Part shown: piece after piece, positions 1 to 64,000 of the stretch
Numbering within the stretch: the first letter of the stretch is position 1
Layout: each line of letters starts with the position of its first letter
NCBI RefSeq assembly: GCF_900142095.1
Contig: NZ_FQZP01000003.1
Location: 1-64,000, forward strand
Direction of reading: 5' to 3'
DNA length: 64,000 nt
Source of the DNA: Thermoclostridium caenicola
GTDB lineage: Bacteria; Bacillota; Clostridia; DSM-8532
The notes under the pieces: generated by a model
Told to the model about the DNA's origin: nothing
Seen by the model: the letters and a program-made list of their open reading frames with translations, nothing else
The model's database searches: none
Translations under genes and position numbers: made by a program

Positions 1-49
1 GCCCTTTATTTTATCGATTTTGGGCTATATTTTTGATATTTCAAAGAAA

Positions 50-85
50 ACAGGCATTCTCACCCACGTGAAAATGCCTGTTTTT
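50..85. terminator. Strong hairpin, probably a bidirectional terminator
   Basis: A 14-bp stem with one mismatch (50-63 pairs with 68-81) closes on a 4-nt loop. T residues follow on the plus strand and an A-rich stretch precedes it. It probably ends a transcript entering from the left of the window. The first 49 bases hold no gene that I can recognise. Confidence 0.7.
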
Positions 86-96
86 CGACAATCTGG

Positions 97-124
97 CAGG
101 AACCCGAGGGTTCCTGTTTTTTTC
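97..124 (+). terminator. Rho-independent terminator (second of a tandem pair)
   Basis: The perfect stem CAGGAACCC / GGGTTCCTG (97-105 with 108-116) has a tight GA-containing loop. A run of eight T follows directly. Together with the hairpin just upstream it insulates hpf from whatever is transcribed from the left. Confidence 0.85.
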
Positions 125-143
125 TTGTCCTTTGAGGAAGGGC

Positions 144-193
144 TTTTCCACATTATCCACAAGTTATCAACCGTTTATCTCCCCTGTTGATAA
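144..193. promoter_or_regulatory. Cluster of DnaA-box-like 9-mers upstream of hpf
   Basis: Four DnaA-box-like sites lie within 50 bp. They are TTTTCCACA at 144-152, the perfect box TTATCCACA at 153-161, TTATCAACC at 166-174, and TTATCAACA read on the minus strand at 185-193. The density is far above chance. Neither dnaA nor dnaN is nearby, so this is more likely a DnaA-binding cluster (regulation or titration) than the main origin. Function is inferred. Confidence 0.55.
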
Positions 194-282
194 CCCTATC
201 TGTAAAGCGTGAAAAATATCGTGATTCACCCTGGCCATCGAGGGTAAAAATATAATATGAAATACAGGAAGGGGAGTTTCTT

Positions 283-813
283 ATGCAATTCATCATCAGC
301 AAAAAGAATGCCAATGTATCGGACAAAGTGATTGAAAAGGCCAAAAAGAAGATCGGCAAGTTCGATAAGTTCTTCAGGCCTGAAACAGAGGCTCACCTGA
401 CGTTCAGCATAGAAAAGGAGCGCTGCATCTTCGAGGTTACCATTTACGCCAAGGGGACCATTATCCGCGCGGAAGAATCCACAGATGACATGTATGCATC
501 CATCGATCTGGCTGTGGAAAAACTGGAAAGGCAGATCCGCAAGCACAAGACCAGACTGGGCAAAAAGATTCGTCAGGAAGCCATGGTTCCTGAGAATTAC
601 GATATCGCCGAGGCCATTGAGGAAGACGACGATTTTAAGGTGGTAAAGACGAAACGCTTCCCGCTCAAACCCATGTCGCTTGAGGAAGCCATTCTCCAGA
701 TGAAGTTGCTGGGACACAGCTTTTTCGTCTTTACCAACGCCGAAACCGAAAAGGTTAATGTGGTGTACAGCAGGAAGGACGGGAAATACGGTCTTTTGGA
801 ACCCGAGGAATAA
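283..813 (+). CDS. hpf: Ribosome hibernation promoting factor, long form
   Basis: This 176-aa protein has the two-part structure of long HPF. Residues 1-100 form the S30AE domain, which binds in the decoding region of the 30S subunit (basic helices, e.g. the KAKKKIGKFDKFF region). After an acidic linker (EEDDD, about 112-118) comes the C-terminal dimerisation domain (about 120-176, with the typical FPLKPMSLEEAILQM start). Long HPF pairs 70S ribosomes into inactive 100S particles in stationary phase and stress. The ATG follows a good GGAAGGGG site. A TATAAT at 251-256 could be its -10, but no good -35 is seen. The gene is alone, between tandem terminators and its own short terminator. Confidence 0.95.
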   Translation: MQFIISKKNANVSDKVIEKAKKKIGKFDKFFRPETEAHLTFSIEKERCIFEVTIYAKGTIIRAEESTDDMYASIDLAVEKLERQIRKHKTRLGKKIRQEAMVPENYDIAEAIEEDDDFKVVKTKRFPLKPMSLEEAILQMKLLGHSFFVFTNAETEKVNVVYSRKDGKYGLLEPEE

Positions 814-833
814 AAAACCGCATACGGTTTTCG
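814..833 (+). terminator. Short hairpin terminator after hpf
   Basis: The stem AAAACCG / CGGTTTT (814-820 with 825-831) has loop CATA and starts right at the hpf stop codon. The T tract is partly inside the stem, so it may be weak. Confidence 0.55.
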
Positions 834-895
834 GGATTTCTGGTATATGTTTGCACCCTTCATGATAGGATATATCATGAAGAGAGGTGTTCAGG

Positions 896-1048
896 ATGGC
901 ATTTAAAAAAGGGATGTTAACCGAGAGCGATATCAGGGTAATAGAGACCTACTCGAAAAAGAATCTTTCGGATTCGATCCAGGAGGCGGAACCGGCGGCA
1001 AATGCCCACCACCAGACGAATCCGAAAGATCCTTCCGAAAAAACCTGA
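896..1048 (+). CDS. Small protein of unknown function (50 aa)
   Basis: The ORF runs from ATG 896 to TGA 1046-1048 behind an AGAGAGGTG ribosome binding site at about 880-889. The first 30 residues look helical and charged (MAFKKGMLTESDIRVIETYS). The C-terminal 20 are polar and rich in Pro, His and Lys, with no cysteines or membrane segment. A 7-bp inverted repeat (861-867 with 873-879) lies just upstream and may be a regulatory site or overlap its promoter. I do not recognise the family. Good RBS and isolation between other genes argue that it is real. Confidence 0.5.
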   Translation: MAFKKGMLTESDIRVIETYSKKNLSDSIQEAEPAANAHHQTNPKDPSEKT

Positions 1049-1279
1049 GAACAAACGTTGCCTGCCATGGATGAAAACGCTAAATCTTTCTGTTTAATTC
1101 TTTGAAGATATGGTATTTATATTTATGATGCAACGTTCTTGTTCCTCCTATTATATATTGATTAAGTTCAGTTAATTTGAACTGGGGGCACGAGTTTTGG
1201 AATCATTTCATTCATCTGTTAACAGTGCTCTTTTTTTGTCGCATATGAACAAGAACGGCTGTCTGGAAGGAGAAAGCGT

Positions 1280-1711
1280 ATGCACTTGAGGGATTGTGCC
1301 GGTGGCGTGGTTTTCCATGAGGAAAGCGTATTCCTCCTGAAAAACGAGAAAAACGAGTGGGTCATGCCAAAAGGTCTTATCAAAAATAATGAAGATCCCG
1401 AGGAAGCGGCCCTGCGCAGGGTTTTTGAAGAAACCGGCATAAAGGCTGAGATCATCGAACAGGCCGGCAGGACCTATTACGAGTTTTATTCCATTACCAG
1501 GCAGATGCCTGTATGCAACAGGATTGCCTGGTATGTGATGAAGACCGATTCGGAAGAATTCCGGATAGCGGAAAGCGAGAAATATGCCGAGGCCGGTTTT
1601 TTCCCGGTCCTTGACGCGATTGATCGGATTACATACAGCCAGGACAAATCCCTGCTCATCCAGTCCTACAAGAAATATTGCCAGAAAACAGGCAGGGAAC
1701 CTCAATATTGA
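1280..1711 (+). CDS. Nudix family hydrolase
   Basis: The 143-aa protein is a single Nudix domain, which hydrolyses nucleoside diphosphates linked to another group. The Nudix box GX5EX7REUXEEXGU is at about residues 32-54, but the RE position reads RR. The metal-binding EE pair and the following Gly are kept. The N-terminal CAGGVVF-type strand and the WVMPKG segment before the box fit the diadenosine-polyphosphate or NTP pyrophosphatase type. Substrate cannot be told. The ATG follows AAGGAGAAAG. The 230-bp gap upstream holds an inverted repeat AGTTCA-N7-TGAACT at 1165-1183 but no clear promoter. Confidence 0.85.
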   Translation: MHLRDCAGGVVFHEESVFLLKNEKNEWVMPKGLIKNNEDPEEAALRRVFEETGIKAEIIEQAGRTYYEFYSITRQMPVCNRIAWYVMKTDSEEFRIAESEKYAEAGFFPVLDAIDRITYSQDKSLLIQSYKKYCQKTGREPQY

Positions 1712-1729
1712 GCCAAACCGCTCCCAATC

Positions 1730-1759
1730 TTGTCATATGACCGCCGAATCTGATACAAT
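1730..1759 (+). promoter_or_regulatory. Sigma-A-like promoter for the yigZ-yebC group
   Basis: TTGTCA at 1730-1735 and TACAAT at 1754-1759 are separated by 18 bp. The predicted start near 1766 excludes an ATG at 1765 as a normal translation start and supports the downstream start of yigZ. Confidence 0.5.
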
Positions 1760-1851
1760 CATGGATGGCTTTGAGTCATCTTTTTTTGTGCTATCCGGAA
1801 AAGACAAAAGAAGAGGCGCAGGAGGCAGAAGCGCAATCAACCGGCCAGGGG

Positions 1852-2514
1852 ATGAGGATGCAGAAGGAATACAGGACAGTCTACCAGGAAGCGACTTTTA
1901 TCTATGAAGAAAAGCGGTCGCGCTTCATTGCCAGGGTGCTCCCGGTACGGACAGAGGAAGAGGCTATCGGTTTCATCAACCGGGTGCGATCCGAAAGCAG
2001 GGATGCCACCCATCACTGCTATGCCTACTATATCGAAGGGGACACCACCTACCAGCGCTACAGCGATGACGGGGAACCTGCCGGAACGGCGGGTATCCCA
2101 ATCCTTGAGGTGATAAAAAAAAGACAACTGGTCAACATCGTCATCGTTGTCGTGCGTTATTTCGGCGGTATTCTGCTTGGCGCCGGCGGGCTTGTCAGGG
2201 CATATGGCAAGGCTGCAGCGGGCGGTGTCCTGGAAGCCCGTGAGATCAGGGTGAAGTCTTGTGTTGAGGCAAAAATTTACGTAGAATATCACTTGTCCGG
2301 CAAACTGCAGAACATGCTGCTAAGCGAGGGCTTCATTCTCGGCGGCACGGAATATTCCGATCGTGTCACTTTCAAGGTGCTGATCGACGAAAACCAGAAA
2401 GGCAATCTGGAAGAGAAAGTAAGCGAGATCACAGGCGGAAAGGCCTGTATAGCCTATTGCGGGCATAAACTGATCAAGATGGATGAATCAAACCATATAT
2501 TGGAGATCTCTTAA
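1852..2514 (+). CDS. YigZ/IMPACT family protein
   Basis: With the start at ATG 1852 (1858 is also possible) the product is about 220 aa, the usual YigZ length. The N-terminal IMPACT domain shows the family signatures: SRFIARV, THHCYAY, the YSDDGEPAGTAG segment, and VVVRYFGGILLGAGGLVRAYG. A C-terminal ferredoxin-like DUF1949 domain follows. An in-frame ATG at 1765 would add 29 residues but falls at the predicted transcription start and has no RBS. In eukaryotes IMPACT relates to translation control; the bacterial role is unclear. yebC follows after 24 bp, so the two are probably co-transcribed. Confidence 0.9.
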   Translation: MRMQKEYRTVYQEATFIYEEKRSRFIARVLPVRTEEEAIGFINRVRSESRDATHHCYAYYIEGDTTYQRYSDDGEPAGTAGIPILEVIKKRQLVNIVIVVVRYFGGILLGAGGLVRAYGKAAAGGVLEAREIRVKSCVEAKIYVEYHLSGKLQNMLLSEGFILGGTEYSDRVTFKVLIDENQKGNLEEKVSEITGGKACIAYCGHKLIKMDESNHILEIS

Positions 2515-2538
2515 TTGTCTTAAATAAGGAGTGAAGTT

Positions 2539-3264
2539 ATGGCGGGACATTCGAAATGGGCGAATATCAAGCATAAGAAAAGCAAGACCGATGCCCAGAA
2601 GGGAAAACTGTTCACCAAGATCGGCAGGGAAATTGCCATTGCCGTCAGGAGCGGAGGTCCCGATCCGGCATCCAATTCCAAGCTGCGGGATGTCATAGCC
2701 AAGGCAAAATCCTGCAACATGCCCAACGAATCCATCATGAGAAGCATCAAGAAGGCTGCCGGTGAAGGGGATACAACCAATTACGAGGCCATTACCTATG
2801 AGGGGTACGGACCAGGCGGGGTGGCCGTCATTGTTGAAGCCCTCACAGACAACAGGAACCGTACGGCAGGGGACATTCGCCATCTGTTCGACAAGTATGG
2901 CGGGAACATGGGGGCTACCGGTTGTGTCAGCTTTATGTTTGAGCAGAAGGGGCAGATCATCATCGAGAGGGGCGACAAGGACGAGGATGAAGTGATGATG
3001 ATCGCGCTGGACGCGGGAGCGTCTGATTTCCAGGCCGATGAGGAATACTTTGAGATATTGACCGAACCCAATGATTTTACCGCGGTAAGGGAGAAGCTGG
3101 AAGCCGCCGGTTTCAGGTTTGAGTCTGCGGAGCTGACCATGATCCCGCAGACATATACCAAGCTGACCAATCCGGAAGACATCGAAAAGATGGAAAAGCT
3201 TCTGGAGCGGCTTGAAGATCATGATGACGTACAGAATATATGGCATAACTGGGAACAGGAATGA
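2539..3264 (+). CDS. yebC: YebC/PmpR family protein (translation factor or transcriptional regulator)
   Basis: The 241-aa product begins with the diagnostic [14 protein letters not shown] and has the full three-domain YebC length. Other family landmarks include [19 protein letters not shown] at about residues 93-111. Members have been described as DNA-binding regulators and more recently as factors that help ribosomes through proline-rich stretches. The RBS is AAGGAGTG. fabZ starts 12 bp downstream. Confidence 0.95.
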
Positions 3265-3276
3265 GGAGAGATACCC

Positions 3277-3765
3277 ATGCTGATCGAAGCGAAGAGCGGA
3301 CTGAGCCTTGATGCCAACCAGATTCAGAAAATACTGCCCCACCGTTATCCTTTTCTGCTGCTGGACAGGATCACCGATATTCAGCTTCCCAGGGAGGACG
3401 CCACGCAAATCGAGCCCGGCATGAAGGTTTTTGGCATAAAGAATGTCACCGCCAACGAACCTTTTTTTCCCGGGCATTTTCCGGGAAACCCCATCATGCC
3501 CGGCGTCCTGATTGTTGAGGCCCTGGCCCAATGCGCCTGCTGCGGCGGCCTCATCCTGAAGGATAACATCGGAAAACTGGGGATATTTACAGGCATTGAG
3601 GACATGAAATTCAGAAAGCAGGTAACGCCCGGCGATGTGCTGGAGCTTGCCGTTGAATTCATGACGTTCAAGCACGGGATGGGCAAAGCGCGCGCTGTTG
3701 CCACTGTGGATGGGGCAGTTGCCGCGGAAGGAATCATCAAGTTTGCCATGGTCACCCCGGAATAA
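3277..3765 (+). CDS. fabZ: (3R)-hydroxyacyl-ACP dehydratase FabZ
   Basis: This hot-dog-fold dehydratase removes water from 3-hydroxyacyl-ACP in fatty acid elongation. At 162 aa it is slightly long because of an N-terminal extension of about 15 residues. HRYPFLLLDR and the catalytic block HFPGNPIMPGVLIVEA (His and Glu) are intact. No other fab gene is nearby, so it sits apart from the usual fatty-acid cluster. The RBS is GAGGAGAGA, and the gene follows yebC closely. Confidence 0.93.
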   Translation: MLIEAKSGLSLDANQIQKILPHRYPFLLLDRITDIQLPREDATQIEPGMKVFGIKNVTANEPFFPGHFPGNPIMPGVLIVEALAQCACCGGLILKDNIGKLGIFTGIEDMKFRKQVTPGDVLELAVEFMTFKHGMGKARAVATVDGAVAAEGIIKFAMVTPE

Positions 3766-3801
3766 GCCGGGAAGCGGTGCCCATGGCGGAAGGAAATCTG
3801 T

Positions 3802-4500
3802 ATGGCGATTTACGCACTATCCGATCTCCATTTGTCCTTTGGGACGGACAAGCCCATGGATATATTCGGAGACATCTGGAAAAATCATGCGCAAAGGATC
3901 AGGGAAAACTGGATCCAGGTTGTCGGAGAGGATGATGTTGTCCTGATACCGGGCGACATATCCTGGGCTATCAGCCTGGATGAGGCTGTGCCGGATTTCC
4001 GCTTTATCGAATCGCTTCCGGGAACCAAGATCATCTCCAAGGGCAACCACGACTACTGGTGGAGCACGAAGCGCAAGTTCCAGGCCTACCTGGAGACCCA
4101 TGGGTTTAAAACCATCCGCATGCTGCACAATAACGCTTTTCGGATTGGCGATTTTGCCGTCTGCGGTACAAGGGGCTGGAATGACCCGGGGGATCCGGAT
4201 TTCACGGAAGAGGACCGAAAGATTTTTCGCAGGGAGCTGGATCGGCTGCGTTTATCCCTGGAGGAGGGCAGACGGCTGGGAGGCGAAATCATTGCCATGC
4301 TGCACTATCCGCCCTTTGATGCCGAGCACAGGATGAATGATTTTGGCGCCTTAATGAAAGAGTATGGTGTGGGCATATGCATCTATGGGCATATCCATGG
4401 CCGGGGGGATGCTGTCTGGAAGAATGAATTGGCGGACGGAATAAGGTTTTCGCTGGTATCTGCCGATTTCCTGTCGTTTACGCCCATACGGATTGTATAG
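3802..4500 (+). CDS. Calcineurin-like metallophosphoesterase
   Basis: The 232-aa protein has the metallophosphoesterase motifs in order: SDLHLS (DxH) near residue 7, PGDISWA, GNHDYWW, HYPPF and YGHIHG. These supply the two-metal site. This family of stand-alone proteins is common in Firmicutes, and its physiological substrate is unknown. The RBS is GGAAGGAAA. It is probably the last gene of the yigZ-yebC-fabZ run (36-bp gap). Confidence 0.88.
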   Translation: MAIYALSDLHLSFGTDKPMDIFGDIWKNHAQRIRENWIQVVGEDDVVLIPGDISWAISLDEAVPDFRFIESLPGTKIISKGNHDYWWSTKRKFQAYLETHGFKTIRMLHNNAFRIGDFAVCGTRGWNDPGDPDFTEEDRKIFRRELDRLRLSLEEGRRLGGEIIAMLHYPPFDAEHRMNDFGALMKEYGVGICIYGHIHGRGDAVWKNELADGIRFSLVSADFLSFTPIRIV

Positions 4501-4540
4501 CATGGAATTTGAAGAAAAGGTTTCCCGCAGGATAAACCTG

Positions 4541-4549
4541 TGATATAAT
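4541..4549 (+). promoter_or_regulatory. Extended -10 promoter for tig
   Basis: TGATATAAT is a full extended -10 element. The matching -35 position (TTTCCC) is poor, which is tolerated with the TGn extension. The leader to the tig ATG is about 50 nt. Confidence 0.55.
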
Positions 4550-4607
4550 ATAGTGGTTTATTCACTGAACTGCCAAGGAAATTCATTACAGGAGGATATG
4601 AAATAGA

Positions 4608-5891
4608 ATGAACGTGAAGATTGAAAAACCCGAAAAAAATGTCGTCAAATTGGAGATTACCGTTGACAGCCAGGTGTTTGACGAATGCATGGACAAGGCA
4701 TTCATGCGGAATAAATCCAGGTTCAATGTTCCCGGTTTCCGCAAGGGCAAGGCGCCCCGCAGCCTGGTGGAGCGTTACTACGGCGAGCAGGTCCTCTATG
4801 AGGATGCCATCAATTTTGCCGCCGGGGATGCCTACAACAAGGCGATAGACGAGCATGACCTGGAACCCGTGGACAGACCTGAAATCGATATTATCCAGAT
4901 CGGCAGCGGAAAGGACTTCATTTTCACCGCTACCGTCACTGTCAAGCCCGAAGTGGAACTCGGCCAGTACAAAGGGCTTGAGGTACAGAAGGAAGAAGTA
5001 AAGGTTACCGAAGAAGATGTCAATGCCGAGCTCAACAGGATCGCCGAGCGCAACGCGAAGCTCGTTTCAGTTGAAGACAGGCCGGTCCAGAGCGGCGACA
5101 TGGTGAACATAGATTATGAAGGAAGCATTGACGGTGTGGCCTTCGAGGGCGGCTCCGCCAAGGGCTATAACCTGGTGATCGGGTCCAATACCTTCATCCC
5201 GGGCTTTGAAGATCAATTGATCGGGTTTAACCTGAATGACGAAAAGGACATTCAGGTCAAATTCCCCGAGGACTATCACAATAAGGACCTGGCCGGCAAG
5301 GATGCCACCTTCCGGGTGAAGGTCAACGAAATCAAGGTGAAGCAGCTGCCCGAGATCAATGACGAATTTGCCGGTGACGTCAGCGAATTCGACACCCTTG
5401 AAGAATTCAGGCAGGATCTGATGAAAAAGCTGACTCAGAAAGCCCAGGAAGCCGCCGACAGGAAGTTTGAGGACGAGGTTGTCAAAAAGGCCACCGACAA
5501 CGCCACGTGCGATATCCCTGACGTCATGGTGGAAAGGCGACTTGACGAGATGATGCGGCAGTTTGACATGACGCTTCGCTACCAGGGCCTCGACCTCCAG
5601 ACCTATCTGCAGATCATGGGCATGGATGCGGCGAAATTCCGCAGCGAATACCGTGAGTCCGCCCTGAGGGATGTCAAGACCCAGCTGGTGATTGAAAAGA
5701 TTGCGGAAACCGAGGGCATTGACGCAACTGCCGAAGAGTTTGCGGAAGAGGTTGCGAAGATGGCTGAGCGGTATAAGCAGCCGGTCGAGGAAATGAAGAA
5801 ACATTTGCATGAGGAAGATATAGAATATATTAAGAATTCCATCATCAACAGGAAGACCGTTGCCATGCTGGTTGAAAACACGAAGGCATAA
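4608..5891 (+). CDS. tig: Trigger factor, ribosome-associated chaperone and peptidyl-prolyl isomerase
   Basis: The 427-aa protein is the normal trigger factor length. The N-terminal ribosome-binding domain carries the signature FNVPGFRKGKAPRS at about residues 38-51. An FKBP-type PPIase domain follows (about 150-245; GDMVNIDYEGSIDG), then the helical C-terminal cradle. It meets nascent chains at the ribosome exit. The ATG is 11 bp after AGGAGG. The order tig-clpP-clpX is the classic arrangement linking folding with ATP-dependent proteolysis. Confidence 0.97.
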   Translation: MNVKIEKPEKNVVKLEITVDSQVFDECMDKAFMRNKSRFNVPGFRKGKAPRSLVERYYGEQVLYEDAINFAAGDAYNKAIDEHDLEPVDRPEIDIIQIGSGKDFIFTATVTVKPEVELGQYKGLEVQKEEVKVTEEDVNAELNRIAERNAKLVSVEDRPVQSGDMVNIDYEGSIDGVAFEGGSAKGYNLVIGSNTFIPGFEDQLIGFNLNDEKDIQVKFPEDYHNKDLAGKDATFRVKVNEIKVKQLPEINDEFAGDVSEFDTLEEFRQDLMKKLTQKAQEAADRKFEDEVVKKATDNATCDIPDVMVERRLDEMMRQFDMTLRYQGLDLQTYLQIMGMDAAKFRSEYRESALRDVKTQLVIEKIAETEGIDATAEEFAEEVAKMAERYKQPVEEMKKHLHEEDIEYIKNSIINRKTVAMLVENTKA

Positions 5892-5963
5892 CTTGGGAAA
5901 TCGGTTTAAAGTCCTGCCAAAGTGGAATTATATTATCAAATGCAGGCGAAAGGAGGCATGCAC

Positions 5964-6554
5964 ATGTCATTGGTTCCTATCGTGGTTGAGCAAAGCAGCA
6001 GGGGTGAAAGATCCTACGATATATATTCCAGGTTGTTAAAAGACAGAATCATCCTTCTGAGCGACGAGATCAACGACACGACGGCCAGCCTGGTTGTGGC
6101 GCAGATGCTGTTCCTGGCGGCCGAGGATCCGGATAAGGATATTCAGCTCTACATCAACAGCCCCGGTGGTTCCATCACGGCAGGCATGGCCATCTACGAT
6201 ACCATGCAGCATGTCAGGCCGGATGTTTCCACCATCTGCGTTGGAATGGCCGCCAGTATGGGGGCATTTCTGCTGGCCTCCGGTGCAAAGGGCAAACGCT
6301 TTGCGCTTCCCAACAGTACCATCATGATCCACCAGCCCATAGGCGGTGCCAGGGGTCAGGCCACCGACATCAAGATTCATGCCGAATGGATCCTCAAGAT
6401 GAAGAATCGTCTGAACAAGATCCTTGCGGAAAAAACGGGCCAGCCCCTTTCAAAGATTGAGATAGACGTGGAAAGGGATTACTTCATGGATGCCTACGAG
6501 GCGAAGGAATATGGTCTGGTAGATCAGGTGATGGAACGACGGGAAGCGGGGTGA
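5964..6554 (+). CDS. clpP: ATP-dependent Clp protease proteolytic subunit ClpP
   Basis: The start is placed at ATG 5964 because AAAGGAGG ends 7 nt before it; the upstream in-frame ATG at 5958 is too close. This gives 196 aa ([10 protein letters not shown]...), the standard ClpP size. The catalytic Ser is in [11 protein letters not shown], His in [10 protein letters not shown] and Asp in ERDYFMDA. ClpP forms the 14-subunit peptidase chamber fed by ClpX, whose gene starts 7 bp downstream. Confidence 0.97.
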
Positions 6555-6560
6555 TAAGCC

Positions 6561-7853
6561 ATGGCACGATATGATGATAAAAAGCAGGTGAAATGCTCAT
6601 TCTGCGGCAAGACGCAGGATCAGGTAAACCGTATCGTTGCCGGCCCCGGCGTTTACATTTGCAATGAGTGCATCGAGCTGTGCTCCGAGATCATTGAAGA
6701 GGAATACGAAGACGCACGCGTGGAGCAGCAGCTCGACGAGGTGCTCAAGCCCCATGAGATCAAGCTGATTCTGGACGAATATGTCATCGGTCAGGAGAAA
6801 CCCAAGCGAACCCTGGCCGTCGCGGTCTACAATCACTACAAGAGGATAAGGGCGGAATACAGCCGCAATGATGTGGAACTCCAGAAAAGCAATATCCTGC
6901 TGATCGGTCCTACCGGATGCGGCAAGACCTATCTGGCCCAGACCCTGGCGAAGATCCTGAACGTGCCGTTTGCTATTGCGGATGCCACATCCCTGACAGA
7001 GGCCGGTTATGTGGGCGAGGATGTTGAGAACATCCTGCTGAAGCTGATTCAGGCCGCCGACTATGACATTGAGCGGGCTGAGAAGGGCATCATCTATATC
7101 GATGAGGTTGACAAGATTGCCAGGAAGTCCGACAATCCCTCCATCACAAGGGATGTCAGCGGCGAGGGCGTCCAACAGGCCTTGCTGAAGATCCTGGAAG
7201 GCACCATTGCTTCCGTTCCGCCCCAGGGCGGCCGCAAACATCCCCACCAGGAGTTTATTCAGATCGATACCACCAATATTCTTTTCATCTGCGGTGGTGC
7301 CTTTGACGGTCTGGACAAGATCATCCAGAAAAGGATCGGCCAGAAGACACTGGGTTTTGGTGCCGAGCTGGAGAACCGATCCACGAAGGATACGGGCGAT
7401 ATTCTCGAGAAAGTGACACCGCAGGATTTGCTGAAATACGGATTGATCCCCGAGTTTATCGGAAGGCTGCCTGTTACGGTTGCCTTAAGTCCGCTGGACA
7501 AGAAGGCCCTGATGGATATCCTCACAAAGCCCAGAAATGCGCTGGTTAAGCAATACCAGAAGCTGTTCGAGATGGACGGCGTGGAGCTGGAAGTGGAGGA
7601 GGGCGCACTGGAAGCCATTGCTGACCGAGCCCTTGAACGCAAGATCGGTGCGAGGGGCCTGAGAGCCATCTTTGAGGAGATCATGCTGGATGTCATGTAC
7701 GACATTCCCTCCAGGGACAATGTGCAGAAATGCATCATCGACAGGGATACCGTGGTCAGCAACACGAGCCCGAAATTGATATTGGGAGAGCAGAAAAAGG
7801 CGCTCCCCGCCATCAAAAAGAAAAAGAGAAGCGAGATCGATTCGGCATCATGA
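6561..7853 (+). CDS. clpX: ATP-dependent Clp protease ATPase subunit ClpX
   Basis: The 430-aa protein opens with the ClpX zinc-binding domain (CSFCGK at residue 12 and CNECIELC at 34-41). The AAA+ module follows, with Walker A GPTGCGKT near residue 116, Walker [11 protein letters not shown], and a sensor-2 GARGLR. It unfolds tagged proteins and threads them into ClpP. A strong terminator follows 8 bp after the stop. Confidence 0.98.
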
Positions 7854-7860
7854 ACTTTAA

Positions 7861-7888
7861 AAGCCGCCCAAAACAGGGCGGCTTTTTT
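7861..7888 (+). terminator. Rho-independent terminator of tig-clpP-clpX
   Basis: The perfect 9-bp stem AAGCCGCCC / GGGCGGCTT has a short A-rich loop and is followed by a T run. Confidence 0.9.
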
Positions 7889-7945
7889 GAATCCCGTTTT
7901 GGTATTGCGGACGCAGCGCAGTGACAGGACTTTACGGGACCCGGG

Positions 7946-7982
7946 GATTGCCGCGCTCCGCTGATGCTGCGCTCGCAATGAC
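7946..7982. repeat. REP-like palindromic repeat, one of six copies
   Basis: This imperfect palindrome begins AGATTGC/GATTGC and ends GCTCGCAATGAC. Related copies are at 10302-10338, 10367-10403, 10438-10472 (inverted), 10506-10541 and 35475-35512 (inverted). The outer arms are conserved and the centre varies. Confidence 0.7.
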
Positions 7983-7997
7983 ACCTGCATGGGAAGG

Positions 7998-8158
7998 GAG
8001 CCTGTAAAGCTGAGGTCGCATTGCGATAAGGCGCCAAAACAGCCTGCGAGAATGGGAAAAGGGCGGCTGCTGTTTGAGCGCAGCGAGTTCAGCCGCCCCC
8101 CATTCGAGCAGCTGCTGTTTTGCAGCCGTGCAGCACAGCGACCGGGTTTTACAGGCTC
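7998..8158. mobile_element. MITE-like element with 11-bp terminal inverted repeats
   Basis: GAGCCTGTAAA at 7998-8008 and its perfect inverse TTTACAGGCTC at 8148-8158 bound a 161-bp segment with no convincing ORF. Inside is a strong palindrome, GGGCGGCTG near 8061 with AGCCGCCCC near 8091. Half-copies are at 10564-10634 and 35527-35549. No target duplication is obvious. The element lies in the 440-bp clpX-parE gap, which otherwise holds only the REP-like copy and the parE promoter. Confidence 0.55.
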
Positions 8159-8228
8159 TCTTCACGCTGAGAAAGGCACACGAATGCTGAACCGGCGGTG
8201 TGCGGCAATCACTGCACCGGTGCATGCC

Positions 8229-8258
8229 TTTACATATCAAACAGATGTTTGCTAAAAT
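8229..8258 (+). promoter_or_regulatory. Promoter of the ParE-like gene
   Basis: TTTACA at 8229-8234, an 18-bp spacer, and TGC-TAAAAT at 8250-8258 (extended -10). The expected start near 8265 gives a leader of about 30 nt. Confidence 0.5.
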
Positions 8259-8295
8259 GTTGTCAGTCAGGCCAAATACTTACGAGGAGCGGAAT

Positions 8296-10275
8296 ATGCC
8301 AGAGAAACGGAAGCAGAATTACGGAAATGACAGCATCACTGCTTTGAAAGGTGCGGACCGCGTCCGGCTGAGACCCTCGGTCATCTTTGGTTCGGATGGC
8401 CTGGAGGGCTGTGAGCATTCCTTTTTTGAGATCCTCTCCAATTCCATCGACGAAGCCAGGGAAGGCTACGGCAAGCTGATCCGGGTAATACGGCATAAGG
8501 ATTGCAGCATTACCGTGGAGGATCAGGGGCGCGGCATTCCCCTGGATTACAACCCGAAGGAGCAGCGCTACAACTGGGAACTGGTCTACTGTGAACTCTA
8601 CGCCGGCGGAAAGTACATGAACAATACCGGCGAGAACTATGAGTTTGCACTGGGGCTCAACGGCCTCGGTGCCTGTGCCACCCAGTACAGCTCGGAATAC
8701 ATGGATGTCACGGTCTTCCGGGATGGTTATAAATACGAGCTCCATTTCGAAAAGGGCAACAACATCGGTGGACTTAAAAAAGAAAAATGCGATTATGCGC
8801 ATACGGGAACCATCCAGAAATGGAAACCCGACCGGGAAGTTTTCACCGATATCAACATCCCCCTGGAGCATTTCAGGGATATCCTGAAAAGGCAGGCCGT
8901 GGTCAATGCCGGGCTGGTTTTTGAGCTTATCGATGAGGAAAGCGGATCCACCGAGACCTTCTGCTATGAGAACGGCATTATCGATTATGTGAATGAGCTG
9001 GGCCAGGGCAGGAACCTGACCCAGGTGCGATTCTTCGAGGGCTTTGCCAAGGGCCGCGACAGGGAGGACAAGCCCGAATACAAGGTCAGGATGCAGGTGG
9101 CCTTCTGCTTTAACAATGAGTGCAGCCGAATTGAGTATTATCATAACTCCAGCTGGCTTGAACACGGCGGCGCGCCCGACAAAGCCGTGAGAGCCGCCTT
9201 TGTCCAGGAACTGGACAAGTATCTGAGGAACAACAACAAGTACAATAAAAACGAGAGCAAGATCACTTTTTCCGATATTGAAGACAGCCTCATCCTCATC
9301 ACCAATACCTTCTCCACCATAACCAGCTATGAGAACCAGACCAAAAAGGCCATCAACAACCGGTTCATTCAGGAAGCTCTCACCGAATTTCTCAAGCAGC
9401 AGCTGGAGATCTATCTGATCGAGAACAAGGACGAGGCGGAGAAAATAGCCGCACAGATCCTGATCAACAAACGGAGCCGCGAGACGGCGGAACGGGCCAG
9501 GATCGATGTGAAGAAGAAGTTGACCGGTTCGCTGGACGTATCGGCCAGGGTCAAGAAGTTCGTGGACTGCCGGAGCAAGGACGTGAGCAGGCGGGAGCTC
9601 TATATCGTGGAAGGCGATTCCGCCCTCGGCGCCTGTAAGATGGCGCGGGACAGCGAGTTCCAGGCCATCATGCCTGTCCGCGGCAAGATACTGAATTGTC
9701 TGAAGGCGGAATACGACAGCATCTTCAAGAGCGAGATCATCGTGGACCTGATCAAGGTCCTGGGGTGCGGTGTGGAGATAAAAACCCGCCACAACAAGGA
9801 TTTGAGCACCTTCAATATCGACAATCTGAAATGGAACAAGATCATCATCTGCACCGATGCGGATGTTGACGGCTTCCAGATCCGGACCCTGCTTTTGGCC
9901 ATGATCTACCGGCTGATCCCCTCGCTGATCGAGGCGGGAAAGGTTTATATCGCCGAGAGCCCGCTCTTTGAGATCAGCACGAAGGACGGCACCTGGTTCG
10001 CCTATTCCGAAAGGGAGAAGGCCCAGATCCTGAAAAATCTGAAGACCCAGAATGTTGTCATTCAGCGCTCCAAGGGTCTCGGCGAAAATGATCCCGACAT
10101 GATGTGGCAAACCACCATGAACCCGGAAAGCAGGCGCCTGATCAAGGTGACTCCCGATGATGCCGAGGAGACCCGGAAGTGTTTCAACCTGCTTCTGGGG
10201 GATGACCTCCAGGGCCGTAAGGAATATATCGCCGAGCATGGGCATGAGTATATGGATGCTATTGATGTGAGCTGA
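8296..10275 (+). CDS. parE: Divergent type IIA DNA topoisomerase subunit B (ParE/GyrB-like)
   Basis: The start is ATG 8296 behind GAGGAG, giving 659 aa. An in-frame upstream extension would run through the promoter. The GHKL ATPase domain has EILSNSIDE (Asn49) and DQGRGIP (Asp76). The transducer follows, then a Toprim domain with EGDSALG (Glu439) and DADVDG (Asp521, Asp523). Canonical GyrB/ParE read EGDSAGG and DGxHIRTLL; here they are EGDSALG and DGFQIRTLL, so the protein is a divergent paralogue. It probably works with the ParC-like protein encoded 430 bp downstream to pass or decatenate duplex DNA. The symbol is by similarity; a dedicated clostridial paralogue name may fit better. Confidence 0.85.
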   Translation: MPEKRKQNYGNDSITALKGADRVRLRPSVIFGSDGLEGCEHSFFEILSNSIDEAREGYGKLIRVIRHKDCSITVEDQGRGIPLDYNPKEQRYNWELVYCELYAGGKYMNNTGENYEFALGLNGLGACATQYSSEYMDVTVFRDGYKYELHFEKGNNIGGLKKEKCDYAHTGTIQKWKPDREVFTDINIPLEHFRDILKRQAVVNAGLVFELIDEESGSTETFCYENGIIDYVNELGQGRNLTQVRFFEGFAKGRDREDKPEYKVRMQVAFCFNNECSRIEYYHNSSWLEHGGAPDKAVRAAFVQELDKYLRNNNKYNKNESKITFSDIEDSLILITNTFSTITSYENQTKKAINNRFIQEALTEFLKQQLEIYLIENKDEAEKIAAQILINKRSRETAERARIDVKKKLTGSLDVSARVKKFVDCRSKDVSRRELYIVEGDSALGACKMARDSEFQAIMPVRGKILNCLKAEYDSIFKSEIIVDLIKVLGCGVEIKTRHNKDLSTFNIDNLKWNKIIICTDADVDGFQIRTLLLAMIYRLIPSLIEAGKVYIAESPLFEISTKDGTWFAYSEREKAQILKNLKTQNVVIQRSKGLGENDPDMMWQTTMNPESRRLIKVTPDDAEETRKCFNLLLGDDLQGRKEYIAEHGHEYMDAIDVS

Positions 10276-10301
10276 TAGGATGTGGGAGAATCTGCTTTGT
10301 G

Positions 10302-10541
10302 AGATTGCCACGCCCTGCTTCGCGTGGCTCGCAATGACAGTGCGGGTGTGGCGATGTGAGTATTTTAGATTGCCGCGCTCCACTTCGTTTCGCTCGCAAT
10401 GACAGCATCAGTGTTATCACGCGGGTCTTTTCTCATGCCATTGCGAGGAGGCAACAGCCGACGAAGCAATCTATGTTACTTGCGGAGTTGCTCTTAAGGA
10501 GCTAAAGATTACCGTGCTCGATTTGCCCGCTCGCAATGGCA
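10302..10541. repeat. Array of four REP-like palindromic repeats
   Basis: Four copies of the AGATTGC...CTCGCAATGAC palindrome lie at 10302-10338, 10367-10403, 10438-10472 (inverted) and 10506-10541. They fill most of the 428-bp gap between the two topoisomerase genes. Spacing and centre sequences are irregular, so this is not a CRISPR array. No gene is seen in the gap. Confidence 0.7.
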
Positions 10542-10563
10542 GTTCGGGTGTGGCGTTGCGGTA

Positions 10564-10634
10564 TTCAGCCGCCCCTCATTCGACCAGCTGATGTTTTGCA
10601 GCCGTGCAGCACAGCGACCGGGCTTTACGGGATC
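10564..10634. repeat. Half-copy of the MITE-like element
   Basis: This segment matches the right half of the 7998-8158 element (from TTCAGCCGCCCC to the TTTAC end) with few differences. It ends in TTTACGGGATC, a variant of the terminal repeat. A weak promoter for parC (TTGCGA at 10652-10657, poor -10) lies just beyond. Confidence 0.6.
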
Positions 10635-10703
10635 GCGTGGATATTGCGGTATTGCGACAGAAAAATCGATTCCATTATCAATTGGTGAAGGGGAACTTGT
10701 AAC

Positions 10704-12884
10704 ATGCTGGACAATTATACCGAACAGCCCATTATACACACGCTGAAAACCAATTACATGCCCTATGCCATGAGCGTCATCGTTTCCCGCGCCATCCCCG
10801 AAATCGATGGCCTGAAGCCCTCCCACAGAAAACTCCTGTACACCATGTACAAGATGGGCCTTCTGAAGGGAAACAAGACCAAGTCGGCCAACGTGGTGGG
10901 ACAGACCATGAAACTCAACCCCCACGGGGACATGGCCATCTATGAGACGCTGGTGCGCCTGACCACGGGCAACATGGCCCTGCTGCATCCCCTCGTGGAG
11001 TCCAAGGGTAATTTCGGGCGCGTTTATTCACGGGACATGAAATATGCCGCACCCAGGTATACCGAGGTGAAACTGGCCGATATAGCCGAAGCCTTCTTCC
11101 GGGATATCGACAAGGAAACCGTCGATTTTGTGGACAACTACGACGGTACCATGAAGGAGCCCGTGCTGCTTCCGGTTGCCTTTCCCAATATCCTGGTCAA
11201 TCCCAATCAGGGCATTGCCGTCGGCATGGCCAGCAACATCTGCAGCTTCAACCTGAGGGAGGTCTGCGAGGCGACCATCGCCTATATCCAAAAGGACCAG
11301 GTGAACCTGCTGGATTATCTCAAGGCGCCGGATTTTCCCACGGGCGGCCAGATCCTGGTCAATCACGATGAGCTGGCCAAAATCTATCAGACCGGAAAGG
11401 GTTCCTTCAAGATCCGGGCCCGGTATCGCTTCGACAGGAAAAACAGCTGTATTGAAGTCTACGAGATACCCTATACCACCACGTCCGAAGCCATCATCGA
11501 AAGCATTGCCGGGATCATCAAGAGCGGCAAGATCAAGGACATCGTCGATGTCCGCGACGAGACCGATCTGGACGGTTTGTGCATCGCCATTGATATCAAG
11601 CGGAACGCCGATCCCGATGAGATCATGAACAAGCTTTTCCGCCTGACCACACTGCAGGACAGCTTCAACTGCAACTTCAACATCCTGGTGGACCAAAAAC
11701 CCATGGTCCTGGGCATTGAAGGCATACTGGACCATTGGATACAGTTCAGGATGAACTGCATCCGGCGCAGGTGCCAGTTTGATATCCGGAAGAAAACCCA
11801 GCGCCTCCACCTCCTGACCGGTCTTGCCAAAATCCTGCTGGATATCGATAAGGCCATTGCCATCATCCGCGGCACCGAAAAGGATGAGCAGGTTGTTCCC
11901 AACCTGATGAAGGGATTCGGGATCGACAGGGAGCAGGCCGAGTTCATTGCCGAGATCAAGCTGAGAAACCTGAACAGGGAATACATCCTGAGGCAAACCG
12001 CGGATATCGAAAAACTCAAAAAAGAGATCGAGGACTTGAAGGACATTGTCGCCCATGACGCGCGCGTCCTTGGGATCATCTGCGATGAACTGCGCGAGAT
12101 TGCAAAGACCTATGGCGCGGACAGAAAGAGCGAGATTGTCTTTGATCATGAAGTGGAGCACATCACGGAAGACAAACTCATAGAAGACTATAACGTGCGC
12201 CTGTTCCTGACCCGGGAGGGGTATATCAAGAAAATACCACTGGTTTCCCTGCGTTCATCCGGCGATCAGAAGCTGAAGGAAGAGGATGCCATCATCATGG
12301 AGGCGGAGACCCGGAACAAGGCCGATCTGCTCCTGTTCTCAAACAAGGCGGTCGTCTACAAGATGAAGGTTCATGAGCTTGCCGACAGCAAGGCCAGCAT
12401 GCTGGGGGATTACCTGCCCAATATCCTCGGCCTGGACCCGGATGAGAGAATCATCTGCATGCAGGCCACCGACGATTATTCCGGGTACCTGCTCTTTGCC
12501 TTTGAAAACGGGAAAGTGGCAAAAATCCCCCTTTCCAGCTATGCCACAAAACTGAACCGGAGGAAGCTGGCCAATGCCTACAGCCAGCTTTCACCCCTGG
12601 TATGCATCCGCTATATTGCCGAGGATCAGGATTTTGCGGCGCTGAGCAGCATCGACAAGCTGCTGGTATTCCATACCTCCGAGATCAACCCCAAATCCAC
12701 AAGGGATTCCCAGGGCGTGCAGGTGCTCAAGTCCAAGAAAGGCAGCACGCTGGTGTGGATAAAGCCTCTGAGCGAGCTGAACCTTTCCGATCCGGAGTAT
12801 TACAGGGCGAAGGTGCCGGCCATCGGCTGCTATCTGAAGGATGAGGACAAGGAGGACGGGCAGGTCAACCTCTTTGGCATCTGA
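10704..12884 (+). CDS. parC: Divergent type IIA DNA topoisomerase subunit A (ParC/GyrA-like)
   Basis: The 726-aa protein is the DNA-cleaving partner of the ParE-like subunit. The winged-helix part carries the catalytic tyrosine in AAPRYTEVKL (Tyr119) and the DGLKPSHRK and HGDMAIYET motifs. The tower, coiled coil (about 400-470) and a C-terminal beta-pinwheel-like region follow. No GyrA-box (QRRGGKG) is present, which argues against gyrase. The C-terminal blades (IPLSSYATKLNRRK) look degenerate. The RBS is GGTGAAGGGG. Short REP-like and MITE-like repeats separate it from its partner gene, an unusual gap for an obligate complex. Confidence 0.85.
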   Translation: MLDNYTEQPIIHTLKTNYMPYAMSVIVSRAIPEIDGLKPSHRKLLYTMYKMGLLKGNKTKSANVVGQTMKLNPHGDMAIYETLVRLTTGNMALLHPLVESKGNFGRVYSRDMKYAAPRYTEVKLADIAEAFFRDIDKETVDFVDNYDGTMKEPVLLPVAFPNILVNPNQGIAVGMASNICSFNLREVCEATIAYIQKDQVNLLDYLKAPDFPTGGQILVNHDELAKIYQTGKGSFKIRARYRFDRKNSCIEVYEIPYTTTSEAIIESIAGIIKSGKIKDIVDVRDETDLDGLCIAIDIKRNADPDEIMNKLFRLTTLQDSFNCNFNILVDQKPMVLGIEGILDHWIQFRMNCIRRRCQFDIRKKTQRLHLLTGLAKILLDIDKAIAIIRGTEKDEQVVPNLMKGFGIDREQAEFIAEIKLRNLNREYILRQTADIEKLKKEIEDLKDIVAHDARVLGIICDELREIAKTYGADRKSEIVFDHEVEHITEDKLIEDYNVRLFLTREGYIKKIPLVSLRSSGDQKLKEEDAIIMEAETRNKADLLLFSNKAVVYKMKVHELADSKASMLGDYLPNILGLDPDERIICMQATDDYSGYLLFAFENGKVAKIPLSSYATKLNRRKLANAYSQLSPLVCIRYIAEDQDFAALSSIDKLLVFHTSEINPKSTRDSQGVQVLKSKKGSTLVWIKPLSELNLSDPEYYRAKVPAIGCYLKDEDKEDGQVNLFGI

Positions 12885-12889
12885 TCTGG

Positions 12890-12915
12890 ATCAATCAGAC
12901 TTTTCTTACTGAATC
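12890..12915 (+). terminator. Weak hairpin at the parC stop
   Basis: TCTGAT / ATCAGA (12890-12895 with 12904-12909) is followed by CTTTTCTT. It is short and only modestly T-rich, so efficiency is uncertain. Confidence 0.35.
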
Positions 12916-12948
12916 CTGTATAGGATAGATGAAACAGGAGGTGCGCCC

Positions 12949-13548
12949 ATGGACGATATGGTCCAGATCAAAAAGTGTCTGGCCGGAGACGGAGAGGCCT
13001 TTGAAGTTCTGGTAACCAGGTACAAGAATCTGGTTTATGGGATCGCACTGAACCTTTTGCACAATAAGGATGAAGCGGCGGATGTGACCCAGGAGGTGTT
13101 TCTGAAGGTCTGGGCCAATCTGAAACGTTATAATCCTGAATACAGCTTCAAGGCATGGATTGCCAGAATAACCGTCAACCACTGCATCAACCTGAATCAG
13201 AAAACCAGGCGTGCGGCAGCAGCGGCATGGGATGAAGAGGTTGTCTGCCGTATAGCGGCCGACAAAGGACTTCCCGAGGAGGAACTGCTTGCGAAGGAAA
13301 AGCAGGACAGGGTCAGGAGCGCCATTGAATCCCTGCCGGAAATGTACAGACTGGTGGTAATCCTGTTTCATCAGCAATCGCTGTCCTATGATGAAATATG
13401 CCAGGTAACCGGATATCCGCTGAGTATTGTCAAAAACCGCCTGTATCGAGCGAGGAAAATGCTGTGCGAAAAGTTGAGCGCCTATCATGGAAGGGAAGCC
13501 GGAAAGGAGGAGGGCTTATGGGCTGCAGGAAGGCATGGGAGCTGCTGA
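12949..13548 (+). CDS. ECF-type RNA polymerase sigma factor
   Basis: The 199-aa protein has region 2 (FEVLVTRYKNLVYGIALNLL, then DVTQEVFLKVW) and region 4 (SLPEMYRLVVILFHQQSLSYDEI, then the IVKNRLYRARK recognition helix). There is no region 1 or 3, as in ECF factors. The last 10 residues overlap the next gene, which encodes a zinc-finger anti-sigma-like membrane protein, so the pair probably forms a membrane-controlled stress switch. The RBS is AGGAGGTG. The target promoter is unknown. Confidence 0.9.
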   Translation: MDDMVQIKKCLAGDGEAFEVLVTRYKNLVYGIALNLLHNKDEAADVTQEVFLKVWANLKRYNPEYSFKAWIARITVNHCINLNQKTRRAAAAAWDEEVVCRIAADKGLPEEELLAKEKQDRVRSAIESLPEMYRLVVILFHQQSLSYDEICQVTGYPLSIVKNRLYRARKMLCEKLSAYHGREAGKEEGLWAAGRHGSC

Positions 13549-14051
13549 TGCGCCGCATGGACGGTGAGATCGACAGGCAGAACCTGCGCTATCTGGAGAA
13601 TCATCTGATGATTTGCCCGGAGTGCCGGGAAAAGCATGATTCGCTCAGCGCTGTGCTGATGGAGCTGGACAGGACAAAGCCCGCTGCTCCGGAATCAACC
13701 GAACCAAAGGTCATGGAAAAGATCCGCAGCGTTCGGCACAGGGAAACACCCCTCTTCCTTCCGTACGTGGTTCCGGCTGCTGCCCTGCTGACGGGCATAT
13801 TGGTTTTCCTGTTTTATGAATACGCCATGGACGGACCCATGGCCATGATCAACAAGGCTGCGCAGACCCTGACCATCTTCTACGGGGCTTACCAGTCGGT
13901 CGCCGCCTTTTCGCGTTTCCTGTTTGGCAGCGTTTATCTGAACGGCGTCCTCATCATGACCGGTTTGGCATTGCTGGGGGGAATCCCTGCTTTTTTGCAC
14001 GGCCAACGGGTGAAAAGGGGAGTTAGCAAATACTGGAGGTCAGTAAAATGA
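13518..14051 (+). CDS. Zinc-finger (zf-HC2) membrane anti-sigma factor
   Basis: The start at ATG 13518 is set by the AAAGGAGG inside the end of the sigma gene, giving 177 aa and a 31-bp overlap. The N-terminal HLMICPEC (HX3CX2C) is the zinc-binding anti-sigma motif. Two hydrophobic segments follow (about 77-100 and 140-160). It is predicted to hold the sigma factor at the membrane. The stop overlaps the next start in ATGA, so translation is probably coupled. Confidence 0.82.
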   Translation: MGCRKAWELLMRRMDGEIDRQNLRYLENHLMICPECREKHDSLSAVLMELDRTKPAAPESTEPKVMEKIRSVRHRETPLFLPYVVPAAALLTGILVFLFYEYAMDGPMAMINKAAQTLTIFYGAYQSVAAFSRFLFGSVYLNGVLIMTGLALLGGIPAFLHGQRVKRGVSKYWRSVK

Positions 14052-15283
14052 AAAAAAGGCATATCGGAATGATAGCTGCATGGCTGCTGATCTTTATTAT
14101 GACAGGTGCGGTCATCGTGCTGGCGGACGAGAACAATCCCACTGTCAGTGCCGGAGAAATCCTCGATCATGATTTTATCGTGGAAGGTTATTCGGTTACC
14201 AACGACGGCACCATCAGGGGCGATTTGCTGTCCTTTTCGCAAAGGCTGACCGTAAGGGGATACGTTGAAGGCGATATCATCGCTTTTGCCCCGGATATCT
14301 TTATCGGCGGGGAAGTGGGCGGCAGCCTGAGGCTGGCCGGTTCCAGCATCATCGTTGCATCGCGGGTTGCCAGGAATGTCATGCTGATAGGATCCGGTCT
14401 GGTGCTGGACAAAGGTTCTGTCGTGCTCAAAAACGCCTACCTCATGGGTGATACCGTCAAGAGCCTGGGAACGGTGGAGGGCACGATAACCATCTATGGC
14501 ACCGATGTGACCCTTGGCGGCGTCTATAATGGCGATGTGACCGTTCATATGCTGGGAGAGAGAGCCAGCCTGAACATCCTGCAGGATACGGTGATCAACG
14601 GGAAACTGACCTATATTGGGGCTAATGCGTTTACCCCGCCAAGTTATGCCCGGGTGAAGGACTATGAGTATATCAAGGTAAGCCCGTCCGAGAGTTCGTC
14701 AAGGATGGATGTGATGGCTGTCGTCAAAAGGCTCGCCACCCTGACGGTCTACTATCTGTTCGCTCTTCTCCTGTTCAGGTTATTTCCCAGGTTTTTTGTC
14801 CGATCGGGAGACTTTATTGCCAAAAGTCCCCTCGCAACCGCCGGGGTCGGCATGGCCACCCTGGGCACCTTTGTAGGCGGACTGCTCATATTGCTGATCC
14901 TTATCCTGTTGGTCATGACCATCCTCGATAAATCCATCCTCGGTTTCACCGGACTGGTATTCCTTTTCTTCGGACTGATGACCATTCTGTTCGCGGATCT
15001 TCCGGTTTCGTTATGGCTTGGCGGAAAAATTGCCGGAAAAACCGACAGCGTTCCTGCAAGGCTTGCGGCAGGACTTGTCACCATCCAGGCGGCCAAGCTG
15101 ATTTTAAAACTGCTGGGCGGCCTTCCGTCGGTGGGTCCGGTTTTCAGCGCATTGGGCTTTATGGTCAACGCGGCCGTCTGGCTCCTGGGTACCGGTGCCA
15201 TTGTGAAAACGCTGTTTTCCATGCTGAAGGCGGCCAACCGGCAGGCGGACGCGGAAGCGGAAGATTTCAGTTTATCCGATTAA
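14048..15283 (+). CDS. Bactofilin-like (polymer-forming) repeat protein with membrane domain
   Basis: The 411-aa protein has an N-terminal signal peptide or anchor (residues 6-26). About 170 residues of short beta-strand repeats follow (GDIIAFAPDIFIGGEV, GSLRLAGSSIIVASRV and similar), as in right-handed beta-helix polymer-forming proteins. The last 180 residues hold four or five membrane helices. The repeat domain probably lies outside the membrane, unlike cytoplasmic bactofilins. It is the third gene of the sigma/anti-sigma operon and is therefore a likely effector or sensor of that switch. Function is inferred only. Confidence 0.7.
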   Translation: MKKRHIGMIAAWLLIFIMTGAVIVLADENNPTVSAGEILDHDFIVEGYSVTNDGTIRGDLLSFSQRLTVRGYVEGDIIAFAPDIFIGGEVGGSLRLAGSSIIVASRVARNVMLIGSGLVLDKGSVVLKNAYLMGDTVKSLGTVEGTITIYGTDVTLGGVYNGDVTVHMLGERASLNILQDTVINGKLTYIGANAFTPPSYARVKDYEYIKVSPSESSSRMDVMAVVKRLATLTVYYLFALLLFRLFPRFFVRSGDFIAKSPLATAGVGMATLGTFVGGLLILLILILLVMTILDKSILGFTGLVFLFFGLMTILFADLPVSLWLGGKIAGKTDSVPARLAAGLVTIQAAKLILKLLGGLPSVGPVFSALGFMVNAAVWLLGTGAIVKTLFSMLKAANRQADAEAEDFSLSD

Positions 15284-15291
15284 TGATGTCG

Positions 15292-15318
15292 GGCGGGTTT
15301 TCCCGCCTTTTTGTTTTT
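15292..15318 (+). terminator. Rho-independent terminator of the sigma operon
   Basis: The perfect stem GGCGGG / CCCGCC has a TTTT loop and is followed by TTTTTGTTTTT. Confidence 0.9.
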
Positions 15319-15393
15319 GCTCTGTACAAATGGGACATCTTCTGATATGTTTGTTTTAGACAGAATGCTTCAAAAATCTGTAAGAGGCGAAAG

Positions 15394-15939
15394 ATGGATA
15401 ACAGGTTTTCTTCAATCCTTAAGCGTGCGCTCAGGGTAACTGCCGACTACGTCACGGCATTCATCCTTTTCTGTGTGTTATCAGCCAGCGTTTTTGGACT
15501 GGTAAGGACGGAAACTCCGGTTTTCATCCCGTGGATTTCCTTTGCCACGTTCCTGATCCTGTTCGGTCTGGTCTATGTAGACATGCGCAATATCGGGTTC
15601 AAGGAAAACAGGCCCCAGTATAACCTCAATCCTTCCAGATTCAAGGGGCTGCTTTATGGCGCCATCGGGATCGTGCCGGTTTTGCTTGTCCAAATGGCTG
15701 TTCTGGCCGTGAATGTCCCTGAGGGGTTTGAAGGCCTCAAGCGGCGCATATTCCAGCTGATATCCGGGCCGCTGTACTGGATAGCCAAGATCCTTGGCAA
15801 TGAGGCCTGGCATTACAGCGTAACGCTGGTTTCCATCATTGTCATGGCGTTTCTGGGGTATCTTGCGGGGCATCGCAAGTTCTACCTGACGACCTGGGTA
15901 AAAACGACGCTGGGTACCAGAAAGGACAGAAGCGCATAG
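15394..15939 (+). CDS. Membrane protein of unknown function
   Basis: The 181-aa protein has four predicted membrane helices, at about residues 17-37, 45-63, 86-108 and 138-160. A basic C-terminus is probably cytoplasmic. The RBS is AGAGGCGA. It stands alone between the sigma operon terminator and cwlD. I do not recognise a family and see no catalytic motif. Confidence 0.6.
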   Translation: MDNRFSSILKRALRVTADYVTAFILFCVLSASVFGLVRTETPVFIPWISFATFLILFGLVYVDMRNIGFKENRPQYNLNPSRFKGLLYGAIGIVPVLLVQMAVLAVNVPEGFEGLKRRIFQLISGPLYWIAKILGNEAWHYSVTLVSIIVMAFLGYLAGHRKFYLTTWVKTTLGTRKDRSA

Positions 15940-16019
15940 GCCGGACGCACGTTTTTGTGATATGGCCAACCTGTCCCTGAATATGTTATTACAAACAAAA
16001 AGACAGGGACGGGGTATGT

Positions 16020-16733
16020 ATGATATTGCTGATAAAGAGAAGAAATGCGGTTCTTGTTTTGCTGATACTGTTTCTCTCCATCGCCATCTTCAGCCTGGAC
16101 GGTTCCGGTGACCCGCCGGCACTGGCGGCTAACAACCAGTACAAGGCGATGGTGATCCTGGATCCCGGGCACGGAGGGGAGGATCCGGGTGCGGTCAGCA
16201 ACTATTCGGGCATAGCGGAAAAAGATATCAACCTGAGAATCGCTTTAATGCTCAAAGAGTATCTTGAGGCGGACAATTACCGCGTCATCATGACGCGCGA
16301 AGAGGATGTTCTCAACTATAAGCCTGGCACAAAGAACATCACCGAGAAGAGAAGACAGGATCTGACCGCCAGAAGAAAGCTCATCGACAGCTCGGGCGCG
16401 GATATTGTTGTCAGTATTCATCTGAACAAGTTTGAGGAACCCCAGTACTATGGCGCCCAGACCTTCTATCCGCCCGGATCGGCGGAAAGCGAGCGTCTGG
16501 CTGTATGCGTGCAGAACGCCCTGAGGGAAAACGTGGATCCATCCAATAACCGCAAAGCGCTGGTCAAAAAGGAGCGCATTGTCATCCTCAGGGATCTGGT
16601 GGTACCCACGGTTCTTGTAGAATGCGGTTTCCTGTCCAATTCCCAGGAGGAAGCGCTGTTGAGGACGGTGGATTACCAGGAAAAGATTGCCAGGGCGATC
16701 AAGAAGGGGATAGACGATTACTTCGCCGAGTAG
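16020..16733 (+). CDS. cwlD: N-acetylmuramoyl-L-alanine amidase CwlD
   Basis: The 237-aa protein has an N-terminal signal anchor (residues 9-28) and one Amidase_3 domain. Zinc and catalytic motifs are ILDPGHGG (His), the EKDINL glutamate, SIHLNK (His) and LVECGF (Glu). The size and lack of binding repeats match CwlD. In spore formers CwlD cleaves peptide from cortex muramic acid so that muramic-delta-lactam can form, which is required for germination. That role is from the family. sleB, which degrades such cortex, lies 4 kb away. Confidence 0.85.
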   Translation: MILLIKRRNAVLVLLILFLSIAIFSLDGSGDPPALAANNQYKAMVILDPGHGGEDPGAVSNYSGIAEKDINLRIALMLKEYLEADNYRVIMTREEDVLNYKPGTKNITEKRRQDLTARRKLIDSSGADIVVSIHLNKFEEPQYYGAQTFYPPGSAESERLAVCVQNALRENVDPSNNRKALVKKERIVILRDLVVPTVLVECGFLSNSQEEALLRTVDYQEKIARAIKKGIDDYFAE

Positions 16734-16859
16734 GACGCGCGCTTAATCCGGATGGTGCGCTGCTTCGTCCATGCTCAACAACGTGGCCCGGTCGGCCGAT
16801 ATACATATGAACAGTTTTGCTGCATGGGCAAGATACTTCGATAGATGGAGTGTGTGGAT

Positions 16860-17693
16860 ATGTATCTGGAAGAGTACAGTCTTTACGCTGTGCCTGCCAT
16901 ACTGGTCACGGGAGCGGTAACCTGGATTTACCTCAGGATGAAGGGACGGGCTGAAAAAAGCAATGTCCGGGCCCTGATATTCAGCACGGCTGTTGCCATC
17001 TTCATTGCGCTGCTGGTGCCCGCCATCGCGAGGCTTTATTATCACGAAACCGGCCTTCCGGCAATGGCATCGGCAGCTGCGGCATTTGTTTCACTCGTTC
17101 TGCTGGCCGCTGCGGCCTATGTCCTTGGTACCAGACTTTTAAAAATGAAAACGCAATCGGCAGAATTGAGAGAGTCTTTCGGGTACGCCGGGGAGGAAGC
17201 GGCCGCAGCTCAGGAAGAGGGCGCGGCTTCTCCGGAAGAACAGCAGGAAGAGGCGTCTAAGACAGAAAAGACGGGGGATGAAGAAGGTTCCGACAGCCTG
17301 CCGCTGATGGATGACGCGGAGCGCCTTTGCGGCGCCGATGGCGCAGAAAGCCAGGAGAGCCCTGAAGACAGGGAAACAGAAGAAGTTGACACCTTGCAAA
17401 ATATTGATAAAATTGGAGTTGAGGGCCATGTGCCTGTCCAGGAGAATCTTGATGAGCTGCTCCGGGCTGCCATGGACAGCAAGATGCGTGGGGACCTTCA
17501 GGAATCCGTCTCCTGTTACCGCAGGGCATTGGTACATATTCAGGACAAGGAACTTATGACCATGGTCATTCTGGACCTGTGTGGTCTGGCGAAATTAATG
17601 AAAAATACGCGGCTGGTGCGGGATATTCTGGATTCCGAACATGGAAAAATGCTGGATGATGCCATAAAGGGCGAAATCCTGGCCAATATCTGA
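16860..17693 (+). CDS. Membrane protein with acidic linker and TPR-like C-terminus
   Basis: Starting at ATG 16860 (an ATG at 16845 is also possible) the product is 277 aa. Three hydrophobic helices occupy residues 1-95. A strongly acidic, Glu- and Ala-rich linker follows (about 107-185). The C-terminal helical region of about 90 residues (LDELLRAAMDSKMRGDLQES...YRRAL) looks like TPR hairpins. This suggests an anchored protein-interaction module in the cytoplasm. I do not recognise the family. Confidence 0.6.
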   Translation: MYLEEYSLYAVPAILVTGAVTWIYLRMKGRAEKSNVRALIFSTAVAIFIALLVPAIARLYYHETGLPAMASAAAAFVSLVLLAAAAYVLGTRLLKMKTQSAELRESFGYAGEEAAAAQEEGAASPEEQQEEASKTEKTGDEEGSDSLPLMDDAERLCGADGAESQESPEDRETEEVDTLQNIDKIGVEGHVPVQENLDELLRAAMDSKMRGDLQESVSCYRRALVHIQDKELMTMVILDLCGLAKLMKNTRLVRDILDSEHGKMLDDAIKGEILANI

Positions 17694-17711
17694 TAATTAT
17701 GATTTTTTTGA

Positions 17712-17743
17712 TTGAACTCACTGACTAATATTGTTATTATAAT
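17712..17743 (+). promoter_or_regulatory. Possible promoter of the PRC-barrel gene
   Basis: TTGAAC at 17712-17717 and TATAAT at 17738-17743. The 20-bp spacer is longer than usual, so the -35 may not be the true one. Confidence 0.35.
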
Positions 17744-17816
17744 ATTGTCCCAGTCTGTTCCGCCAGGAGGAACGGGATGCAATAAATCGTATAACCGCGT
17801 TAGGGGGTAGCTGAGG

Positions 17817-18827
17817 ATGAAGACTACTCAGCAAATCATTGGTATGCCCGTCATCAGCATATCAGACGGAAATGAGATTGGCATGGTCAAAAATGTCATC
17901 ATCAACGCTGCCAAGGGCACGGTGGATTTTTTTGTCATCGACAGCGGTGTCAGATCCCTGGCAGGTGGTGTCATTCCCGCCGGAAGGGTTCTTGGTATAG
18001 GCGAATATGCCCTGACCATTCAGGAGTCTGATGACATCAGTGATATTGTGAAGATACCCGCAGCGATTGAACTGCTTCAGAAGAACATTACGGTGAGCGG
18101 AACAAGGGTTCTCACAAAGAAAGGGACGCTTCTGGGCGAAACCGGCGACATCTATATCAACGAAAATGATCAAAGCTATCCTATTGTCGGCGTGGAATTC
18201 ATCCCCAACAAACCCGATCTGAAGAGCGGTATTATTCCCAGAAGCAGCATTATCACATTCGGAAAGAACCTGCTGGTCGTCAACGACGACGTAACCGATA
18301 CATTGCTGGATATTCCCGGTGATATTGACTCCCTGGCCGAGCAGCAAAAAAAAAATCAGGATATAACGGTACTCCGGCCTGAACCTGAACTTAAACCTGA
18401 ACCGGAACCGGAGGCTGATGCATTCGGCGGTATCGATTTTTTCGCCGATGAGCCGGCCCGTGTGGAGTTTGCCGAGCCGGAAAAGCCTGAGAGTGTTTTC
18501 AATATACCGGAGATTCCTGCCGAAGAGCCGCAGGATGCCCTGTTCGGTTTTGACGGTGACAGGGACGGGTTCCATATCAGCCAGCCCGAACCTGAACTGC
18601 CCGATATACCCGAACCCGAGCCTGAACCTGATGAGTCACAGATGACTGCCGCGCAGCTTTTTGAATACAGGCAGAAGCAATACCTGCTTGGCAAGAAGGT
18701 TACCAAGACCATATACAGCCAGTCGGGAGACATCATCGCCCAGGTCGGCGACATCATTACGGAAAGCGTTATCGATGCGGCAAAACGCGAAGGCAAACTG
18801 ATTGAACTGGTCATGAATTATGAATGA
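17817..18827 (+). CDS. PRC-barrel domain protein
   Basis: The 336-aa protein starts with two PRC-barrel domains (about 1-80 and 88-165; IGMPVISISDGNEIG and VLTKKGTLLGETGDI). A Pro/Glu-rich spacer with EPEPE-type repeats follows (about 180-280). A C-terminal beta segment resembles the first barrels (KKVTKTIYSQSGDIIAQVGD). PRC-barrels occur in ribosome maturation, photosynthetic and sporulation proteins such as YlmC/YmxH. The role here is unknown. Low-complexity PE tracts suggest a flexible tether. Confidence 0.75.
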   Translation: MKTTQQIIGMPVISISDGNEIGMVKNVIINAAKGTVDFFVIDSGVRSLAGGVIPAGRVLGIGEYALTIQESDDISDIVKIPAAIELLQKNITVSGTRVLTKKGTLLGETGDIYINENDQSYPIVGVEFIPNKPDLKSGIIPRSSIITFGKNLLVVNDDVTDTLLDIPGDIDSLAEQQKKNQDITVLRPEPELKPEPEPEADAFGGIDFFADEPARVEFAEPEKPESVFNIPEIPAEEPQDALFGFDGDRDGFHISQPEPELPDIPEPEPEPDESQMTAAQLFEYRQKQYLLGKKVTKTIYSQSGDIIAQVGDIITESVIDAAKREGKLIELVMNYE

Positions 18828-18839
18828 TGAAAGCATCAA

Positions 18840-18918
18840 ACGGGTCAGGTCCGCCTGACCCGTTATCATCTTCATTAATGCAATACTTTGTACCGGCGAG
18901 AAACGCCGGTCTTTTTTT
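18840..18918 (+). terminator. Two hairpins ending the PRC-barrel transcript
   Basis: ACGGGTCAGG / CCTGACCCGT (18840-18863) lacks a T tract. ACCGGCG / CGCCGGT (18892-18898 with 18904-18910) is followed by seven T and is the likely terminator. Confidence 0.85.
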
Positions 18919-19047
18919 GCACAGCGGTGCCCCGGCGAGGCCTGCCTGTTTCGACAAAATTTACAATGCTCCCTTTTAAATTTGTCAGTTTTTGCGTATA
19001 ATTTTAATAAAGCATGGTTGTCTTTCTTCCATAACACGGAGGATTGT

Positions 19048-19203
19048 GTGCCATGCTCCGCGATTGTCGGTTGGGCCGAATCAATCGGCTGCCTGACAGG
19101 CACCCGCAATTTTGTGTTTGGGTTCTTGGTCCTCCGCGGATACCCGGGATTCCTGCCCTTTGCGGGACACGGTACGTGGTCTTGGATGGAGTGGTACAAA
19201 TGA
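19048..19203 (+). CDS. Possible 51-aa leader peptide overlapping the VanW-like gene
   Basis: A GTG at 19048 lies 5 nt after CGGAGG and opens a 51-codon frame whose TGA overlaps the next gene in ATGA. The product would be hydrophobic and aromatic, ending WSWMEWYK. The same RBS could instead serve ATG 19053 in the downstream gene's own frame and extend that protein. Neither alternative can be excluded from the sequence alone. Confidence 0.3.
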   Translation: MPCSAIVGWAESIGCLTGTRNFVFGFLVLRGYPGFLPFAGHGTWSWMEWYK

Positions 19204-20495
19204 AAAAGCAAACAAGAAAACCGGCATGGATGCTTCTTATCCTGATTCAGGCCTTTATGGGGACGTGTGTCGGTCTTTCTGCGCTCTCGGGGTATGAAAT
19301 ACAAACCTTGCCTGACGCCACATACGTCAGCGATATCCATATCGGTGGTTTGAATTACCAGGAAGCCAGGGCCCGTCTTCAGGAATATAACGAGCTTCTC
19401 AAAAGCAAGGGCAGAATACAGATAGCCGTCAGCCAGGATCATTATGTCATTTCCTACGGGCAAATCAATGCCTGTCTGGATGTGGACAAAACACTGGACA
19501 ATATATTCAGAGAAATCTCTGGAAATGCCTTGAAGAGCTTTATTGCAGGCAGCCGCACGCAATCGGCGTATGAGGCCGCGGTGCTCTTCAATGCCGGGAA
19601 GCTGGCTGCCGAAGCCGAGAAGTTTTTCAGCCAATACAACCGGGAACCTGTTCCCGACTCCTACAGGATAGAAAACGGCAACCTGGTATACTCTCCGGGA
19701 GCCGATGGCATCAGGGTGGATTATCAGGCCGTGGAAAAACGGCTCGGCGCCCACCTGCAATCCCTCAGCCAGGAGGTGCTGGCCATTGCTCCGGATGATC
19801 CGGAAATCTTCACGGCATATGCTCCTGAAACAGGCATCGGTGAAGCATTCAGGTTCATTGTTTCCAGCTCCGGCATTGCTCTGGGCGATACCGATCACGC
19901 CGAGGCTGAAGAATTGCTTGACGGGCTTTCCGGCCAACTCGTGCAACCGGGTGAGTGTCTCCAGTTGTCGCGCATGCTGGACCTGGAAAACCTGGCCCTG
20001 GAAGGCAGGCAGGATCTGATTAACCGGGCGGCCACAGCGGTCTATCAGGCCTTTATGCCGATAAAGGGCATAACGCCGGTAAACAGAAGACCTTCCGGAA
20101 TCCCGGTTCCCTACTCTGATCCCGGCCTGGAAGCGGTGATAGAAGGGGAGAACGGCGATCTGATCCTTGAGAACGGAACAGGGCAATTCCTCATGCTCCT
20201 GTGTGAGATAATGGATAATAAGCTCCATTGCTATGTGGTTTCGCCGGAGAATATCCCCAGCGGCGTGCTCGTCGCGCTGAAAAAGAATGATGTGGAGCCT
20301 CCCGAGATTTACACGGTAAGTGCCGACCTGAAAAAGGGCGAGACCAGGATTGTCTCCGAAGGCCGGGAAGGTTTTACCGTGCAGGTGGAACGCATCATCG
20401 GGAACGACAGGGAAACGCTTTATACCGACGAATATGCACCTGTCAGCCGTGTCATCGAGACGGGTGAGAGCCCCCTTCGAAAAGGGAGCAAGTGA
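19200..20495 (+). CDS. Degenerate VanW family protein
   Basis: Starting at ATG 19200 (MKKQTRKPAW) the product is 431 aa with an N-terminal membrane anchor (residues 10-30). A PG_binding_4-like region follows (VSDIHIGGLNYQEARARL), then a segment with VanW features: PGECLQLSRML, a helix, INRAATAVYQAFM, NRRPSGIPVPYSDPG and DLILENGTG. Several invariant VanW residues are replaced, so the match is structural rather than strict. The C-terminal 100 residues resemble a G5-type beta domain. An in-frame start at ATG 19053 with a good RBS would add about 49 residues. It is probably a cell-wall-associated protein, next to cortex-lytic genes. Confidence 0.65.
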   Translation: MKKQTRKPAWMLLILIQAFMGTCVGLSALSGYEIQTLPDATYVSDIHIGGLNYQEARARLQEYNELLKSKGRIQIAVSQDHYVISYGQINACLDVDKTLDNIFREISGNALKSFIAGSRTQSAYEAAVLFNAGKLAAEAEKFFSQYNREPVPDSYRIENGNLVYSPGADGIRVDYQAVEKRLGAHLQSLSQEVLAIAPDDPEIFTAYAPETGIGEAFRFIVSSSGIALGDTDHAEAEELLDGLSGQLVQPGECLQLSRMLDLENLALEGRQDLINRAATAVYQAFMPIKGITPVNRRPSGIPVPYSDPGLEAVIEGENGDLILENGTGQFLMLLCEIMDNKLHCYVVSPENIPSGVLVALKKNDVEPPEIYTVSADLKKGETRIVSEGREGFTVQVERIIGNDRETLYTDEYAPVSRVIETGESPLRKGSK

Positions 20496-20523
20496 TAGCC
20501 CGATTAAGCGGTTAAGGATAAGC

Positions 20524-20571
20524 AAAGGGACGACTGAATCTGCTTCTATCCTGAGGCATCATCGTCCCTTT
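20524..20571. terminator. Hairpin between convergent genes
   Basis: AAAGGGACGA at 20524-20533 pairs with TCGTCCCTTT at 20562-20571 around a 28-nt loop. It lies between the convergent VanW-like gene and sleB and may stop both. Confidence 0.5.
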
Positions 20572-20591
20572 CCTGTATTTTTCGCCCATCT

Positions 20592-21275
20592 TTATTTTGC
20601 AAAATTATGATTGCCGATCTTTACGACGATAGGCCGGCTCCAAATCCATTTGCTTGTGGCTGTTGCCGGGTTGTAGTAATAGATGCAGCCGTAGGTGGGA
20701 TCCCATCCGTTCAGGGCGTCCCTTGCCGCCTTTATCGCCGTGGCGCTGGGTTCCAGGTTGATTTGACCGTCGGCGACAGCATCAAATGCCCCGGGCTGGT
20801 AGATGACACCCGCAATGCTGTTGGGGAAACGGCTGTCCTTGACCCTGTTCAGCACGACCGCTCCGACGGCCACCATGCCTTCATAGGGCTCCCCTCGCGC
20901 TTCCCCGTGGATGAGATGGGCCAGAAGATCCAGATTCTTGTCGGAAGGTGTGCTGGAGGTTGGAAAGATTCCCATGGCAGCCAGGGTTTGCTTGCCGGCG
21001 ATCCCGTCTACCTTGAGGCCGTTTTTGGCCTGGAACCAACGGACGGCCCTGTAGGTCTGGTAGCCGTACTTTCCGTCTATCGGGCCGTTGTAATATCCCC
21101 AGTTTTTCAGTTTCCTCTGGATCTGGATAACCTCCTGTCCGCTGGACCCATAATAGGAGAGAGCGGCCCTGTGGTATTCCTGGATTTCCTGGGCCCGCAT
21201 GGAGCCGGCAAGTCCGATAACGACGGTGATGAAGAAAACAAAACAGACCCATGCGTAGATTGCACGCTTTTCCAT
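20592..21275 (-). CDS. sleB: Spore cortex-lytic enzyme SleB
   Basis: The 227-aa protein has an N-terminal signal or anchor segment (6-26). A peptidoglycan-binding domain follows (about 42-103; GQEVIQIQRKLKNWGYY). Then comes the Hydrolase_2 lytic transglycosylase domain (about 113-226) with the catalytic Glu in HGEARGEPYEGM and the FPNSIAGVIYQPGAF segment. SleB is deposited in the spore and cuts muramic-lactam cortex during germination. The usual partner ypeB is not adjacent here. The RBS GGGAGGT is clear on the minus strand. Confidence 0.92.
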   Translation of the reverse strand: MEKRAIYAWVCFVFFITVVIGLAGSMRAQEIQEYHRAALSYYGSSGQEVIQIQRKLKNWGYYNGPIDGKYGYQTYRAVRWFQAKNGLKVDGIAGKQTLAAMGIFPTSSTPSDKNLDLLAHLIHGEARGEPYEGMVAVGAVVLNRVKDSRFPNSIAGVIYQPGAFDAVADGQINLEPSATAIKAARDALNGWDPTYGCIYYYNPATATSKWIWSRPIVVKIGNHNFAK

Positions 21276-21343
21276 GAGTACCTCCCAATCAAGTATTCAT
21301 GTTCAAGCATCTGCAATAGACAAAAAAATATGCATGGGCCTTG

Positions 21344-21595
21344 TCAGCGACCGGGGAAATTCAGATCAAGTCCGCTCAGGAAAATCAGTATCAGGACGGC
21401 GATCAGCAGCCTGTCATTGCAATAATTGTCTGTAAGCAGCAAGACGATGAGGACAAGGAGTATGATATCATCCTGCCTCAGATTCTTTAAAAATGAAGGC
21501 ACGGACGCGTGCCCATGAAAGTCTGCCGTGCCGTATTTTGGCAGATTCTCAGGTGTATTGGGAAAGGGGATGGCGTTTAAACCCTTCTGCTCCAC
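21344..21595 (-). CDS. Small protein with C-terminal membrane segment
   Basis: This 83-aa product starts at a GTG whose RBS (GGGGTGAG) overlaps the end of the upstream gene. The N-terminal half is polar. A strongly hydrophobic region at about 42-76 (DDIILLVLIVLLLTDN, then LLIAVLILIFLSG) has one or two helices. The DDIILLVLIVLLL pattern recurs in small clostridial spore-associated proteins, but I cannot assign a function. It is third in a run of small genes leading to sleB. Confidence 0.55.
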   Translation of the reverse strand: MEQKGLNAIPFPNTPENLPKYGTADFHGHASVPSFLKNLRQDDIILLVLIVLLLTDNYCNDRLLIAVLILIFLSGLDLNFPGR

Positions 21596-21598
21596 GAT

Positions 21599-21964
21599 TC
21601 ACTCACCCCTTGTTCCTGGTTGATTCCCCGGAGCGATGGCATTGATGATCGCCACGATTTTGAGCAGCTGTATGCAGGACGCACAGCTGGATTGCCTTGC
21701 CGGGCTGAGGAACGGCTGGATGGAGTTGAGCAGATTGATGCGCGAATCCGACACTTGATTGAGCGATTCAATCATCTCCCGGGCTTTGGACAGGATGCCC
21801 AGGTTATCCCGCATGGCGCTTGCATTGAAGGTCTGGGCCACGGGGGAAGACGATTGTTCGGAACCGGTGCTTTCGGAAAATTCGTCGCCTGAACCGGAAG
21901 CGCCCTGTGTCGCCCCGAACATCTGGGCAATTTGCCTGATTGCCTTGTCCAGATCATCTGCCAT
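21599..21964 (-). CDS. Small conserved protein of unknown function
   Basis: The 121-aa product has a strong GGGAGGCG RBS. An amphipathic N-terminal helix (MADDLDKAIRQIAQMFG) is followed by a Ser/Gly/Glu-rich linker (18-45) and a helical C-terminal half with two cysteines (SCASCIQLL). It overlaps the RBS of the next gene, so the three small genes form an operon. No family recognised. Confidence 0.55.
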   Translation of the reverse strand: MADDLDKAIRQIAQMFGATQGASGSGDEFSESTGSEQSSSPVAQTFNASAMRDNLGILSKAREMIESLNQVSDSRINLLNSIQPFLSPARQSSCASCIQLLKIVAIINAIAPGNQPGTRGE

Positions 21965-21982
21965 GAATATCGCCTCCCGAAA

Positions 21983-22285
21983 CTATTGGAGCATCTGTCT
22001 GATCCGCTGGGCTATGATAGCGCCGTCCGGACCCAGTACCTGAATCAGCTTTTGCAAATCCCTTTCAGTGATCGTTCCTTTCAGTTCATCAATGTTGATG
22101 CCCATTTGTCTCAGTCTGGCCGGCGTATATTCGCTCATCTTGGCCAGGATCTCATCCCTGTCGATATTGCCGAGTTTCCGTCTCAGTTCCTGGGGGCTTT
22201 CGGAACGGAGCATCTCCAGAGCCTTCTCAAGCTTTTTCTTCGCAATTCTTCCGTCAATTCTGTCAAACAAGCTTCCATCAGGCAT
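21983..22285 (-). CDS. Small helical protein of unknown function
   Basis: The 100-aa product is highly charged and all-helical. It reads like two helix-hairpin repeats (LRRKLGNIDRDEILAKMSEY and LRQMGINIDELKGTITERDL). There is no signal peptide or membrane segment. It is the first gene of the small-gene run upstream of sleB. A weak promoter (TACAAT on the minus strand near 22312) may serve it. No family recognised. Confidence 0.55.
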   Translation of the reverse strand: MPDGSLFDRIDGRIAKKKLEKALEMLRSESPQELRRKLGNIDRDEILAKMSEYTPARLRQMGINIDELKGTITERDLQKLIQVLGPDGAIIAQRIRQMLQ

Positions 22286-22347
22286 TGGCTTTCACCTGTC
22301 AAACAATCTCTGCATTTAATTGTATGCGCAGGGGTCCCGATTGTTGC

Positions 22348-22379
22348 AAAAAAAACCGGGCTGTCGGAACAACCCGGCT
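22348..22379 (-). terminator. Rho-independent terminator of argD
   Basis: On the minus strand the 8-bp stem CCGGGTTG / CAGCCCGG (one G-T pair) has a 6-nt loop and is followed by eight T. It lies just after the argD stop. Confidence 0.9.
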
Positions 22380-22397
22380 TTTATGCAGTGCAAAGGC

Positions 22398-23603
22398 TTA
22401 AGCGTCAAGCCCATCTGACATCAGGATGTTTCGTAGGACAGGGATGAATGCGTCGACATCCTGTTTCTGAATGATAAGCGGAGGAAGCAGGCGGATGATG
22501 CTGTCTCCCAGATTGCCTACCAAAAAGCCCTGTTCCAGGCATTTGGCGTTGACGGCCTTCGCTACCGGCCTGGCCAACTGGATGCCGATCATGAGGCCCT
22601 TGCCGCGTACCTCAACAATCATGCCGGTCTCCTCTTTCACCCTGTTGAGCTGGTCCGTCAGGTATTGACCCATGCGCTCCGAGTTTTCGCAGAGCTTTTC
22701 ATTGAGGATGGTGGAAAGCACCGCATAGCCTGCCCGGCAGGCCAGTGGATTGCCACCGAAGGTGGAACCGTGATCACCGGGCTCAAAGGCGCTTGCCACA
22801 AAATCCTTGGCACAGAGTGCACCGATGGGGAAGCCTCCCGCCAGGCCCTTGGCCAGGGTGAAGATATCGGGTTCAACGCCGTAATGCTGGTAGCCGAACA
22901 GTTTGCCGGTCCTTCCCAGGCCGCACTGCACTTCATCGAAGATCAGAAGGATGCCCTTCCTGTTGCACAATTCCCGCACGCCGCGTATGTACTCAACCGT
23001 GGTGGGGTTTACGCCGCCCTCGCCCTGAATGGGCTCCAGCATGACCGCGCAGGTGTACTGCGTAATGGCCTTTTCCAGGGCCTCCAGGTCATTGATGGGC
23101 ACGCTGAGGAACTTGGGCGTTAAGGGACTGTATTTTTTCTGGTATTTTTCCTGCCCTGTCGCGGCGATGGTGGCAAGGGTCCTTCCGTGGAAGGATTTTT
23201 CCAGGGTGATGATCTCGATTTTTTCTGGAAACCCTTTTTTCTTGAAATAGAGCCGCGCAAGTTTAATGGCTCCTTCATTGGCCTCGGCGCCGGAGTTGGC
23301 AAAAAACACCTTATCGGCGCATGAATTCTCGACGATGAGCTGTGCCAGTTTTGCCTGGTACTCGATGTAATACAGGTTTGAACAGTGAATCAGCTTTGAG
23401 GCCTGTTCGGTGATGGCCTGGACAAGGGCGGGATGGGAATGCCCGAGGGAACTCACCGCTATTCCGGCCAGGAGGTCGGTATATTTTTTTCCGTTGATAT
23501 CCCAGAGGTACATGCCCTCTCCTCTCTCAAAGCATACCGGTGCCCGGTTGAAAGTGTTCATGTAATACTTCTTGTCCAACTCTATGATCTCATTCAACTG
23601 CAT
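22398..23603 (-). CDS. argD: Acetylornithine aminotransferase
   Basis: The 401-aa class-III PLP aminotransferase converts N-acetylglutamate semialdehyde to N-acetylornithine in arginine synthesis. Landmarks are NSGAEANEGAIKLAR, FDEVQCGLGRTG, and the PLP lysine in TLAKGLAGGFPIG. The start is ATG 23603, 8 nt after GGGAGGT; an in-frame GTG three codons upstream is less likely. The gene is not clustered with other arg genes, but an ARG-box palindrome overlaps its promoter. That ties it to argF at 45 kb and supports acetylornithine over other omega-aminotransferase substrates. Confidence 0.92.
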   Translation of the reverse strand: MQLNEIIELDKKYYMNTFNRAPVCFERGEGMYLWDINGKKYTDLLAGIAVSSLGHSHPALVQAITEQASKLIHCSNLYYIEYQAKLAQLIVENSCADKVFFANSGAEANEGAIKLARLYFKKKGFPEKIEIITLEKSFHGRTLATIAATGQEKYQKKYSPLTPKFLSVPINDLEALEKAITQYTCAVMLEPIQGEGGVNPTTVEYIRGVRELCNRKGILLIFDEVQCGLGRTGKLFGYQHYGVEPDIFTLAKGLAGGFPIGALCAKDFVASAFEPGDHGSTFGGNPLACRAGYAVLSTILNEKLCENSERMGQYLTDQLNRVKEETGMIVEVRGKGLMIGIQLARPVAKAVNAKCLEQGFLVGNLGDSIIRLLPPLIIQKQDVDAFIPVLRNILMSDGLDA

Positions 23604-23623
23604 AAGCAGCACCTCCCAACTTG

Positions 23624-23670
23624 ATTATAAATATACAACAAAATGAATAATTATTCAATATGAATTTTCA
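23624..23670 (-). promoter_or_regulatory. argD promoter with ARG box
   Basis: The -10 TATAAT (minus strand) is at 23624-23629. The perfect palindrome TGAATAATTATTCA at 23644-23657 matches the ArgR operator and covers the -35 region. A partial second half (TGAATTTTCA) lies at 23661-23670. Arginine-dependent repression is inferred. Confidence 0.75.
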
Positions 23671-23727
23671 TGCCCCCTGATTTGGGAGAATTCCGTATAG
23701 AAATCCATACAAAATATATTAACAATA

Positions 23728-23756
23728 TTAACGCCAATTTGTGTATATGATATAAT
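23728..23756 (+). promoter_or_regulatory. V-type ATPase operon promoter
   Basis: TTAACG at 23728-23733, a 17-bp spacer, and TATAAT at 23751-23756 with an adjacent TGA (extended -10). The leader to the first gene is about 80 nt. The promoter is divergent from argD. Confidence 0.7.
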
Positions 23757-23843
23757 CAAAAATCAGATGGGTATTTGATAAAGAGGGTCATCAAATGCGG
23801 CATTGGCCCTTTTAAAATGGGTTTTGAAAAGAAGGCGAATAAG

Positions 23844-24170
23844 ATGGATGGCCATATGGAGGATATCGTAAGGCGCATTATTGAACTGGAGCACAATGCC
23901 CAGGATCAGCTTAGCCTGGCAGAGGCCGAGGCGGAAAAGATCCTGGAGTCCGCACGTGAAGAATGCCGGATGATGGAAGCCCACATCATGGAAATGGCAG
24001 AGAACAAGATCAGGCAGCTTCAGACTAAAGGCACCAGGGAAAAGGAGGACCGGATTATCCGCATCTATGAGGATACCGCCCTCAACATGCGACTGATGGA
24101 AGAAAACGCGGAACTGAACCAGCAAAAATGGGAAGATGAAATATTCAACCGGATTATCAGAGGTGAATGA
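23844..24170 (+). CDS. atpH: V-type ATPase peripheral-stalk subunit G/H
   Basis: Starting at ATG 23844 (RBS GAAGGCG) the protein is 108 aa and nearly all coiled coil: MEDIVRRIIELEHNAQDQL, then AEAEAEKILESAREE. This is the pattern of the H/G subunit that pairs with subunit E in the peripheral stalk. Earlier in-frame ATG codons lack an RBS. The assignment rests on position and coiled-coil pattern, since the family is weakly conserved. Confidence 0.75.
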   Translation: MDGHMEDIVRRIIELEHNAQDQLSLAEAEAEKILESAREECRMMEAHIMEMAENKIRQLQTKGTREKEDRIIRIYEDTALNMRLMEENAELNQQKWEDEIFNRIIRGE

Positions 24171-25243
24171 TGCTGCTTTCGGCTATCAAATACGGTGCTG
24201 TGTCCGGAAAAACACGTGCCATGGCCGGAAAACTCCTCAAGCCGCATGATTATCAGGAAATCATGCTCAAGAGGAGTGTGAACGAGGTAGCGGCCTATTT
24301 AAAATATAACACGCATTATTCCGCAGTCCTGGCCGATGTCAACGAAGCGGATATCCATAGAGGGCAGCTGGAAAACATTCTCAGGCATGAATATATCAAT
24401 GACTATGTCAAACTCATGCGTTTTTCCAGCGGCAGCCAGAAAGCCTTTGTCAACCTCCTCTATATGAAAATGGAGATAGAAAGCATCAAGCTGCTGATGA
24501 GGCTCTTTGAGGCCGGGAATGCCGATCAGTCCTTTCTGGAGGAATCCCTTCCTTTTTTGTCCCGCAATGAAGAACTGGATATTCCGAAACTGGCTCTGTC
24601 CAAAAGTCTCGAGGAGTTTCTTGCCGGGCTGAAGGGAACGGATTATGCCGAGGTTATGCGCCCGTATGTAGCTGTGGGACAGGATACAAGGCTCTTCCAT
24701 CTGGAAATGGCCCTGGATCTTTATTATTTCCGAAAAGTTCAGGAGATGGCTTCCGGGCTGCTGCATGGTGAGGACAAACGCCTGGCGCTTGAATTCAACG
24801 GCATTGAGATCGATGTATTCAATATCTTCTGGATTTACCGGATAAAGGCCTTTTACCATTTTGACAAGGAACTGATATACACCTATATTGTTCCCTATTA
24901 TTACCGGATCAAGCGTACGACCATTGATGATCTGGTTGCTGCCAAAAATTTGGATGAGTTCCGTCAGGTGCTTGAAAGGACGTCTTATGCCAGGTTGTTT
25001 GACGGCGAAGGCCCGGGTGCCTACGAGCGGCGTTATGGTGAATTCTTGTATGAGCTTCACAGAAAGCGATTTGTTCACCAGTCCTTCTCCATTGCGTGCA
25101 TTATATCCTATTTAAAGCTGAAGGAATTTGAACTGAACAATATCATTTCCATCATTGAGGGAATCAGGTATAAACTTGCTCCGGAAGAGATCCGGAAGTT
25201 TGTCACAGGCACCGGGTTCGGCTCCTCAGGAAGGGAAGGGTGA
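24167..25243 (+). CDS. atpC: V-type ATPase subunit C (central-stalk d-like)
   Basis: The 358-aa, all-helical protein matches V/A-type subunit C, which sits on the rotor ring and couples the central stalk (D/F) to the membrane ring. Typical features are the YLKYNTHYSAVL segment, the YFRKVQEMA region and the IYRIKAFYHFDKE helix. The start overlaps the previous stop (ATGATG). Its place directly after H and before I differs from the common order in which C follows E. Confidence 0.88.
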   Translation: MMLLSAIKYGAVSGKTRAMAGKLLKPHDYQEIMLKRSVNEVAAYLKYNTHYSAVLADVNEADIHRGQLENILRHEYINDYVKLMRFSSGSQKAFVNLLYMKMEIESIKLLMRLFEAGNADQSFLEESLPFLSRNEELDIPKLALSKSLEEFLAGLKGTDYAEVMRPYVAVGQDTRLFHLEMALDLYYFRKVQEMASGLLHGEDKRLALEFNGIEIDVFNIFWIYRIKAFYHFDKELIYTYIVPYYYRIKRTTIDDLVAAKNLDEFRQVLERTSYARLFDGEGPGAYERRYGEFLYELHRKRFVHQSFSIACIISYLKLKEFELNNIISIIEGIRYKLAPEEIRKFVTGTGFGSSGREG

Positions 25244-25249
25244 AGCTTT

Positions 25250-27175
25250 ATGGCTGTTGTACAAATGAAGTATATTAGTATCATGGGACCCCTCCAGATG
25301 TTTGATGGTTTTGTCCTGGAGCACATCATCAACAAGGACATCCAGATCGAACCGTCATACAAGGCCATTCATATGCACGGGCTGATTCCTTTTGAGGAAG
25401 ATCCCACCTATGACCAGCTGAAGAAACGCATGCAAATCCTTAACGAGCGGATTGGAGCCAGGGTGGAAACCTTTGCGCAGGACAGCCTGACCAAAGAGAT
25501 CCTGGAAGATTTTGACCTGGAAGAAACGCGTGCCTATATAGAATCGCTGGAGAAAAGGTTCGACCAGTACAGATCAGCTATGGCAAGCCTGAAGACCGAG
25601 ATTCAGGAGCGGGAGCAGATCATGAAGCAAATTCAGCCCATTGCCGGCCTGAACGTGGATATTCATGAGATGTTTCGCTTCAGCTTCATGAAGTTTCGTT
25701 TTGGTTCCATGCCGAAGGAGAACCTGGAAAAGAAAAAGGACTACCTGGATGAGCTGGATGTGATTTACGTGCCGGTGTCCGAGGAGGAAGACATTGTATG
25801 GCTCTCCTATTTCATGCCGACCCAGGTCGGTCCGGTCATCGACAATGTTTTTTCCGCCCTTGGTTTTGAAAGGATCCGTATATCGGACCAGGTCCAGGGC
25901 GTACCCCGGGTTGCCCTCGAAAAACTCTCAGCGGAGGTCCGGTCATTGCGGGAGCAGATGGAGCATGAAGAAAAAGCGCTCAGGGATTTTATCGAAAAAG
26001 AACGGGCCCGCTTTTCAGTGCTTTATTCAAAGGTGCTCTACCGGGCAAAGATCAACGAGGTCAGATCGCTTGCCGCCTATATCGGGGAAACATTCGTGCT
26101 GGTCGGGTGGATGCCTTACAGGGAATATGCGGCTTTTGAGAAGAAAATGGAGTCCATCGACAATCTCATTCTGTCCAGCGAAGATCCGGAGTACGTGAAG
26201 ACTTCCACGCCGCCCACACTGATCAAGAACAGGGGCGTGTTCAAGCCTTTTGAATCCTTTGTTACGCTATATGGTCTTCCTTCCACCAAGGAATTGGATC
26301 CGACCAAGCTTCTGGCCCTTACCTATATTCTCATGTTCGGTTTCATGTTCGGGGATGTAGGACAAGGCCTGGTCATTGCTCTGGGAGGCGCTTACCTGTA
26401 CTTTTTCAGGAAGATGGCGGCCACCGCCATGCTCATCTACCTGGGCATCTCGTCAGCTATCTTCGGTTTCCTGTACGGCAGCGTCTTTGGCAACGAAGAG
26501 ATCATCAAACCGCTTTTTATAAGTCCGTTGCATGACAAGGACAGCATCATGAGCATCCTGCTCATATCGGCTGTTTATGGTGTCTTCATCATCCTGATTG
26601 CCATTATCACCAATATCATCAACAGCTATCGAGCCAGGAACTGGGGCCGCATGATCTTTGACAAGAATGGCATCGCCGGGCTCATGTTCTATGGCGGGGT
26701 CATTGTCTGCGTGATCCTCTCGCTCCTGACCGGGCAGGTTGTGATCACGGCAGCAGCCGTGGTGATCGTCGTGGTCATCCCCATGCTGATGCTGGTATTC
26801 AGGGAACCCCTGGAGAACCTGATCAGGCGCAGGGACCACATTATGCCCCGTGAAAAAGGCATGTACTTTGTGGAATCCTTTTTCGAAATCTTTGAAACCG
26901 TATTGAACTTCTTCAGCGGAACCCTGTCCTTCCTGCGTGTGGGCGCTTTTGCCCTCAACCATGCAGGGCTTTCCCTGGCGGTCTGGACCCTGGCCAAAAT
27001 GATGTCGGGTGTCGGCAGCATTATTGTTGCCATTATCGGAAACCTGCTCACCATTGCACTGGAAGGCCTGATTGTAGGGATTCAGTGCCTGCGCCTGGAG
27101 TATTACGAGATGTTTGGCCGTTTCTACTCGGGAGAGGGTTATGAGTTCAAGCCCGTCCGGGTAACCGATGACTGA
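25250..27175 (+). CDS. atpI: V-type ATPase subunit I (membrane stator, a-subunit)
   Basis: The 641-aa protein has a cytoplasmic N-terminal half with two coiled-coil stretches (about 50-110 and 222-260). Seven or eight membrane helices follow from about 360 to 620, with MFGFMFGDVGQGL and the conserved FLRVGAFALNHAGLS helix. It forms the ion half-channels against the K ring and anchors the peripheral stalks. The ATG follows GGAAGGG. Confidence 0.95.
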   Translation: MAVVQMKYISIMGPLQMFDGFVLEHIINKDIQIEPSYKAIHMHGLIPFEEDPTYDQLKKRMQILNERIGARVETFAQDSLTKEILEDFDLEETRAYIESLEKRFDQYRSAMASLKTEIQEREQIMKQIQPIAGLNVDIHEMFRFSFMKFRFGSMPKENLEKKKDYLDELDVIYVPVSEEEDIVWLSYFMPTQVGPVIDNVFSALGFERIRISDQVQGVPRVALEKLSAEVRSLREQMEHEEKALRDFIEKERARFSVLYSKVLYRAKINEVRSLAAYIGETFVLVGWMPYREYAAFEKKMESIDNLILSSEDPEYVKTSTPPTLIKNRGVFKPFESFVTLYGLPSTKELDPTKLLALTYILMFGFMFGDVGQGLVIALGGAYLYFFRKMAATAMLIYLGISSAIFGFLYGSVFGNEEIIKPLFISPLHDKDSIMSILLISAVYGVFIILIAIITNIINSYRARNWGRMIFDKNGIAGLMFYGGVIVCVILSLLTGQVVITAAAVVIVVVIPMLMLVFREPLENLIRRRDHIMPREKGMYFVESFFEIFETVLNFFSGTLSFLRVGAFALNHAGLSLAVWTLAKMMSGVGSIIVAIIGNLLTIALEGLIVGIQCLRLEYYEMFGRFYSGEGYEFKPVRVTDD

Positions 27176-27281
27176 CAGATGACTGCCCGAAGAGCGGGCC
27201 GGCAAAAAGGATTATGCTGCGGTAACGCAGTTTTGATCATCATCGAATGAAAAATGTCATATTGTAATGGAGGTTGTTGTT

Positions 27282-27716
27282 ATGGAATTCTTTGTGGTAT
27301 TGGCCGTTGCACTTTGTCTCAGCATGGTAGGTCTCGGTGTAGCCTGCATCCTGAAAGGAGTAAAGGGCGATAGCATCCGGAAGCTTTTTAGGATCAACGT
27401 GAGCGCATTGTTCGGCGTAATTTTGGCCGCTACCATATTCATCCTCTTTGGCGGCATCACGGCAAATGCCGCTTCAAATGATGCCGCAGCCGCAGCTGCT
27501 GCTTCCTCGGACGGTCTGAGATATATTGCGGCGGCTTTGTCCACCGGGCTGGCAGGAATAGGCGCCGGTATTGCCGTTTCGGCAACCGGTTCGGCAGCCC
27601 TGGGCGCATTGAGCGAGGATCCCAAGATACTGGGTAAAGCCCTCGTTTTTGTCGGTCTGGCAGAAGGTATCGCGATTTATGGCCTGATTATCTCCATTAT
27701 GATCCTGAATGCCTGA
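27282..27716 (+). CDS. atpK: V-type ATPase rotor-ring subunit K
   Basis: The start is ATG 27282, 8 nt after TGGAGG, giving 144 aa with four membrane helices (two fused hairpins). The first hairpin has no acidic residue in helix 2. The second carries the ion-binding Glu128 in GLAEGIAIYG, so there is one site per double hairpin, as in bacterial V-type rings. An Ala-rich stretch (about 66-75) forms the loop between hairpins. The classic Gln and Pro/Thr residues around the Na+ site are not obvious, so H+ versus Na+ cannot be decided. Confidence 0.92.
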   Translation: MEFFVVLAVALCLSMVGLGVACILKGVKGDSIRKLFRINVSALFGVILAATIFILFGGITANAASNDAAAAAAASSDGLRYIAAALSTGLAGIGAGIAVSATGSAALGALSEDPKILGKALVFVGLAEGIAIYGLIISIMILNA

Positions 27717-27773
27717 TTGGCAGACGGGCTGCTTTTGCGGGGATAGCACGTCAGCAAGGCATGGTGTTGATTT

Positions 27774-28082
27774 ATGAGGATGTTTCTTATCAGTGACAAT
27801 GTGGATACCAGAACGGGTATGCGTCTTGCCGGGATTGAAGGCGTGGTCGTCCACGAGCGCAGGGAAATAGAGGATGCGCTGAATGCAGCCATCCAGGACG
27901 AGAGCATCGGCATTATCCTGATTACCGAATTGCTTGCCGAGCGGGTGGAAGATTTGATACGGGATTACAGGCTGAATCGCAGCAAGCCCCTCATCGTCGA
28001 GATTCCGGACAGGCATGGCACCAGGCGACCCGCCGACTACATTATGCGATACGTCAACGAAGCGATTGGCCTGAAGGTTTAG
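27774..28082 (+). CDS. atpF: V-type ATPase subunit F
   Basis: The 102-aa protein has the subunit F Rossmann-like fold: MFLISDNVDTRTGMRLAGI, then IGIILITELLAE and PLIVEIPDRHG. It binds subunit D in the rotating central stalk. The RBS is weak; a second ATG two codons downstream is possible. Confidence 0.9.
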   Translation: MRMFLISDNVDTRTGMRLAGIEGVVVHERREIEDALNAAIQDESIGIILITELLAERVEDLIRDYRLNRSKPLIVEIPDRHGTRRPADYIMRYVNEAIGLKV

Positions 28083-28148
28083 CGTAGCCCTGGCCTTCCG
28101 GCAGCCAGGCATTTGCTGTCGATGCGCAACGGAACATGAGGTGATGAT

Positions 28149-28745
28149 ATGGAGAAAACGCTGGAAAAGCTCGGGAAGTTCTCCGAGATGGTCATGCAGG
28201 ATGCCTACCGGAAGAAGAATGAACGGATCAGGCAGGCGGAGAAGGAGAAGGAGGAACTTATCGCTTCATCGGAGCTCCAATACCTGCAAAAGGCCTATGA
28301 GAAGATTCAGGAAGCGGTCAGAAAGTTTGACAAGGAGTATAACGAAGAGATCTCAAAGGCCATTGTGGAAAGCAAGGAAGCCATGTTCAACCGGCGCGAT
28401 GAGATCGTCCGGTCGGTTTTTGACAATGTGAGAAAACGCCTTCAGGAGTTTGTCAGGGGGAAGGAGTACCCCAATTACATTGAGGAAAGGCTGAAAGCCG
28501 CCATCCGGGAAGCCGGAGACGGGAAGCTTCTTGTGACTGTCAACGAGGAGGATATGGCGCTTTTCAGCGAGATCAGAACAAGGCTTGGAGCCGATTTTGA
28601 ATTGTCGGAAAGCGATGAGGACATCATTGGCGGTTTCCTGATCACCAACCGGGACAAAGGGCTGGTCTGGGATTATTCTTTTTTGAGCAGGCTGAACCGG
28701 GAAAGAGCAGATTTTCTTGTCCGAACCGGATTGAGCATTGAGTAG
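28149..28745 (+). CDS. atpE: V-type ATPase peripheral-stalk subunit E
   Basis: The 198-aa protein has an N-terminal coiled coil (about 1-95) and a C-terminal globular domain with DIIGGFLITNRDKGLVWDYSF, the most conserved E-subunit segment. It pairs with subunit H/G to hold the catalytic head. The RBS is GAGGTGATGAT. A 130-bp gap before atpA contains an imperfect hairpin but no gene. Confidence 0.9.
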   Translation: MEKTLEKLGKFSEMVMQDAYRKKNERIRQAEKEKEELIASSELQYLQKAYEKIQEAVRKFDKEYNEEISKAIVESKEAMFNRRDEIVRSVFDNVRKRLQEFVRGKEYPNYIEERLKAAIREAGDGKLLVTVNEEDMALFSEIRTRLGADFELSESDEDIIGGFLITNRDKGLVWDYSFLSRLNRERADFLVRTGLSIE

Positions 28746-28875
28746 GCACCGGACGCTGACGCTTTGGCCTGTTCCATCGGTGCAGGTCGTCCGCAACAAC
28801 CAGACAGCCCGGTGGCCGGAGTGTAATGGTCTGGCCGGGAAGCCGGTTAAGAAGCCAGTATAGAAGGTGAAATGA

Positions 28876-30669
28876 ATGGGAGAAACATCACAGGGAACCA
28901 TTTACGGAATAAACGGACCTGTCGTGAAGGTGCGCGGGGACCATGCCTTCAAGATGATGGAAATGGTCCTGGTGGGGCATGAAAAACTCATCGGGGAGGT
29001 CATCCGTGTTCAGGAAAATGAAACCATCGTTCAGGTCTATGAGAATACCACGGGATTAAGACCCGGGGAACCGGTTGTCTCCACGGGCAGCCCGCTGACC
29101 GTGAAGCTGGGTCCCGGCATCATCGGCAATATCTTTGATGGCATTGAAAGGCCGCTCACGTCCATAGCCCGCAAAACAGGCCCCTTTATCGGCCGTGGTA
29201 TGATCATGGACAATCTTGATACCGAAAAGCTTTGGGATGTGAAAGTCCTTGTGCGCCGCGGGGATACGGTGAGGCCCGGCATGGTCATTGCCGAGGTACA
29301 GGAGACTCCGTCGGTGGTCCACCGTGTCATGGTGCCGCCCCATATCTCAGGTGTGGTGGAGGAAGCGGCCAGGGATGGCAGCTATCCCATCACGAGGACC
29401 ATCGCCCGTATCAGGGAGGGGAAAACAGTCCATAACCTGACCCTGGTTCAGGAATGGCCGGTACGTACGCCCAGGCCCTATAAAAGCAGGCTGCCGCTGC
29501 ATGAGCCGCTTATCACAGGACAGCGTGTCATTGACAGCCTGTTTCCCATTGCCAAGGGGGGCACAGCCGCCATCCCGGGAGGCTTTGGAACAGGAAAAAC
29601 CATGACCCAGCACCAGCTGGCCAAATGGTCCAACGCCGACATCATCGTCTATGTGGGCTGCGGTGAACGGGGTAATGAGATCACCGAGGTTCTGGAAGAC
29701 TTCCCAAAGCTCATCGATCCCAGGAACAACAGACCCCTGATGGAAAGGACCGTGCTCATCGCCAATACGTCCAACATGCCGGTTGCGGCCCGAGAGGCTT
29801 CCATCTATACAGGCATTACGCTGGCTGAGTATTACAGGGACATGGGCTACCATGTGGCGATCATGGCCGATTCCACCTCCAGATGGGCCGAGGCGTTGAG
29901 GGAGATTTCGGGCCGGCTTGAGGAGATGCCGGCCGAGGAAGGATTCCCGGCTTATTTGCCGTCCAGGTTGTCGGAGTTCTATGAACGGGCAGGTATGGTT
30001 GAAACCCTGAATGAACAGCAGGGCTCCATATCCATCATAGGCGCCGTTTCGCCCCAGGGCGGCGATTTTTCCGAACCTGTTACCCAGAACACCAAACGCT
30101 TCATCCGCTGCTTCTGGGCCCTGGATAAATCCCTGGCCTATACCCGGCATTATCCCGCCATCAACTGGATAGACAGCTACAGCGAATATGCCGCAGACCT
30201 CAAGGACTGGTATGCGGAGAATGCGGCCCCTGATTTTATGACGCTGCGAGACAGGCTGAGCCGGATTCTTCAGGAAGAAAGCAAGCTCCTTGAGATCGTC
30301 AAGCTTATCGGAAGCGATATCCTTCCCGACGAGCAAAAGCTGATCCTGGAATCGGCCCGGGCCATCCGGCAGGGATTCCTGCAGCAGAATGCCTATCACG
30401 AGCAGGATACCTATGTTCCCATTGTCAAGCAGTACCATATGATGCGGACGGTGCTCCACCTCCATGATCAGGCATCACGGCTGATTGCGAAGGGCATACC
30501 GGTATCGGTTATCCGAAGGACCGGTGTCTTCGAAGAGGTTATAAAAATCAAATACACGATTGCCAATGACGACATGGGGGCATTTGACAAGCTGATAGCG
30601 CGAATTGATGCCATACTCTCTGAAATAGAAGCAAGCTACAGGGGCGCTGAAAGGAGGGGACTTGCATGA
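28876..30669 (+). CDS. atpA: V-type ATPase catalytic subunit A
   Basis: The 597-aa protein is the nucleotide-hydrolysing subunit. It has the A-specific non-homologous insert (about 110-190), the P-loop [11 protein letters not shown] near residue 240, the catalytic GERGNE, and [18 protein letters not shown]. The RBS is GAAGGTGAAA. The stop overlaps the start of atpB in ATGA. Confidence 0.97.
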
Positions 30670-32072
30670 ATCTGGAATATGTGGGTCTCAAGGAGATATC
30701 GGGCCCTCTGGTGGTCCTCGAAGGCGTAAAGGATCCCTCCTTTGAGGAATTGGTGGAAATCACCGTCGATAAGGAAAAACGCCTGGGACGGATTATCGAC
30801 ATCAGCGGAGATGTTTGCGTCATCCAGGTGTTTGAAGGAACTCACGGCATCTCCCTGAAAAACACGCGTACCCGGCTTCTGGGAAAACCGCTGAAGATTC
30901 CCCTTTCCAAAGAAATCCTGGGCCGGGTGCTTGACGGCCTGGGACGTCCGGTGGACGGTCTGGGCGAAATCTACCCGGAAAAGTATGCGGATGTTAACGG
31001 GGAACCCATAAACCCTGTTGAGCGGGAATACCCGAGAAACTATATCCAGACGGGTATATCCAGTATCGACTGCCTGGCAACCCTCATCCGGGGTCAGAAG
31101 CTGCCCATCTTTTCAGGCAGCGGACTTCCCCACAACCAGCTGGCTGTGCAAATTGTACGCCAGGCGAAAATCGCCGATGAGGATGCCAACAATTTTGCCA
31201 TCGTATTTGCCGCCATGGGCGTCAAGCATGATGTGGCCGATTATTTTAAGAACAGCTTTAAAAGCAGCGGCGTGCTGGATCGGGTGGTCATGTTCCTGAA
31301 CCTGGCCAACGATCCGGTGGTGGAGCGTATCGTGACCCCGAGATCCGCGCTGACGGCTGCGGAGTACCTGGCCTTTGAGAAGGGCATGCATGTCCTGGTC
31401 ATTCTCACCGACATGTCCTCCTATGCCGAAGCGCTCCGCGAGATTTCTTCCTCAAAGGGTGAAATCCCCTCCAGAAAGGGTTATCCGGGTTACCTCTACA
31501 GTGATCTGGCCTCCATCTATGAGCGTGCGGGCATGATTAAGGGCAGGAAGGGATCCATCACGCAAATCCCCATCCTGACCATGCCCAATGACGATATTAC
31601 CCACCCCATTCCGGATCTGACGGGCTATATCACCGAGGGACAGATCGTGCTGGATCGCGGTCTGGCTTCCAGGGGGATTTATCCCCCTGTCAGCGTATTG
31701 CCTTCCCTGTCGCGTCTGATGAAGGACGGTATCGGAAAGGGCTATACCCGCGAGGATCATCCGGGCCTGGCCAACCAGCTTTTTGCCGCCTGCGCCAAGG
31801 TTCAGGAGGTCCGGGCGCTGGCCTCGGTTATCGGCGAGGATGAACTCAGCGATCTGGACAAGAAGTATATGCGTTTCGGCCGCGCTTTCGAGTCCGCATT
31901 CATCACCCAGGATTTCAACGAGGACAGGGATATCATCCAGACGCTGGATCTGGGATGGCTCCTGTTGGGCCTGCTGCCCAGGGAGGAGCTTGACAGGCTG
32001 TCACCTGAGCTCATTGAGAAGTATTATGGAAATCCTGAAGAGAATGAAAGCAGGTATCGGCAATGGACATGA
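30666..32072 (+). CDS. atpB: V-type ATPase regulatory subunit B
   Basis: The 468-aa subunit B has a non-canonical P-loop region ([14 protein letters not shown]), as expected for the non-catalytic subunit. It also has the conserved [23 protein letters not shown] stretch (about 260-282). It alternates with A in the A3B3 head. It is translationally coupled to A and overlaps D by 10 bp. Confidence 0.97.
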
Positions 32073-32683
32073 GGCTTTTTCCCACCAAGGGAAACCTGAT
32101 AATCGCCAAGAATACCCTGGCCCTTTGCCGCCAGGGCTATGAACTGCTGGATAAAAAACGGAACATCCTGGTCCGGGAGATGATGGGTCTGGTGGAAAAG
32201 GCCAGGAAAATCCAGGATCAGATCCTGGAAACCTTCCGTGAGGCTTACCATGCCCTCCAGCTGGCCAATGTCACCATGGGCATCTCCGTGATCGAGCAAA
32301 TCGGCTATGCGGTTCCTGAGGAAAACGGTGTCAGGATCAGGGAGCAAAGCGTGATGGGTGTGGAGATCCCCACCGTTAGCATGGAGGAAACCGAACTGCA
32401 GCCCCGGTATGGATTCCGCATGACCAATTCCACATTGGATGCAGCCCGGCAGAAATTTGAAAAGGTGAAATACCTTGTTGCGGAACTGGCAGAGATTGAA
32501 AATGCCGTTTACCGCCTGGCCACCAATATCCGAAGAACTCAAAAGAGGACCAATGCCCTTAAAAATATCATGATCCCCAGGTATGAAGAGGCAACCAAAC
32601 AGATCGCCAATGTGCTTGAGGAAAAGGAAAGGGAAGAGTTCAGCAGGCTCAAGGTTATCAAGGAAATCAAACGCGGTGACTGA
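32063..32683 (+). CDS. atpD: V-type ATPase central-stalk subunit D
   Basis: The 206-aa protein has long N- and C-terminal coiled coils that form the rotor axle ([20 protein letters not shown] at the start; [18 protein letters not shown] near the end). This closes the operon H-C-I-K-F-E-A-B-D. No clear T-rich terminator follows. A new promoter starts within about 10 bp of the stop. Confidence 0.95.
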
Positions 32684-32693
32684 CCGAAATCCT

Positions 32694-32722
32694 TTGCCAA
32701 TCTTCTGCCATTCAGGTATGAT
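32694..32722 (+). promoter_or_regulatory. Promoter of the XRE-cupin / acyl-CoA synthetase pair
   Basis: TTGCCA at 32694-32699, a 17-bp spacer, and TATGAT at 32717-32722. The leader of about 50 nt includes a small C/G-rich inverted repeat (32733-32755) that could bind the regulator it precedes. Confidence 0.65.
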
Positions 32723-32780
32723 GTAAAAAAACCCACCCCTCGGGGAACAGGGGTTAACCATATTGAGGAGGGAACGATAC

Positions 32781-33365
32781 ATGGATGAGAAAATCCAGGA
32801 AATAGCACAACGCATACGGGGGATGCGCGAGGATCTGGCAATTCCGGCCGAAGAAATGGCCAGGCTCCTCGAAATGTCGGAATCGGAATACCTCGAATAT
32901 GAATCGGGAAAGCGCGATTTCACCTTCACATTCCTCTATAAGGCTGCCACACGTTTCGGGCTTGACATCAGTGACCTGGTTACCGGTACCAGTCCCAGGC
33001 TTTCGGTTTATACCCATGTCAAAAAAGGCCACGGGCTGCCCATCGAGAGGCGCAAGGGCTTTAAATACCAAAGCCTGGCATATCTTTTCAAGAACCGGAA
33101 TGCCGAGCCTTTCCTGGTGGAAGCACCCTATGATGAAAAGGCAGAGAAGGGTGAAATAGCGCTCAGCAGCCACAAGGGTCAGGAATTCGACTTCATTCTC
33201 TCCGGTTCCCTGAGGATGAGGATAAATGACCACGAATTCATTATGCATGAAGGAGATTGCGTCTACTATGACAGCTCCAACAAGCACGGCATGGTGGCCA
33301 CGGGAGGCAAGGACTGCACCTTCCTGGCTGTTGTAATCAAGGACTTTGACGGGAGGATGGACTGA
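32781..33365 (+). CDS. XRE-family regulator with C-terminal cupin domain
   Basis: The start ATG 32781 follows GAGGAGGG, giving 194 aa. The N-terminal HTH_3 domain (about 4-60) has the form [21 protein letters not shown] cupin fold (about 110-190) contains [19 protein letters not shown] and [15 protein letters not shown]. Such proteins sense a small ligand with the cupin and control the neighbouring gene. The stop overlaps the acyl-CoA synthetase start (TGATG), so it probably controls and is co-made with that enzyme. Confidence 0.88.
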
Positions 33366-35023
33366 TGGGAAGGCTCTACAAGGAATTCATGATTGAAACC
33401 TTCGATGAGGAAGGCAAGGTAACCCATGTCAGCTTCAAAAAGGATCCGAACTTCAATTTTGGCTATGATATTGTGGACAGGATAGCCAGGGATAACCCGG
33501 ACAAGCTGGCCATGGTCTGGTGCAACGAAGCAGGGGAAGAACGGTTTATTACCTTCAGGGAAATGAAGGAGGAAAGCGACCGGACAGCCGCTTATTTCCG
33601 GAGTGTGGGTATCAGGAAAGGCGATGCAGTCATGCTGATCCTGAGACGGCACTATGAATTCTGGTATTGCATTGTCGCCTTACATAAACTGGGCGCCATT
33701 GCCATTCCGGCCACAAACCAGCTGATGACCAAGGATATCGTCTACCGCGTCAACGCGGCAAGCATAAAAGCCATCGTCTGCACTGCTGATGGGCAGATTT
33801 CGAGCTTGGTGGATGAAGCCCAGAAGGAAACCGAGACCCTGAAGATCAAGATAATGGTCAGGGGAAAACGGGATGGCTGGTTGAGCTATGAAGAAGGCGT
33901 GCGCCAGGCTCCGCCCTTCATCCCGCCCGAAGGGGACGAACGGCCCAAAGCCGACGAAATCATGCTGATGTATTTCTCTTCGGGAACCACCGGCATGCCC
34001 AAGATGGTGGCCCACAACTACTATTATCCGCTGGCCCATATCCCCACAGCCGTTTACTGGCATAATGTGGATCCGGACGGCCTGCACTTCACCGTGTCAG
34101 AGACAGGCTGGGCCAAATCGGTTTGGGGTAAGCTCTATGGCCAGTGGATTGCTGAAGCGGCCATTTTCACCTTTGACTTTGAGCGGTTCAACGCGGACGA
34201 AATGCTCAAGAAGATGAGCAAATACAAGGTGACCACTTTCTGCGCACCGCCCACTGTGTATCGTTTCCTGATTAAAGAGGATCTTTCCAAATACGATTTG
34301 TCATCCCTGAAATACTGCACCACGGCCGGAGAGGCCCTGAACCCCGAGGTGTTCAAGAGGTTCAAGGAGCAGACAGGAATTGAGCTGAAGGAGGGCTTTG
34401 GCCAGACTGAAACAACCCTGGTGCTGGCCACCACCACCTGGATGGAACCCCGTCCCGGCTCCATGGGCAAGCCGTCTCCCGCCTATTCGGTGGACATCGT
34501 TGATGAAAACGGCAACAGCGTCAGCCCCGGTGAGGTGGGAGAAATCGTCCTGAGGATTGATAAGGAAAAGCCGACCGGCCTGATGCTGGTATACTACCGC
34601 AGCCCTGAGATGACTGAAAGGGCCATGCGTGACGGGCTTTACCATACCGGGGATACGGCCTGGAGGGATGAGGACGGCTATTACTGGTATGTGGGAAGGA
34701 CCGATGACATCATCAAGTCCTCGGGCTACAGGATTGGTCCCTTTGAGGTGGAAAGCGTGATCATGGAGCATCCGGCGGTTCTCGAATGTGCCGTGACGGG
34801 TGTGCCGGATCCCCTGAGAGGCCAGGTGGTTAAAGCCACCATCGTGCTGGCCAGGGGCTACCAGCCTTCGGACGCCCTGGCAAAGGAAATCCAGGAATAT
34901 GTGAAGGAGCATACCGCTCCCTACAAATATCCACGGGTGATTGAATTCGTGGAGGAACTTCCCAAGACCATCAGCGGCAAGATCCGCCGTGTGGAAATCA
35001 GGCAGCGGGATCAGGCCCAGTAA
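33365..35023 (+). CDS. AMP-dependent acyl-CoA synthetase (acetyl/medium-chain type)
   Basis: The 552-aa ANL-superfamily ligase activates a carboxylate with ATP to the acyl-adenylate and transfers it to CoA. The P-loop motif [12 protein letters not shown], the GFGQTET core, the [18 protein letters not shown] hinge and the catalytic Lys in [10 protein letters not shown] are all present. Length and hinge fit the medium-chain (MACS) branch. The natural acid is unknown; branched or aromatic acids are common for clostridial members. Confidence 0.88.
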
Positions 35024-35048
35024 GCGCCGAATCGCCAATTATTGAGAC

Positions 35049-35077
35049 TTGCAGGCAATAGTAAAATACTATATAAT
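35049..35077 (+). promoter_or_regulatory. Promoter of SRP RNA
   Basis: TTGCAG at 35049-35054, a 17-bp spacer, and TATAAT at 35072-35077. The predicted start near 35084 coincides with the 5' end of the RNA. Confidence 0.8.
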
Positions 35078-35083
35078 GTTCAT

Positions 35084-35354
35084 TACCGTGCTAGACGGGG
35101 AGGTAGCGGTGCCCTGTATCCGCAATCCGCTATAGCGGAGTCGAATTCCTGCCCCCGGCTTGCAAATGTAAGGTCAGTTATGTGTCGGAGTACGATGAAG
35201 ATCGGGTCTTGCGCAATCCGGAACCGTGAACCCCGTCAGGTCCGGGAGGAAGCAGCGGTAAGCGGAGCACCGGGTGTGCCGCGAGCGTGCCTGGTCCGAG
35301 TACGATGCACATGGTACGCTTGTATTTGCATTGCCAAAGGCAGGTGCACGGTTT
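35084..35354 (+). ncRNA. ffs: Signal recognition particle RNA, large type with Alu domain
   Basis: The 5' region GCTAGACGGGGAGGTAGCGG is the Alu-domain signature of Firmicute SRP RNA. ACCGTG (35085-35090) pairs with CACGGT (35347-35352) to close the molecule. The S-domain loop GTCCGGGAGGAAGCAGC, which binds Ffh, is at about 35240-35256. At about 270 nt it has the length of the Bacillus scRNA. It targets nascent membrane and secreted proteins with Ffh. It lies upstream of dnaX, as in many Firmicutes. Confidence 0.96.
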
Positions 35355-35370
35355 TATACCGAATTTAAAG

Positions 35371-35398
35371 CCAGGGGACGGTTCTCCTGGTTTTTTGC
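35371..35398 (+). terminator. Terminator of SRP RNA
   Basis: The 8-bp stem CCAGGGGA / TCTCCTGG (one G-T pair) with a CGGT loop is followed by TTTTTT. Confidence 0.9.
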
Positions 35399-35474
35399 TT
35401 TTCAAGCCGAGGACGGCAGGCAGGTGCGTTTCATCTCAGCCTGCGAATGAATCCGGAAGAGAGCAAATCCTTGT

Positions 35475-35549
35475 GTCATTGCGAGGGGAGCGTCAGCGCA
35501 GCGCAGCAATCTCATCCTTTCGTCGGGATCCCGTAAAGCCCGGCCGCTG
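35475..35549. repeat. REP-like copy plus end of a MITE-like element
   Basis: GTCATTGCGAGG...GCAATCT at 35475-35512 is an inverted copy of the repeat family seen around parE. GATCCCGTAAAGCCCGG at 35527-35543 is the terminal repeat and adjacent sequence of the second family, in opposite orientation. The 304-bp gap from the SRP RNA 3' end (35354) to the dnaX start (35658) holds the SRP terminator, these repeats and the dnaX promoter, but no gene. Confidence 0.6.
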
Positions 35550-35580
35550 TTATAAGGTTGGCGTTTCCTTTACTCGCCCC

Positions 35581-35612
35581 TTGACACGCTCCGGCTTTTC
35601 CTGTGCTATAAT
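35581..35612 (+). promoter_or_regulatory. dnaX promoter
   Basis: A consensus TTGACA at 35581-35586 and the extended -10 TGC-TATAAT at 35604-35612. The spacer is 20 bp, so the extended -10 may be the main determinant. Confidence 0.6.
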
Positions 35613-35657
35613 GTTAGAGTCGGCATCATGCCCGCAACGGGAATGGATGGTGAAATC

Positions 35658-37334
35658 ATGGCGCATTTGGCACTTTACAGAAAATGGCGGCCCTTAACCT
35701 TTGATGACGTGGTTGAACAGCGCCATATTGTCGAAACCCTCAAAAACAGCATCAAAACCAACTCTCCCAGTCATGCCTATCTTTTCTGCGGCACACGCGG
35801 AACAGGAAAGACCACCCTGGCCAAGATACTGGCCCGTGCGGTGAACTGCCTGCATCCGGTTGACGGCAACCCGTGCAACCAGTGCGAGGTTTGCAAAGGC
35901 ATCCTGGATGGTTCCATCATCGATGTCATCGAAATAGACGCCGCATCCAACAACGGCGTGGACGATGTGCGCCAGATCAAGGAAGCCGTCATGTATGTGC
36001 CGGCGGTCACCCGATACAAGGTCTATATCATCGACGAGGTTCACATGCTGTCCACAGGCGCTTTCAACGCGCTCCTGAAAACCCTGGAGGAGCCTCCGGA
36101 AAGCGTGATTTTCATCCTTGCCACCACCGAGCCCCACAAGATTCCTGCCACCATTCTGTCCCGCTGCCAGAGGTTCGATTTCAAAAGGATCTCCATGCGA
36201 GGCATCTCAAGCAGGCTGGAAGTGATCGCACAGGACATGGGCATCTCCTGCGAGCCGTCCGCCCTTACCCTGATTGCCCGGCTCGCCCAGGGCGGGATGC
36301 GCGATGCCATCAGCCTTCTGGATCAATGCATATCCACGGGTACCCGCAGGCTGACCAGGGAGGATGTGATCGCCGTTTCAGGCCTGACAGCCCTGAAAAC
36401 GGTTGATGCCATTGCAGAAGCCCTCGTGGACAGGGATGCTCCGGGTGCGCTCATGCAGATCGATCAGGCTTATGCCAGCGGACGGGACCTGGCTCCCCTA
36501 TGCGGACAGCTGGTGGAGTGGTTTCGCAATCTCATGCTGCTTCAGACAGGCGGGGATGCCCTGAAACTTGTGGATGTAGATGAAGCCGACCTGGAGCGTT
36601 TGGGCAGGGCCGCCGGCAGGATCAGTCATGAAGAAACCATTGCCATGATCAGGGAACTGTCCGAAACCGAAAGCAGGCTGAGATGGTCGGAAAACCAGCG
36701 CATCCTGATGGAAGTCACGGTTGTGCGGCTATGTACAAGGAGCCTGGAAGGCGCGGATGTCTCCGAAAGGCTTCAAATGTTGGAGTCAAGGCTGGATGCC
36801 CTTGAAAGGAAAATGAGCGGGATAGCGGACGGGGCGATGATCCCCCGGCGTACTGCGGCGGAAACACCCGATCGCCATGACGTACCAGACTACGGGATGG
36901 CGCAACCGGAATCGCCGGCCTCCGTAAAGACTGAAAAAAAGCAGGCAATCCGAAGGCCTCATGAAGGCGAAGCCCCGCAGGGCAGGACCGAGCTGAAAGA
37001 GTGGCCCGAGGTGCTTGAGCACCTGCGCTCAGCCGGAAGGATGAAGGTTTATGCCTATCTTCTGGATACCCGCTGCCTTTTGACGGATGGCGCCACTGCA
37101 GTAGTCGTGGTGGGCCGTGATGAGCAGCTCAAGAAAAACATCCTGAACAGGAATGAAAGCCTGGAGGCCATCGAAGAGGCCCTGCTCCAGGTGACCGGAA
37201 CCCCCATGAAGGTCAGGATAAAGGATGAGGTTGAACTGGGCCTGGTTGAGGATGTGAACGAGAGCGATCCCGTCCTGGAAAAGGTGAAGCGGTTTGCCAT
37301 GGATAACGGTCTCAATCTTGAGATTGTGGAATAA
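35658..37334 (+). CDS. dnaX: DNA polymerase III subunit gamma/tau
   Basis: Start ATG 35658 gives 558 aa beginning MAHLALYRKWRP, the typical DnaX N-terminus; an in-frame ATG at 35643 is possible. The AAA+ clamp-loader module has P-loop GTRGTGKTTLAK, a four-Cys zinc site (CLHPVDGNPCNQCEVC) and DEVHMLS. A linker of about 60 residues and a tau C-terminal domain follow. The DnaX complex loads the sliding clamp and, as tau, couples polymerases. A slippery heptamer in the linker could produce a gamma-like short form. The usual neighbours ebfC-recR are absent; rho follows. Confidence 0.95.
   Translation: MAHLALYRKWRPLTFDDVVEQRHIVETLKNSIKTNSPSHAYLFCGTRGTGKTTLAKILARAVNCLHPVDGNPCNQCEVCKGILDGSIIDVIEIDAASNNGVDDVRQIKEAVMYVPAVTRYKVYIIDEVHMLSTGAFNALLKTLEEPPESVIFILATTEPHKIPATILSRCQRFDFKRISMRGISSRLEVIAQDMGISCEPSALTLIARLAQGGMRDAISLLDQCISTGTRRLTREDVIAVSGLTALKTVDAIAEALVDRDAPGALMQIDQAYASGRDLAPLCGQLVEWFRNLMLLQTGGDALKLVDVDEADLERLGRAAGRISHEETIAMIRELSETESRLRWSENQRILMEVTVVRLCTRSLEGADVSERLQMLESRLDALERKMSGIADGAMIPRRTAAETPDRHDVPDYGMAQPESPASVKTEKKQAIRRPHEGEAPQGRTELKEWPEVLEHLRSAGRMKVYAYLLDTRCLLTDGATAVVVVGRDEQLKKNILNRNESLEAIEEALLQVTGTPMKVRIKDEVELGLVEDVNESDPVLEKVKRFAMDNGLNLEIVE
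36935..36964 (+). promoter_or_regulatory. Candidate -1 frameshift site in dnaX
   Basis: The heptamer A-AAA-AAG (36935-36941) is in the zero-frame phasing required for tandem -1 slippage and is identical to the E. coli dnaX heptamer. The -1 frame reads seven codons (AGNPKAS) and stops at TGA 36962-36964. This yields a product of about 435 aa instead of 558. No strong upstream Shine-Dalgarno or clear downstream stem was found by eye. Confidence 0.5.
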
Positions 37335-37477
37335 ACGGCTTCTTTGTCCGATTGCTATTTAGTGACGGATAAATTAGCCGAAAACGTGGAATAATGATGC
37401 TGTGAGCTGTTTTTCAAGGCAACGGGCCGGGTTCAGGACAAAAGATGTCAAAAAGGCGAATCGTGGTATCCGGATAC

Positions 37478-37507
37478 TTGACAAATCAGCCGTGATGCTG
37501 ATATATT
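37478..37507 (+). promoter_or_regulatory. rho promoter with long leader
   Basis: TTGACA at 37478-37483, an 18-bp spacer and TATATT at 37502-37507. The transcript would have a leader of about 170 nt before the rho ATG. The 349-bp gap between dnaX and rho holds no gene other than a 7-codon ORF (ATG near 37553). Rho commonly controls its own mRNA through its leader. Confidence 0.7.
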
Positions 37508-37683
37508 AAAGCAGTCAAGCGTGCTCAGCTCTGAGATATTTCCCGGATAAGAATGAGTGTTGTCAAAGAGGAATAGGATAGTAACAATTATCGGCTTGTC
37601 TAGTTTTTATGGGCCTATTTGACGCGCAATCCTGATTTCTGAATTCAATATAGATTAGTGTTGATATCACAAGGCGGTGTTTT

Positions 37684-39639
37684 ATGGAAGACAGATCGAT
37701 TCTCGAGAAGAAATCGCTTGAGGACTTGCGCTACATTGCTAAAATGCTGGGTTTGAAAAGCATTTACAAGTACCGCAAGAGCGAGCTCATCGATTATATC
37801 ACCGATTCGGCAAAATCAAACGAAGTAAAAAAGGATGAACAGAAATCAAAGCAAGGGGAGCAGATGCCCGCTGAAGGCCAGGCAGTTGAGTCTGTACAAG
37901 CCGATTCCCGGGAGAAAAAGGCTTCCCGCAAGGCCGAGTCAAAGGCTGATGCAACATCAAAGCGCCGCGGCAGGCCTAAAAAAGCTGAAACCGTTGAGGA
38001 TACCAGCAACACGGTTGATGAATCCGCCATTTCATCCGGGGCACCCGGAACCGATAACGTTCCGGCCGGAGCTGAAGCAGAAAGCCCGTCTGAACAATCC
38101 GTTGCCTTAACCACTTCTCCTGAAAAAGCAGACCAGTCAGTAGATGATAGCAAGAACACTCATGCGGTTCCCGATGAAGAACAAGCGCCTAAACGGACTT
38201 CCCGGATACGTATCAAGAGACCGGGAGATGGGGCGAAAGCGGAATCCGGCACTGATGCCGCGCAGGATAAAGCTGCCGAGCCTCAGGCGGACGTTCCTTC
38301 GGGTCCGGTAACCTATTTGTCCGATGAAGGCCAGGAGCAACAACAGGCCAAGGATGAAGCAAACCAGGTGCCGGCAGATGAAAGCATGACCGTACCGGAA
38401 AAAGACAAGGAAGAGGGTACCGCAGAAACCGATGCGGCCAGGGACAGCCGCAACGGCAAAATCAGCAAGGCAAAGGATTTGTCCAAGCTGGAAAGCGACA
38501 ATCCCGTTACCGGTATACTGGAAGTTCTCCCTGACGGCTATGGCTTTTTAAGAGGCCATAATTACCTGTCAGGCCCGAAGGACATCTATGTTTCACCATC
38601 CCAGATCCGGCGCTTCAACCTGAAGACGGGGGACAAGATTGTCGGAAAGGGCCGCATCCAGAAGGATGGCGAAAAATTCCAGGCCCTGCTGTACGTCACA
38701 TCGGTCAATGGCGATCCACCGGAAGTCGCCATGAAAAGAAAGCCGTTTGATCAGCTCACGCCGATTTACCCCAATGAAAGGCTTACGCTGGAGTCCGATC
38801 CCAAGGAGCTTTCCACGCGCCTGATCGATCTCATTGCTCCCATCGGGAAGGGTCAGCGCGGATTAATTGTTTCTCCGCCCAAAGCCGGTAAGACCATTCT
38901 GCTGAAGAAGATTGCCAATGCCATTACGCTTAAATATCCCGAGATAGAGGTTATCGTCCTTCTGATAGACGAGCGTCCGGAAGAAGTGACCGACATGCAG
39001 CGGTCCATCAAGGGGGACGTGATCTATTCCACTTTTGACGAGGTGCCCGAGCACCATATCAAGGTGGCCGAAATGGTGCTTGAAAGGGCCCAGAGGCTGG
39101 TAGAGCAGAAGCGGGATGTGGTCATCCTGCTCGACAGCATCACGCGCCTTGCCAGGGCCTATAACCTGACCATCCCGCCAACGGGCCGGACCCTTTCAGG
39201 CGGTCTGGATCCGGGAGCATTGCATAAGCCCAAGCGTTTCTTCGGCGCAGCAAGGAATATTGAGAACGGCGGCAGCCTGACCATTATCGCCACGGCGCTC
39301 ATCGATACGGGCAGCCGCATGGATGATGTCATCTACGAAGAGTTCAAGGGAACGGGCAACCTGGAGATCCATCTCGACAGGAAGCTTTCCGAGAAACGCA
39401 TCTTCCCGGCCATCGACATCAATCGTTCGGGTACCAGGCGCGAAGAACTCCTGCTCTCACAGAAGGAACTGGACGGCATCTGGACCATCAGGAAGGCTAT
39501 GAGCAATCTTGGAACCGCCGAGGTTACCGAACTGATCATCAACAGGCTGCTCATGACCAAGACCAATGAGGAATTTGTCAACGGCATCAATACCGCCTTG
39601 CTGCAGAAAGAAAAGAACAGCTTTGACCCCTACAGGTAA
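37684..39639 (+). CDS. rho: Transcription termination factor Rho with large N-terminal insertion
   Basis: At 651 aa the protein is about 200 residues longer than standard Rho. The N-terminal helical Rho_N domain (1-40; [20 protein letters not shown]) is separated from the RNA-binding cold-shock domain (about 273-345; [15 protein letters not shown]) by a polar Lys/Glu/Ala/Pro-rich region with no predicted fold. The ATPase core has Walker [13 protein letters not shown] (Lys about 403), [14 protein letters not shown] and the Q/R-loop helices. It ends transcription of untranslated RNA. Such insertions are known in some high-GC bacteria and Clostridia, and may add RNA affinity. Confidence 0.95.
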
Positions 39640-39719
39640 TCACAGGCCATAGAACCGATTTACACGGGGATTGCGGGCAAACCGGGATAGTGCAGGTATG
39701 GTTTTGCCATGGAGACTTC

Positions 39720-39748
39720 TTGCATTTTCCCGGCTGTTGTGATAGAAT
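39720..39748 (+). promoter_or_regulatory. rpmE promoter
   Basis: TTGCAT at 39720-39725, a 17-bp spacer, and TAGAAT at 39743-39748 with TGA just upstream (extended -10). Confidence 0.7.
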
Positions 39749-39825
39749 ATCATCCGGCGCTTTTTTTTGGGTCGTCGTGTTAGTAGTTTCGATAAAGAAG
39801 CAAGTTATGAGCGAGGTGAAAGACC

Positions 39826-40026
39826 ATGCAGGAGGGTATCCACCCCAAGTATACAAAGGCTGTTGTACGCTGTGCATGCGGCGAGACCTTTGAGACAGGT
39901 TCCACAAAGCCGGAACTGCGCGTTGAAATCTGCTCCCAGTGCCATCCCTTCTTTACCGGGAAGCAAAAGCTTGTAGATACCGGCGGGCGTGTCGATAAGT
40001 TCAAGAAAAAGTACGGAATCAAATAA
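39826..40026 (+). CDS. rpmE: 50S ribosomal protein L31 (zinc-binding form)
   Basis: The 66-aa protein has the L31 start (MQEGIHPKY). Four cysteines (CACG near 16-18 and CSQC at 37-40) make it the zinc-containing C+ type, which cells can swap for a zinc-free paralogue under zinc shortage. It lies at the subunit interface of the ribosome. The RBS is GAGGTGAAAG. Confidence 0.97.
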
Positions 40027-40051
40027 AAAACCGGGTTTTAACCCGGTTTTT
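40027..40051 (+). terminator. Terminator of rpmE
   Basis: The stem AACCGGG / CCCGGTT has a T-rich loop and is followed by TTTTT, directly after the rpmE stop. Confidence 0.9.
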
Positions 40052-40143
40052 ATCTTCTATAAAGCTTTAAATGCTATCTTTGACAAATGTTTGCATGTGA
40101 TAGCGCTTTTGGTGGAATGATAGCAACCATAAGGAGCATGAGT

Positions 40144-41055
40144 ATGCGCAAATTCTCTTTTGAATCAGCCAAGCCCTATCTTCTCATCGCTTTGGGATGC
40201 CTGGTGATGACCGTTTCCCTGAACGTGTTCCTGATCCCTTTCAAGCTGGCGCCGGGTGGTGTTTCCGGTCTGTCAACCGTGGTGTATTATGTGGTCAACA
40301 AGGTTATCCCGGTGGGCGTTCTGATGCTCCTTTTCAATGTCCCTTTGTTCCTTGGCGGGCTCAGGAGCAGGGGCCGCAGGTTTGTCATACGCTCCCTGTA
40401 CGGAGCCATCCTTCTGTCGGTGATGGTGGACATCACGGCACCTTTTACCGAGACCCTGGTCAATGATTACCTGGTTCGGTTTGACAGTTCCATGGCTGTT
40501 CCGGATTTGCTGCTGAATGGCCTTGTGGGCGGTGTCATCATGGGGTTCGGACTTGGTATGGTGCTCAAGGAAGACGCCACCACCGGCGGGACCGATCTGG
40601 CGGCTGCGCTCCTCAAAAAGATCATGCCGCGCTTTTCGCTGGGTGAATTGCTGCTGATCCTGGACGGCCTTGTGATTCTCCTTGCCACCATCGTTTTCAG
40701 GAGCGTCAAGCTTGGGCTCTATGCATCCATCAGCCTGTACGTATCGTCCAAGACAATCGATGCATACATCGAAGGGTTCCACTTCGCCAAAAGCCTCATG
40801 ATTATTTCCGACCGCTCCGAAGAGATAGCCAGGCGCCTCATGATGGATGTGGACCGGGGTGTCACAGGCCTTAAAGGGATGGGCATGTACAGCCGGGCTG
40901 ATAAAACGGTTCTGCTGTGCGTTGTGAAGAAACAGGAAATGCCCAAGGTCAAGGAAATCGTCAAGGAATGCGACCCCAATGCCTTCGTTTTGCTGAGCGA
41001 TGTGAGGGAAGTCCTGGGCGAAGGCTTCCAGCCCCTCCACACAGACAACAAGTAG
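40144..41055 (+). CDS. YitT family membrane protein
   Basis: The start ATG 40144 is 7 nt after AAGGAG, giving 303 aa. Five or six helices occupy residues 8-200 (DUF161 repeats, with the LAPGGVSGLSTV and KEDATTGGTDL motifs). A cytoplasmic DUF2179 domain follows (about 215-300; GVTGLKGMGMYSR). The family is widespread in Firmicutes; transport roles have been suggested but its function is not established. Confidence 0.88.
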   Translation: MRKFSFESAKPYLLIALGCLVMTVSLNVFLIPFKLAPGGVSGLSTVVYYVVNKVIPVGVLMLLFNVPLFLGGLRSRGRRFVIRSLYGAILLSVMVDITAPFTETLVNDYLVRFDSSMAVPDLLLNGLVGGVIMGFGLGMVLKEDATTGGTDLAAALLKKIMPRFSLGELLLILDGLVILLATIVFRSVKLGLYASISLYVSSKTIDAYIEGFHFAKSLMIISDRSEEIARRLMMDVDRGVTGLKGMGMYSRADKTVLLCVVKKQEMPKVKEIVKECDPNAFVLLSDVREVLGEGFQPLHTDNK

Positions 41056-41066
41056 CCCGGGGGGTA

Positions 41067-41146
41067 TTGATAAAATTTTATCAAGTCCTTTACGAAAAAC
41101 CCGCTTATGATGTATACTTTTAGATGTATACTTTAATTATTATAAT
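41067..41146 (+). promoter_or_regulatory. Transketolase control region: perfect palindrome, direct repeats, -10
   Basis: TTGATAAAATTTTATCAA at 41067-41084 is a perfect 18-bp palindrome that resembles the clostridial Rex operator (TTGTTAA-N4-TTAACAA) in outline. ATGTATACTTTTA at 41110-41122 is repeated as ATGTATACTTTA at 41124-41135. TATAAT at 41141-41146 is the likely -10. The binding proteins are not known. Confidence 0.5.
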
Positions 41147-41183
41147 AGCTTTAGCAAAGATTGACGAAAAGGAGACGCAAGAA

Positions 41184-42023
41184 ATGGATGCACAAGCTGT
41201 TCTCAGACTGAAGAGAATTGCCACCGAGATCAGAAAAGGTGTCATAACTGCGGTTGCTTCTGCCGGAAGCGGCCATCCGGGCGGTTCTCTGTCAATTTCT
41301 GATATCATGGCTTATCTTTACTTTGAAAAGATGAACGTCGATCCGAAAGATCCCAAGAATCCTGACAGGGATCGCTTTGTGATGTCCAAGGGGCACTGCT
41401 CGCCTGCACTGTATTCAACCCTTGCCCACAGGGGCTTCTTCCCTGTAGAGGATTTGAACGGATTCAGGCAGGCATCCAGCTATCTGGAGGGCCATCCCAA
41501 CATGGACAAGGTTCCCGGCGTGGATATGTCCACAGGTTCCCTGGGCCAGGGTATTTCTGCAGCAGTTGGCATGGCGCTTGCCGGTAAGCTGGACAGGAAG
41601 AACTATCGCGTTTATGTTGTGATGGGCGATGGTGAGCTGGAGGAAGGCGCGGTTTGGGAAGCGGCCATGTGTGCTGCCCATTACCAGCTGGACAATCTGA
41701 CGGCTTTTGTGGATTATAACGGCCTCCAGATAGACGGCAAGATCACTGAGGTCATGAATCCTGAGCCTATCGCGGATAAGTTCAAGGCTTTCGGATGGGA
41801 AGTCCTGTCCATCGATGCCCATGACTTCAACCAGATTGAAGAAGCTGTAAAGCATGCGGAAAGTGTAAAGGGAAAGCCCACCGTCATCGTTGCCCATTCG
41901 GTCAAGGGAAAGGGCGTCTCATTCATGGAGAATCAGGTGGGATGGCACGGTACCGCGCCCAAGAAGGAACAGGCCCAGCAGGCCATTGAGGAACTGGATG
42001 CCTACCTGGCGTCCCTGGGATGA
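41184..42023 (+). CDS. Transketolase, N-terminal (TPP-binding) subunit
   Basis: The 279-aa protein starts at ATG 41184 behind AAGGAG. It covers the pyrophosphate half of transketolase, with SAGSGHPGGSLS, SKGHCSPALYS, GSLGQGIS, the TPP motif GDGELEEGAVWEA, and HSVKGKGVSFME. It needs the separately encoded C-terminal half 68 bp downstream to make the pentose-phosphate enzyme. Split transketolases are common in Clostridia and archaea. Confidence 0.93.
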   Translation: MDAQAVLRLKRIATEIRKGVITAVASAGSGHPGGSLSISDIMAYLYFEKMNVDPKDPKNPDRDRFVMSKGHCSPALYSTLAHRGFFPVEDLNGFRQASSYLEGHPNMDKVPGVDMSTGSLGQGISAAVGMALAGKLDRKNYRVYVVMGDGELEEGAVWEAAMCAAHYQLDNLTAFVDYNGLQIDGKITEVMNPEPIADKFKAFGWEVLSIDAHDFNQIEEAVKHAESVKGKPTVIVAHSVKGKGVSFMENQVGWHGTAPKKEQAQQAIEELDAYLASLG

Positions 42024-42091
42024 GGATTTCCGTTCCCGGTTAAAATAAACAATTTGAGAAATTTACATTGTAAGCATGGAGGAAATAAGCC

Positions 42092-43033
42092 ATGGCAGAG
42101 AAGATAGCAACACGTGTAGCCTATGGAAAGGCACTGGCCGAAATAGGCAGTGATGAAAATATCGTTGTGCTGGATGCGGACCTGTCCAAATCCACCAGAA
42201 CCGATCTCTTCAAGAAGGAGTATCCCGACAGGCATTTCAATATCGGGATAGCGGAAGGAAACATGATGACGGTTGCCGCCGGGCTGGCCAGCTGCGGGAA
42301 AACGGTATTCGCCAGCACCTTCGCCATGTTTGCGGCAGGCCGCGCATTTGATCAGATCCGCAACTCCATCTGCTACCCCAACCTGAATGTCAAGATAGGT
42401 GCCACCCATGCCGGTATCTCGGTTGGTGAGGACGGCGCTTCACACCAGGCCATTGAGGATCTGGCCCTGATGCGTTCCATACCCAACATGACCGTTATTC
42501 AGCCGGCTGACGGGGTTTCGACCATTGCACTGGTCAAGCAGGCGGCCAAGATTGACGGCCCGGTTTATCTGAGGCTTGGAAGGCTGGATGTGCCCATTAT
42601 TTACCCGGAGGATGCCACCTTTGAGATTGGTAAGGGCGTGACCATTAAGCAGGGCGATGACATCGCCATCATTGCCACCGGCCTGATGGTTGAACCGGCC
42701 ATTACAGCGGCCAAGACCCTTGAAGAGCAGGGCATTTCGGCACGGGTTATCGACATCCATACCATCAAGCCCATCGATGTGGACCTGATCGTGAAAGCCG
42801 CAAAGGAAACGGGCGCCATCCTTACCTGTGAGGAGCATAATATCTACGGCGGTCTGGGCAGTGCCGTTGCCGAAGTGGTTGTAAGACATTATCCGGTACC
42901 AATGGAAATGCTGGGTATTGAAGATAAGTTCGGAAAGTCCGGAAAACCTGCCGATCTGCTGCCCATGTACGGCCTGACTCCGGAGAACATCGTGGATAAG
43001 GCCAAAAAGCTTCTGGAGCGGAAAAGAGGTTAA
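42092..43033 (+). CDS. Transketolase, C-terminal (pyrimidine-binding) subunit
   Basis: The 313-aa protein contains the pyrimidine domain (RVAYGKALAEIG, IGIAEGNMMTVAAGLA with the catalytic Glu, and GEDGASHQAIEDLALMR). The C-terminal swivel domain follows (about 185-313; IIATGLMVEPAITAA, CEEHNIYGGLGSA). It pairs with the upstream TPP-binding subunit. The RBS is TGGAGG. Confidence 0.93.
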   Translation: MAEKIATRVAYGKALAEIGSDENIVVLDADLSKSTRTDLFKKEYPDRHFNIGIAEGNMMTVAAGLASCGKTVFASTFAMFAAGRAFDQIRNSICYPNLNVKIGATHAGISVGEDGASHQAIEDLALMRSIPNMTVIQPADGVSTIALVKQAAKIDGPVYLRLGRLDVPIIYPEDATFEIGKGVTIKQGDDIAIIATGLMVEPAITAAKTLEEQGISARVIDIHTIKPIDVDLIVKAAKETGAILTCEEHNIYGGLGSAVAEVVVRHYPVPMEMLGIEDKFGKSGKPADLLPMYGLTPENIVDKAKKLLERKRG

Positions 43034-43050
43034 GTGATCCGAGTAACAGA

Positions 43051-43082
43051 AGGAGCTGTCTTATGGGGGATGGCTCCTTTTT
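43051..43082 (+). terminator. Terminator of the transketolase genes
   Basis: AGGAGC pairs with GCTCCT (43051-43056 with 43073-43078), with extra inner pairing, followed by TTTTT. The remaining gap to crcB holds an unassigned TATAAT at 43174-43179 with a poor -35. Confidence 0.75.
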
Positions 43083-43291
43083 GTGTGGGAAAACGCGAAC
43101 GTTTATAATTCCGAAAAGGAATATTTGGAATTCGGCGTGAACCACAAGACTATGCCGGAAATGACGGAACGCGTATAATGGTTGCTGTAGGCAGGATGAT
43201 GCTTCCTGGATACCGGCGTTTACGGAAGTCATTCATATGAACCGGGAAACGGCTGGTAGAGCGATGGGGCCCCTTGAAAGGAGGACAGGTC

Positions 43292-43669
43292 TTGGTCCGG
43301 GTTTTGGTGGTTGGTATTGGCGGCTTTATCGGCGCATCCTTAAGATATATCATCTCAGTATTCTGTATGAGAGCCCTGGGAGACTCTTTCCCGTATGGCA
43401 CACTCTTTGTCAATGCTTTGGGCGGGTTTCTCATCGGATTCATTATGGAGGCAAGCTCCGGTTTATGGCCTGTTTCTCCGAACACAAAGCTGTTTTTGAC
43501 CACCGGTATTCTTGGCGGACTGACTACTTTTTCCACGTTCAGCTATGAAACGATAAATTTATTGAGCGAGGGCAGCTATCTGTTGGGAGGCCTGAACGCA
43601 GGACTAAATCTGTTATTGAGTCTGCTCGGTGCATGGATGGGCAAGCTTTTGGCGCAGGTCATCGGCTAG
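43292..43669 (+). CDS. crcB: Fluoride ion channel CrcB/FluC
   Basis: The start is TTG 43292, 7 nt after AAAGGAGG. The product is 125 aa with four membrane helices. FluC signatures are GGFIGASLRY, the Asn in TLFVNALGGFLIG, and TTGILGGLTTFSTFS with the paired Phe and Thr/Ser lining the pores. It exports fluoride as a dual-topology dimer. Only one copy is seen here, so it is probably a homodimer. No fluoride riboswitch is visible upstream. Confidence 0.92.
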   Translation: MVRVLVVGIGGFIGASLRYIISVFCMRALGDSFPYGTLFVNALGGFLIGFIMEASSGLWPVSPNTKLFLTTGILGGLTTFSTFSYETINLLSEGSYLLGGLNAGLNLLLSLLGAWMGKLLAQVIG

Positions 43670-43747
43670 CGGCAAGTTAAGCCTGGCCTCAAAGCCGTTC
43701 AATATTTGAAGAACGATACCAGATGCTTCAAGCAAGGGGGAATTCCT

Positions 43748-44164
43748 GTGTGGTTCTTGTTTGCCTGCCTGTCGGCAGTATTTGCGGCCCTGACATCCAT
43801 TCTGGCCAAGATAGGGATTGAGGGGATCAGCTCCAACCTGGCCACGGCCATTCGCACGGCAGTCGTGCTGGTGATGGCATGGGCTATCGTTTTGATGACG
43901 GGAACGCAGAATGAGATAGCATCCATCAGCAAAAAAAGCTGGATCTTTCTGGTGTTGTCAGGTATTGCGACAGGATTGTCCTGGCTTTGCTATTACAAGG
44001 CGCTGCAGATTGGGGAGGCCTCAAAGGTCGTTCCGGTGGACAAGTTCAGCGTGGTGATTACCATGGTGCTTGCCTTTGTCGTCCTGCATGAAGTGCCCAA
44101 TGTGAAAACCATTCTGGGCGGCATCTTCATCACCATCGGCACATTTATCATGATCCTGAAATGA
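43748..44164 (+). CDS. Single-domain EamA family transporter
   Basis: The GTG at 43748 follows AAGGGGG by 7 nt, giving 138 aa. It is one EamA domain with five helices, half the usual ten-helix DMT transporter, and ends with the typical HEVPNVKTILGGIFITIGTFIMI. Such half-size proteins probably dimerise. It is close behind crcB and may share its transcript. Substrate unknown. Confidence 0.85.
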   Translation: MWFLFACLSAVFAALTSILAKIGIEGISSNLATAIRTAVVLVMAWAIVLMTGTQNEIASISKKSWIFLVLSGIATGLSWLCYYKALQIGEASKVVPVDKFSVVITMVLAFVVLHEVPNVKTILGGIFITIGTFIMILK

Positions 44165-44261
44165 AACCCGGTGAAAATCTGCCGGCTTTCCTGAAACCGT
44201 CCATCGATGGGACAGGCACGGGTTTTTACCGGGTGGTGGGCGAGAGATGGAAAAAGGGATA

Positions 44262-44309
44262 TAAGAAAAAATCCTTTGCATCCGGTATCATCTCCGGATT
44301 GCAAAGGAT
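44262..44309 (-). terminator. Terminator of the argF-GNAT operon
   Basis: On the minus strand, ATCCTTTGCAATCCGG pairs with a near-perfect complement (44294-44309 with 44271-44284). TTTTTTCTT follows. Between it and the EamA stop there is no gene. Confidence 0.85.
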
Positions 44310-44381
44310 CGGTGTTTATGGGGACACAATATATGGCTCTTCATGCTTGGCTGCAAATATAAACGGTGCAGCTTTACCTGT

Positions 44382-44855
44382 TTACACGGCGTATTCCTTC
44401 TTGAGCCTTGCCCTGAGATATCCCCTGTCGGTTTCAATGGCTTCCACGAAAAAGCCCCGGCCGTAATAGAAACGCATGAGAACCGTATGTTTTGAGGCGG
44501 TATGCAGGTTGACCTCCCGTACTCCTTTCGAAATCAGGTATTTATCCACCGCGTTCATCAGGGCTTTGCCGATTCCGATGTTGCGGCTGTCATGGCCAAC
44601 GGCAAAGCGGCTGAGATAGGCCTTGTCTTCCTGGATGTCCAGGCGAACGGTCCCGACAATTTCATCATCGATCACCGCGATGAAAACCACTTTTTCGGTA
44701 ATTTCCTTCCTCACGTCATCCACCGTCTCCCGGAGTGCCTCGAGCTGCGTCTGCCCGGTAATCTGGGCATACTCACGGAAGGCCTGCTGCAGGATGCGAT
44801 AGACCGATTCCGCGTCGGATTCCTCAGCCTGCCTGATGATGAACGAGTATAGCAT
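44382..44855 (-). CDS. GNAT family N-acetyltransferase
   Basis: The 157-aa protein is a single GNAT domain: FIIRQAEESDAESVYRI, a central EIVGTVRLDI strand, the acetyl-CoA loop HDSRNIGIGKALM and a YYGRGF C-terminal strand. It lies 25 bp after argF with a strong AAGGAGGCG RBS, so it is transcribed from the ARG-box promoter. That context makes an acetylating step in arginine synthesis (N-acetylglutamate formation) a fair hypothesis. The sequence alone shows only a generic GNAT. Confidence 0.82.
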   Translation of the reverse strand: MLYSFIIRQAEESDAESVYRILQQAFREYAQITGQTQLEALRETVDDVRKEITEKVVFIAVIDDEIVGTVRLDIQEDKAYLSRFAVGHDSRNIGIGKALMNAVDKYLISKGVREVNLHTASKHTVLMRFYYGRGFFVEAIETDRGYLRARLKKEYAV

Positions 44856-44880
44856 GGATTGCGCCTCCTTATGTAGGAAA

Positions 44881-45801
44881 TCAGCCCATCAGCTTGACCA
44901 GGACGGCCTTTTGGGCGTGGAGCCTGTTTTCGGCCTGATCAAATACCACCGAATGGCTGCCGTCTATAACCGAGTCGGTCACCTCAAAGCCCCTGTAGGC
45001 AGGGAGACAATGCATGAAAATGGCATCCGGCTTTGATTTGGAGAACAGTTCATCGTTTACCTGGTAGGGCATGAAGATGGGTACGCGCTTCTCTTTTTCT
45101 CCTTCCATACCCATGCTGACCCAGGTATCGGTATAGACCGCATCCGCGTCCTTAACGGCTTCCAAAGGATCGGTTGTGATAACGACCTTTGCGCCGGTTT
45201 CAGCGGCAGCTTCCTGCGCCTTTTTGATGGCATCGGGGTCACAGCTGTATCCTTCCGGTGTGGCCACGGTGATGTGCATGCCCACCTTGGCGCAGCCAAT
45301 GAGCAGCGAGTTGGCCACGTTGTTGCCGTCGCCCAGGTAAGCCATCTTCAGGCCTTTGAGCTTGCCCTTCTTTTCCTTGACGGTCTGAAGGTCAGCCAGC
45401 ACCTGGCAGGGATGGTGGCTGTCGGTCAGCCCGTTGATGACCGGAACGGTGCCGTATTGCGCAAGGGTTTCCACATCGCTTTGCTTGAAGGTCCTGATCA
45501 TGATGCCGTCGATATAGCGGGACAGGGTTTTGGCCGTATCCGCCACCGTTTCGCCGCGGCCAAGCTGGATATCGTTGGCACTCAGGAAAAGGGAATATCC
45601 GCCCAGCTGATACATGCCAACCTCAAAGGATACCCTTGTGCGGGTGGAAGCTTTTGAAAAGATCATCCCCAGGGTTTTTCCCTTCAGAAGATGATTGTGC
45701 CTGATGCCGTTTTTATTCTCGTATTTCAGTTTTTCAGCCATGGACAGGGTTTCCAGGATCTCATCGCTGGTCCAGTCGCTCAAACATAACAGATGCTTCA
45801 T
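44881..45801 (-). CDS. argF: Ornithine carbamoyltransferase
   Basis: The 306-aa enzyme joins carbamoyl phosphate and ornithine to citrulline. The carbamoyl-phosphate site SKASTRTRVSFEV and the ornithine-side MHCLPAYRG motif are intact, together with DSHHPCQVLADLQT. Two ARG boxes overlap its promoter about 100 bp upstream. A GNAT acetyltransferase follows in the same operon. Confidence 0.96.
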   Translation of the reverse strand: MKHLLCLSDWTSDEILETLSMAEKLKYENKNGIRHNHLLKGKTLGMIFSKASTRTRVSFEVGMYQLGGYSLFLSANDIQLGRGETVADTAKTLSRYIDGIMIRTFKQSDVETLAQYGTVPVINGLTDSHHPCQVLADLQTVKEKKGKLKGLKMAYLGDGNNVANSLLIGCAKVGMHITVATPEGYSCDPDAIKKAQEAAAETGAKVVITTDPLEAVKDADAVYTDTWVSMGMEGEKEKRVPIFMPYQVNDELFSKSKPDAIFMHCLPAYRGFEVTDSVIDGSHSVVFDQAENRLHAQKAVLVKLMG

Positions 45802-45898
45802 CCTCGATCATTCCTTTCTTTACGGCTCTGTTCAAATGTCTTGCCGGTATCGTATCGGCTGTTTCAGCCTGACATGAAACAGATGATCACCTTCTGTT

Positions 45899-45933
45899 TG
45901 TATTATTATACATTTAGATGTATAAAAATGCAA
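45899..45933 (-). promoter_or_regulatory. argF promoter overlapped by two ARG boxes
   Basis: On the minus strand TTGCAT (45928-45933), 17 bp, and TATAAT (45905-45910) form a sigma-A promoter. TGTATTATTATACA (45899-45912) and TGTATAAAAATGCA (45919-45932) are ARG boxes centred 20 bp apart, one covering each promoter element. ArgR repression by arginine is inferred. Confidence 0.8.
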
Positions 45934-46025
45934 CAAGAATTTTTGTCATTGCCCGAAAGCTTGTTCATTCCCTGGATAAAAACGTGGTATATAACCATTA
46001 TCGGCAAACTTACGACAAAAGAGTG

Positions 46026-46053
46026 TAAGCATCGGGTGCCAAGATGCCGATTA
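46026..46053 (+). promoter_or_regulatory. Sigma-D-like (flagellar) promoter of motAB
   Basis: TAAG at 46026-46029 and GCCGATTA at 46046-46053 are 16 bp apart. The sigma-D consensus is TAAA-N15-GCCGATAT. The predicted start is about 50 nt before motA. Support is the sequence match plus the nature of the genes. Confidence 0.55.
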
Positions 46054-46110
46054 ATAATTTGAAACCCTGATTGCTATACGCAAGAGAAAGTGTGAAAAGC
46101 TGGTGAGATA

Positions 46111-46932
46111 ATGGATATAGCTACACTGTTTGGCTTAATCTTTGGCGTAGCATGTATTGCCTATGGTATTTTCAGCGGAGGAGAAATCTCGTCTTTTGTC
46201 CATGCAGGCTCTATAGCCGTTACATTGGGAGGCGGGCTGGCGGCCACCATCATAAGCTTTCCGCTCGCAGATACCATAAAGGCCTTTAAGGCTCTGCCCC
46301 TTGCGTTCAAACCCTACCGGGCTGATCCCTTCCAGACCATTCAGCTGCTGGTTGAGCTTTCCCAGAAGGCACGCAGGGAAGGCTTGCTTGCTCTGGAATC
46401 TGCCCAGGAAAATATTAAGGACGATTATCTGAAAAAAGCCCTTGAACTGGTTGTGGACGGAATAGAAGCCGAGATGGTGAAGACATCCATGCAATTTGAA
46501 ATAGACAGTATGGTTGTCCGGCACAGTACCGTCCAGGCCTATTGGAAGACCATGGCTACCCAGTTCCCGGCCTGGGGTATGATCGGAACGCTGATGGGTC
46601 TTATTAACCTGCTCAGAAGCATGGATGATCCTTCCGCAATTGGTCCCGCGATGTCCCTTGCTATTGTTACGACATTTTACGGCAGTGTTCTGGCCAACTT
46701 TATCTGCAATCCCATTGCTACCAAGCTTCAGGGGGCCAGTGCAGAAGAGATCCGGATGAGGGAAATGATCATGGAAGGCATCCTGTCCATCCAGTCAGGC
46801 GAGAACCCGCGTCTGATGGAGCATAAGCTGAAAACATTCCTTTCTCCCGATCAGAAGCTGCAATATGAAAGTATGATCATGAAAGAAAAAGAAGTCGGCC
46901 CGGAAAGAGGCGTTGAACCCTTGCAGGGATAA
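46111..46932 (+). CDS. motA: Flagellar motor stator protein MotA
   Basis: The 273-aa protein has four membrane helices (about 3-22, 32-52, 150-170 and 183-203). A cytoplasmic loop carries the charged residues that act on FliG. The conserved MIGTLMGLINLL and SLAIVTTFYGSVLAN segments identify it. With MotB it forms the ion channel that drives flagellar rotation. No other flagellar gene is in the window. Confidence 0.93.
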   Translation: MDIATLFGLIFGVACIAYGIFSGGEISSFVHAGSIAVTLGGGLAATIISFPLADTIKAFKALPLAFKPYRADPFQTIQLLVELSQKARREGLLALESAQENIKDDYLKKALELVVDGIEAEMVKTSMQFEIDSMVVRHSTVQAYWKTMATQFPAWGMIGTLMGLINLLRSMDDPSAIGPAMSLAIVTTFYGSVLANFICNPIATKLQGASAEEIRMREMIMEGILSIQSGENPRLMEHKLKTFLSPDQKLQYESMIMKEKEVGPERGVEPLQG

Positions 46933-47040
46933 TATGCCGGAATCCCTTATACCTTGCACCCGGCAGGGAGCCTGCTGTTGGGATGGTGCACAAGGTGCCC
47001 GGGGATTTTGATCATTGAACGGAATGGGGTGAAGATTTAC

Positions 47041-47820
47041 TTGCCCAAAAGAAAGCAAAGAACACAGGATTCATGGGGTGCACCGGAATGGATGACCACT
47101 TACAGTGACATGGTCACACTGCTTCTGACCTTTTTTATCTTGCTTTTTGCCATGTCTACTGTAGACGCCCAGAAATTTACCGATGTGGCAAAATCCCTGT
47201 CCACTTCGTTTATGAACCTGAGCACAGGGGAATCCATCCTTAATTCAACCGGCAAGAGCCTCCTCACCGTGGATTTTGCCAACCCGAGCAACCTGAACCG
47301 ACCCGAGCAGAAGGAGCGGTATGTTGAAAGTGCCGAAGAAATGATTGTCGATGCCGAAAGGCAGATTTACGAGATGGAAATGGACATTGCCAAGGAAGGG
47401 CTCCGTCAGGCAGTGGAGGAACAGGGCATAGCGGACCAGGTTGAAATCATCGAGGAGAAGGATTTTATTCTGGTGCGGTTCGAATCCGAGGTCTTCTTCG
47501 ATTCAGGCCGTGCGGATATCAGGCCGGAAGGGCTGGTTGTGCTCCAGCAGCTTGCCGAGGTCCTCAGAAACATCGATAATGAAATCCTCGTTTCAGGACA
47601 TACCGATAATGTGCCCATCAATACGCCCATATTCAAATCCAACTGGGAACTCTCAACGGCACGTGCGACCACCGTGGTCAGATATTTCACCGAAACACTG
47701 GGGTTGGATCCGATGAAATTCACCGCCACCGGCAACGGGGAATACCGGCCCGTAGCAGATAACAGCACACCCGAGGGACGGCAGCGGAACCGAAGGATTG
47801 AGATCATGATCATGAAGTAA
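47041..47820 (+). CDS. motB: Flagellar motor stator protein MotB
   Basis: Start TTG 47041 behind GGGGTGA gives 259 aa; a GTG at 47029 is also possible. A basic N-terminus leads into the single membrane helix with the ion-carrying Asp23 (TYSDMVTLLLTFFILLFA). A linker and an OmpA/MotB peptidoglycan-binding domain follow (about 140-255; SGHTDNVPINTP and NWELSTARATTVVRYF). It anchors MotA to the wall. Confidence 0.92.
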   Translation: MPKRKQRTQDSWGAPEWMTTYSDMVTLLLTFFILLFAMSTVDAQKFTDVAKSLSTSFMNLSTGESILNSTGKSLLTVDFANPSNLNRPEQKERYVESAEEMIVDAERQIYEMEMDIAKEGLRQAVEEQGIADQVEIIEEKDFILVRFESEVFFDSGRADIRPEGLVVLQQLAEVLRNIDNEILVSGHTDNVPINTPIFKSNWELSTARATTVVRYFTETLGLDPMKFTATGNGEYRPVADNSTPEGRQRNRRIEIMIMK

Positions 47821-47876
47821 AGACAGGGAAATATATTATAATGGTATCCGTGAAATCTTCAGATTGGGAGAGGTCT

Positions 47877-48092
47877 ATGGATACCATTGTCAGTGAAATT
47901 GCGAAAACCCGTATGATTAAGGACGTCAATGAAGCCCTGACCGCATACGGGTTATTTGTATCTTCCATTGAGTTTGATGCGAGGAACGATTTTTCGGTTG
48001 TCATAAAGCTTTGCGCATATGATCTGGATCTGTTGGAACATCCCGAATGCTTTGTAAAAAATATTGCTGTCCCTGAAGGGACAGCGTGTTAG
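47877..48092 (+). CDS. Small protein of unknown function
   Basis: Starting at ATG 47877 (RBS GGGAGAGGT) the product is 71 aa, with an N-terminal helix and a beta-hairpin-like middle (SIEFDARNDFSVVIKLCAYDL). No signal or membrane segment. The stop lies in a hairpin, and a stronger one follows. I do not recognise the family. Confidence 0.5.
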   Translation: MDTIVSEIAKTRMIKDVNEALTAYGLFVSSIEFDARNDFSVVIKLCAYDLDLLEHPECFVKNIAVPEGTAC

Positions 48093-48096
48093 TCCG

Positions 48097-48121
48097 GCAT
48101 GGCTGCCAGGCAGCCATGCCT
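48097..48121. terminator. GC-rich hairpin between convergent genes
   Basis: GGCATGGCTGCC and its inverse pair almost perfectly (48097-48121), but T-rich tails are lacking on both strands. It may be a weak bidirectional terminator. Confidence 0.4.
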
Positions 48122-48140
48122 TGTCAGGATTGTGCAAGGG

Positions 48141-48347
48141 TCATTCGACGGCGGGCGCGTCCCTGAAAAGCAGGCTGATGGAGTAGAGTCCGGCTACTCC
48201 TACCAGGGAGTATACAATCCTGCTTCCCAAGGAACCTGTTCCGAATATGGCGGCCACCAGGTCGTACTGGAAAAGACCGACCAGCAGCCAGTTAAGGGCG
48301 CCTATAATGACCAGTAAGAGTGCTATTCTGTCAAATGATGTTCTCAT
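48141..48347 (-). CDS. DUF378 family small membrane protein
   Basis: The 68-aa protein has two membrane helices and the DUF378 signature IIGALNWLLVGLFQYDLVAA, then YSLVGVAGLYSI. The RBS AAGGAG is clear. Homologues such as B. subtilis YuzA have no known function. Confidence 0.88.
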   Translation of the reverse strand: MRTSFDRIALLLVIIGALNWLLVGLFQYDLVAAIFGTGSLGSRIVYSLVGVAGLYSISLLFRDAPAVE

Positions 48348-48518
48348 ACTCCCGACTCCTTTGCATTAATTTCGGGCGAGTCTACGCCTTCATTTATTTA
48401 TTCTGCACACCATAAATCAAATTAATGCGCTGAAATACTTGACATTCTTCATGCAAAGGCGATGCACCGCGGTTTTTCATGAAAACCTGCATGGATTGCG
48501 CGGGTTTTTCATAAAATC

Positions 48519-48547
48519 TTGCGGGGGGCAGGATGCATTGATATAAT
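48519..48547 (+). promoter_or_regulatory. Promoter of the PC4-like gene
   Basis: TTGCGG at 48519-48524, a 17-bp spacer, and TATAAT at 48542-48547 with TGA upstream (extended -10). Confidence 0.7.
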
Positions 48548-48618
48548 ATTAGCGCTTTTAGTTTGCGCAGAATTGATTGGCGCTATGAAAGATAAAAGCG
48601 GAAACGGAGGCAAAAGCT

Positions 48619-48843
48619 ATGGCGGATTTCTGGGACAATGAGGAGTTGTTGGGAAAATTCGTTAAAAACAGCCGTGAGGAAATCCATATCAAGCGTGTCA
48701 GCAAGAACGGACGCGAGTATGTTGATATACGAACCTTCTGGTATGACAGCAAGAGCGACGAATTCCGGCCTAGCCAGAAAGGGCTTGCCATTCCTCTTGA
48801 ATTTGTCGGTGAACTGAAGACCATACTGGATAGCATCGAATAA
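48619..48843 (+). CDS. PC4/p15-like transcriptional coactivator domain protein
   Basis: The 74-aa protein has the PC4 beta-sheet pattern IHIKRVSKNGREYVDIRTFW and ends with the helix LEFVGELKTILDSI. PC4-type proteins bind single-stranded DNA as dimers. Small bacterial versions are frequent in Clostridia and may act in transcription or DNA repair. The gene has its own promoter and RBS GGAGG. A GC-rich hairpin at 48860-48892 follows. Confidence 0.8.
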   Translation: MADFWDNEELLGKFVKNSREEIHIKRVSKNGREYVDIRTFWYDSKSDEFRPSQKGLAIPLEFVGELKTILDSIE

Positions 48844-48859
48844 TCCCGATAATACTTCA

Positions 48860-48897
48860 ACCGCGCCCGCCGAAAATTTCGGAGGGCGCGGTATATC
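48860..48897 (+). terminator. GC-rich hairpin after the PC4-like gene
   Basis: ACCGCGCCC pairs with GGGCGCGGT (48860-48868 with 48884-48892). The loop has further pairing. The tail ATATC is not T-rich. Confidence 0.5.
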
Positions 48898-49029
48898 AGA
48901 ACCGCACATGCTGCCGGCAGGCTTGGAAGGTGCGGATGCTATAAAATATGCATGAAGTTTTCCGGTTGTGAAAGCTTTCCGATGCCCGCATGATGGGGCA
49001 GGAAGAAAACCATCAGGAGGGACGGGACT

Positions 49030-49785
49030 GTGAAACCGCTGAGCTGTCCGTATATTCCGGACGGCAGAGTTGCTGCCATGTTGGTGTCCGGGGATATGCC
49101 GGATGGGATGGCCAATATCCTGAGACGATCCGTGCCCGTCCTTATCCGGACCATGCCCCTGGCCGGGTTGCCTGATCCGGTGAGCAGCCATCCCGATATG
49201 CAACTGATCATCCCGGCGGAAGGTGTCATCGTACATGCGCCGAATCTTCATCCCCGGACGGCGGAACAACTCAGGGGACTGGGATTTGAACTGGTACCTG
49301 GGGAAAGAACGCCAGCCGGGAGCTATCCCTGGGATATTCCCTATAATGTAGCCATTGCAGGTCGTCATGCCTTTCTGAACACGCGATATGCCGACCGGGT
49401 TGTACTTGGCTGGCTTGAAAAAACAGGCAGAATCATCTCCCATGTAAACCAGGGCTATGCTAAATGCTCGGTCTGCATCCTCAACGATGAAGCGTTGATT
49501 ACGGCCGACGAGGGAATCTTTCGCGCCGCCCGCGGCAACAATATGGATGCATTGTTGATCGCGCCTCAAAAATCCATCGCCATTCCCGGATATGAATATG
49601 GTTTCATAGGAGGGGCAACAGGCCTTCTTTCCGGCCATGAAATGGGTTTTTGCGGCGATGTGCATGCACTGGACAGCGCGGAAGCCATCCTTGCCTTTCT
49701 GCAAAAACATGGCATAAAGCCTGTGTCCCTGGCCCAAAGCGCCGTTCAGGACCTGGGAAGTCTCATCCCGCTGTGCACCGTATAA
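49030..49785 (+). CDS. Conserved clostridial protein, probably DUF6873 (GME-like fold)
   Basis: The 251-aa protein starts with GTG behind AGGAGGG. PWDIPYNVAI, HVNQGYAKCSV, ITADEGIFRAA and FIGGATGLLSG suggest the pentein or guanidino-modifying-enzyme-like fold assigned to DUF6873. I cannot show that catalytic residues are complete. Position next to ytxC hints at a role near sporulation. The family name is from memory and is moderately certain. Confidence 0.55.
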   Translation: MKPLSCPYIPDGRVAAMLVSGDMPDGMANILRRSVPVLIRTMPLAGLPDPVSSHPDMQLIIPAEGVIVHAPNLHPRTAEQLRGLGFELVPGERTPAGSYPWDIPYNVAIAGRHAFLNTRYADRVVLGWLEKTGRIISHVNQGYAKCSVCILNDEALITADEGIFRAARGNNMDALLIAPQKSIAIPGYEYGFIGGATGLLSGHEMGFCGDVHALDSAEAILAFLQKHGIKPVSLAQSAVQDLGSLIPLCTV

Positions 49786-49831
49786 CGGACAATAAGGGCG
49801 ACATATACTACACCTGAAAGGATGTGAGAGG

Positions 49832-50662
49832 ATGCCATCCTTCAGGGTTGACTACATGAAGGACAGCAAAGGATTAGCCCACTATATTGAAAAAAAGATG
49901 GCTCCCGGAACACTGCAGGGAGTCCGTGTCCGGCATGATGGCAACAGCCTGGTCATTATCATCGGCGGTTTCATGCGAAGAAACGGCAAGCGGTATTCCC
50001 ATGTGATTCAGCAGGTCTCGGACTCACTTGCCGATTATATCCTCAAGTCTTACGAAAAGGAAATTCTCTCCAGGATCATCCATCGCATCTGCAATGGCCT
50101 GCCCAAACGCGATCTGGATGAAATCAACCGGATCGCCTGCAAGCGCCTGTATCCTGAAAACATGACCGAAAACATGATTAAGGAGCGGCGCAGGCTCATC
50201 TCCGACAAGATCTCGGAATACCTCAGAACCTCACGCAACCTGACCCTGGAAGGGTTTATCACGTTCAGACTGGGCGAATATGTGAAAAAGCTTGAGGTGG
50301 AGGTAGACCGGGCCATCAGGCAGTATTTTGTGGAGAAGCAATACGAAGAGTATATCAATTTGCTCACCGCCTTCATCCGCATGCAGTGCCCAAGAGTTCC
50401 GGAACTGCATGTTTTTGTCCAGCCCGACGGTTCCTACCGGGTCCAGGGTGCGGATCCCTTTGATATACCCGATGACATCACCAGGGGCTATGGGATCGAT
50501 AAAGGGCACCCCGTTATCCGGGATGATGATTTCATGATCGGTTTTCTGCTGACTTGTGCCCCCATAAGGATTTTCATCCATCATGCCGATAAATTTAAAA
50601 ACAAGGAATTGCTGAATACCATAAAAACTGTCTTTTCGGAGTGCGTGCTGGTGAATGACTGA
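49832..50662 (+). CDS. ytxC: Sporulation protein YtxC
   Basis: The 276-aa protein matches the YtxC-like family: a polar N-terminal domain, the RIACKRLYPEN segment, the conserved LTLEGFITFRLGEYVKKLE block (about 131-149), and a C-terminal region ending FIHHADKFKN. It is limited to spore formers and its molecular role is unknown. The RBS is GAAAGGATGTGAG. Confidence 0.85.
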   Translation: MPSFRVDYMKDSKGLAHYIEKKMAPGTLQGVRVRHDGNSLVIIIGGFMRRNGKRYSHVIQQVSDSLADYILKSYEKEILSRIIHRICNGLPKRDLDEINRIACKRLYPENMTENMIKERRRLISDKISEYLRTSRNLTLEGFITFRLGEYVKKLEVEVDRAIRQYFVEKQYEEYINLLTAFIRMQCPRVPELHVFVQPDGSYRVQGADPFDIPDDITRGYGIDKGHPVIRDDDFMIGFLLTCAPIRIFIHHADKFKNKELLNTIKTVFSECVLVND

Positions 50663-50710
50663 ATTTCGCCCGAATTTTTGTGCGCATTTGTCCGAAATGG
50701 CATGAAGGCA

Positions 50711-50740
50711 TTGGACGCATTGGACAAATTGTTGTATAAT
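50711..50740 (+). promoter_or_regulatory. Promoter of the CdaR-like gene
   Basis: TTGGAC at 50711-50716, an 18-bp spacer and TATAAT at 50735-50740. GCATTGGAC is tandemly repeated here (from about 50709 and 50718). Confidence 0.6.
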
Positions 50741-50775
50741 GTAACAGGAATCTGAAGGTAAGTGGGGTAATCCAG

Positions 50776-51855
50776 TTGGCATTCAAGGTTTTTCAGTCCG
50801 TAATATCTAAAATTCGGGAAACTATTGGCAATGATTTCGGCATTACCGACGGAAACGGTACGGTTATTGCCAGCACCATTGAAGAGGAAATCGGCATGCT
50901 CCATGATCAGTGCGCCGATTTTCTGACATCGAATGCCATGTACATTGAGAAACCGGGCCTGGTGATGAAAAAGATTGAGATCAACGGCAGGCTCGATTTT
51001 GTGCTCTATCTTGTGAGCGATCATCCCGACAGGAAGAAATATGCCGAACTGATTGCCATCAGCCTGGAGAATGCCAAGCTCTACTATGATGAAAAGTATG
51101 ACCGGAACAATTTCATGAAGAATATCCTGCTGGGCAACATCCTGCCCGGCGATATCACGATTCGTGCCAAGGAACTGAGGATCAAGACCGATGCACGGAG
51201 AATCGTCTACCTGGTCCGTACCGAGAAAACCCGGGAGCTTTATGCCTACAACATCATACAAAGCCTTTTCCCCAACAATACGAAGGACTATATCATCCTT
51301 CTGGACGACCAGAACACGGTTCTCGTGAAAGAGCTCAAGGATCGGGAGGACAGCGAGGAAATCCACAAGAAAGCCCGCATCATCATCGATACCCTGAGCA
51401 GCGAACTGATGATCAAGGCCAATATTGGCATCGGAACCGTGGCCGATACCCTCAGGGATGTGGCGCGCTCCTACAAGGATGCCCAGACGGCGCTGAAAAT
51501 CGGCCAAATCTTCGAGGCCGAAAAGAGCATTGTCGACTATAACCATTTGGGTATCGGGCGCCTGATTTACCAGCTGCCCACAACCCTCTGCCGTCTTTTC
51601 CTGAATGAGGTCTTCAAGGAAGGGGTCCTGGAAACCATCGATCCCGAAACCATGATGACCATCCAGAAATTCTTTGAAAATAACCTCAATGTGAGCGAAA
51701 CGTCGCGTCAGCTTTTCATACACAGGAATACCCTGGTCTATCGCCTTGACAAGATTCAAAAAATAACCGGGATGGATTTGAGAAAATTTGATGATGCCAT
51801 TTATTTCAAAGTGGCTATGATGGTCAAGCGTTATCTTGATGAAGTTTCCAAGTAA
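50776..51855 (+). CDS. CdaR/PucR-type transcriptional regulator
   Basis: The 359-aa protein starts at TTG 50776. The N-terminal third resembles a sugar-diacid-recognition sensor (FGITDGNGTVIASTIEEEIG). A central region (about 190-260) is GGDEF-like or CdaR-type. A PucR C-terminal HTH follows (about 290-350; NLNVSETSRQLFIHRNTLVYRLDKI). It sits directly before ftsEX; a link to cell division or wall turnover is possible but unproven. Effector unknown. Confidence 0.85.
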   Translation: MAFKVFQSVISKIRETIGNDFGITDGNGTVIASTIEEEIGMLHDQCADFLTSNAMYIEKPGLVMKKIEINGRLDFVLYLVSDHPDRKKYAELIAISLENAKLYYDEKYDRNNFMKNILLGNILPGDITIRAKELRIKTDARRIVYLVRTEKTRELYAYNIIQSLFPNNTKDYIILLDDQNTVLVKELKDREDSEEIHKKARIIIDTLSSELMIKANIGIGTVADTLRDVARSYKDAQTALKIGQIFEAEKSIVDYNHLGIGRLIYQLPTTLCRLFLNEVFKEGVLETIDPETMMTIQKFFENNLNVSETSRQLFIHRNTLVYRLDKIQKITGMDLRKFDDAIYFKVAMMVKRYLDEVSK

Positions 51856-51887
51856 ATCGCCATCCCAAATTTTTGGGGGGATCTTTT

Positions 51888-52574
51888 TTGATCAGGTTTG
51901 TCGACGCTACAAAGATATATTCGAACGGTGTTGTCGGACTGAAGAATGTCACAGTAAAAATAGACAAGGGAGAATTCGTATTCATCATTGGTGCCAGCGG
52001 CTCTGGCAAATCAACCTTTCTCAAGCTTATCATGCACGAGGAAACCCCGACCGAAGGGGAAGTATACGTTAACGGATACAGCGTACATAACATGCCCAAG
52101 TCCGAGGTGCCCTACCTCAGAAGGAGCCTGGGCATTGTTTTCCAGGATTTCCGACTGCTACCCAACAAAACAGCCTACGACAATGTGGCTTTTGCCATGC
52201 AGATCGTTGAAGCGCTGCCCCGCGAGATAAGGCGGCAGGTGCCGCTGGCCCTTGGGCTTGTGGGCCTCAGCAAGAAGGCCAAGGCCTATCCAAGCCAGTT
52301 GTCCGGCGGGGAACAGCAAAGGGTTGCCCTGGCCCGCGCCCTGGTCAACAATCCGGCCGTCCTGATTGCGGACGAGCCTACAGGCAATCTGGATCCCAAA
52401 ACATCCATGGAGATTATGGAGCTTCTGGACGAGATCAATCAGCGGGGTACAACCGTGATCGTTGCCACCCACGAAAAGAGCATTGTGGATGCCATGAAAA
52501 AGCGTGTCATCACGCTGGACAGAGGCGAATTGATAAGCGATGTAAAGAAAGGTTCGTATACAAATGAAGATTAG
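51888..52574 (+). CDS. ftsE: Cell division ATP-binding protein FtsE
   Basis: Start TTG 51888 (RBS GGGGGGAT) gives 228 aa. It is an ABC ATPase with Walker [11 protein letters not shown], signature [15 protein letters not shown], Walker [13 protein letters not shown] and the H-loop His. Together with FtsX it transmits signals to peptidoglycan hydrolases outside the cell. It overlaps ftsX by 11 bp. The M23 hydrolase gene after ftsX is the likely target. Confidence 0.96.
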
Positions 52575-53475
52575 AACGCTGAGACTGCTTGCAAAAGAAG
52601 GCACAAAAAACGTTTACAAGAACAAACTGATGTCCTTTGCCTCCCTGGCTACCATCCTGGCAACCCTTTTTGTGCTCGGCCTGGTCCTCCTGATCATTGT
52701 GAATGTCACCACCAACCTTGAGGCCAAAAAGCAGGATTTGCAGGTCAAGTTCTACCTGAGGGTTGATGCCACGCGACTGGAAGAGGAAGAGGTGGCCCTG
52801 TTCATCGAGCAAAGCCGGGCTTCCGGAGTGGTTGCCGAATACCAGTATGAATCCAGGGAACAGGCTTATGAAAACGCGAAAAAGGATTTGAAGTATGAAG
52901 CGCTGATGGAGGGTCTGACCCCGGAAAATTTCGCCGTAGGGTACTTTGTCACCCTCACCAATCCCAATGACAGCGACCAGTTCATCGCCAGGCTGAAACT
53001 GTTCAGCGGTGTGGACAGCCAATGGATAACCTATCCCAAACAGGAACTGGAACGGATTTCAGGAATGGTACGCGTTTTCAATTATGTGGCTTTGTTCGTC
53101 ATTGCCGTCCTGATGGTCATTTCCATCCTGCTGATCTCGAATACCATCCGCCTTACGGTTTTCGCAAGGCGTAAGGAGATTGAGATCATGAAGTATGTTG
53201 GTGCCAATGACTGGTTCATCCGGTTCCCCTTTATCATCGAGGGCATGCTGATCGGGCTTTTGGGGGCCTTGCTGTCGCATCTTTTGACCTCCCAGGCCTA
53301 TGGCTGGATTAAGGATGGGCTGAATACCCTGTTCAACAGCATCAAGATATCCGGCCTGCAGTTGGTGGAATTCGGCGAACTGTCGATCCGGATTCTGGTG
53401 GTGAATGTGCTGTTCGGCGTGACCATTGGAATTATCGGAAGTTTTATGTCGGTGAAGAAGCACCTGAATGTGTAA
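52564..53475 (+). CDS. ftsX: Cell division protein FtsX
   Basis: The 303-aa permease-like protein has four membrane helices (about 20-45, 175-200, 222-245 and 268-292). A large extracellular loop (about 50-170) contacts the wall hydrolase. FtsX features include RLTVFARRKEIEIMKYVGA and IRFPFIIEGMLIGLLGA. Confidence 0.95.
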   Translation: MKIRTLRLLAKEGTKNVYKNKLMSFASLATILATLFVLGLVLLIIVNVTTNLEAKKQDLQVKFYLRVDATRLEEEEVALFIEQSRASGVVAEYQYESREQAYENAKKDLKYEALMEGLTPENFAVGYFVTLTNPNDSDQFIARLKLFSGVDSQWITYPKQELERISGMVRVFNYVALFVIAVLMVISILLISNTIRLTVFARRKEIEIMKYVGANDWFIRFPFIIEGMLIGLLGALLSHLLTSQAYGWIKDGLNTLFNSIKISGLQLVEFGELSIRILVVNVLFGVTIGIIGSFMSVKKHLNV

Positions 53476-53532
53476 AGTTCCGATAAGGCGGGACCAAAAA
53501 ACCTTTCTATTCATCAATATGGCATTAAAACA

Positions 53533-53561
53533 TTGTCATAATGCCAAAAAAATGATATATT
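53533..53561 (+). promoter_or_regulatory. Promoter of the M23 peptidase gene
   Basis: TTGTCA at 53533-53538, a 17-bp spacer, and TATATT at 53556-53561 with TGA upstream. It lies close after ftsX, so the hydrolase can also be expressed on its own. Confidence 0.65.
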
Positions 53562-53631
53562 TTTAATTGCGGATTACAAATTTTGCATAATCGTATCGCT
53601 GAGAATGAGTGTCAAGCGGAGGCGGATACAT

Positions 53632-54774
53632 ATGATGAAAAAAATACTGGCCTTTGCCATGGTTTTTTGCCTTTTGGCGCCCATGGGAATGATTGCCCAG
53701 GCCGGACCGTTGGAGGATGCCAAAGCACAGCAAAAAAAGCTCCAGAATGAAAAGAAAGCGCTGGAGCAGGAAAAGAAGAAGGTTTCCCAGAACCTGCTCA
53801 ACAACAAGCAGGTTCGCGACAGTATCATTGCCGAGCTTGAAGCCAAAGGATACGAAAAAGAAAAGATAGAAGAGAAGATCAAAGAGATCGAGGATGCCAT
53901 CAGAACCCTGGATCAGGCCATACAGGAGAGACAGGAAGAGTATGACCGTCAGCTCAGGCTGTTTCAGCAAAGGCTGGTGGTCCTGTACGTGCGCTCCAGG
54001 ATTGGTGCTGATGCGAGTGAGCTTGCTCAGAGCGAAGACATGGACGAACTGTTTCGCCGCCTGCATACCATGCAGCTCATCTCCAAGGCCGACCAGGATC
54101 TGATGGACAGCATCATGAGGAAAAAGCAGGAGCTTGATGAGCTTAAAGCCCTGAGAGAGCAGGAAGAGCAAAACGCCAGGGATCAGCTGGAGCAGAGCCT
54201 AAAAGAACTTCAGGAACTGGAGGTCTCCCGTTCCAAGGCAGAGGAAAGGATCCAGGCTGACGAGGAAACCCTGAAAAAGATAGCCAGACAGGAAGATCAG
54301 CTTGAGAAGGAGGACAAGGAACTGGGTGAGCTCATTAGGAAGCTGAGCTCTTCCGGCAAATACATCGGCGGTACCATGCAATGGCCGCTCCCCGGATATA
54401 CCCATATCTCCTCCTATTTTGGAAACAGGCTTCACCCCATCCTGAAGGTGTACAGATTCCACAGCGGAATTGATATCAGCGCACCGCAGGGGACGTACAT
54501 ACACGCGGCAGCCAGCGGAAAGGTAATTTGGTCGGGATGGCGCAGCGGCGGAGGCGGCAACACCGTCATCATCGACCATGGCGGCGGTATTGCCACGCTG
54601 TACCTGCATATTATGAACGGCGGTCTCCTGGTGAAGGAGGGACAGGTGGTGGCGGCCGGCGATGTCATCGCCAAGGTTGGAAGTACCGGACTGTCCACCG
54701 GACCGCACCTGCATTTCACGGTTAAAGTGAACGGGGAAAGCGTGGATCCGCTCAAGTATGTCTCGCCCAAATAA
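53632..54774 (+). CDS. PcsB-like murein hydrolase (coiled coil plus M23 peptidase)
   Basis: Start ATG 53632 follows CGGAGG by 9 nt and gives 380 aa with a signal peptide (1-24, AQA-like cleavage site). A long coiled coil (about 28-235) leads to a LytM/M23 domain (about 250-380) with the zinc ligands in FHSGIDIS and GPHLHF. Genes of this type beside ftsEX encode the hydrolase gated by FtsX through the coiled coil, as for PcsB, CwlO and EnvC. The ftsEX-M23-ctpA order supports this. Confidence 0.9.
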   Translation: MMKKILAFAMVFCLLAPMGMIAQAGPLEDAKAQQKKLQNEKKALEQEKKKVSQNLLNNKQVRDSIIAELEAKGYEKEKIEEKIKEIEDAIRTLDQAIQERQEEYDRQLRLFQQRLVVLYVRSRIGADASELAQSEDMDELFRRLHTMQLISKADQDLMDSIMRKKQELDELKALREQEEQNARDQLEQSLKELQELEVSRSKAEERIQADEETLKKIARQEDQLEKEDKELGELIRKLSSSGKYIGGTMQWPLPGYTHISSYFGNRLHPILKVYRFHSGIDISAPQGTYIHAAASGKVIWSGWRSGGGGNTVIIDHGGGIATLYLHIMNGGLLVKEGQVVAAGDVIAKVGSTGLSTGPHLHFTVKVNGESVDPLKYVSPK

Positions 54775-54798
54775 TGCATGGAAATCCCGGCTTTGATT

Positions 54799-54825
54799 AA
54801 AGGATATCCATTTGGGTATCCTTTT
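54799..54825 (+). terminator. Terminator of the M23 peptidase gene
   Basis: AAAGGATATCC pairs with GGGTATCCTTT around ATTT and is followed by TTTTT. Confidence 0.88.
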
Positions 54826-54956
54826 TATTACGTGACTGCAAGGCGGGATGGGATTCTTTAAACACATGATTCCTGCCCGGGGCGCATAGGATGGGAATGG
54901 GATTCCCATGTCCGGAAGGCTCGCAGCGGGACTTAAAGCTGAGAAAGGGATGCTGT

Positions 54957-56222
54957 ATGAAGAACAGAGCGACGCTGATCAGGACCATCGCCATTGCATT
55001 GGTATGTTCGGCCATATCTTTTATAGCCGGCTATTTTGTTTCAGTGGGCACACTGGTTTCCTGGGACGTCATGTTGACGCGCCCGCTTACTGACTGGTTC
55101 AAACAGCAGTATGCACTTTTTTTTGACAAGAGCCAGGTGGATATTGAAAACATAGAGGCTTTCAACCGGGTTAAGAATCTGCTTAACAGCAGGTACTACA
55201 AGCCGGTCGATGTCAACGACCTCCTGGAGGGAGCCATCAGAGGCCTTGCGGCAGGTACGGAAGACCCTTATACCGTTTACTACAATCCGGAAGAAATGAG
55301 GAAATTCCTGGAGGAAGCTACCGGCAATTACGAGGGTATTGGGGTCCTGGTGGGCATGGATGAGAATTACATCCTGACGGTGGGCGACGTATTCCCCGGC
55401 ACCCCTGCCAAGGAAGCCGGTATCCAGAAAGGGGACAAGATCGTCAAAGTGGACGATGAGGATGTTACCGTCATCAGGGATATTGACCTCATCGTCAAGA
55501 AGATCAAGGGCCCTCCGGGAACTGTTGTGAAGATCACCGTTTACCGTGAGGAAATCAGGGATTATATCGATTTTCAGGTTACCAGGCAGGCTATCAATGT
55601 CTCCTACATCTCCAGCAAGATCTTGGAGGACGGTATCGGCTATATCCGCATCAAGCAGTTTGACAACGATATTTCCGAGGATTTCAGAAACCATCTGAAC
55701 AGCCTCCTGGCCCGGGGCATCAAGGGCCTGGTGATCGATGTCAGGGACAATCCCGGAGGCGATTACCGCGAGGTGGTCAGGATTTGTGATATGCTGCTTC
55801 CCAAAGGGCTGATCGTCTATGTGGAGGACAGGGCCGGCCAGAGAAAGGAAGAGTTTTCCGACGAAAATTATGTGGACATTCCAATAAGCCTGCTGGTGAA
55901 CGAAAACAGCGCCAGCGCTTCAGAGATTCTTTCCGGGGCGCTGAAGGATTACAACAGGGCAACCCTTGTGGGAACGAGGACCTACGGGAAGGGCCTGGTC
56001 CAGCAGATAGACATGCACTTTACCAATGGCGGCGGGCTGAAATATACCATTGCCAGGTATTTCACCCCGTCGGGCGTGTGCATTCATGAGGTAGGAGTGG
56101 AGCCCGATGTGGAAGTGGCGCTGGATGAGGCGCTCAGGAATAAGTCCCTGGACGATATCCCGCATGATAAGGATAACCAGCTTCAGGTCGCCCTGGCAGA
56201 GTTGCGGAAAAAGATGCCCTAG
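54957..56222 (+). CDS. C-terminal processing serine protease (S41, CtpA type)
   Basis: Start ATG 54957 (RBS AAAGGGATG) gives 421 aa. A membrane anchor (8-30) is followed by the N-terminal helical part, a PDZ domain (about 120-205; PAKEAGIQKGDKIVKVD), and the S41 core with the catalytic Ser in NENSASASEIL and Lys in RTYGKGLVQ. CtpA-type proteases process exported proteins, in spore formers including signalling factors. It follows the murein hydrolase gene, as in many Firmicutes. Confidence 0.92.
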   Translation: MKNRATLIRTIAIALVCSAISFIAGYFVSVGTLVSWDVMLTRPLTDWFKQQYALFFDKSQVDIENIEAFNRVKNLLNSRYYKPVDVNDLLEGAIRGLAAGTEDPYTVYYNPEEMRKFLEEATGNYEGIGVLVGMDENYILTVGDVFPGTPAKEAGIQKGDKIVKVDDEDVTVIRDIDLIVKKIKGPPGTVVKITVYREEIRDYIDFQVTRQAINVSYISSKILEDGIGYIRIKQFDNDISEDFRNHLNSLLARGIKGLVIDVRDNPGGDYREVVRICDMLLPKGLIVYVEDRAGQRKEEFSDENYVDIPISLLVNENSASASEILSGALKDYNRATLVGTRTYGKGLVQQIDMHFTNGGGLKYTIARYFTPSGVCIHEVGVEPDVEVALDEALRNKSLDDIPHDKDNQLQVALAELRKKMP

Positions 56223-56303
56223 TCCCTGTTGCTGTCCATAAACAGTGCATGGCTTGTATACCCTTGGAGATGGCTGGCTATAATATGCCATGGGGTGATA
56301 GGA

Positions 56304-56456
56304 ATGATGAAAAAAGATGAGCAGCTCAAACTGGAAATAGCCAAGGAACTGGGGTTGTATGACAAGATCATGGCACACGGCTGGAAGAGCCTGAGCCCCA
56401 AGGAAACGGGGAGAATAGGCGGCATATTATCCAGAAAGAAAAAGAAAGCAGTATAG
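56304..56456 (+). CDS. Short alpha/beta-type SASP-like protein
   Basis: The start ATG 56304 (RBS GGGGTGATAGGA) gives 50 aa. KLEIAKELGLYDKI and KSLSPKETGRIGG match the two conserved halves of alpha/beta small acid-soluble spore proteins, which coat spore DNA. EIA is the position usually cut by the GPR protease. It is shorter than typical SASPs (60-70 aa) and the C-terminus is a bare lysine run. The promoter looks sigma-A-like (TATAAT at 56279-56284), not sigma-G, which is odd. Confidence 0.65.
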   Translation: MMKKDEQLKLEIAKELGLYDKIMAHGWKSLSPKETGRIGGILSRKKKKAV

Positions 56457-56469
56457 GCAGGGGGAAGAG

Positions 56470-57228
56470 ATGTACCAGGGATTTGCTGAGGTCTATGACA
56501 GGCTGACACAGGATATCGCATACGAGAAGTGGGCTGATTTTCTGGAATCAGCCTTTCTTAAATTCGGGGAGAAGCCCCGCCTGGTTTTGGAACTGGCCTG
56601 CGGTACCGGCAGCCTGGCCATTGAGATGGCCAAAAGGGGATATGACATGATTGGGCTGGATCTGTCGGTGGACATGCTGTCCAGGGCCATGGAAAAATCC
56701 CGAGAACAGGGACTGGACATCCTTTTTATCAATCAGGATATGCGGGATTTTGAGCTTTACGGCACCGTTGACGCGGTGGTCTGCATGCTGGATTCCATCA
56801 ACTATATCACGGATAAGTCGGATTTGGAACGTGTCTTCCAATTGGTCCACCTGTATCTGAATCCGGGCGGGCTCTTTATTTTTGATATCAACAGCGAGTA
56901 CAAGCTTTCGCGCCTTTTGGCGGGGAATGTCTTTTATGAGCTGGATGACGACATATCCTGGATATGGCATAATACATACGATCCCGCCCAAAAACTCTGC
57001 ACCTTCGAACTGACATTCTTTGCGAAAACCCGCGGGGATCTTTACAGGCGTTTTGAAGAGACCCATATCGAACGGGCTTATTCCGACGAAGAGATCACGG
57101 ATGCCCTTTCCAGGGCAAACCTGAAACTGCTCGACCGTTTCGGCGGTCTGGGCTTCGACCCTCCGGTTCCCGAACAGGAGAGAGTTTTTTATATAACCCG
57201 GAAAGAATCTCCGTGCAGCCGGATATGA
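56470..57228 (+). CDS. Class I SAM-dependent methyltransferase
   Basis: The 252-aa protein has the Rossmann methyltransferase motifs: VLELACGTGSLAIEMA (motif I), MIGLDLSVDML (motif II), VVCMLDSINYI and LNPGGLFIFDI. The start MYQGFAEVYDRL is typical of a Firmicute group annotated as YqeM-like. Substrate unknown. RBS GGGGGAAGAG. Confidence 0.88.
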   Translation: MYQGFAEVYDRLTQDIAYEKWADFLESAFLKFGEKPRLVLELACGTGSLAIEMAKRGYDMIGLDLSVDMLSRAMEKSREQGLDILFINQDMRDFELYGTVDAVVCMLDSINYITDKSDLERVFQLVHLYLNPGGLFIFDINSEYKLSRLLAGNVFYELDDDISWIWHNTYDPAQKLCTFELTFFAKTRGDLYRRFEETHIERAYSDEEITDALSRANLKLLDRFGGLGFDPPVPEQERVFYITRKESPCSRI

Positions 57229-57230
57229 TA

Positions 57231-57239
57231 TGCTATAAT
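57231..57239 (+). promoter_or_regulatory. Extended -10 promoter before nusB
   Basis: TGCTATAAT (57231-57239) is directly after the methyltransferase stop. No good -35 is visible. The leader to nusB is about 75 nt. Confidence 0.45.
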
Positions 57240-57320
57240 ATCACTAAGGTTTCCCTGGAGAGCCAGGACTCAATAAGCTTCATATCCCGAACAAGGATAT
57301 GCGTGCTGGAGGAAAGAGCA

Positions 57321-57755
57321 TTGGGAAGACGAGAAACGCGTGAGCATGCGATGAAACTTTTATACCAGATCCAGATTCGGAAGGATGATCTGGATGAGCA
57401 AATTCGGACCTATCTGGAGGAAGAACAGATCCTGGAATCGGTAGAACGGGATTACCTTGAGGATGTGGTCAAGGGAGTCGTAAAAAACCAGGATGAGATT
57501 GACGAGCTCATTTCGCGCCATGCCCGGGGCTGGACTGTCTCCAGAATGCCCAAGGTGGATTTGGCCATTATGCGGCTGAGCATATATGAAATGCGCTACC
57601 GCGAGGATATACCGGTTAACGTTTCCATCAACGAGGCGGTGGAGCTGGCCAAAAAGTACTGCGGGGAGCAATCCAGAACCTTCATTAACGGTGTTTTGGG
57701 GAAGGTGTGGAGCGAGCTGTCCCAGAATGCAGGGGAGCCCGGCACCCATGAATAG
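57321..57755 (+). CDS. nusB: Transcription antitermination factor NusB
   Basis: Start TTG 57321 follows GGAGG by 8 nt and gives 144 aa (MGRRETREHAMKLLYQIQ). The all-helical fold shows the RNA-binding Arg-rich N-terminus, IMRLSIYEMRY and VSINEAVELAKKYC. It acts with NusE on rRNA operons. It overlaps xseA by 8 bp and starts the nusB-xseA-xseB-ispA run that is typical for loci carrying OLE RNA. Confidence 0.95.
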   Translation: MGRRETREHAMKLLYQIQIRKDDLDEQIRTYLEEEQILESVERDYLEDVVKGVVKNQDEIDELISRHARGWTVSRMPKVDLAIMRLSIYEMRYREDIPVNVSINEAVELAKKYCGEQSRTFINGVLGKVWSELSQNAGEPGTHE

Positions 57756-58965
57756 CCTCACGGTCAGGGAACTTACGGCGTACATCAAGCAGTTGCTCGA
57801 CAGCGATATGTTGCTTGCCAATGTGTGCGTCACGGGCGAGATCTCCAATTTCAAGTGGCATAGTTCCGGGCACATGTATTTTTCCATCAAGGATCAGGAT
57901 GCGGTCATCCGGTGTGTCATGTTTCGGACCTATAACGCCCGCATGCGTTTTATGCCTGAGGAAGGCATGCAGGTCATTGTCCGGGGCTATGTATCGGTGT
58001 ATGCTCCCGGCGGTAACTATCAGCTGTACGTGGAGGAGATGCAGCCCGACGGCACGGGCAGCCTGTATCTGGCCTTCGAGCAGCTCAAGCGTAAGCTTGA
58101 AGCCCTGGGCTGGTTTGCCCGGGAGCGAAAGAAACCCATCCCGCAGCTTCCGCGGGCCATCGGCATCGTTACATCGCCCACGGGGGCGGTTATCCGCGAT
58201 ATGCTGAATGTCTTGCAGCGAAGGTATCCCAATGTCAGGGTCATCATCTATCCGTCCGCCGTGCAGGGTTCTGAAGCGCCTGCGCAGTTGATCCGAGGGC
58301 TCAGGTATTTCAATGAAGCGAAGAATGTGGATGTCATCATCATTGCCAGAGGCGGCGGATCCCTTGAGGATTTGTGGCCCTTCAACGATGAAGGGCTGGC
58401 ACGGGCCATCTATGAGTCAGGTATTCCGGTCATCTCTGCCGTTGGCCATGAAACCGATTTTTCCATATCTGATTTTGTAGCCGACCTGCGGGCGCCTACG
58501 CCTTCCGCCGCTGCAGAACTGGCGGTGCCCGAGAAGACAGCCCTGAAGGAGCGGCTGACGCTCTATGAGAGGAGCCTGGTCAACAGCCTGATGATGCGGC
58601 TGAAGCGGGAAAGGGAAAGAATTGCGGCCTTGTCATCCGCAAGAAGCCTTATCCGGCCCTATGAGAGGGTGGATGCGCTGCGGCAGCAATTGGACGGCAG
58701 GCTGCGGGAACTGGCCTTGCTGGGGCGATCGAAGCTGGAAAAACAACGTTCCGCTCTGGCCGGCATGGCCGGCAGGCTGGATGCGTTAAGTCCGTTGACG
58801 GTGCTGTCCCGGGGATATGCCCTCGTTCAGAAGGAAGACGGAGGCGTGGTGAAATCCATCAGGGCCATCGCGCCCGGGGAAATGATAATGGTCAGGGTGG
58901 CCGACGGACGGTTTGGGGCGAAGGTTGAAAAGCCCCTGGATGCTTTCCCTGACATAATCGGGTGA
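57748..58965 (+). CDS. xseA: Exodeoxyribonuclease VII large subunit
   Basis: Start ATG 57748 inside the end of nusB gives 405 aa. The N-terminal OB domain (VTGEISNFKWHSSGHMYFSI) is followed by the catalytic core with GSGEAPAQ-like, IIARGGGSLEDLWPFNDE and SAVGHETDFSISDFVAD motifs. A C-terminal coiled coil (about 265-350) binds XseB. ExoVII degrades single-stranded DNA from both ends. Confidence 0.95.
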   Translation: MNSLTVRELTAYIKQLLDSDMLLANVCVTGEISNFKWHSSGHMYFSIKDQDAVIRCVMFRTYNARMRFMPEEGMQVIVRGYVSVYAPGGNYQLYVEEMQPDGTGSLYLAFEQLKRKLEALGWFARERKKPIPQLPRAIGIVTSPTGAVIRDMLNVLQRRYPNVRVIIYPSAVQGSEAPAQLIRGLRYFNEAKNVDVIIIARGGGSLEDLWPFNDEGLARAIYESGIPVISAVGHETDFSISDFVADLRAPTPSAAAELAVPEKTALKERLTLYERSLVNSLMMRLKRERERIAALSSARSLIRPYERVDALRQQLDGRLRELALLGRSKLEKQRSALAGMAGRLDALSPLTVLSRGYALVQKEDGGVVKSIRAIAPGEMIMVRVADGRFGAKVEKPLDAFPDIIG

Positions 58966-59000
58966 GGGTTCGGCCAATGGAAATGAAACGGAGTGAAAGT

Positions 59001-59258
59001 ATGGCGAAGAACAATCCGGATAAGGAAAACAGGGAGCTTACTTACGAAGAGGCGGCCAATGAGCTGGAAAAAGCGATTGCCCTCCTTGAAAAGGGGGACT
59101 TGCCCCTGGAGCAGGCCATACAGGTTTTTGAAAAGGCCGTCGGATTGGTACGCCTGTGCAATATGAAGCTGGATGAGATAGAAAAGAAGATTACCGTTCT
59201 GGTTGAAGGAAAGGATGGCGTCAGGGAAACCGATTTTGTGCCTGACGGGTTATCATGA
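59001..59258 (+). CDS. xseB: Exodeoxyribonuclease VII small subunit
   Basis: Starting at ATG 59001 (RBS CGGAGTGAAAG) the product is 85 aa, the usual XseB size. Its helical hairpin reads LTYEEAANELEKAIALLEKG, then LPLEQAIQVFEKAVGL. It stabilises XseA. A GTG at 58962 would overlap xseA and is less likely. The stop overlaps ispA in ATGA. Confidence 0.94.
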   Translation: MAKNNPDKENRELTYEEAANELEKAIALLEKGDLPLEQAIQVFEKAVGLVRLCNMKLDEIEKKITVLVEGKDGVRETDFVPDGLS

Positions 59259-60142
59259 ACTATCATCAGAAATTCGATGCTTACAGGAATCTGGTAGAGG
59301 AATGGCTCAAAGAGCGCATAACCGTTCCTGAACTACCTGAAAAAACACTTTTCGAAGCGATGAGGTACAGCCTGACGGCGGGAGGAAAGAGACTTCGCCC
59401 TGTCCTGTCGCTGGCGGTCTGCGATATGCTGGGAGGAGACAGGGAAGCCGTCATGCCCTTTGCCTGTGCCGTTGAGCTGATCCATACCTATTCCCTGATC
59501 CATGACGATCTGCCCTGCATGGACAATGACGACTACAGAAGGGGGAAACCCACCAACCATAAGGTGTTTGGGGAAGCCATGGCGCTGCTGGCAGGCGATG
59601 CGCTGCTCAACACGGCTTGTGAAATCATGCTGGAAGCGGTCCTGGCCGATGAAAAGGATGCTCTCAGAAAAGCTGCTGCAGCGCGCCTGATCATGGAAGC
59701 GGCAGGAGCCTCGGGCATGATTGCCGGACAGGTTATCGATATGGAATCGGAGCAAACAGCGGTTTCCTATGATCAGCTTTGCCGCATGCACAGCCTGAAA
59801 ACAGGCGCCTTGATCCGGGCCAGCATCCTTTCGGCAGCCCTGATTTGCGGGGCCGACGAAAGGACGACACAGGCCCTGGAGCGTTATGGAAAGCTGATCG
59901 GCCTGGCTTTTCAGATTAAGGATGATCTGCTGGATGTTGAGGGGGATGCTGCCGTACTGGGCAAGAGCACCGGCAGCGATGTGAGAAACCATAAATCGAC
60001 CTTTGTGACGCTTCTGGGAACGGATAAAGCGAAAGAATTGCTGAAGTCAACGGTGGAAGAGGCTGTCAAAGCGCTGGAAGGCCTTCAGAACACCGATTTT
60101 CTGATTCATACGGCGGCCTATATTGCCGAAAGGAAAAAATAG
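59255..60142 (+). CDS. ispA: Polyprenyl (farnesyl/geranylgeranyl) diphosphate synthase
   Basis: The 295-aa protein has the first Asp-rich motif in IHDDLPCMDNDDYRRGKPT and the second in QIKDDLLDVEGD. These chelate Mg for chain elongation of isoprenyl diphosphates. The GGKRLRP and FGEAMALLAGDALL segments fit the IspA group. It shares the locus with dxs, the entry enzyme of the same pathway, with OLE RNA and its partner gene in between. Confidence 0.95.
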   Translation: MNYHQKFDAYRNLVEEWLKERITVPELPEKTLFEAMRYSLTAGGKRLRPVLSLAVCDMLGGDREAVMPFACAVELIHTYSLIHDDLPCMDNDDYRRGKPTNHKVFGEAMALLAGDALLNTACEIMLEAVLADEKDALRKAAAARLIMEAAGASGMIAGQVIDMESEQTAVSYDQLCRMHSLKTGALIRASILSAALICGADERTTQALERYGKLIGLAFQIKDDLLDVEGDAAVLGKSTGSDVRNHKSTFVTLLGTDKAKELLKSTVEEAVKALEGLQNTDFLIHTAAYIAERKK

Positions 60143-60189
60143 CGGCGACGGGTTGCCCATGGCACACCGGCGGTTGGTTTTCAGGAGAG

Positions 60190-60633
60190 ATGAACGTGAC
60201 GTTCTTTGAAGAGATCATCAATAACAAAGCCCTCATATTGCCTGTGTTTTCATGGTTCCTGGCCCAGTTCTACAAATTTCTGCACTGCCTGGTGGTCAAC
60301 AAGAAGATCGATTTCATGAAGTTTGTCAGTTCAGGGGGCATGCCCAGTTCTCACAGTGCCATCTCGGTTTGCCTGGCTACCATGATGGGTCTGCAGTACG
60401 GATTTGGATCGGGCATTTTTGCTTTTGCCGCAGTTTTTTCCTTCATTGTCATGGCCGATGCCGCCGGTGTGAGGAGAGCGGCAGGCAAACAGGCCGCGCT
60501 GCTCAATAAACTGGCCAATGCCACCAAGCAGTTCCGGCCTGAAAAGGATTTGAAGGAACTCCTGGGCCATACGCCTGTGGAGGTATTTGCCGGAGCCGCC
60601 CTGGGGATACTGGTGGCATTAGTCTTTGCATAA
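60190..60633 (+). CDS. Divergent PAP2 (DUF212) membrane protein
   Basis: The 147-aa protein has three or four membrane helices and the DUF212 signature SSGGMPSSHSAISVCLA, a relative of the PAP2 phosphatase SRSxH motif. GHTPVEVFAGAALGI closes the protein. It may act on lipid or isoprenoid phosphates, which would fit the isoprenoid locus; the activity is unproven. The RBS is AGGAGAGA. The -35 of the OLE promoter overlaps the end of the gene. Confidence 0.88.
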   Translation: MNVTFFEEIINNKALILPVFSWFLAQFYKFLHCLVVNKKIDFMKFVSSGGMPSSHSAISVCLATMMGLQYGFGSGIFAFAAVFSFIVMADAAGVRRAAGKQAALLNKLANATKQFRPEKDLKELLGHTPVEVFAGAALGILVALVFA

Positions 60634-60654
60634 CGTCCCGGTTTGTTGTATAAT
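60626..60654 (+). promoter_or_regulatory. Sigma-A-like promoter for OLE RNA
   Basis: TTGCAT at 60626-60631, a 17-bp spacer and TATAAT at 60649-60654 give an expected start near 60661. It overlaps the last codons of the DUF212 gene. Confidence 0.75.
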
Positions 60655-60660
60655 ATTCTT

Positions 60661-61290
60661 CCAAAGCAAACACCAGGATGGCGCAGTATCCTAGTCAGTA
60701 CTGCCTGGTTTGAAGACGGGCCTAAAAATCCGTTAAAGGGCACATCGATGAAGTTCCTTGTGCCGGCTTGTTACGCCCAGTGATGGGTCGGTGCTGGGAG
60801 TTAAGGTTCAGGGGCAGCCCGCAATGGCATGCGGGTGGCGACCCCTTTACCGCGGAGACCCCCGGCTGTGGGAGACAGATTGCCCGCTTTACAGCGGTAG
60901 AGATCTTGACTACGGCGGGGGATAGAACCTGTTTTGCGGTATCGCTTACGATGCTGTGAACAGTGTAGCCTGCCTTGAGTGCGGTCTGGAGGATAGCAGA
61001 TCAGGTGTTGATGTACTGGCCGGTACATGAGCACTATTGCTGCTTGAAACCATCTGTGCAAAAGAGGCTAGAACCAGGTAAGACTCCCGGGGAAAACCCC
61101 TAGGCTGTTGATATCCAGGTATTCCGGGGATTGCAGTGTGTACTTAGTGGCAATCAGGCCTTGAGCTGGGCAACCGCTCAACTGCGGGAGTAAAGGGAAA
61201 CCGCCAGGACGGCGACGTCCTGGTACCCTCTGGGGAAAACCTGCCTGACCTAAGGCGCAAAATTTACTCGGAGTACTGCCATCCTGTGTT
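60661..61290 (+). ncRNA. OLE RNA (ornate, large, extremophilic RNA)
   Basis: A 630-nt non-coding stretch lies between ispA-DUF212 and dxs, the known OLE locus, and is the size of OLE RNA. The ends are joined by a long-range helix: AGGATGGC at 60675-60682 pairs with GCCATCCT at 61279-61286, extended inward by AGTA/TACT. Internal hairpins include CCCGCA/TGCGGG nested in AGGGG/CCCCT (about 60810-60847) and CCAGGAC/GTCCTGG (about 61204-61223). GGAAAACC blocks in purine-rich joints recur. Overlapping ORFs in the segment lack RBSs. OLE RNA forms a membrane RNP with OapA and helps tolerance to alcohols, cold and Mg stress in known hosts. Boundaries are by eye. Confidence 0.88.
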
Positions 61291-61310
61291 TTTATTGAAA
61301 AGTTGGCAGG

Positions 61311-61338
61311 AGAAGCGTTTCATCGTTTCTCTTTTCTG
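61311..61338 (+). terminator. Candidate intrinsic terminator between OLE RNA and oapA
   Basis: GAGAAGCG (61311-61318) pairs with CGTTTCTC (61325-61332, one G-T pair) around TTTCAT and is followed by TTTTCTGTT. It would let OLE RNA be made alone from its promoter, with read-through to oapA and dxs. Confidence 0.6.
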
Positions 61339-61400
61339 TTGTTGATTAACGCTGAAAGCAGGATGCTTGTTTGGGTAAAGCAGGAACTGAGCAGGAATAC

Positions 61401-62003
61401 ATGAAGCAAACGGATAAATACAAGAAGGCCTCCAGGCAGAACATACCCGTCAAACGGAAAACCGGCTTTGAAAAAAGGCATGTTCTATGGGGGATTTTTA
61501 TTACCGTCTTTTCTTTCGGGCTGTCACTGCTTGTCCTTTTTGCGTCGACCGGGCTGCTGGGAGAAGCCCAGCCGGCTTTCTCATTTGTTGTGGTGCTGGT
61601 GATCATCTTCACCGGCGTCGTGTTCGACGTGATAGGCATCGCGGTTACGGCAGCCGACGAAACGCCTTTCCATTCCATGGCCTCCAAAAAAATCAGGGGG
61701 GCCAGGCAGTCCCTGATCCTGATCCGCAACGCACCACGGGTATCCAGTTTCTGCAATGATGTGGTTGGGGACATATGCGGTGTTGTGAGCGGCGTTGCAG
61801 GGACATCCATCGTGTACAGGCTGTTTGCCGCAAGCGGTGATATTTCGCTGATAGAAACCATCACAGGCGCGCTGATAGCAGCGTTCACGGTCGGGGGGAA
61901 GGCTTTCGCGAAAAATATCGGCATGAATAACAGCAACTATATTGTTTACTGGGTCGGCAGAATTCTTTCCTGCTTTTATTTTGGAAAGCGAAAAAGGGGT
62001 TAG
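61401..62003 (+). CDS. oapA: OLE-associated membrane protein OapA
   Basis: Start ATG 61401 (AGGAA upstream) gives 200 aa; TTG 61371 in frame is possible. A basic N-terminal tail (about 1-27) is followed by four or five hydrophobic helices (about 28-52, 58-84, 127-145, 153-170 and 178-195). DVIGIAVTAADETPFHSMASKK lies in the loop after helix 2, and DVVGD (Asp120 and Asp124) gives the DxxxD motif reported for OapA. Position between OLE RNA and dxs is decisive. It binds OLE RNA at the membrane in studied species. Confidence 0.85.
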   Translation: MKQTDKYKKASRQNIPVKRKTGFEKRHVLWGIFITVFSFGLSLLVLFASTGLLGEAQPAFSFVVVLVIIFTGVVFDVIGIAVTAADETPFHSMASKKIRGARQSLILIRNAPRVSSFCNDVVGDICGVVSGVAGTSIVYRLFAASGDISLIETITGALIAAFTVGGKAFAKNIGMNNSNYIVYWVGRILSCFYFGKRKRG

Positions 62004-62005
62004 AG

Positions 62006-63940
62006 GTGTTCCGTTTGAACCGGAAAAATCACGCAAACAGCTTATTGAGCACCATTACCGGACCTGAAGATATAAAGAGGCTGAGCATACGGGAATTGAT
62101 CGCCTTAAGCGGTGAGATCAGGGAGTTCCTGATCAACACCGTTTCCAATACCGGTGGGCACATCGCCCCCAATCTGGGCGTTGTGGAGCTGACGCTGGCT
62201 CTTCATCGTGTCTATGATACGCCAAGGGACAAGATCATCTGGGATGTGGGGCATCAGACCTATGTCCACAAGATCCTGACGGGCAGGAAGGACAGGTTCC
62301 ACACCCTCAGACAGATGGACGGCCTTTCGGGGTTCCCCAAGACGGAGGAAAGCGAATACGACGCTTTCAATACCGGGCACAGCTCCACTTCCATATCGGC
62401 CGCCCTCGGCATGGCGCGGGCCCGTGATCTGAAGGGGGAGAACTATCATGTGGCGGCTGTCATCGGCGACGGGGCCCTTACGGGCGGCATGGCCTTTGAA
62501 GCCCTGAACGACGCGGGCAATGCCAGGACAAATCTGCTCATCGTTCTCAATGATAACGGCATGTCCATCGCGCCCAACGTGGGCGGCATCTCCCGGTACT
62601 TAAGCCGCCTGCGTATGAGGCCTTTCTATTATAAAACCAGGGAATCGATACAGTCCCTGCTGGACAGGAAGCTTCCCAAATCCGGAAAGCATGTGCGCAG
62701 GATCCTTCATCGCATCAAAAGCACCATGAAAAGCTTTCTCATGCCTTCCATGTTTTTCGAGGATCTGGGGTTCAGGTATTTTGGTCCCATAGACGGGCAT
62801 AATATCCGGGAAATGATCAGGGTTCTGGAGCATGCCAGGACCATGAAAGGACCGGTCCTGGTCCATGTGTGCACAGTAAAAGGGAAGGGCTACAGGTACG
62901 CTGAAGAAAAGCCCAATGTTTTTCATGGCATTGCGCCTTTCGAGATTGAAACGGGCGAACTTAAAAATAATGGCGGCGAGAGCTATTCGCAAGTCTTTGG
63001 CAGAAAGATCTGCGAGCTGGCCAAGGACGATCCGGACATTGTGGCCATAACTGCCGCCATGCCAGACGGTACCGGCCTCAACCCGTTCAGGGAGTCCTTT
63101 TCCAGGCGCTTTTACGATGTGGGTATTGCCGAACAGCATGCGGTGACCTTTGCCGCCGGGCTGGCCAAGGGAGGCATCAAGCCCGTTGTGGCCATCTACT
63201 CCACCTTCCTGCAGCGCGCGTATGATCAAATGCTCCATGATGTTGCCCTGCAGAATCTCCATGTGGTTTTTGCCATTGACCGGGCCGGTGTGGTGGGGGA
63301 TGATGGTGAGACCCACCAGGGCATATATGACATCGCCTATATCAAGACCATGCCCAACTTCACCCTCATGGCTCCCGCTTCTCCCAGGGAACTGGAGATG
63401 ATGCTGGCATATGCCGTTTCAGTTCACAAGGGTCCGATAGCCATCCGGTATCCCCGCGGGACCGGTTCCGAAATAGAAGCCCTGAAGCAGCCCATCACCT
63501 ATGGAAAGGGGTTGGTTGTCAGGGAGGGGAAGGATGTCACCCTCGTTGCCCCGGGGAACTTCCTGCGCATGGCGCTGAAAACCGCGGCTCTCCTGGAAGA
63601 GGAAGGTATCAGCTGCGAGGTGATCAATCCCCGGTTTATCAAGCCTCTGGATAAACAGCTGCTCAGGACATCCATAGGCAAAACCGGACGGGTTGTTGTG
63701 ATGGAGGATGGTATCGTAAGCGGCGGTTTCGGCAGCAGTGTCCTGGAATTCCTCAATGGGGAGAGGATCCCTGCCCGGTCGCTATTGATGGGATTTCCCG
63801 ATGAACCCATACCCCATGGGGATCGGAACCTGCTCTACAGGAAGTACGGACTGGATCCCCAGGCCATGAGGGATCGGATACGGGATTTCCTGAAGGCTTC
63901 AGGAAAAAAGGAGGACGGGCATGCAAAAGGAACGCCTTGA
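62006..63940 (+). CDS. dxs: 1-deoxy-D-xylulose-5-phosphate synthase
   Basis: The 644-aa transketolase-like enzyme makes DXP from pyruvate and glyceraldehyde phosphate, the first step of the MEP isoprenoid pathway. GGHIAPNLGVVELT, WDVGHQTYVHKIL, the TPP motif GDGALTGGMAFEALN, and DVGIAEQHAVTFAAGLA with the catalytic Glu are present. The GTG at 62006 lies just after the oapA stop and behind AAGGGG. It overlaps the next gene by 20 bp. Confidence 0.97.
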   Translation: MFRLNRKNHANSLLSTITGPEDIKRLSIRELIALSGEIREFLINTVSNTGGHIAPNLGVVELTLALHRVYDTPRDKIIWDVGHQTYVHKILTGRKDRFHTLRQMDGLSGFPKTEESEYDAFNTGHSSTSISAALGMARARDLKGENYHVAAVIGDGALTGGMAFEALNDAGNARTNLLIVLNDNGMSIAPNVGGISRYLSRLRMRPFYYKTRESIQSLLDRKLPKSGKHVRRILHRIKSTMKSFLMPSMFFEDLGFRYFGPIDGHNIREMIRVLEHARTMKGPVLVHVCTVKGKGYRYAEEKPNVFHGIAPFEIETGELKNNGGESYSQVFGRKICELAKDDPDIVAITAAMPDGTGLNPFRESFSRRFYDVGIAEQHAVTFAAGLAKGGIKPVVAIYSTFLQRAYDQMLHDVALQNLHVVFAIDRAGVVGDDGETHQGIYDIAYIKTMPNFTLMAPASPRELEMMLAYAVSVHKGPIAIRYPRGTGSEIEALKQPITYGKGLVVREGKDVTLVAPGNFLRMALKTAALLEEEGISCEVINPRFIKPLDKQLLRTSIGKTGRVVVMEDGIVSGGFGSSVLEFLNGERIPARSLLMGFPDEPIPHGDRNLLYRKYGLDPQAMRDRIRDFLKASGKKEDGHAKGTP

Positions 63941-64000
63941 TGTGCTCCTGGTGAACAGGCAGTTTTTTGAGAGCAGGGAAAAGGCCAGACGCGCCATCAT
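63921..64000 (+). CDS. TlyA-like S4-domain RNA methyltransferase (partial, cut by window end)
   Basis: ATG 63921 follows AAAGGAGG. The visible 26 residues (MQKERLDVLLVNRQFFESRE, then KARRAIM) match the N-terminal S4 RNA-binding domain of TlyA/hemolysin-A-like 2'-O-methyltransferases. In Firmicutes this gene commonly follows dxs. The rest lies beyond the window. Confidence 0.85.
   Translation, partial: MQKERLDVLLVNRQFFESREKARRAI

Follow-up and report, generated by a model that had tools for sequence, protein, structure and literature searches.

The window analysed here, 64,000 nt of the Thermoclostridium caenicola genome, almost certainly contains a complete, canonical OLE ribonucleoprotein locus (Table 1). 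OLE is a known bacterial RNA of ~600 nt that works with its protein partner OapA at the cell membrane, and it has already been catalogued in thousands of genomes. The locus is another instance of this class and ordinary for it. As a whole, the data are probably best explained by a canonical OLE ribonucleoprotein locus in combination with a regulatory-RNA mechanism.

Table 1 Features of the OLE locus and its surroundings (window positions).
Feature	Position	Strand	Basis
ispA, polyprenyl synthetase	59255–60142	+	Pfam PF00348, E 2.3e-60
DUF212 (divergent PAP2 family) membrane protein	60190–60633	+	Pfam PF02681, E 1.5e-47
Candidate sigma-70 type ole promoter, TTTGCA - 18 nt - TATAAT	60625–60654	+	10/12 consensus matches
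OLE RNA gene (ole), full length, 637 nt	60662–61298	+	RF01071, conservation
Closing-helix 5' strand, partner 61277–61285	60675–60683	+	Covariation, 82 sequences; outside Rfam structure
CAG-UAU-CCUAG, partner CUAG(R)CUG 61100–61107	60684–60694	+	Outside Rfam structure
P3 (by position) 5' strand, toward domain 1, partner 61072–61078	60704–60710	+	Outside Rfam structure
A-rich loop CCUAAAAAUCC (L4)	60720–60731	+	Same sequence as Rfam consensus
CACAUCGAUGAAG, one kink-turn side	60741–60753	+	Same sequence as Rfam consensus
Long P9 arm tip, palindrome GGCC	61013–61026	+	Tetramer conservation
3'-part hairpin, P12–P13 region	61204–61223	+	Paired in RF01071 alignment
Closing-helix 3' strand	61277–61285	+	Covariation, 82 sequences
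10-bp hairpin, then U-rich stretch, ole–oapA spacer	61308–61333	+	Genus-specific
oapA Shine-Dalgarno region, inside GAAAGCAGGAT	61357–61364	+	Motif conservation
oapA, TTG start, 210 aa, four long hydrophobic helices, DxxxD (D130, D134)	61371–62003	+	
dxs (1-deoxy-D-xylulose-5-phosphate synthase)	62006–63940	+	Pfam DXP_synthase_N, E 2.3e-127

Identification and conservation of the OLE RNA

The ole gene matches the covariance model RF01071 with a score of 518.9 bits (gathering cut-off 50; E = 2.4e-150), and the match covers the model from end to end (positions 1–616). A preliminary description of this DNA had proposed a structured non-coding RNA of 630 nt belonging to the OLE class and closed by a long-range 8-bp helix. 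All three proposals hold: the RNA is 637 nt long with a folding z-score of −6.3 (against 20 dinucleotide shuffles), the Rfam score exceeds the cut-off about tenfold in bits, and the helix is real (see below). No other family competes with OLE at this site in the Rfam scan. GOLLD and ROOL, which are large, ornate bacterial RNAs as well but have another structure and a phage setting, give no cmscan match to the window RNA. The T. caenicola genome carries this one OLE copy only.

Conservation was assessed across 82 OLE RNAs. At 169 of the 637 ole positions (26%) conservation is at least 97%, and the window RNA deviates at none of the columns conserved to at least 90%. An alternative reading is that OLE is a ribozyme, for example a stress-linked c-di-AMP synthase, for which OapA is the membrane anchor only. 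A ribozyme or c-di-AMP synthase role has been proposed (PMC11332333), and the size, complexity, and extreme conservation of OLE resemble those of large ribozymes. However, no reaction is reported in the OLE literature examined, and a mini-OLE without any domain 1 persists in two species, so that any active site used there must be in domain 2. We consider this alternative unlikely.

Helices and contact sites

The closing helix (60675–60682/61278–61285) is unpaired in the Rfam model, yet it covaries. In the 82 OLE RNAs, 595 of 656 cells are paired, compared with 479 ± 7 (maximum 502) in 500 shuffles in which strands are swapped between species. In the helix formed by CAG-UAU-CCUAG, the pair 60690–61104 alternates between C-G (42 of the 82 RNAs) and U-A (the other 40), and the remaining pairs are almost invariant. 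The P3-like helix (60704–60710/61072–61078) shows covariation at all seven pairs, with 93% of cells paired.

The A-rich loop L4 forms dimer bridge B1 in OLE, and the palindrome at the P9 tip forms a symmetric kissing loop, bridge B3 (PMC12286853). The tip tetramer is GGCC, GAUC or AGCU in 80 of the 82 RNAs. Judged from its sequence, the window RNA contains both of these putative dimer contacts, L4 and a GGCC tip. The kink turn is the site bound by OapC (PMC9723947, PMC12286853), and P12–P13 is the site of OapB (PMC9723947).

Compared with the OLE–OapA system of Halalkalibacterium halodurans and the full-length RF01071 class, the window RNA has the same length, the same consensus structure, and all highly conserved nucleotides. 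Shared with H. halodurans are also the separate promoter, oapA directly downstream, OapB, OapC, and bS21, and the isoprenoid and nusB–xse neighbours. The window RNA differs from the full-length class in a longer variable arm tip near 60884–60903, where it carries an insert of 19 nt absent from the Rfam model, and in the genus-specific hairpin past its 3' end, neither being a difference of kind. OLE variants 1 and 2 (PMC11332333) belong to the same family and have the same gene association, but they shorten or lack P7–P9 and the OapB-site hairpin, where the window RNA is complete. The window adds one more intact OLE locus, from an anaerobic clostridial lineage and with ole packed among isoprenoid genes, to the comparative material.

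OapA and partner proteins

The membrane protein with a DxxxD motif had been taken for OapA in the preliminary description, and comparison bears this out: its identity to OapA proteins that adjoin OLE RNAs ranges from 83% to ~40%. Its start had been misplaced at ATG 61401. That codon is ATA in many relatives, and the start is assigned to TTG 61371 instead; almost every member of the genus and of the sister genus retains the Shine-Dalgarno motif in GAAAGCAGGAT. DxxxD is invariant in 25 of 25 aligned OapA proteins and, like a CNNM-like fold, is a published OapA trait.

The fold class of OapA is CNNM-like according to structure prediction: the top six PDB matches of the predicted fold are all CNNM/CorB/CorC transmembrane domains (probability 0.91–1.00), with weak Foldseek E-values (best 0.015). 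Pfam CNNM matches with E = 3.2e-5 and 24.1 bits, below the cut-off of 28.4. The sequence profile of OapA finds no match in the PDB, and the NCBIfam search gives it no name. OapA has the transmembrane fold in common with MpfA, CorB, and CorC, the Mg2+ transporters of the CNNM family. Unlike them, it carries DxxxD, falls under the Pfam cut-off, and lacks CBS and CorC domains; its 210 residues hold no additional domain.

The genome encodes OapB (YbzG; 101 aa, in the order map–OapB–infA; best PDB match 7k9b, 'OLE-associated protein B', E = 3.4e-14), OapC (YbxF-like; 85 aa, upstream of rpsL–rpsG–fusA; YbxF match E = 3e-12), and bS21 (PF01165, E = 2.2e-22). With these besides ole and oapA, the ribonucleoprotein is therefore complete and canonical. 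Two further CNNM proteins of MpfA size (437 and 451 aa) are present, so OapA is not the sole CNNM-type protein of this genome. OLE genomes have been reported to contain no MpfA or at most one copy, a tendency rather than a defining trait; that anticorrelation fails here.

Gene neighbourhood and transcription signals

The gene order nusB–xseA–xseB–ispA–DUF212–ole–oapA–dxs is as first described, and the order xseA–xseB–ispA–(DUF212)–ole–oapA–dxs is common to the window and its relatives. The dxs start, GTG 62006, lies 2 nt past the oapA stop. Among 80 OapA loci, dxs adjoins oapA in 72, and ispA lies at most 4 kb upstream in 48, many loci being cut by contig ends. A first-pass search detected OLE in 108 of 110 fetched loci. 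Two candidates for OapA without OLE were discarded: one locus (L061) is cut by a contig end with the OLE 3' end still visible, and the genome of the other (L080) has OLE ~5 kb upstream of oapA. Apparent insertions inside OLE (L046/G029) are runs of N, an assembly artefact. In two Oscillospiraceae, a large gene separates OLE from oapA, the distances being 2.4 and about 5 kb.

Chance alone predicts one site as good as the candidate ole promoter per 2 kb. Its hexamers and spacing are retained in five of five genus members, and its −35 element overlaps the end of the DUF212 gene. The transcript is expected to start near 60661. The hairpin in the ole–oapA spacer is likewise kept in five of five genus members and is absent from the sister genus. 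It is a candidate partial terminator or 3' processing element; a general terminator was rejected, as the hairpin is restricted to the genus and only one of 17 predicted pairs changes on both sides. We also rejected a switch in which the closing-helix 3' strand (CAUCCUG) pairs with the oapA Shine-Dalgarno sequence (CAGGAUG). The pairing exists in the window and is missing from other genera, and it is attributed to a chance, Shine-Dalgarno-like match because the Shine-Dalgarno sequence does not track altered closing strands (L038, L043, L044).

Because ole precedes oapA in the same orientation, with the hairpin and the Shine-Dalgarno sequence directly downstream, OLE could be taken for a cis-acting leader or attenuator of oapA–dxs and nothing more. 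This is very improbable. A promoter of its own precedes ole, a conserved terminator is lacking, and published work places OLE at the membrane and shows it to bind proteins in trans. Moreover, the distant OLE of the two Oscillospiraceae and a mini-OLE that is convergent with oapA (G065) indicate that OLE can act in trans.

Proposed mechanism of the OLE ribonucleoprotein

The ole promoter is expected to drive transcription of an RNA of ~637 nt, to which read-through from the nusB–dxs operon probably contributes. For relatives, an RNA dimer, binding of OapA, OapB, OapC, and bS21, and stress and Mg2+ phenotypes have been published. By analogy with the characterised members, the window RNA would dimerise and associate at the membrane with a dimer of OapA; OapC would occupy the kink turn and OapB P12–P13, and bS21 may dock on P6. 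We tentatively put forward, as the most likely mechanism, that OapA is a CNNM-type membrane domain without the regulatory domains, CBS and CorC, that its relative MpfA carries, and that OLE RNA and its partners replace these, coupling the state of membrane and translation to the handling of Mg2+ and other metals in stress. Weighing against this reading are the two further CNNM proteins of the genome, the weak Foldseek E-values of OapA, and the reduced genomes with OapA in which no OLE is detected (see below). That OLE RNA serves as the regulatory domain of OapA, as we infer here, was proposed earlier (PMC11332333).

Mini-OLE, orphan OapA and a natural deletion

Three kinds of genome, with a mini-OLE, with OapA alone, or with a deletion, each bear on the role of OLE. 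Within the Clostridia, a genus with reduced genomes includes two species (G065, G106) that have mini-OLE RNAs of ~235 nt and also encode OapA. Domain 2, P1, and P2 are kept, whereas P4–P9 of domain 1 are gone, and half of the RNA with them; a small hairpin takes the place of domain 1, which holds the kink turn, the dimer interface, and the OapA and bS21 sites. Short OLE matches in two other genomes (G324, G367) both stop at contig ends and were not accepted as mini-OLEs.

P3 of the mini-OLEs ends in a stub of ~4–7 bp. This bears on the proposal that OLE is an integral membrane RNA, with P3 spanning the bilayer between domain 1 on one side and domain 2 on the other. A structural argument for it has been published (PMC12265935), and covariation maintains the P3-like helix in the 82 RNAs; the stub of this putatively functional RNA, however, falls short of the ~14 bp needed for such a crossing. 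We regard an integral membrane RNA as improbable. It is possible, though we would not lean on it, that OLE consists of two separable modules, mini-OLE being a working RNA in a genus that encodes OapA and domain 2 the minimal functional core; a membrane-spanning P3 would be impossible in that lineage. Mini-OLE would permit study of domain 2 on its own.

Thirteen genomes of the family of reduced genomes that includes the mini-OLE genus have OapA without detectable OLE. Therefore, OapA may not depend on OLE RNA in every case, and such proteins would separate the functions that belong to OapA itself. The N of FCND, considered as a residue dividing OLE-linked from orphan OapA, was dismissed, being replaced family-wide with or without OLE. 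In a closed genome from the same family as the window organism, exactly ole and oapA have been lost between DUF212 and dxs, and this clean deletion provides a natural comparison for the role of the complex.

Identification of OLE and OapA

OLE (Rfam RF01071; gene ole) is the single Rfam match in 58000–64000. Its score is 518.9 bits (gathering score 50; E 2.4e-150), and the match spans the entire model, truncated at neither end, confirming the identity given in the preliminary description and the covariance-model match that it called for. In the window as a whole, only OLE and the bacterial large SRP RNA (RF01854, 197.3 bits) exceed their gathering thresholds. The OLE strand has a folding z-score of −6.3 (20 shuffles), and the T. 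caenicola genome (125 contigs, 99.98% complete) contains one copy. The locus is an ordinary member of a known RNA class; its interpretation as an OLE RNA–OapA locus is supported, with an amended OapA start.

The ORF downstream of ole encodes OapA, as proposed. The start codon proposed with it, ATG 61401, reads ATA in many relatives, and GAAAGCAGGAT upstream of TTG 61371 is conserved in two genera. Therefore, comparison with relatives places the start at TTG 61371. The DxxxD motif noted earlier (D130 and D134) lies in a motif, F.NDVxGD, that is invariant among 25 OapA proteins. Judging by spacing, it would be the same pair as D100/D104 of H. halodurans OapA, whose double mutant D100A/D104A is the dominant-negative PM1 protein (PMC9723947). 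Pfam gives OapA only a CNNM match, which at 24.1 bits falls short of the cut-off of 28.4, and the six best PDB matches of its AlphaFold2 model (mean pLDDT 78.7) are all CNNM transmembrane domains (MtCorB 7m1t/7m1u and CorC 7cff/7cfg; best E 0.015, probability 0.91–1.00). The predicted CNNM-like fold repeats the OapA–MpfA relation already published (PMC11332333). The closest named relatives are 'Clostridiaceae bacterium' MAGs (81–83% OapA identity).

The genome also encodes bS21, OapB (between map and infA; matching PDB 7k9b, 'OLE-associated protein B', E 3.4e-14), and OapC (YbxF type, 85 aa; upstream of rpsL-rpsG-fusA). Two further MpfA-sized CNNM proteins (437 and 451 aa, assigned by CNNM match) contradict, in this one genome, the published anticorrelation of MpfA and OLE.

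OLE forms a dimer (PMC12286853); 2:1 OapA binding, membrane localisation, an OapC kink turn, bS21, and phenotypes involving cold, alcohol, and Mg2+ have been described (PMC9723947, PMC12054373, PMC12265935). Of the possible roles, that of a ribozyme seems improbable; in the reading that we tentatively favour, OLE would be the RNA equivalent of regulatory domains absent from OapA, as already proposed (PMC11332333).

OLE structure beyond the Rfam model

RF01071 gives its first 53 and last 21 positions as unpaired. In an alignment of 82 distinct OLE RNAs from the fetched loci, the closing helix is paired in 595/656 cells, compared with 479 ± 7 (maximum 502, 500 shuffles) when 3' strands are dealt among species and 184–256 when the helix is shifted by 1 or 2 bases. 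The long-range 8-bp closing helix of the preliminary description is thus borne out by pairing and covariation. When the 5' end is searched without bias for pairing with the 3' half, this helix ranks first, with 7/8 pairs covarying. The second helix, leading to domain 1 (P4–P9), covaries at 7/7 pairs; the third, CAG...CCUAG/CUAGRCUG, hardly varies apart from one pair, which switches between C-G (42 sequences) and U-A (40). Conservation reaches at least 97% at 169/637 positions, in agreement with the published share of ~25% (PMC12265935), and the window OLE deviates at no column conserved at 90% or above.

Neighbourhood and natural loss

Among 80 OapA loci, dxs adjoins oapA in 72 and ispA is visible upstream in 48, many loci ending early; among complete orders, nusB-xseA-xseB-ispA-(DUF212)-oapA-dxs is the most frequent. 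The promoter TTTGCA-18-TATAAT of ole is kept in 5/5 genus members, consistent with the separate promoter already published (PMC9723947). A genus-restricted 10-bp hairpin between ole and oapA is possibly a partial terminator or 3' processing site.

First-pass detection finds OLE in 108/110 fetched loci. Locus L061, considered as lacking OLE, is cut by a contig end and retains the OLE 3' end; L080, likewise considered, has OLE upstream of oapA. OLE can stand apart from oapA, since the distance is 2.4 kb in L099 and ~5 kb in L080, both from Oscillospiraceae. Each has a large lipoprotein-like ORF (768–879 aa) upstream of oapA.

OLE is present in 42/61 relatives and was not found in G012, a closed genome from the family of T. 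caenicola. The ispA-DUF212-dxs order is intact there (locus L120; DUF212-dxs spacing ~180 bp), and comparison with the OLE-bearing sister L026 shows matching intergenic DNA on either side of a gap that takes out ole and oapA together. Alignment of the flanks indicates that both were lost as one unit.

OapA without detectable OLE

In a family of small-genome Clostridia, OapA occurs in 31/59 genomes and OLE in 18/59. One member, G037, has OapA, and OLE was not found even with laxer filters. Thirteen genomes with OapA have no RF01071 match, and the oapA surroundings in those other than G037 contain no OLE at E 0.1; DxxGD is intact in the OapAs of the 13. Because OLE and OapA are described as almost completely mutually inclusive (PMC11332333), these genomes are either exceptions or hide diverged RNAs. 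The orphan OapA of G037 adjoins an L20 leader, as does one of two OapAs in G096; the other adjoins OLE.

Mini-OLE RNAs

The part of this work deserving a second look is a short OLE in two species of one genus of this family, G065 and G106 (draft genomes, 90% and 76% complete). Their matches (106.9 and 95.9 bits) are confined to the model's 3' half, within 217 nt. A third was not found among 309 genomes of the family, and two other short matches are contig ends. The published survey dropped matches below 235 bits (PMC11332333); therefore, such RNAs would have escaped it.

A promoter-like TATAAT is followed by GGTGCAGTATCCTAG, a short hairpin, the whole of domain 2 (the 3' part), and the closing helix. 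P1, P2, and domain 2 are retained, and the hairpin (TTCTTG-ACCC-CAAGAG in G065; GCTC-GTAA-GAGT in G106) replaces domain 1. The two RNAs share ~70% identity and their flanks differ; the closing helix is GCAAAGGT/ACCTTTGC in G065 and TGACGGT/ACCGTCA in G106, the changes being compensatory. The oapA gene adjoins the mini-OLE convergently in G065 and lies on a different contig in G106.

Coordinates of features in the window, its genome (G000), and related loci
Feature	Location	Strand	Remark
OLE RNA	60662-61298	+	
Closing helix	60675-60682/61278-61285		
Second helix	60704-60710/61072-61078		
Hairpin	61308-61333		
Large SRP RNA	35086-35351	+	
MpfA-sized CNNM proteins	G000:C1:137684-138256 and C32:405-989		coexist with OLE-OapA
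Lipoprotein-like ORFs	L099:1574-3880 and L080:1242-3881		
Mini-OLE	L153:1540-1778 (G065:C45)		~235 nt
Mini-OLE	L154:2112-2358 (G106:C24)		~235 nt
OapA without detectable OLE	L125, L156-L163, L165-L169		reduced-genome family

Follow-up and report, generated by a model that had tools for sequence, protein, structure and literature searches.

The OLE RNA gene of Thermoclostridium caenicola as a probable transcription unit of its own, with read-through into oapA and dxs

Introduction

The closest described counterpart of the locus studied here is the ole-oapA pair of Halalkalibacterium halodurans (RF01071). In this species the OLE RNA is abundant and acts in a ribonucleoprotein with many phenotypes (PMC12054373), and it undergoes both 3' processing and RNase P cleavage (PMC11332333). 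A passage of PMC9723947, citing Ko and Altman 2007, describes ole as part of a large operon, with its own promoter and a presumably processed transcript. The level of OLE relative to OapA, and the tie to dxs and hence to isoprenoid synthesis, bear directly on OLE function.

Two broader classes of systems also invite comparison. Intrinsic (Rho-independent) terminators that allow read-through, and so set an abundant upstream product apart from a downstream gene, share with the present loci a GC-containing hairpin and a U-run just past the first product; the hairpin described below for the Bacillales differs from them in lying within the reading frame of the next gene and in its near-invariant sequence. 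Operons shaped by selective RNA processing and stabilisation, such as the Clostridium case of PMC8219983, are alike in that 3' stem-loops set the operon stoichiometry, whereas the separate promoter and the U-runs found here would point to initiation and termination, and not only to decay.

We analysed 64,000 nucleotides of Thermoclostridium caenicola (NZ_FQZP01000003.1, positions 1 to 64,000; hereafter the window), in which, as in H. halodurans, OLE lies directly upstream of oapA. The two also appear to share an own promoter for ole (for H. halodurans, according to the same passage of PMC9723947), the H. halodurans RNA being in addition processed at its 3' end (PMC11332333). They differ downstream: the H. 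halodurans hairpin lies inside oapA, about 83 nt past the published nucleotide 637, while that of the window's genus is intergenic, and the H. halodurans RNA carries a TACATA in its 3' tail.

Results and Discussion

Organisation of the locus

The gene order in the window is nusB-xseA-xseB-ispA-DUF212-ole-oapA-dxs, the whole string being on the + strand, with the following features around ole.

60190..60633, + strand: DUF212 (divergent PAP2) gene (Pfam PF02681, 161 bits)
60662..61298, + strand: OLE RNA (Rfam RF01071, 518.9 bits, E 2.6e-149, full model)
60674..60682, + strand: 5' strand of the closing helix (P1), CAGGATGGC, assigned from sequence
61278..61286, + strand: 3' strand of the closing helix (P1), GCCATCCTG, assigned from sequence
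61360..61363, + strand: Shine-Dalgarno sequence AGGA of oapA, assigned from sequence; GAARGCAGGA is kept across the genus
61371..62003, + strand: oapA, TTG start; a homologous open reading frame lies directly 3' of OLE in 124/132 loci
62006..63940, + strand: dxs, GTG start (Pfam DXP_synthase_N, 424 bits)

The RF01071 match covers model positions 1-616, with 518.9 bits against a curated threshold of 50. The oapA product has a weak CNNM-like match (PF01595), under the cut-off. The gap between the oapA stop and the dxs start is 2 nt, and no promoter-like site was found between 61290 and 62100 of the window. The read-through into oapA and dxs that an earlier note on this DNA had proposed is plausible on both counts, and its logic is favoured by the comparison with the Bacillales described below; oapA and dxs are probably expressed by read-through only.

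A probable promoter conserved across OLE loci

Immediately upstream of OLE we find the following elements.

60626..60631, + strand: -35 element TTGCAT, 3/6 matches to TTGACA (TTG---), 17 bp from the -10 element
60649..60654, + strand: -10 element TATAAT, 6/6 matches to consensus, identical in 14/14 family members
60661..60665, + strand: predicted transcription start, best guess A60663, from the -10 spacing

Seven bases separate the end of TATAAT from the Rfam start of OLE, exactly as the earlier note had counted. Its description of a near-consensus sigma-A promoter with a 17-bp spacer holds for the -10 element and is too generous for the -35; an alternative -35, TTTGCA with an 18-bp spacer, matches at 4/6. 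The window has no TGn extension of its -10, and most other OLE loci do. The last codons and stop of DUF212 (TTT GCA TAA) overlap the -35 element. Taken as a lone consensus match, the promoter is unremarkable, with 3 such sites in 7 kb of the window against 4.3 +/- 1.8 in shuffles, and thus no excess.

It is conservation across the family that places the promoter far above chance. We gathered 119 OLE loci with an exact 19-base OLE pattern, a choice that under-represents divergent OLE RNAs, and added those of the window's order, in which 30/33 genomes have OLE, for a total of 136 non-redundant loci. A -10-like hexamer is present in 135/136, usually 11-21 nt before the RNA, with a median distance from -10 to helix of 16 nt. 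Of the 136 loci, 97-100% have a match of at least 5/6 no more than 60 nt upstream, as against about 25% of random same-strand windows and about 62-64% when these AT-rich stretches are shuffled. Perfect TATAAT is found in 95% of the loci of the window's order and 68% of the others (random windows 1-2%, shuffles 11-14%), and a TGn-extended -10 in 89% of 115 loci from a wide pattern scan, versus 3%; these percentages, like our Fisher tests, treat the loci without a phylogeny model.

Within the window's family, 14 aligned loci show 96% identity in TTGCAT and 100% in TATAAT, with the 17-bp spacing in 14/14; identity drops to 68% over the spacer and to 62-63% over the flanks. In one locus (L125) the end of DUF212 is duplicated; the coding copy reads TTGCTT, and the copy past the stop reads TTGCAT at 17 bp, a pattern suggestive of selection on the -35 that is independent of the DUF212 protein. 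One genome of this family has no OLE; there DUF212 adjoins dxs, with no TATAAT at the junction. The proposal of an own promoter for OLE is strongly supported by this family-wide pattern (135/136 loci; fixed spacing in 14/14), and the OLE RNA of the window is very probably made from it. What is new is the conservation across the family, the own promoter itself being already known for one species, H. halodurans.

We also located, through a published primer (PMC12054373), a genome with the H. halodurans primer sites (L165/L166). There the published OLE nucleotide 1 falls on the final T of TATAAT within CATGGTATAAT. As this position lies within the -10, the true start would be several bases further on, if the promoter is used. 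The H. halodurans OLE numbering would then begin inside the -10, and constructs that start at nucleotide 1 may carry several untranscribed bases.

The hairpin behind OLE in the window

Downstream of the RNA the window carries a hairpin.

61310..61331, + strand: GAGAAGCG-TTTCAT-CGTTTCTC, then the tail TTTTCTGTTGTTG; candidate partial terminator or 3'-end determinant

Counting two outer bases from 61308, it begins 21 nt past the 3' strand of P1 (61278-61286), the distance that had been noted before. Its folding energy is -10.7 kcal/mol (z = -1.92 with flanks), its d'Aubenton-Carafa score is d = +12, and its T tail is moderate. In other species of the genus the same hairpin scores from +0.6 down to about -7. 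In 4/5 genus members a pattern search places it at one position per genome, only behind ole, and the fifth carries GGGAAACG..CGTTTCTC in the corresponding position; a dispersed repeat is ruled out by this single position. The outer stem bases vary between species and still pair in several. The window-type hairpin was found only in the genus, and most other genera of the family have no terminator-like site at its position. Its conservation places it moderately above chance.

The hairpin with a T tail that the earlier note had placed after the RNA is borne out as conserved across the genus, less so as a terminator, since the window alone has it with a good U tail. For this reason both a partial terminator and a processing or stability hairpin that defines the 3' end are possible from the sequence.

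A hairpin inside oapA of the Bacillales

Taking d >= 0 as the definition of a terminator-like site, we scanned 123 loci over the OLE-oapA gap and the opening 170 nt of oapA. The gap holds such a site in 16/123 loci (one of which, L062, is the in-oapA hairpin ahead of a mis-set start), and the opening stretch of oapA does so in 57 loci. The density of these sites is 2.8/kb in the oapA stretch and 1.9/kb in the gap, versus 0.14/kb in control coding DNA.

In the Bacillales the site is a hairpin at about codons 16-24 of oapA, almost invariant in sequence, GCCGUUA-U-CAC-NNNN-GUG-U-UAGCGGC-UAUUUUUUC (codons AVITFVLAAIFS), with about -14.6 kcal/mol, the U-run UAUUUUUU, and d mostly from +1 to +29. 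This terminator-like hairpin with its U-run, within oapA of OLE-bearing Bacillales, is the new part of our findings. Among 54 loci picked by taxonomy, not by motif, third positions in the stem are near-fixed (GCC 53/54, GTT 53/54, ATC 51/54, GTG 53/54, GCG 53/54), while in the loop they are free (ACA 18, ACG 16, ACT 14, ACC 6), and the U-run survives Ile/Leu/Val codon changes. None of 2000 codon permutations reached the observed frozen run. Each of 12 genomes carries the motif exactly once, and Rfam has no match for it. The oapA genes of the window's order show no in-frame constraint (permutation p 0.67), and the window does not carry the in-oapA hairpin, which bears on the window's locus by family analogy.

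The stem third positions hardly covary, even those that pair with each other. This near-absence of covariation hints at an added, sequence-specific constraint on the hairpin. Pairing of the hairpin with OLE RNA was rejected, being no better than in shuffles (mean z +0.89); one OLE segment picked post hoc gave p = 0.016 and is not counted. At the same oapA codons, hairpins of different sequence followed by T-rich DNA are seen in a Eubacteriales MAG (L014) and in Alicyclobacillus suci (L053).

Loss of the hairpin and loss of ole and oapA

Among 200 genomes of one order, 117 have both OLE and the hairpin motif, 14 the motif only and 10 OLE only. In 6/10 OLE-only loci a variant hairpin is kept, with changes that fall on a mismatch or leave wobble pairs. 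The other 4/10 (L182, L185, L186, L188) are without the hairpin and make, together with L003, five losses. An intergenic terminator is present in 5/5 of these loci as opposed to 2/58 of those with the hairpin; as three of the five are alike, the independent events may number about three, for which a conservative p is 3e-4.

The 14 motif-only genomes yielded no match to OLE or to OapA. All 14 keep the hairpin and its U-run as non-coding DNA between ispA and dxs, and 14/14 keep the TGn-extended -10 (9% in random 160-nt windows). One of them (L180) lost the genes recently and still shows remnants; in the other 13 nothing else recognisable is left. Since the hairpin persists in genomes without OapA, the protein does not explain it, and since the promoter persists in genomes without OLE, it is not there for OLE alone. 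A terminator-like element that lies within the partner's reading frame, hardly changes in sequence and outlasts OLE offers a concrete handle that can be tested cheaply. In six of the OLE-less genomes (L167, L169, L170, L171, L172, L175) promoter and hairpin are separated by a common leader, ACTACTATG..GTAGTGCATAGG, about 60 nt long, which may form a small stem or a pseudoknot; in L167, L169 and L170 it has no match in Rfam.

These data bear on the reading of the downstream hairpins as sites for a sequence-specific factor, at the RNA or the DNA level, that tunes oapA-dxs expression without being terminators. The almost invariant Bacillales stem, unchanged also where it is non-coding, and its single occurrence per genome fit such a factor. 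It would not account for the U-run kept in 14/14 non-coding cases, for the U-run third bases maintained through Ile/Leu/Val changes, or for the unrelated terminator at the loci that lost the hairpin, and we regard it as rather unlikely.

A model for the ole-oapA-dxs region

We think it fairly likely that ole is its own promoter-to-terminator unit within the gene string, with oapA and dxs fed by read-through. The conservation of promoter and hairpin, the gene order, and the swap of one type of terminator for the other are observed in the genomes. The start site, termination, the fraction of read-through and a possible excess of RNA over protein, as suggested in the earlier note, are inferred. 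The sigma-A promoter at 60626-60654 would start OLE at about 60663, and polymerase would meet the hairpin just past the closing helix, where a part of it would stop or the 3' end would later be set. In the window the partial stop would fall at about 61332-61345; in the Bacillales it would fall within oapA, the 3' end then being trimmed back. The remaining polymerase would read on into oapA and dxs, both without a visible promoter of their own, and transcripts of the upstream genes would also run through, adding to both. The promoter would be constant over the family and the 3' device variable: the window's genus and some Clostridia would have an intergenic hairpin, most Bacillales an intrinsic-terminator-like one within the first 30 codons of oapA. 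Polymerase can outrun ribosomes in Bacillus subtilis (PMC13323073), and an in-frame hairpin might thus act even if oapA is translated.

Against ole as a separate unit one may hold the weak -35, which doubles as the DUF212 stop, and the U tail, which is imperfect in the window and worse in other species. A plain terminator should, moreover, tolerate covariation in its stem, and the oapA hairpin hardly covaries. Since OLE is 3'-processed in H. halodurans (PMC11332333), the mature 3' end need not be the terminator.

For the Bacillales we tentatively advance a more specific possibility, in which dxs and its operon are under the control of a conserved promoter-attenuator module composed of the ole promoter and the invariant hairpin. 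The hairpin would be a regulated terminator, recognised by a sequence-specific factor. The module would enclose OLE and oapA, the terminator in the oapA codons would set the OLE:OapA ratio, and the module would outlive OLE.

Alternatively, OLE could be cut from a long nusB-to-dxs transcript, with nucleases making both ends and the hairpin only stabilising the RNA or guiding its trimming. The genes are tightly spaced and co-directional, and no terminator-like site was found upstream of ole on the + strand within this string. The 3' processing and RNase P cleavage reported for H. halodurans (PMC11332333) would also suit a long precursor, as would its nucleotide 1 at the last base of the -10, which calls for a start further upstream if that nucleotide was mapped and not chosen. 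A long precursor leaves unexplained why nearly all loci have a -10, mostly extended, at a near-fixed distance, and why the -10 is kept after ole is lost; we therefore consider it improbable.

The promoter might instead serve mainly oapA-dxs, with OLE as a long, structured, attenuator-like leader. Promoter and hairpin do stay ahead of dxs once ole and oapA are gone, yet an RNA that in H. halodurans is abundant and active in a ribonucleoprotein with many phenotypes (PMC12054373) is hard to reduce to a leader, and we give this explanation little credence. That TATAAT and the hairpin are chance features of AT-rich gaps is scarcely tenable, for a lone consensus match is indeed expected by chance, but conservation and the controls oppose this and already contradict it for the promoter.

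Other features near the 3' end of OLE and elsewhere in the window

Within 90 nt past the closing helix, TACATA is found in 69/102 loci outside the window's order (68% versus 4-5% expected), mostly 0-12 nt after the helix (3' flanks of L003-L120). Loci with an intergenic terminator have it less often (p 0.009). Its role as the -10 of an oapA promoter was rejected, as its last base is A.

By eye, CATCCTG (61280-61286) in the 3' strand of the closing helix is complementary to CAGGATG (61359-61365) at the oapA Shine-Dalgarno sequence in the window and in some, not all, of its relatives; such pairing could mask the Shine-Dalgarno sequence if the 5' strand of the helix were absent. As a general mechanism this masking was rejected, the pairing being missing in L122 and L130. 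Elsewhere in the window, positions 35086-35351 match the bacterial large signal recognition particle RNA with 197 bits.
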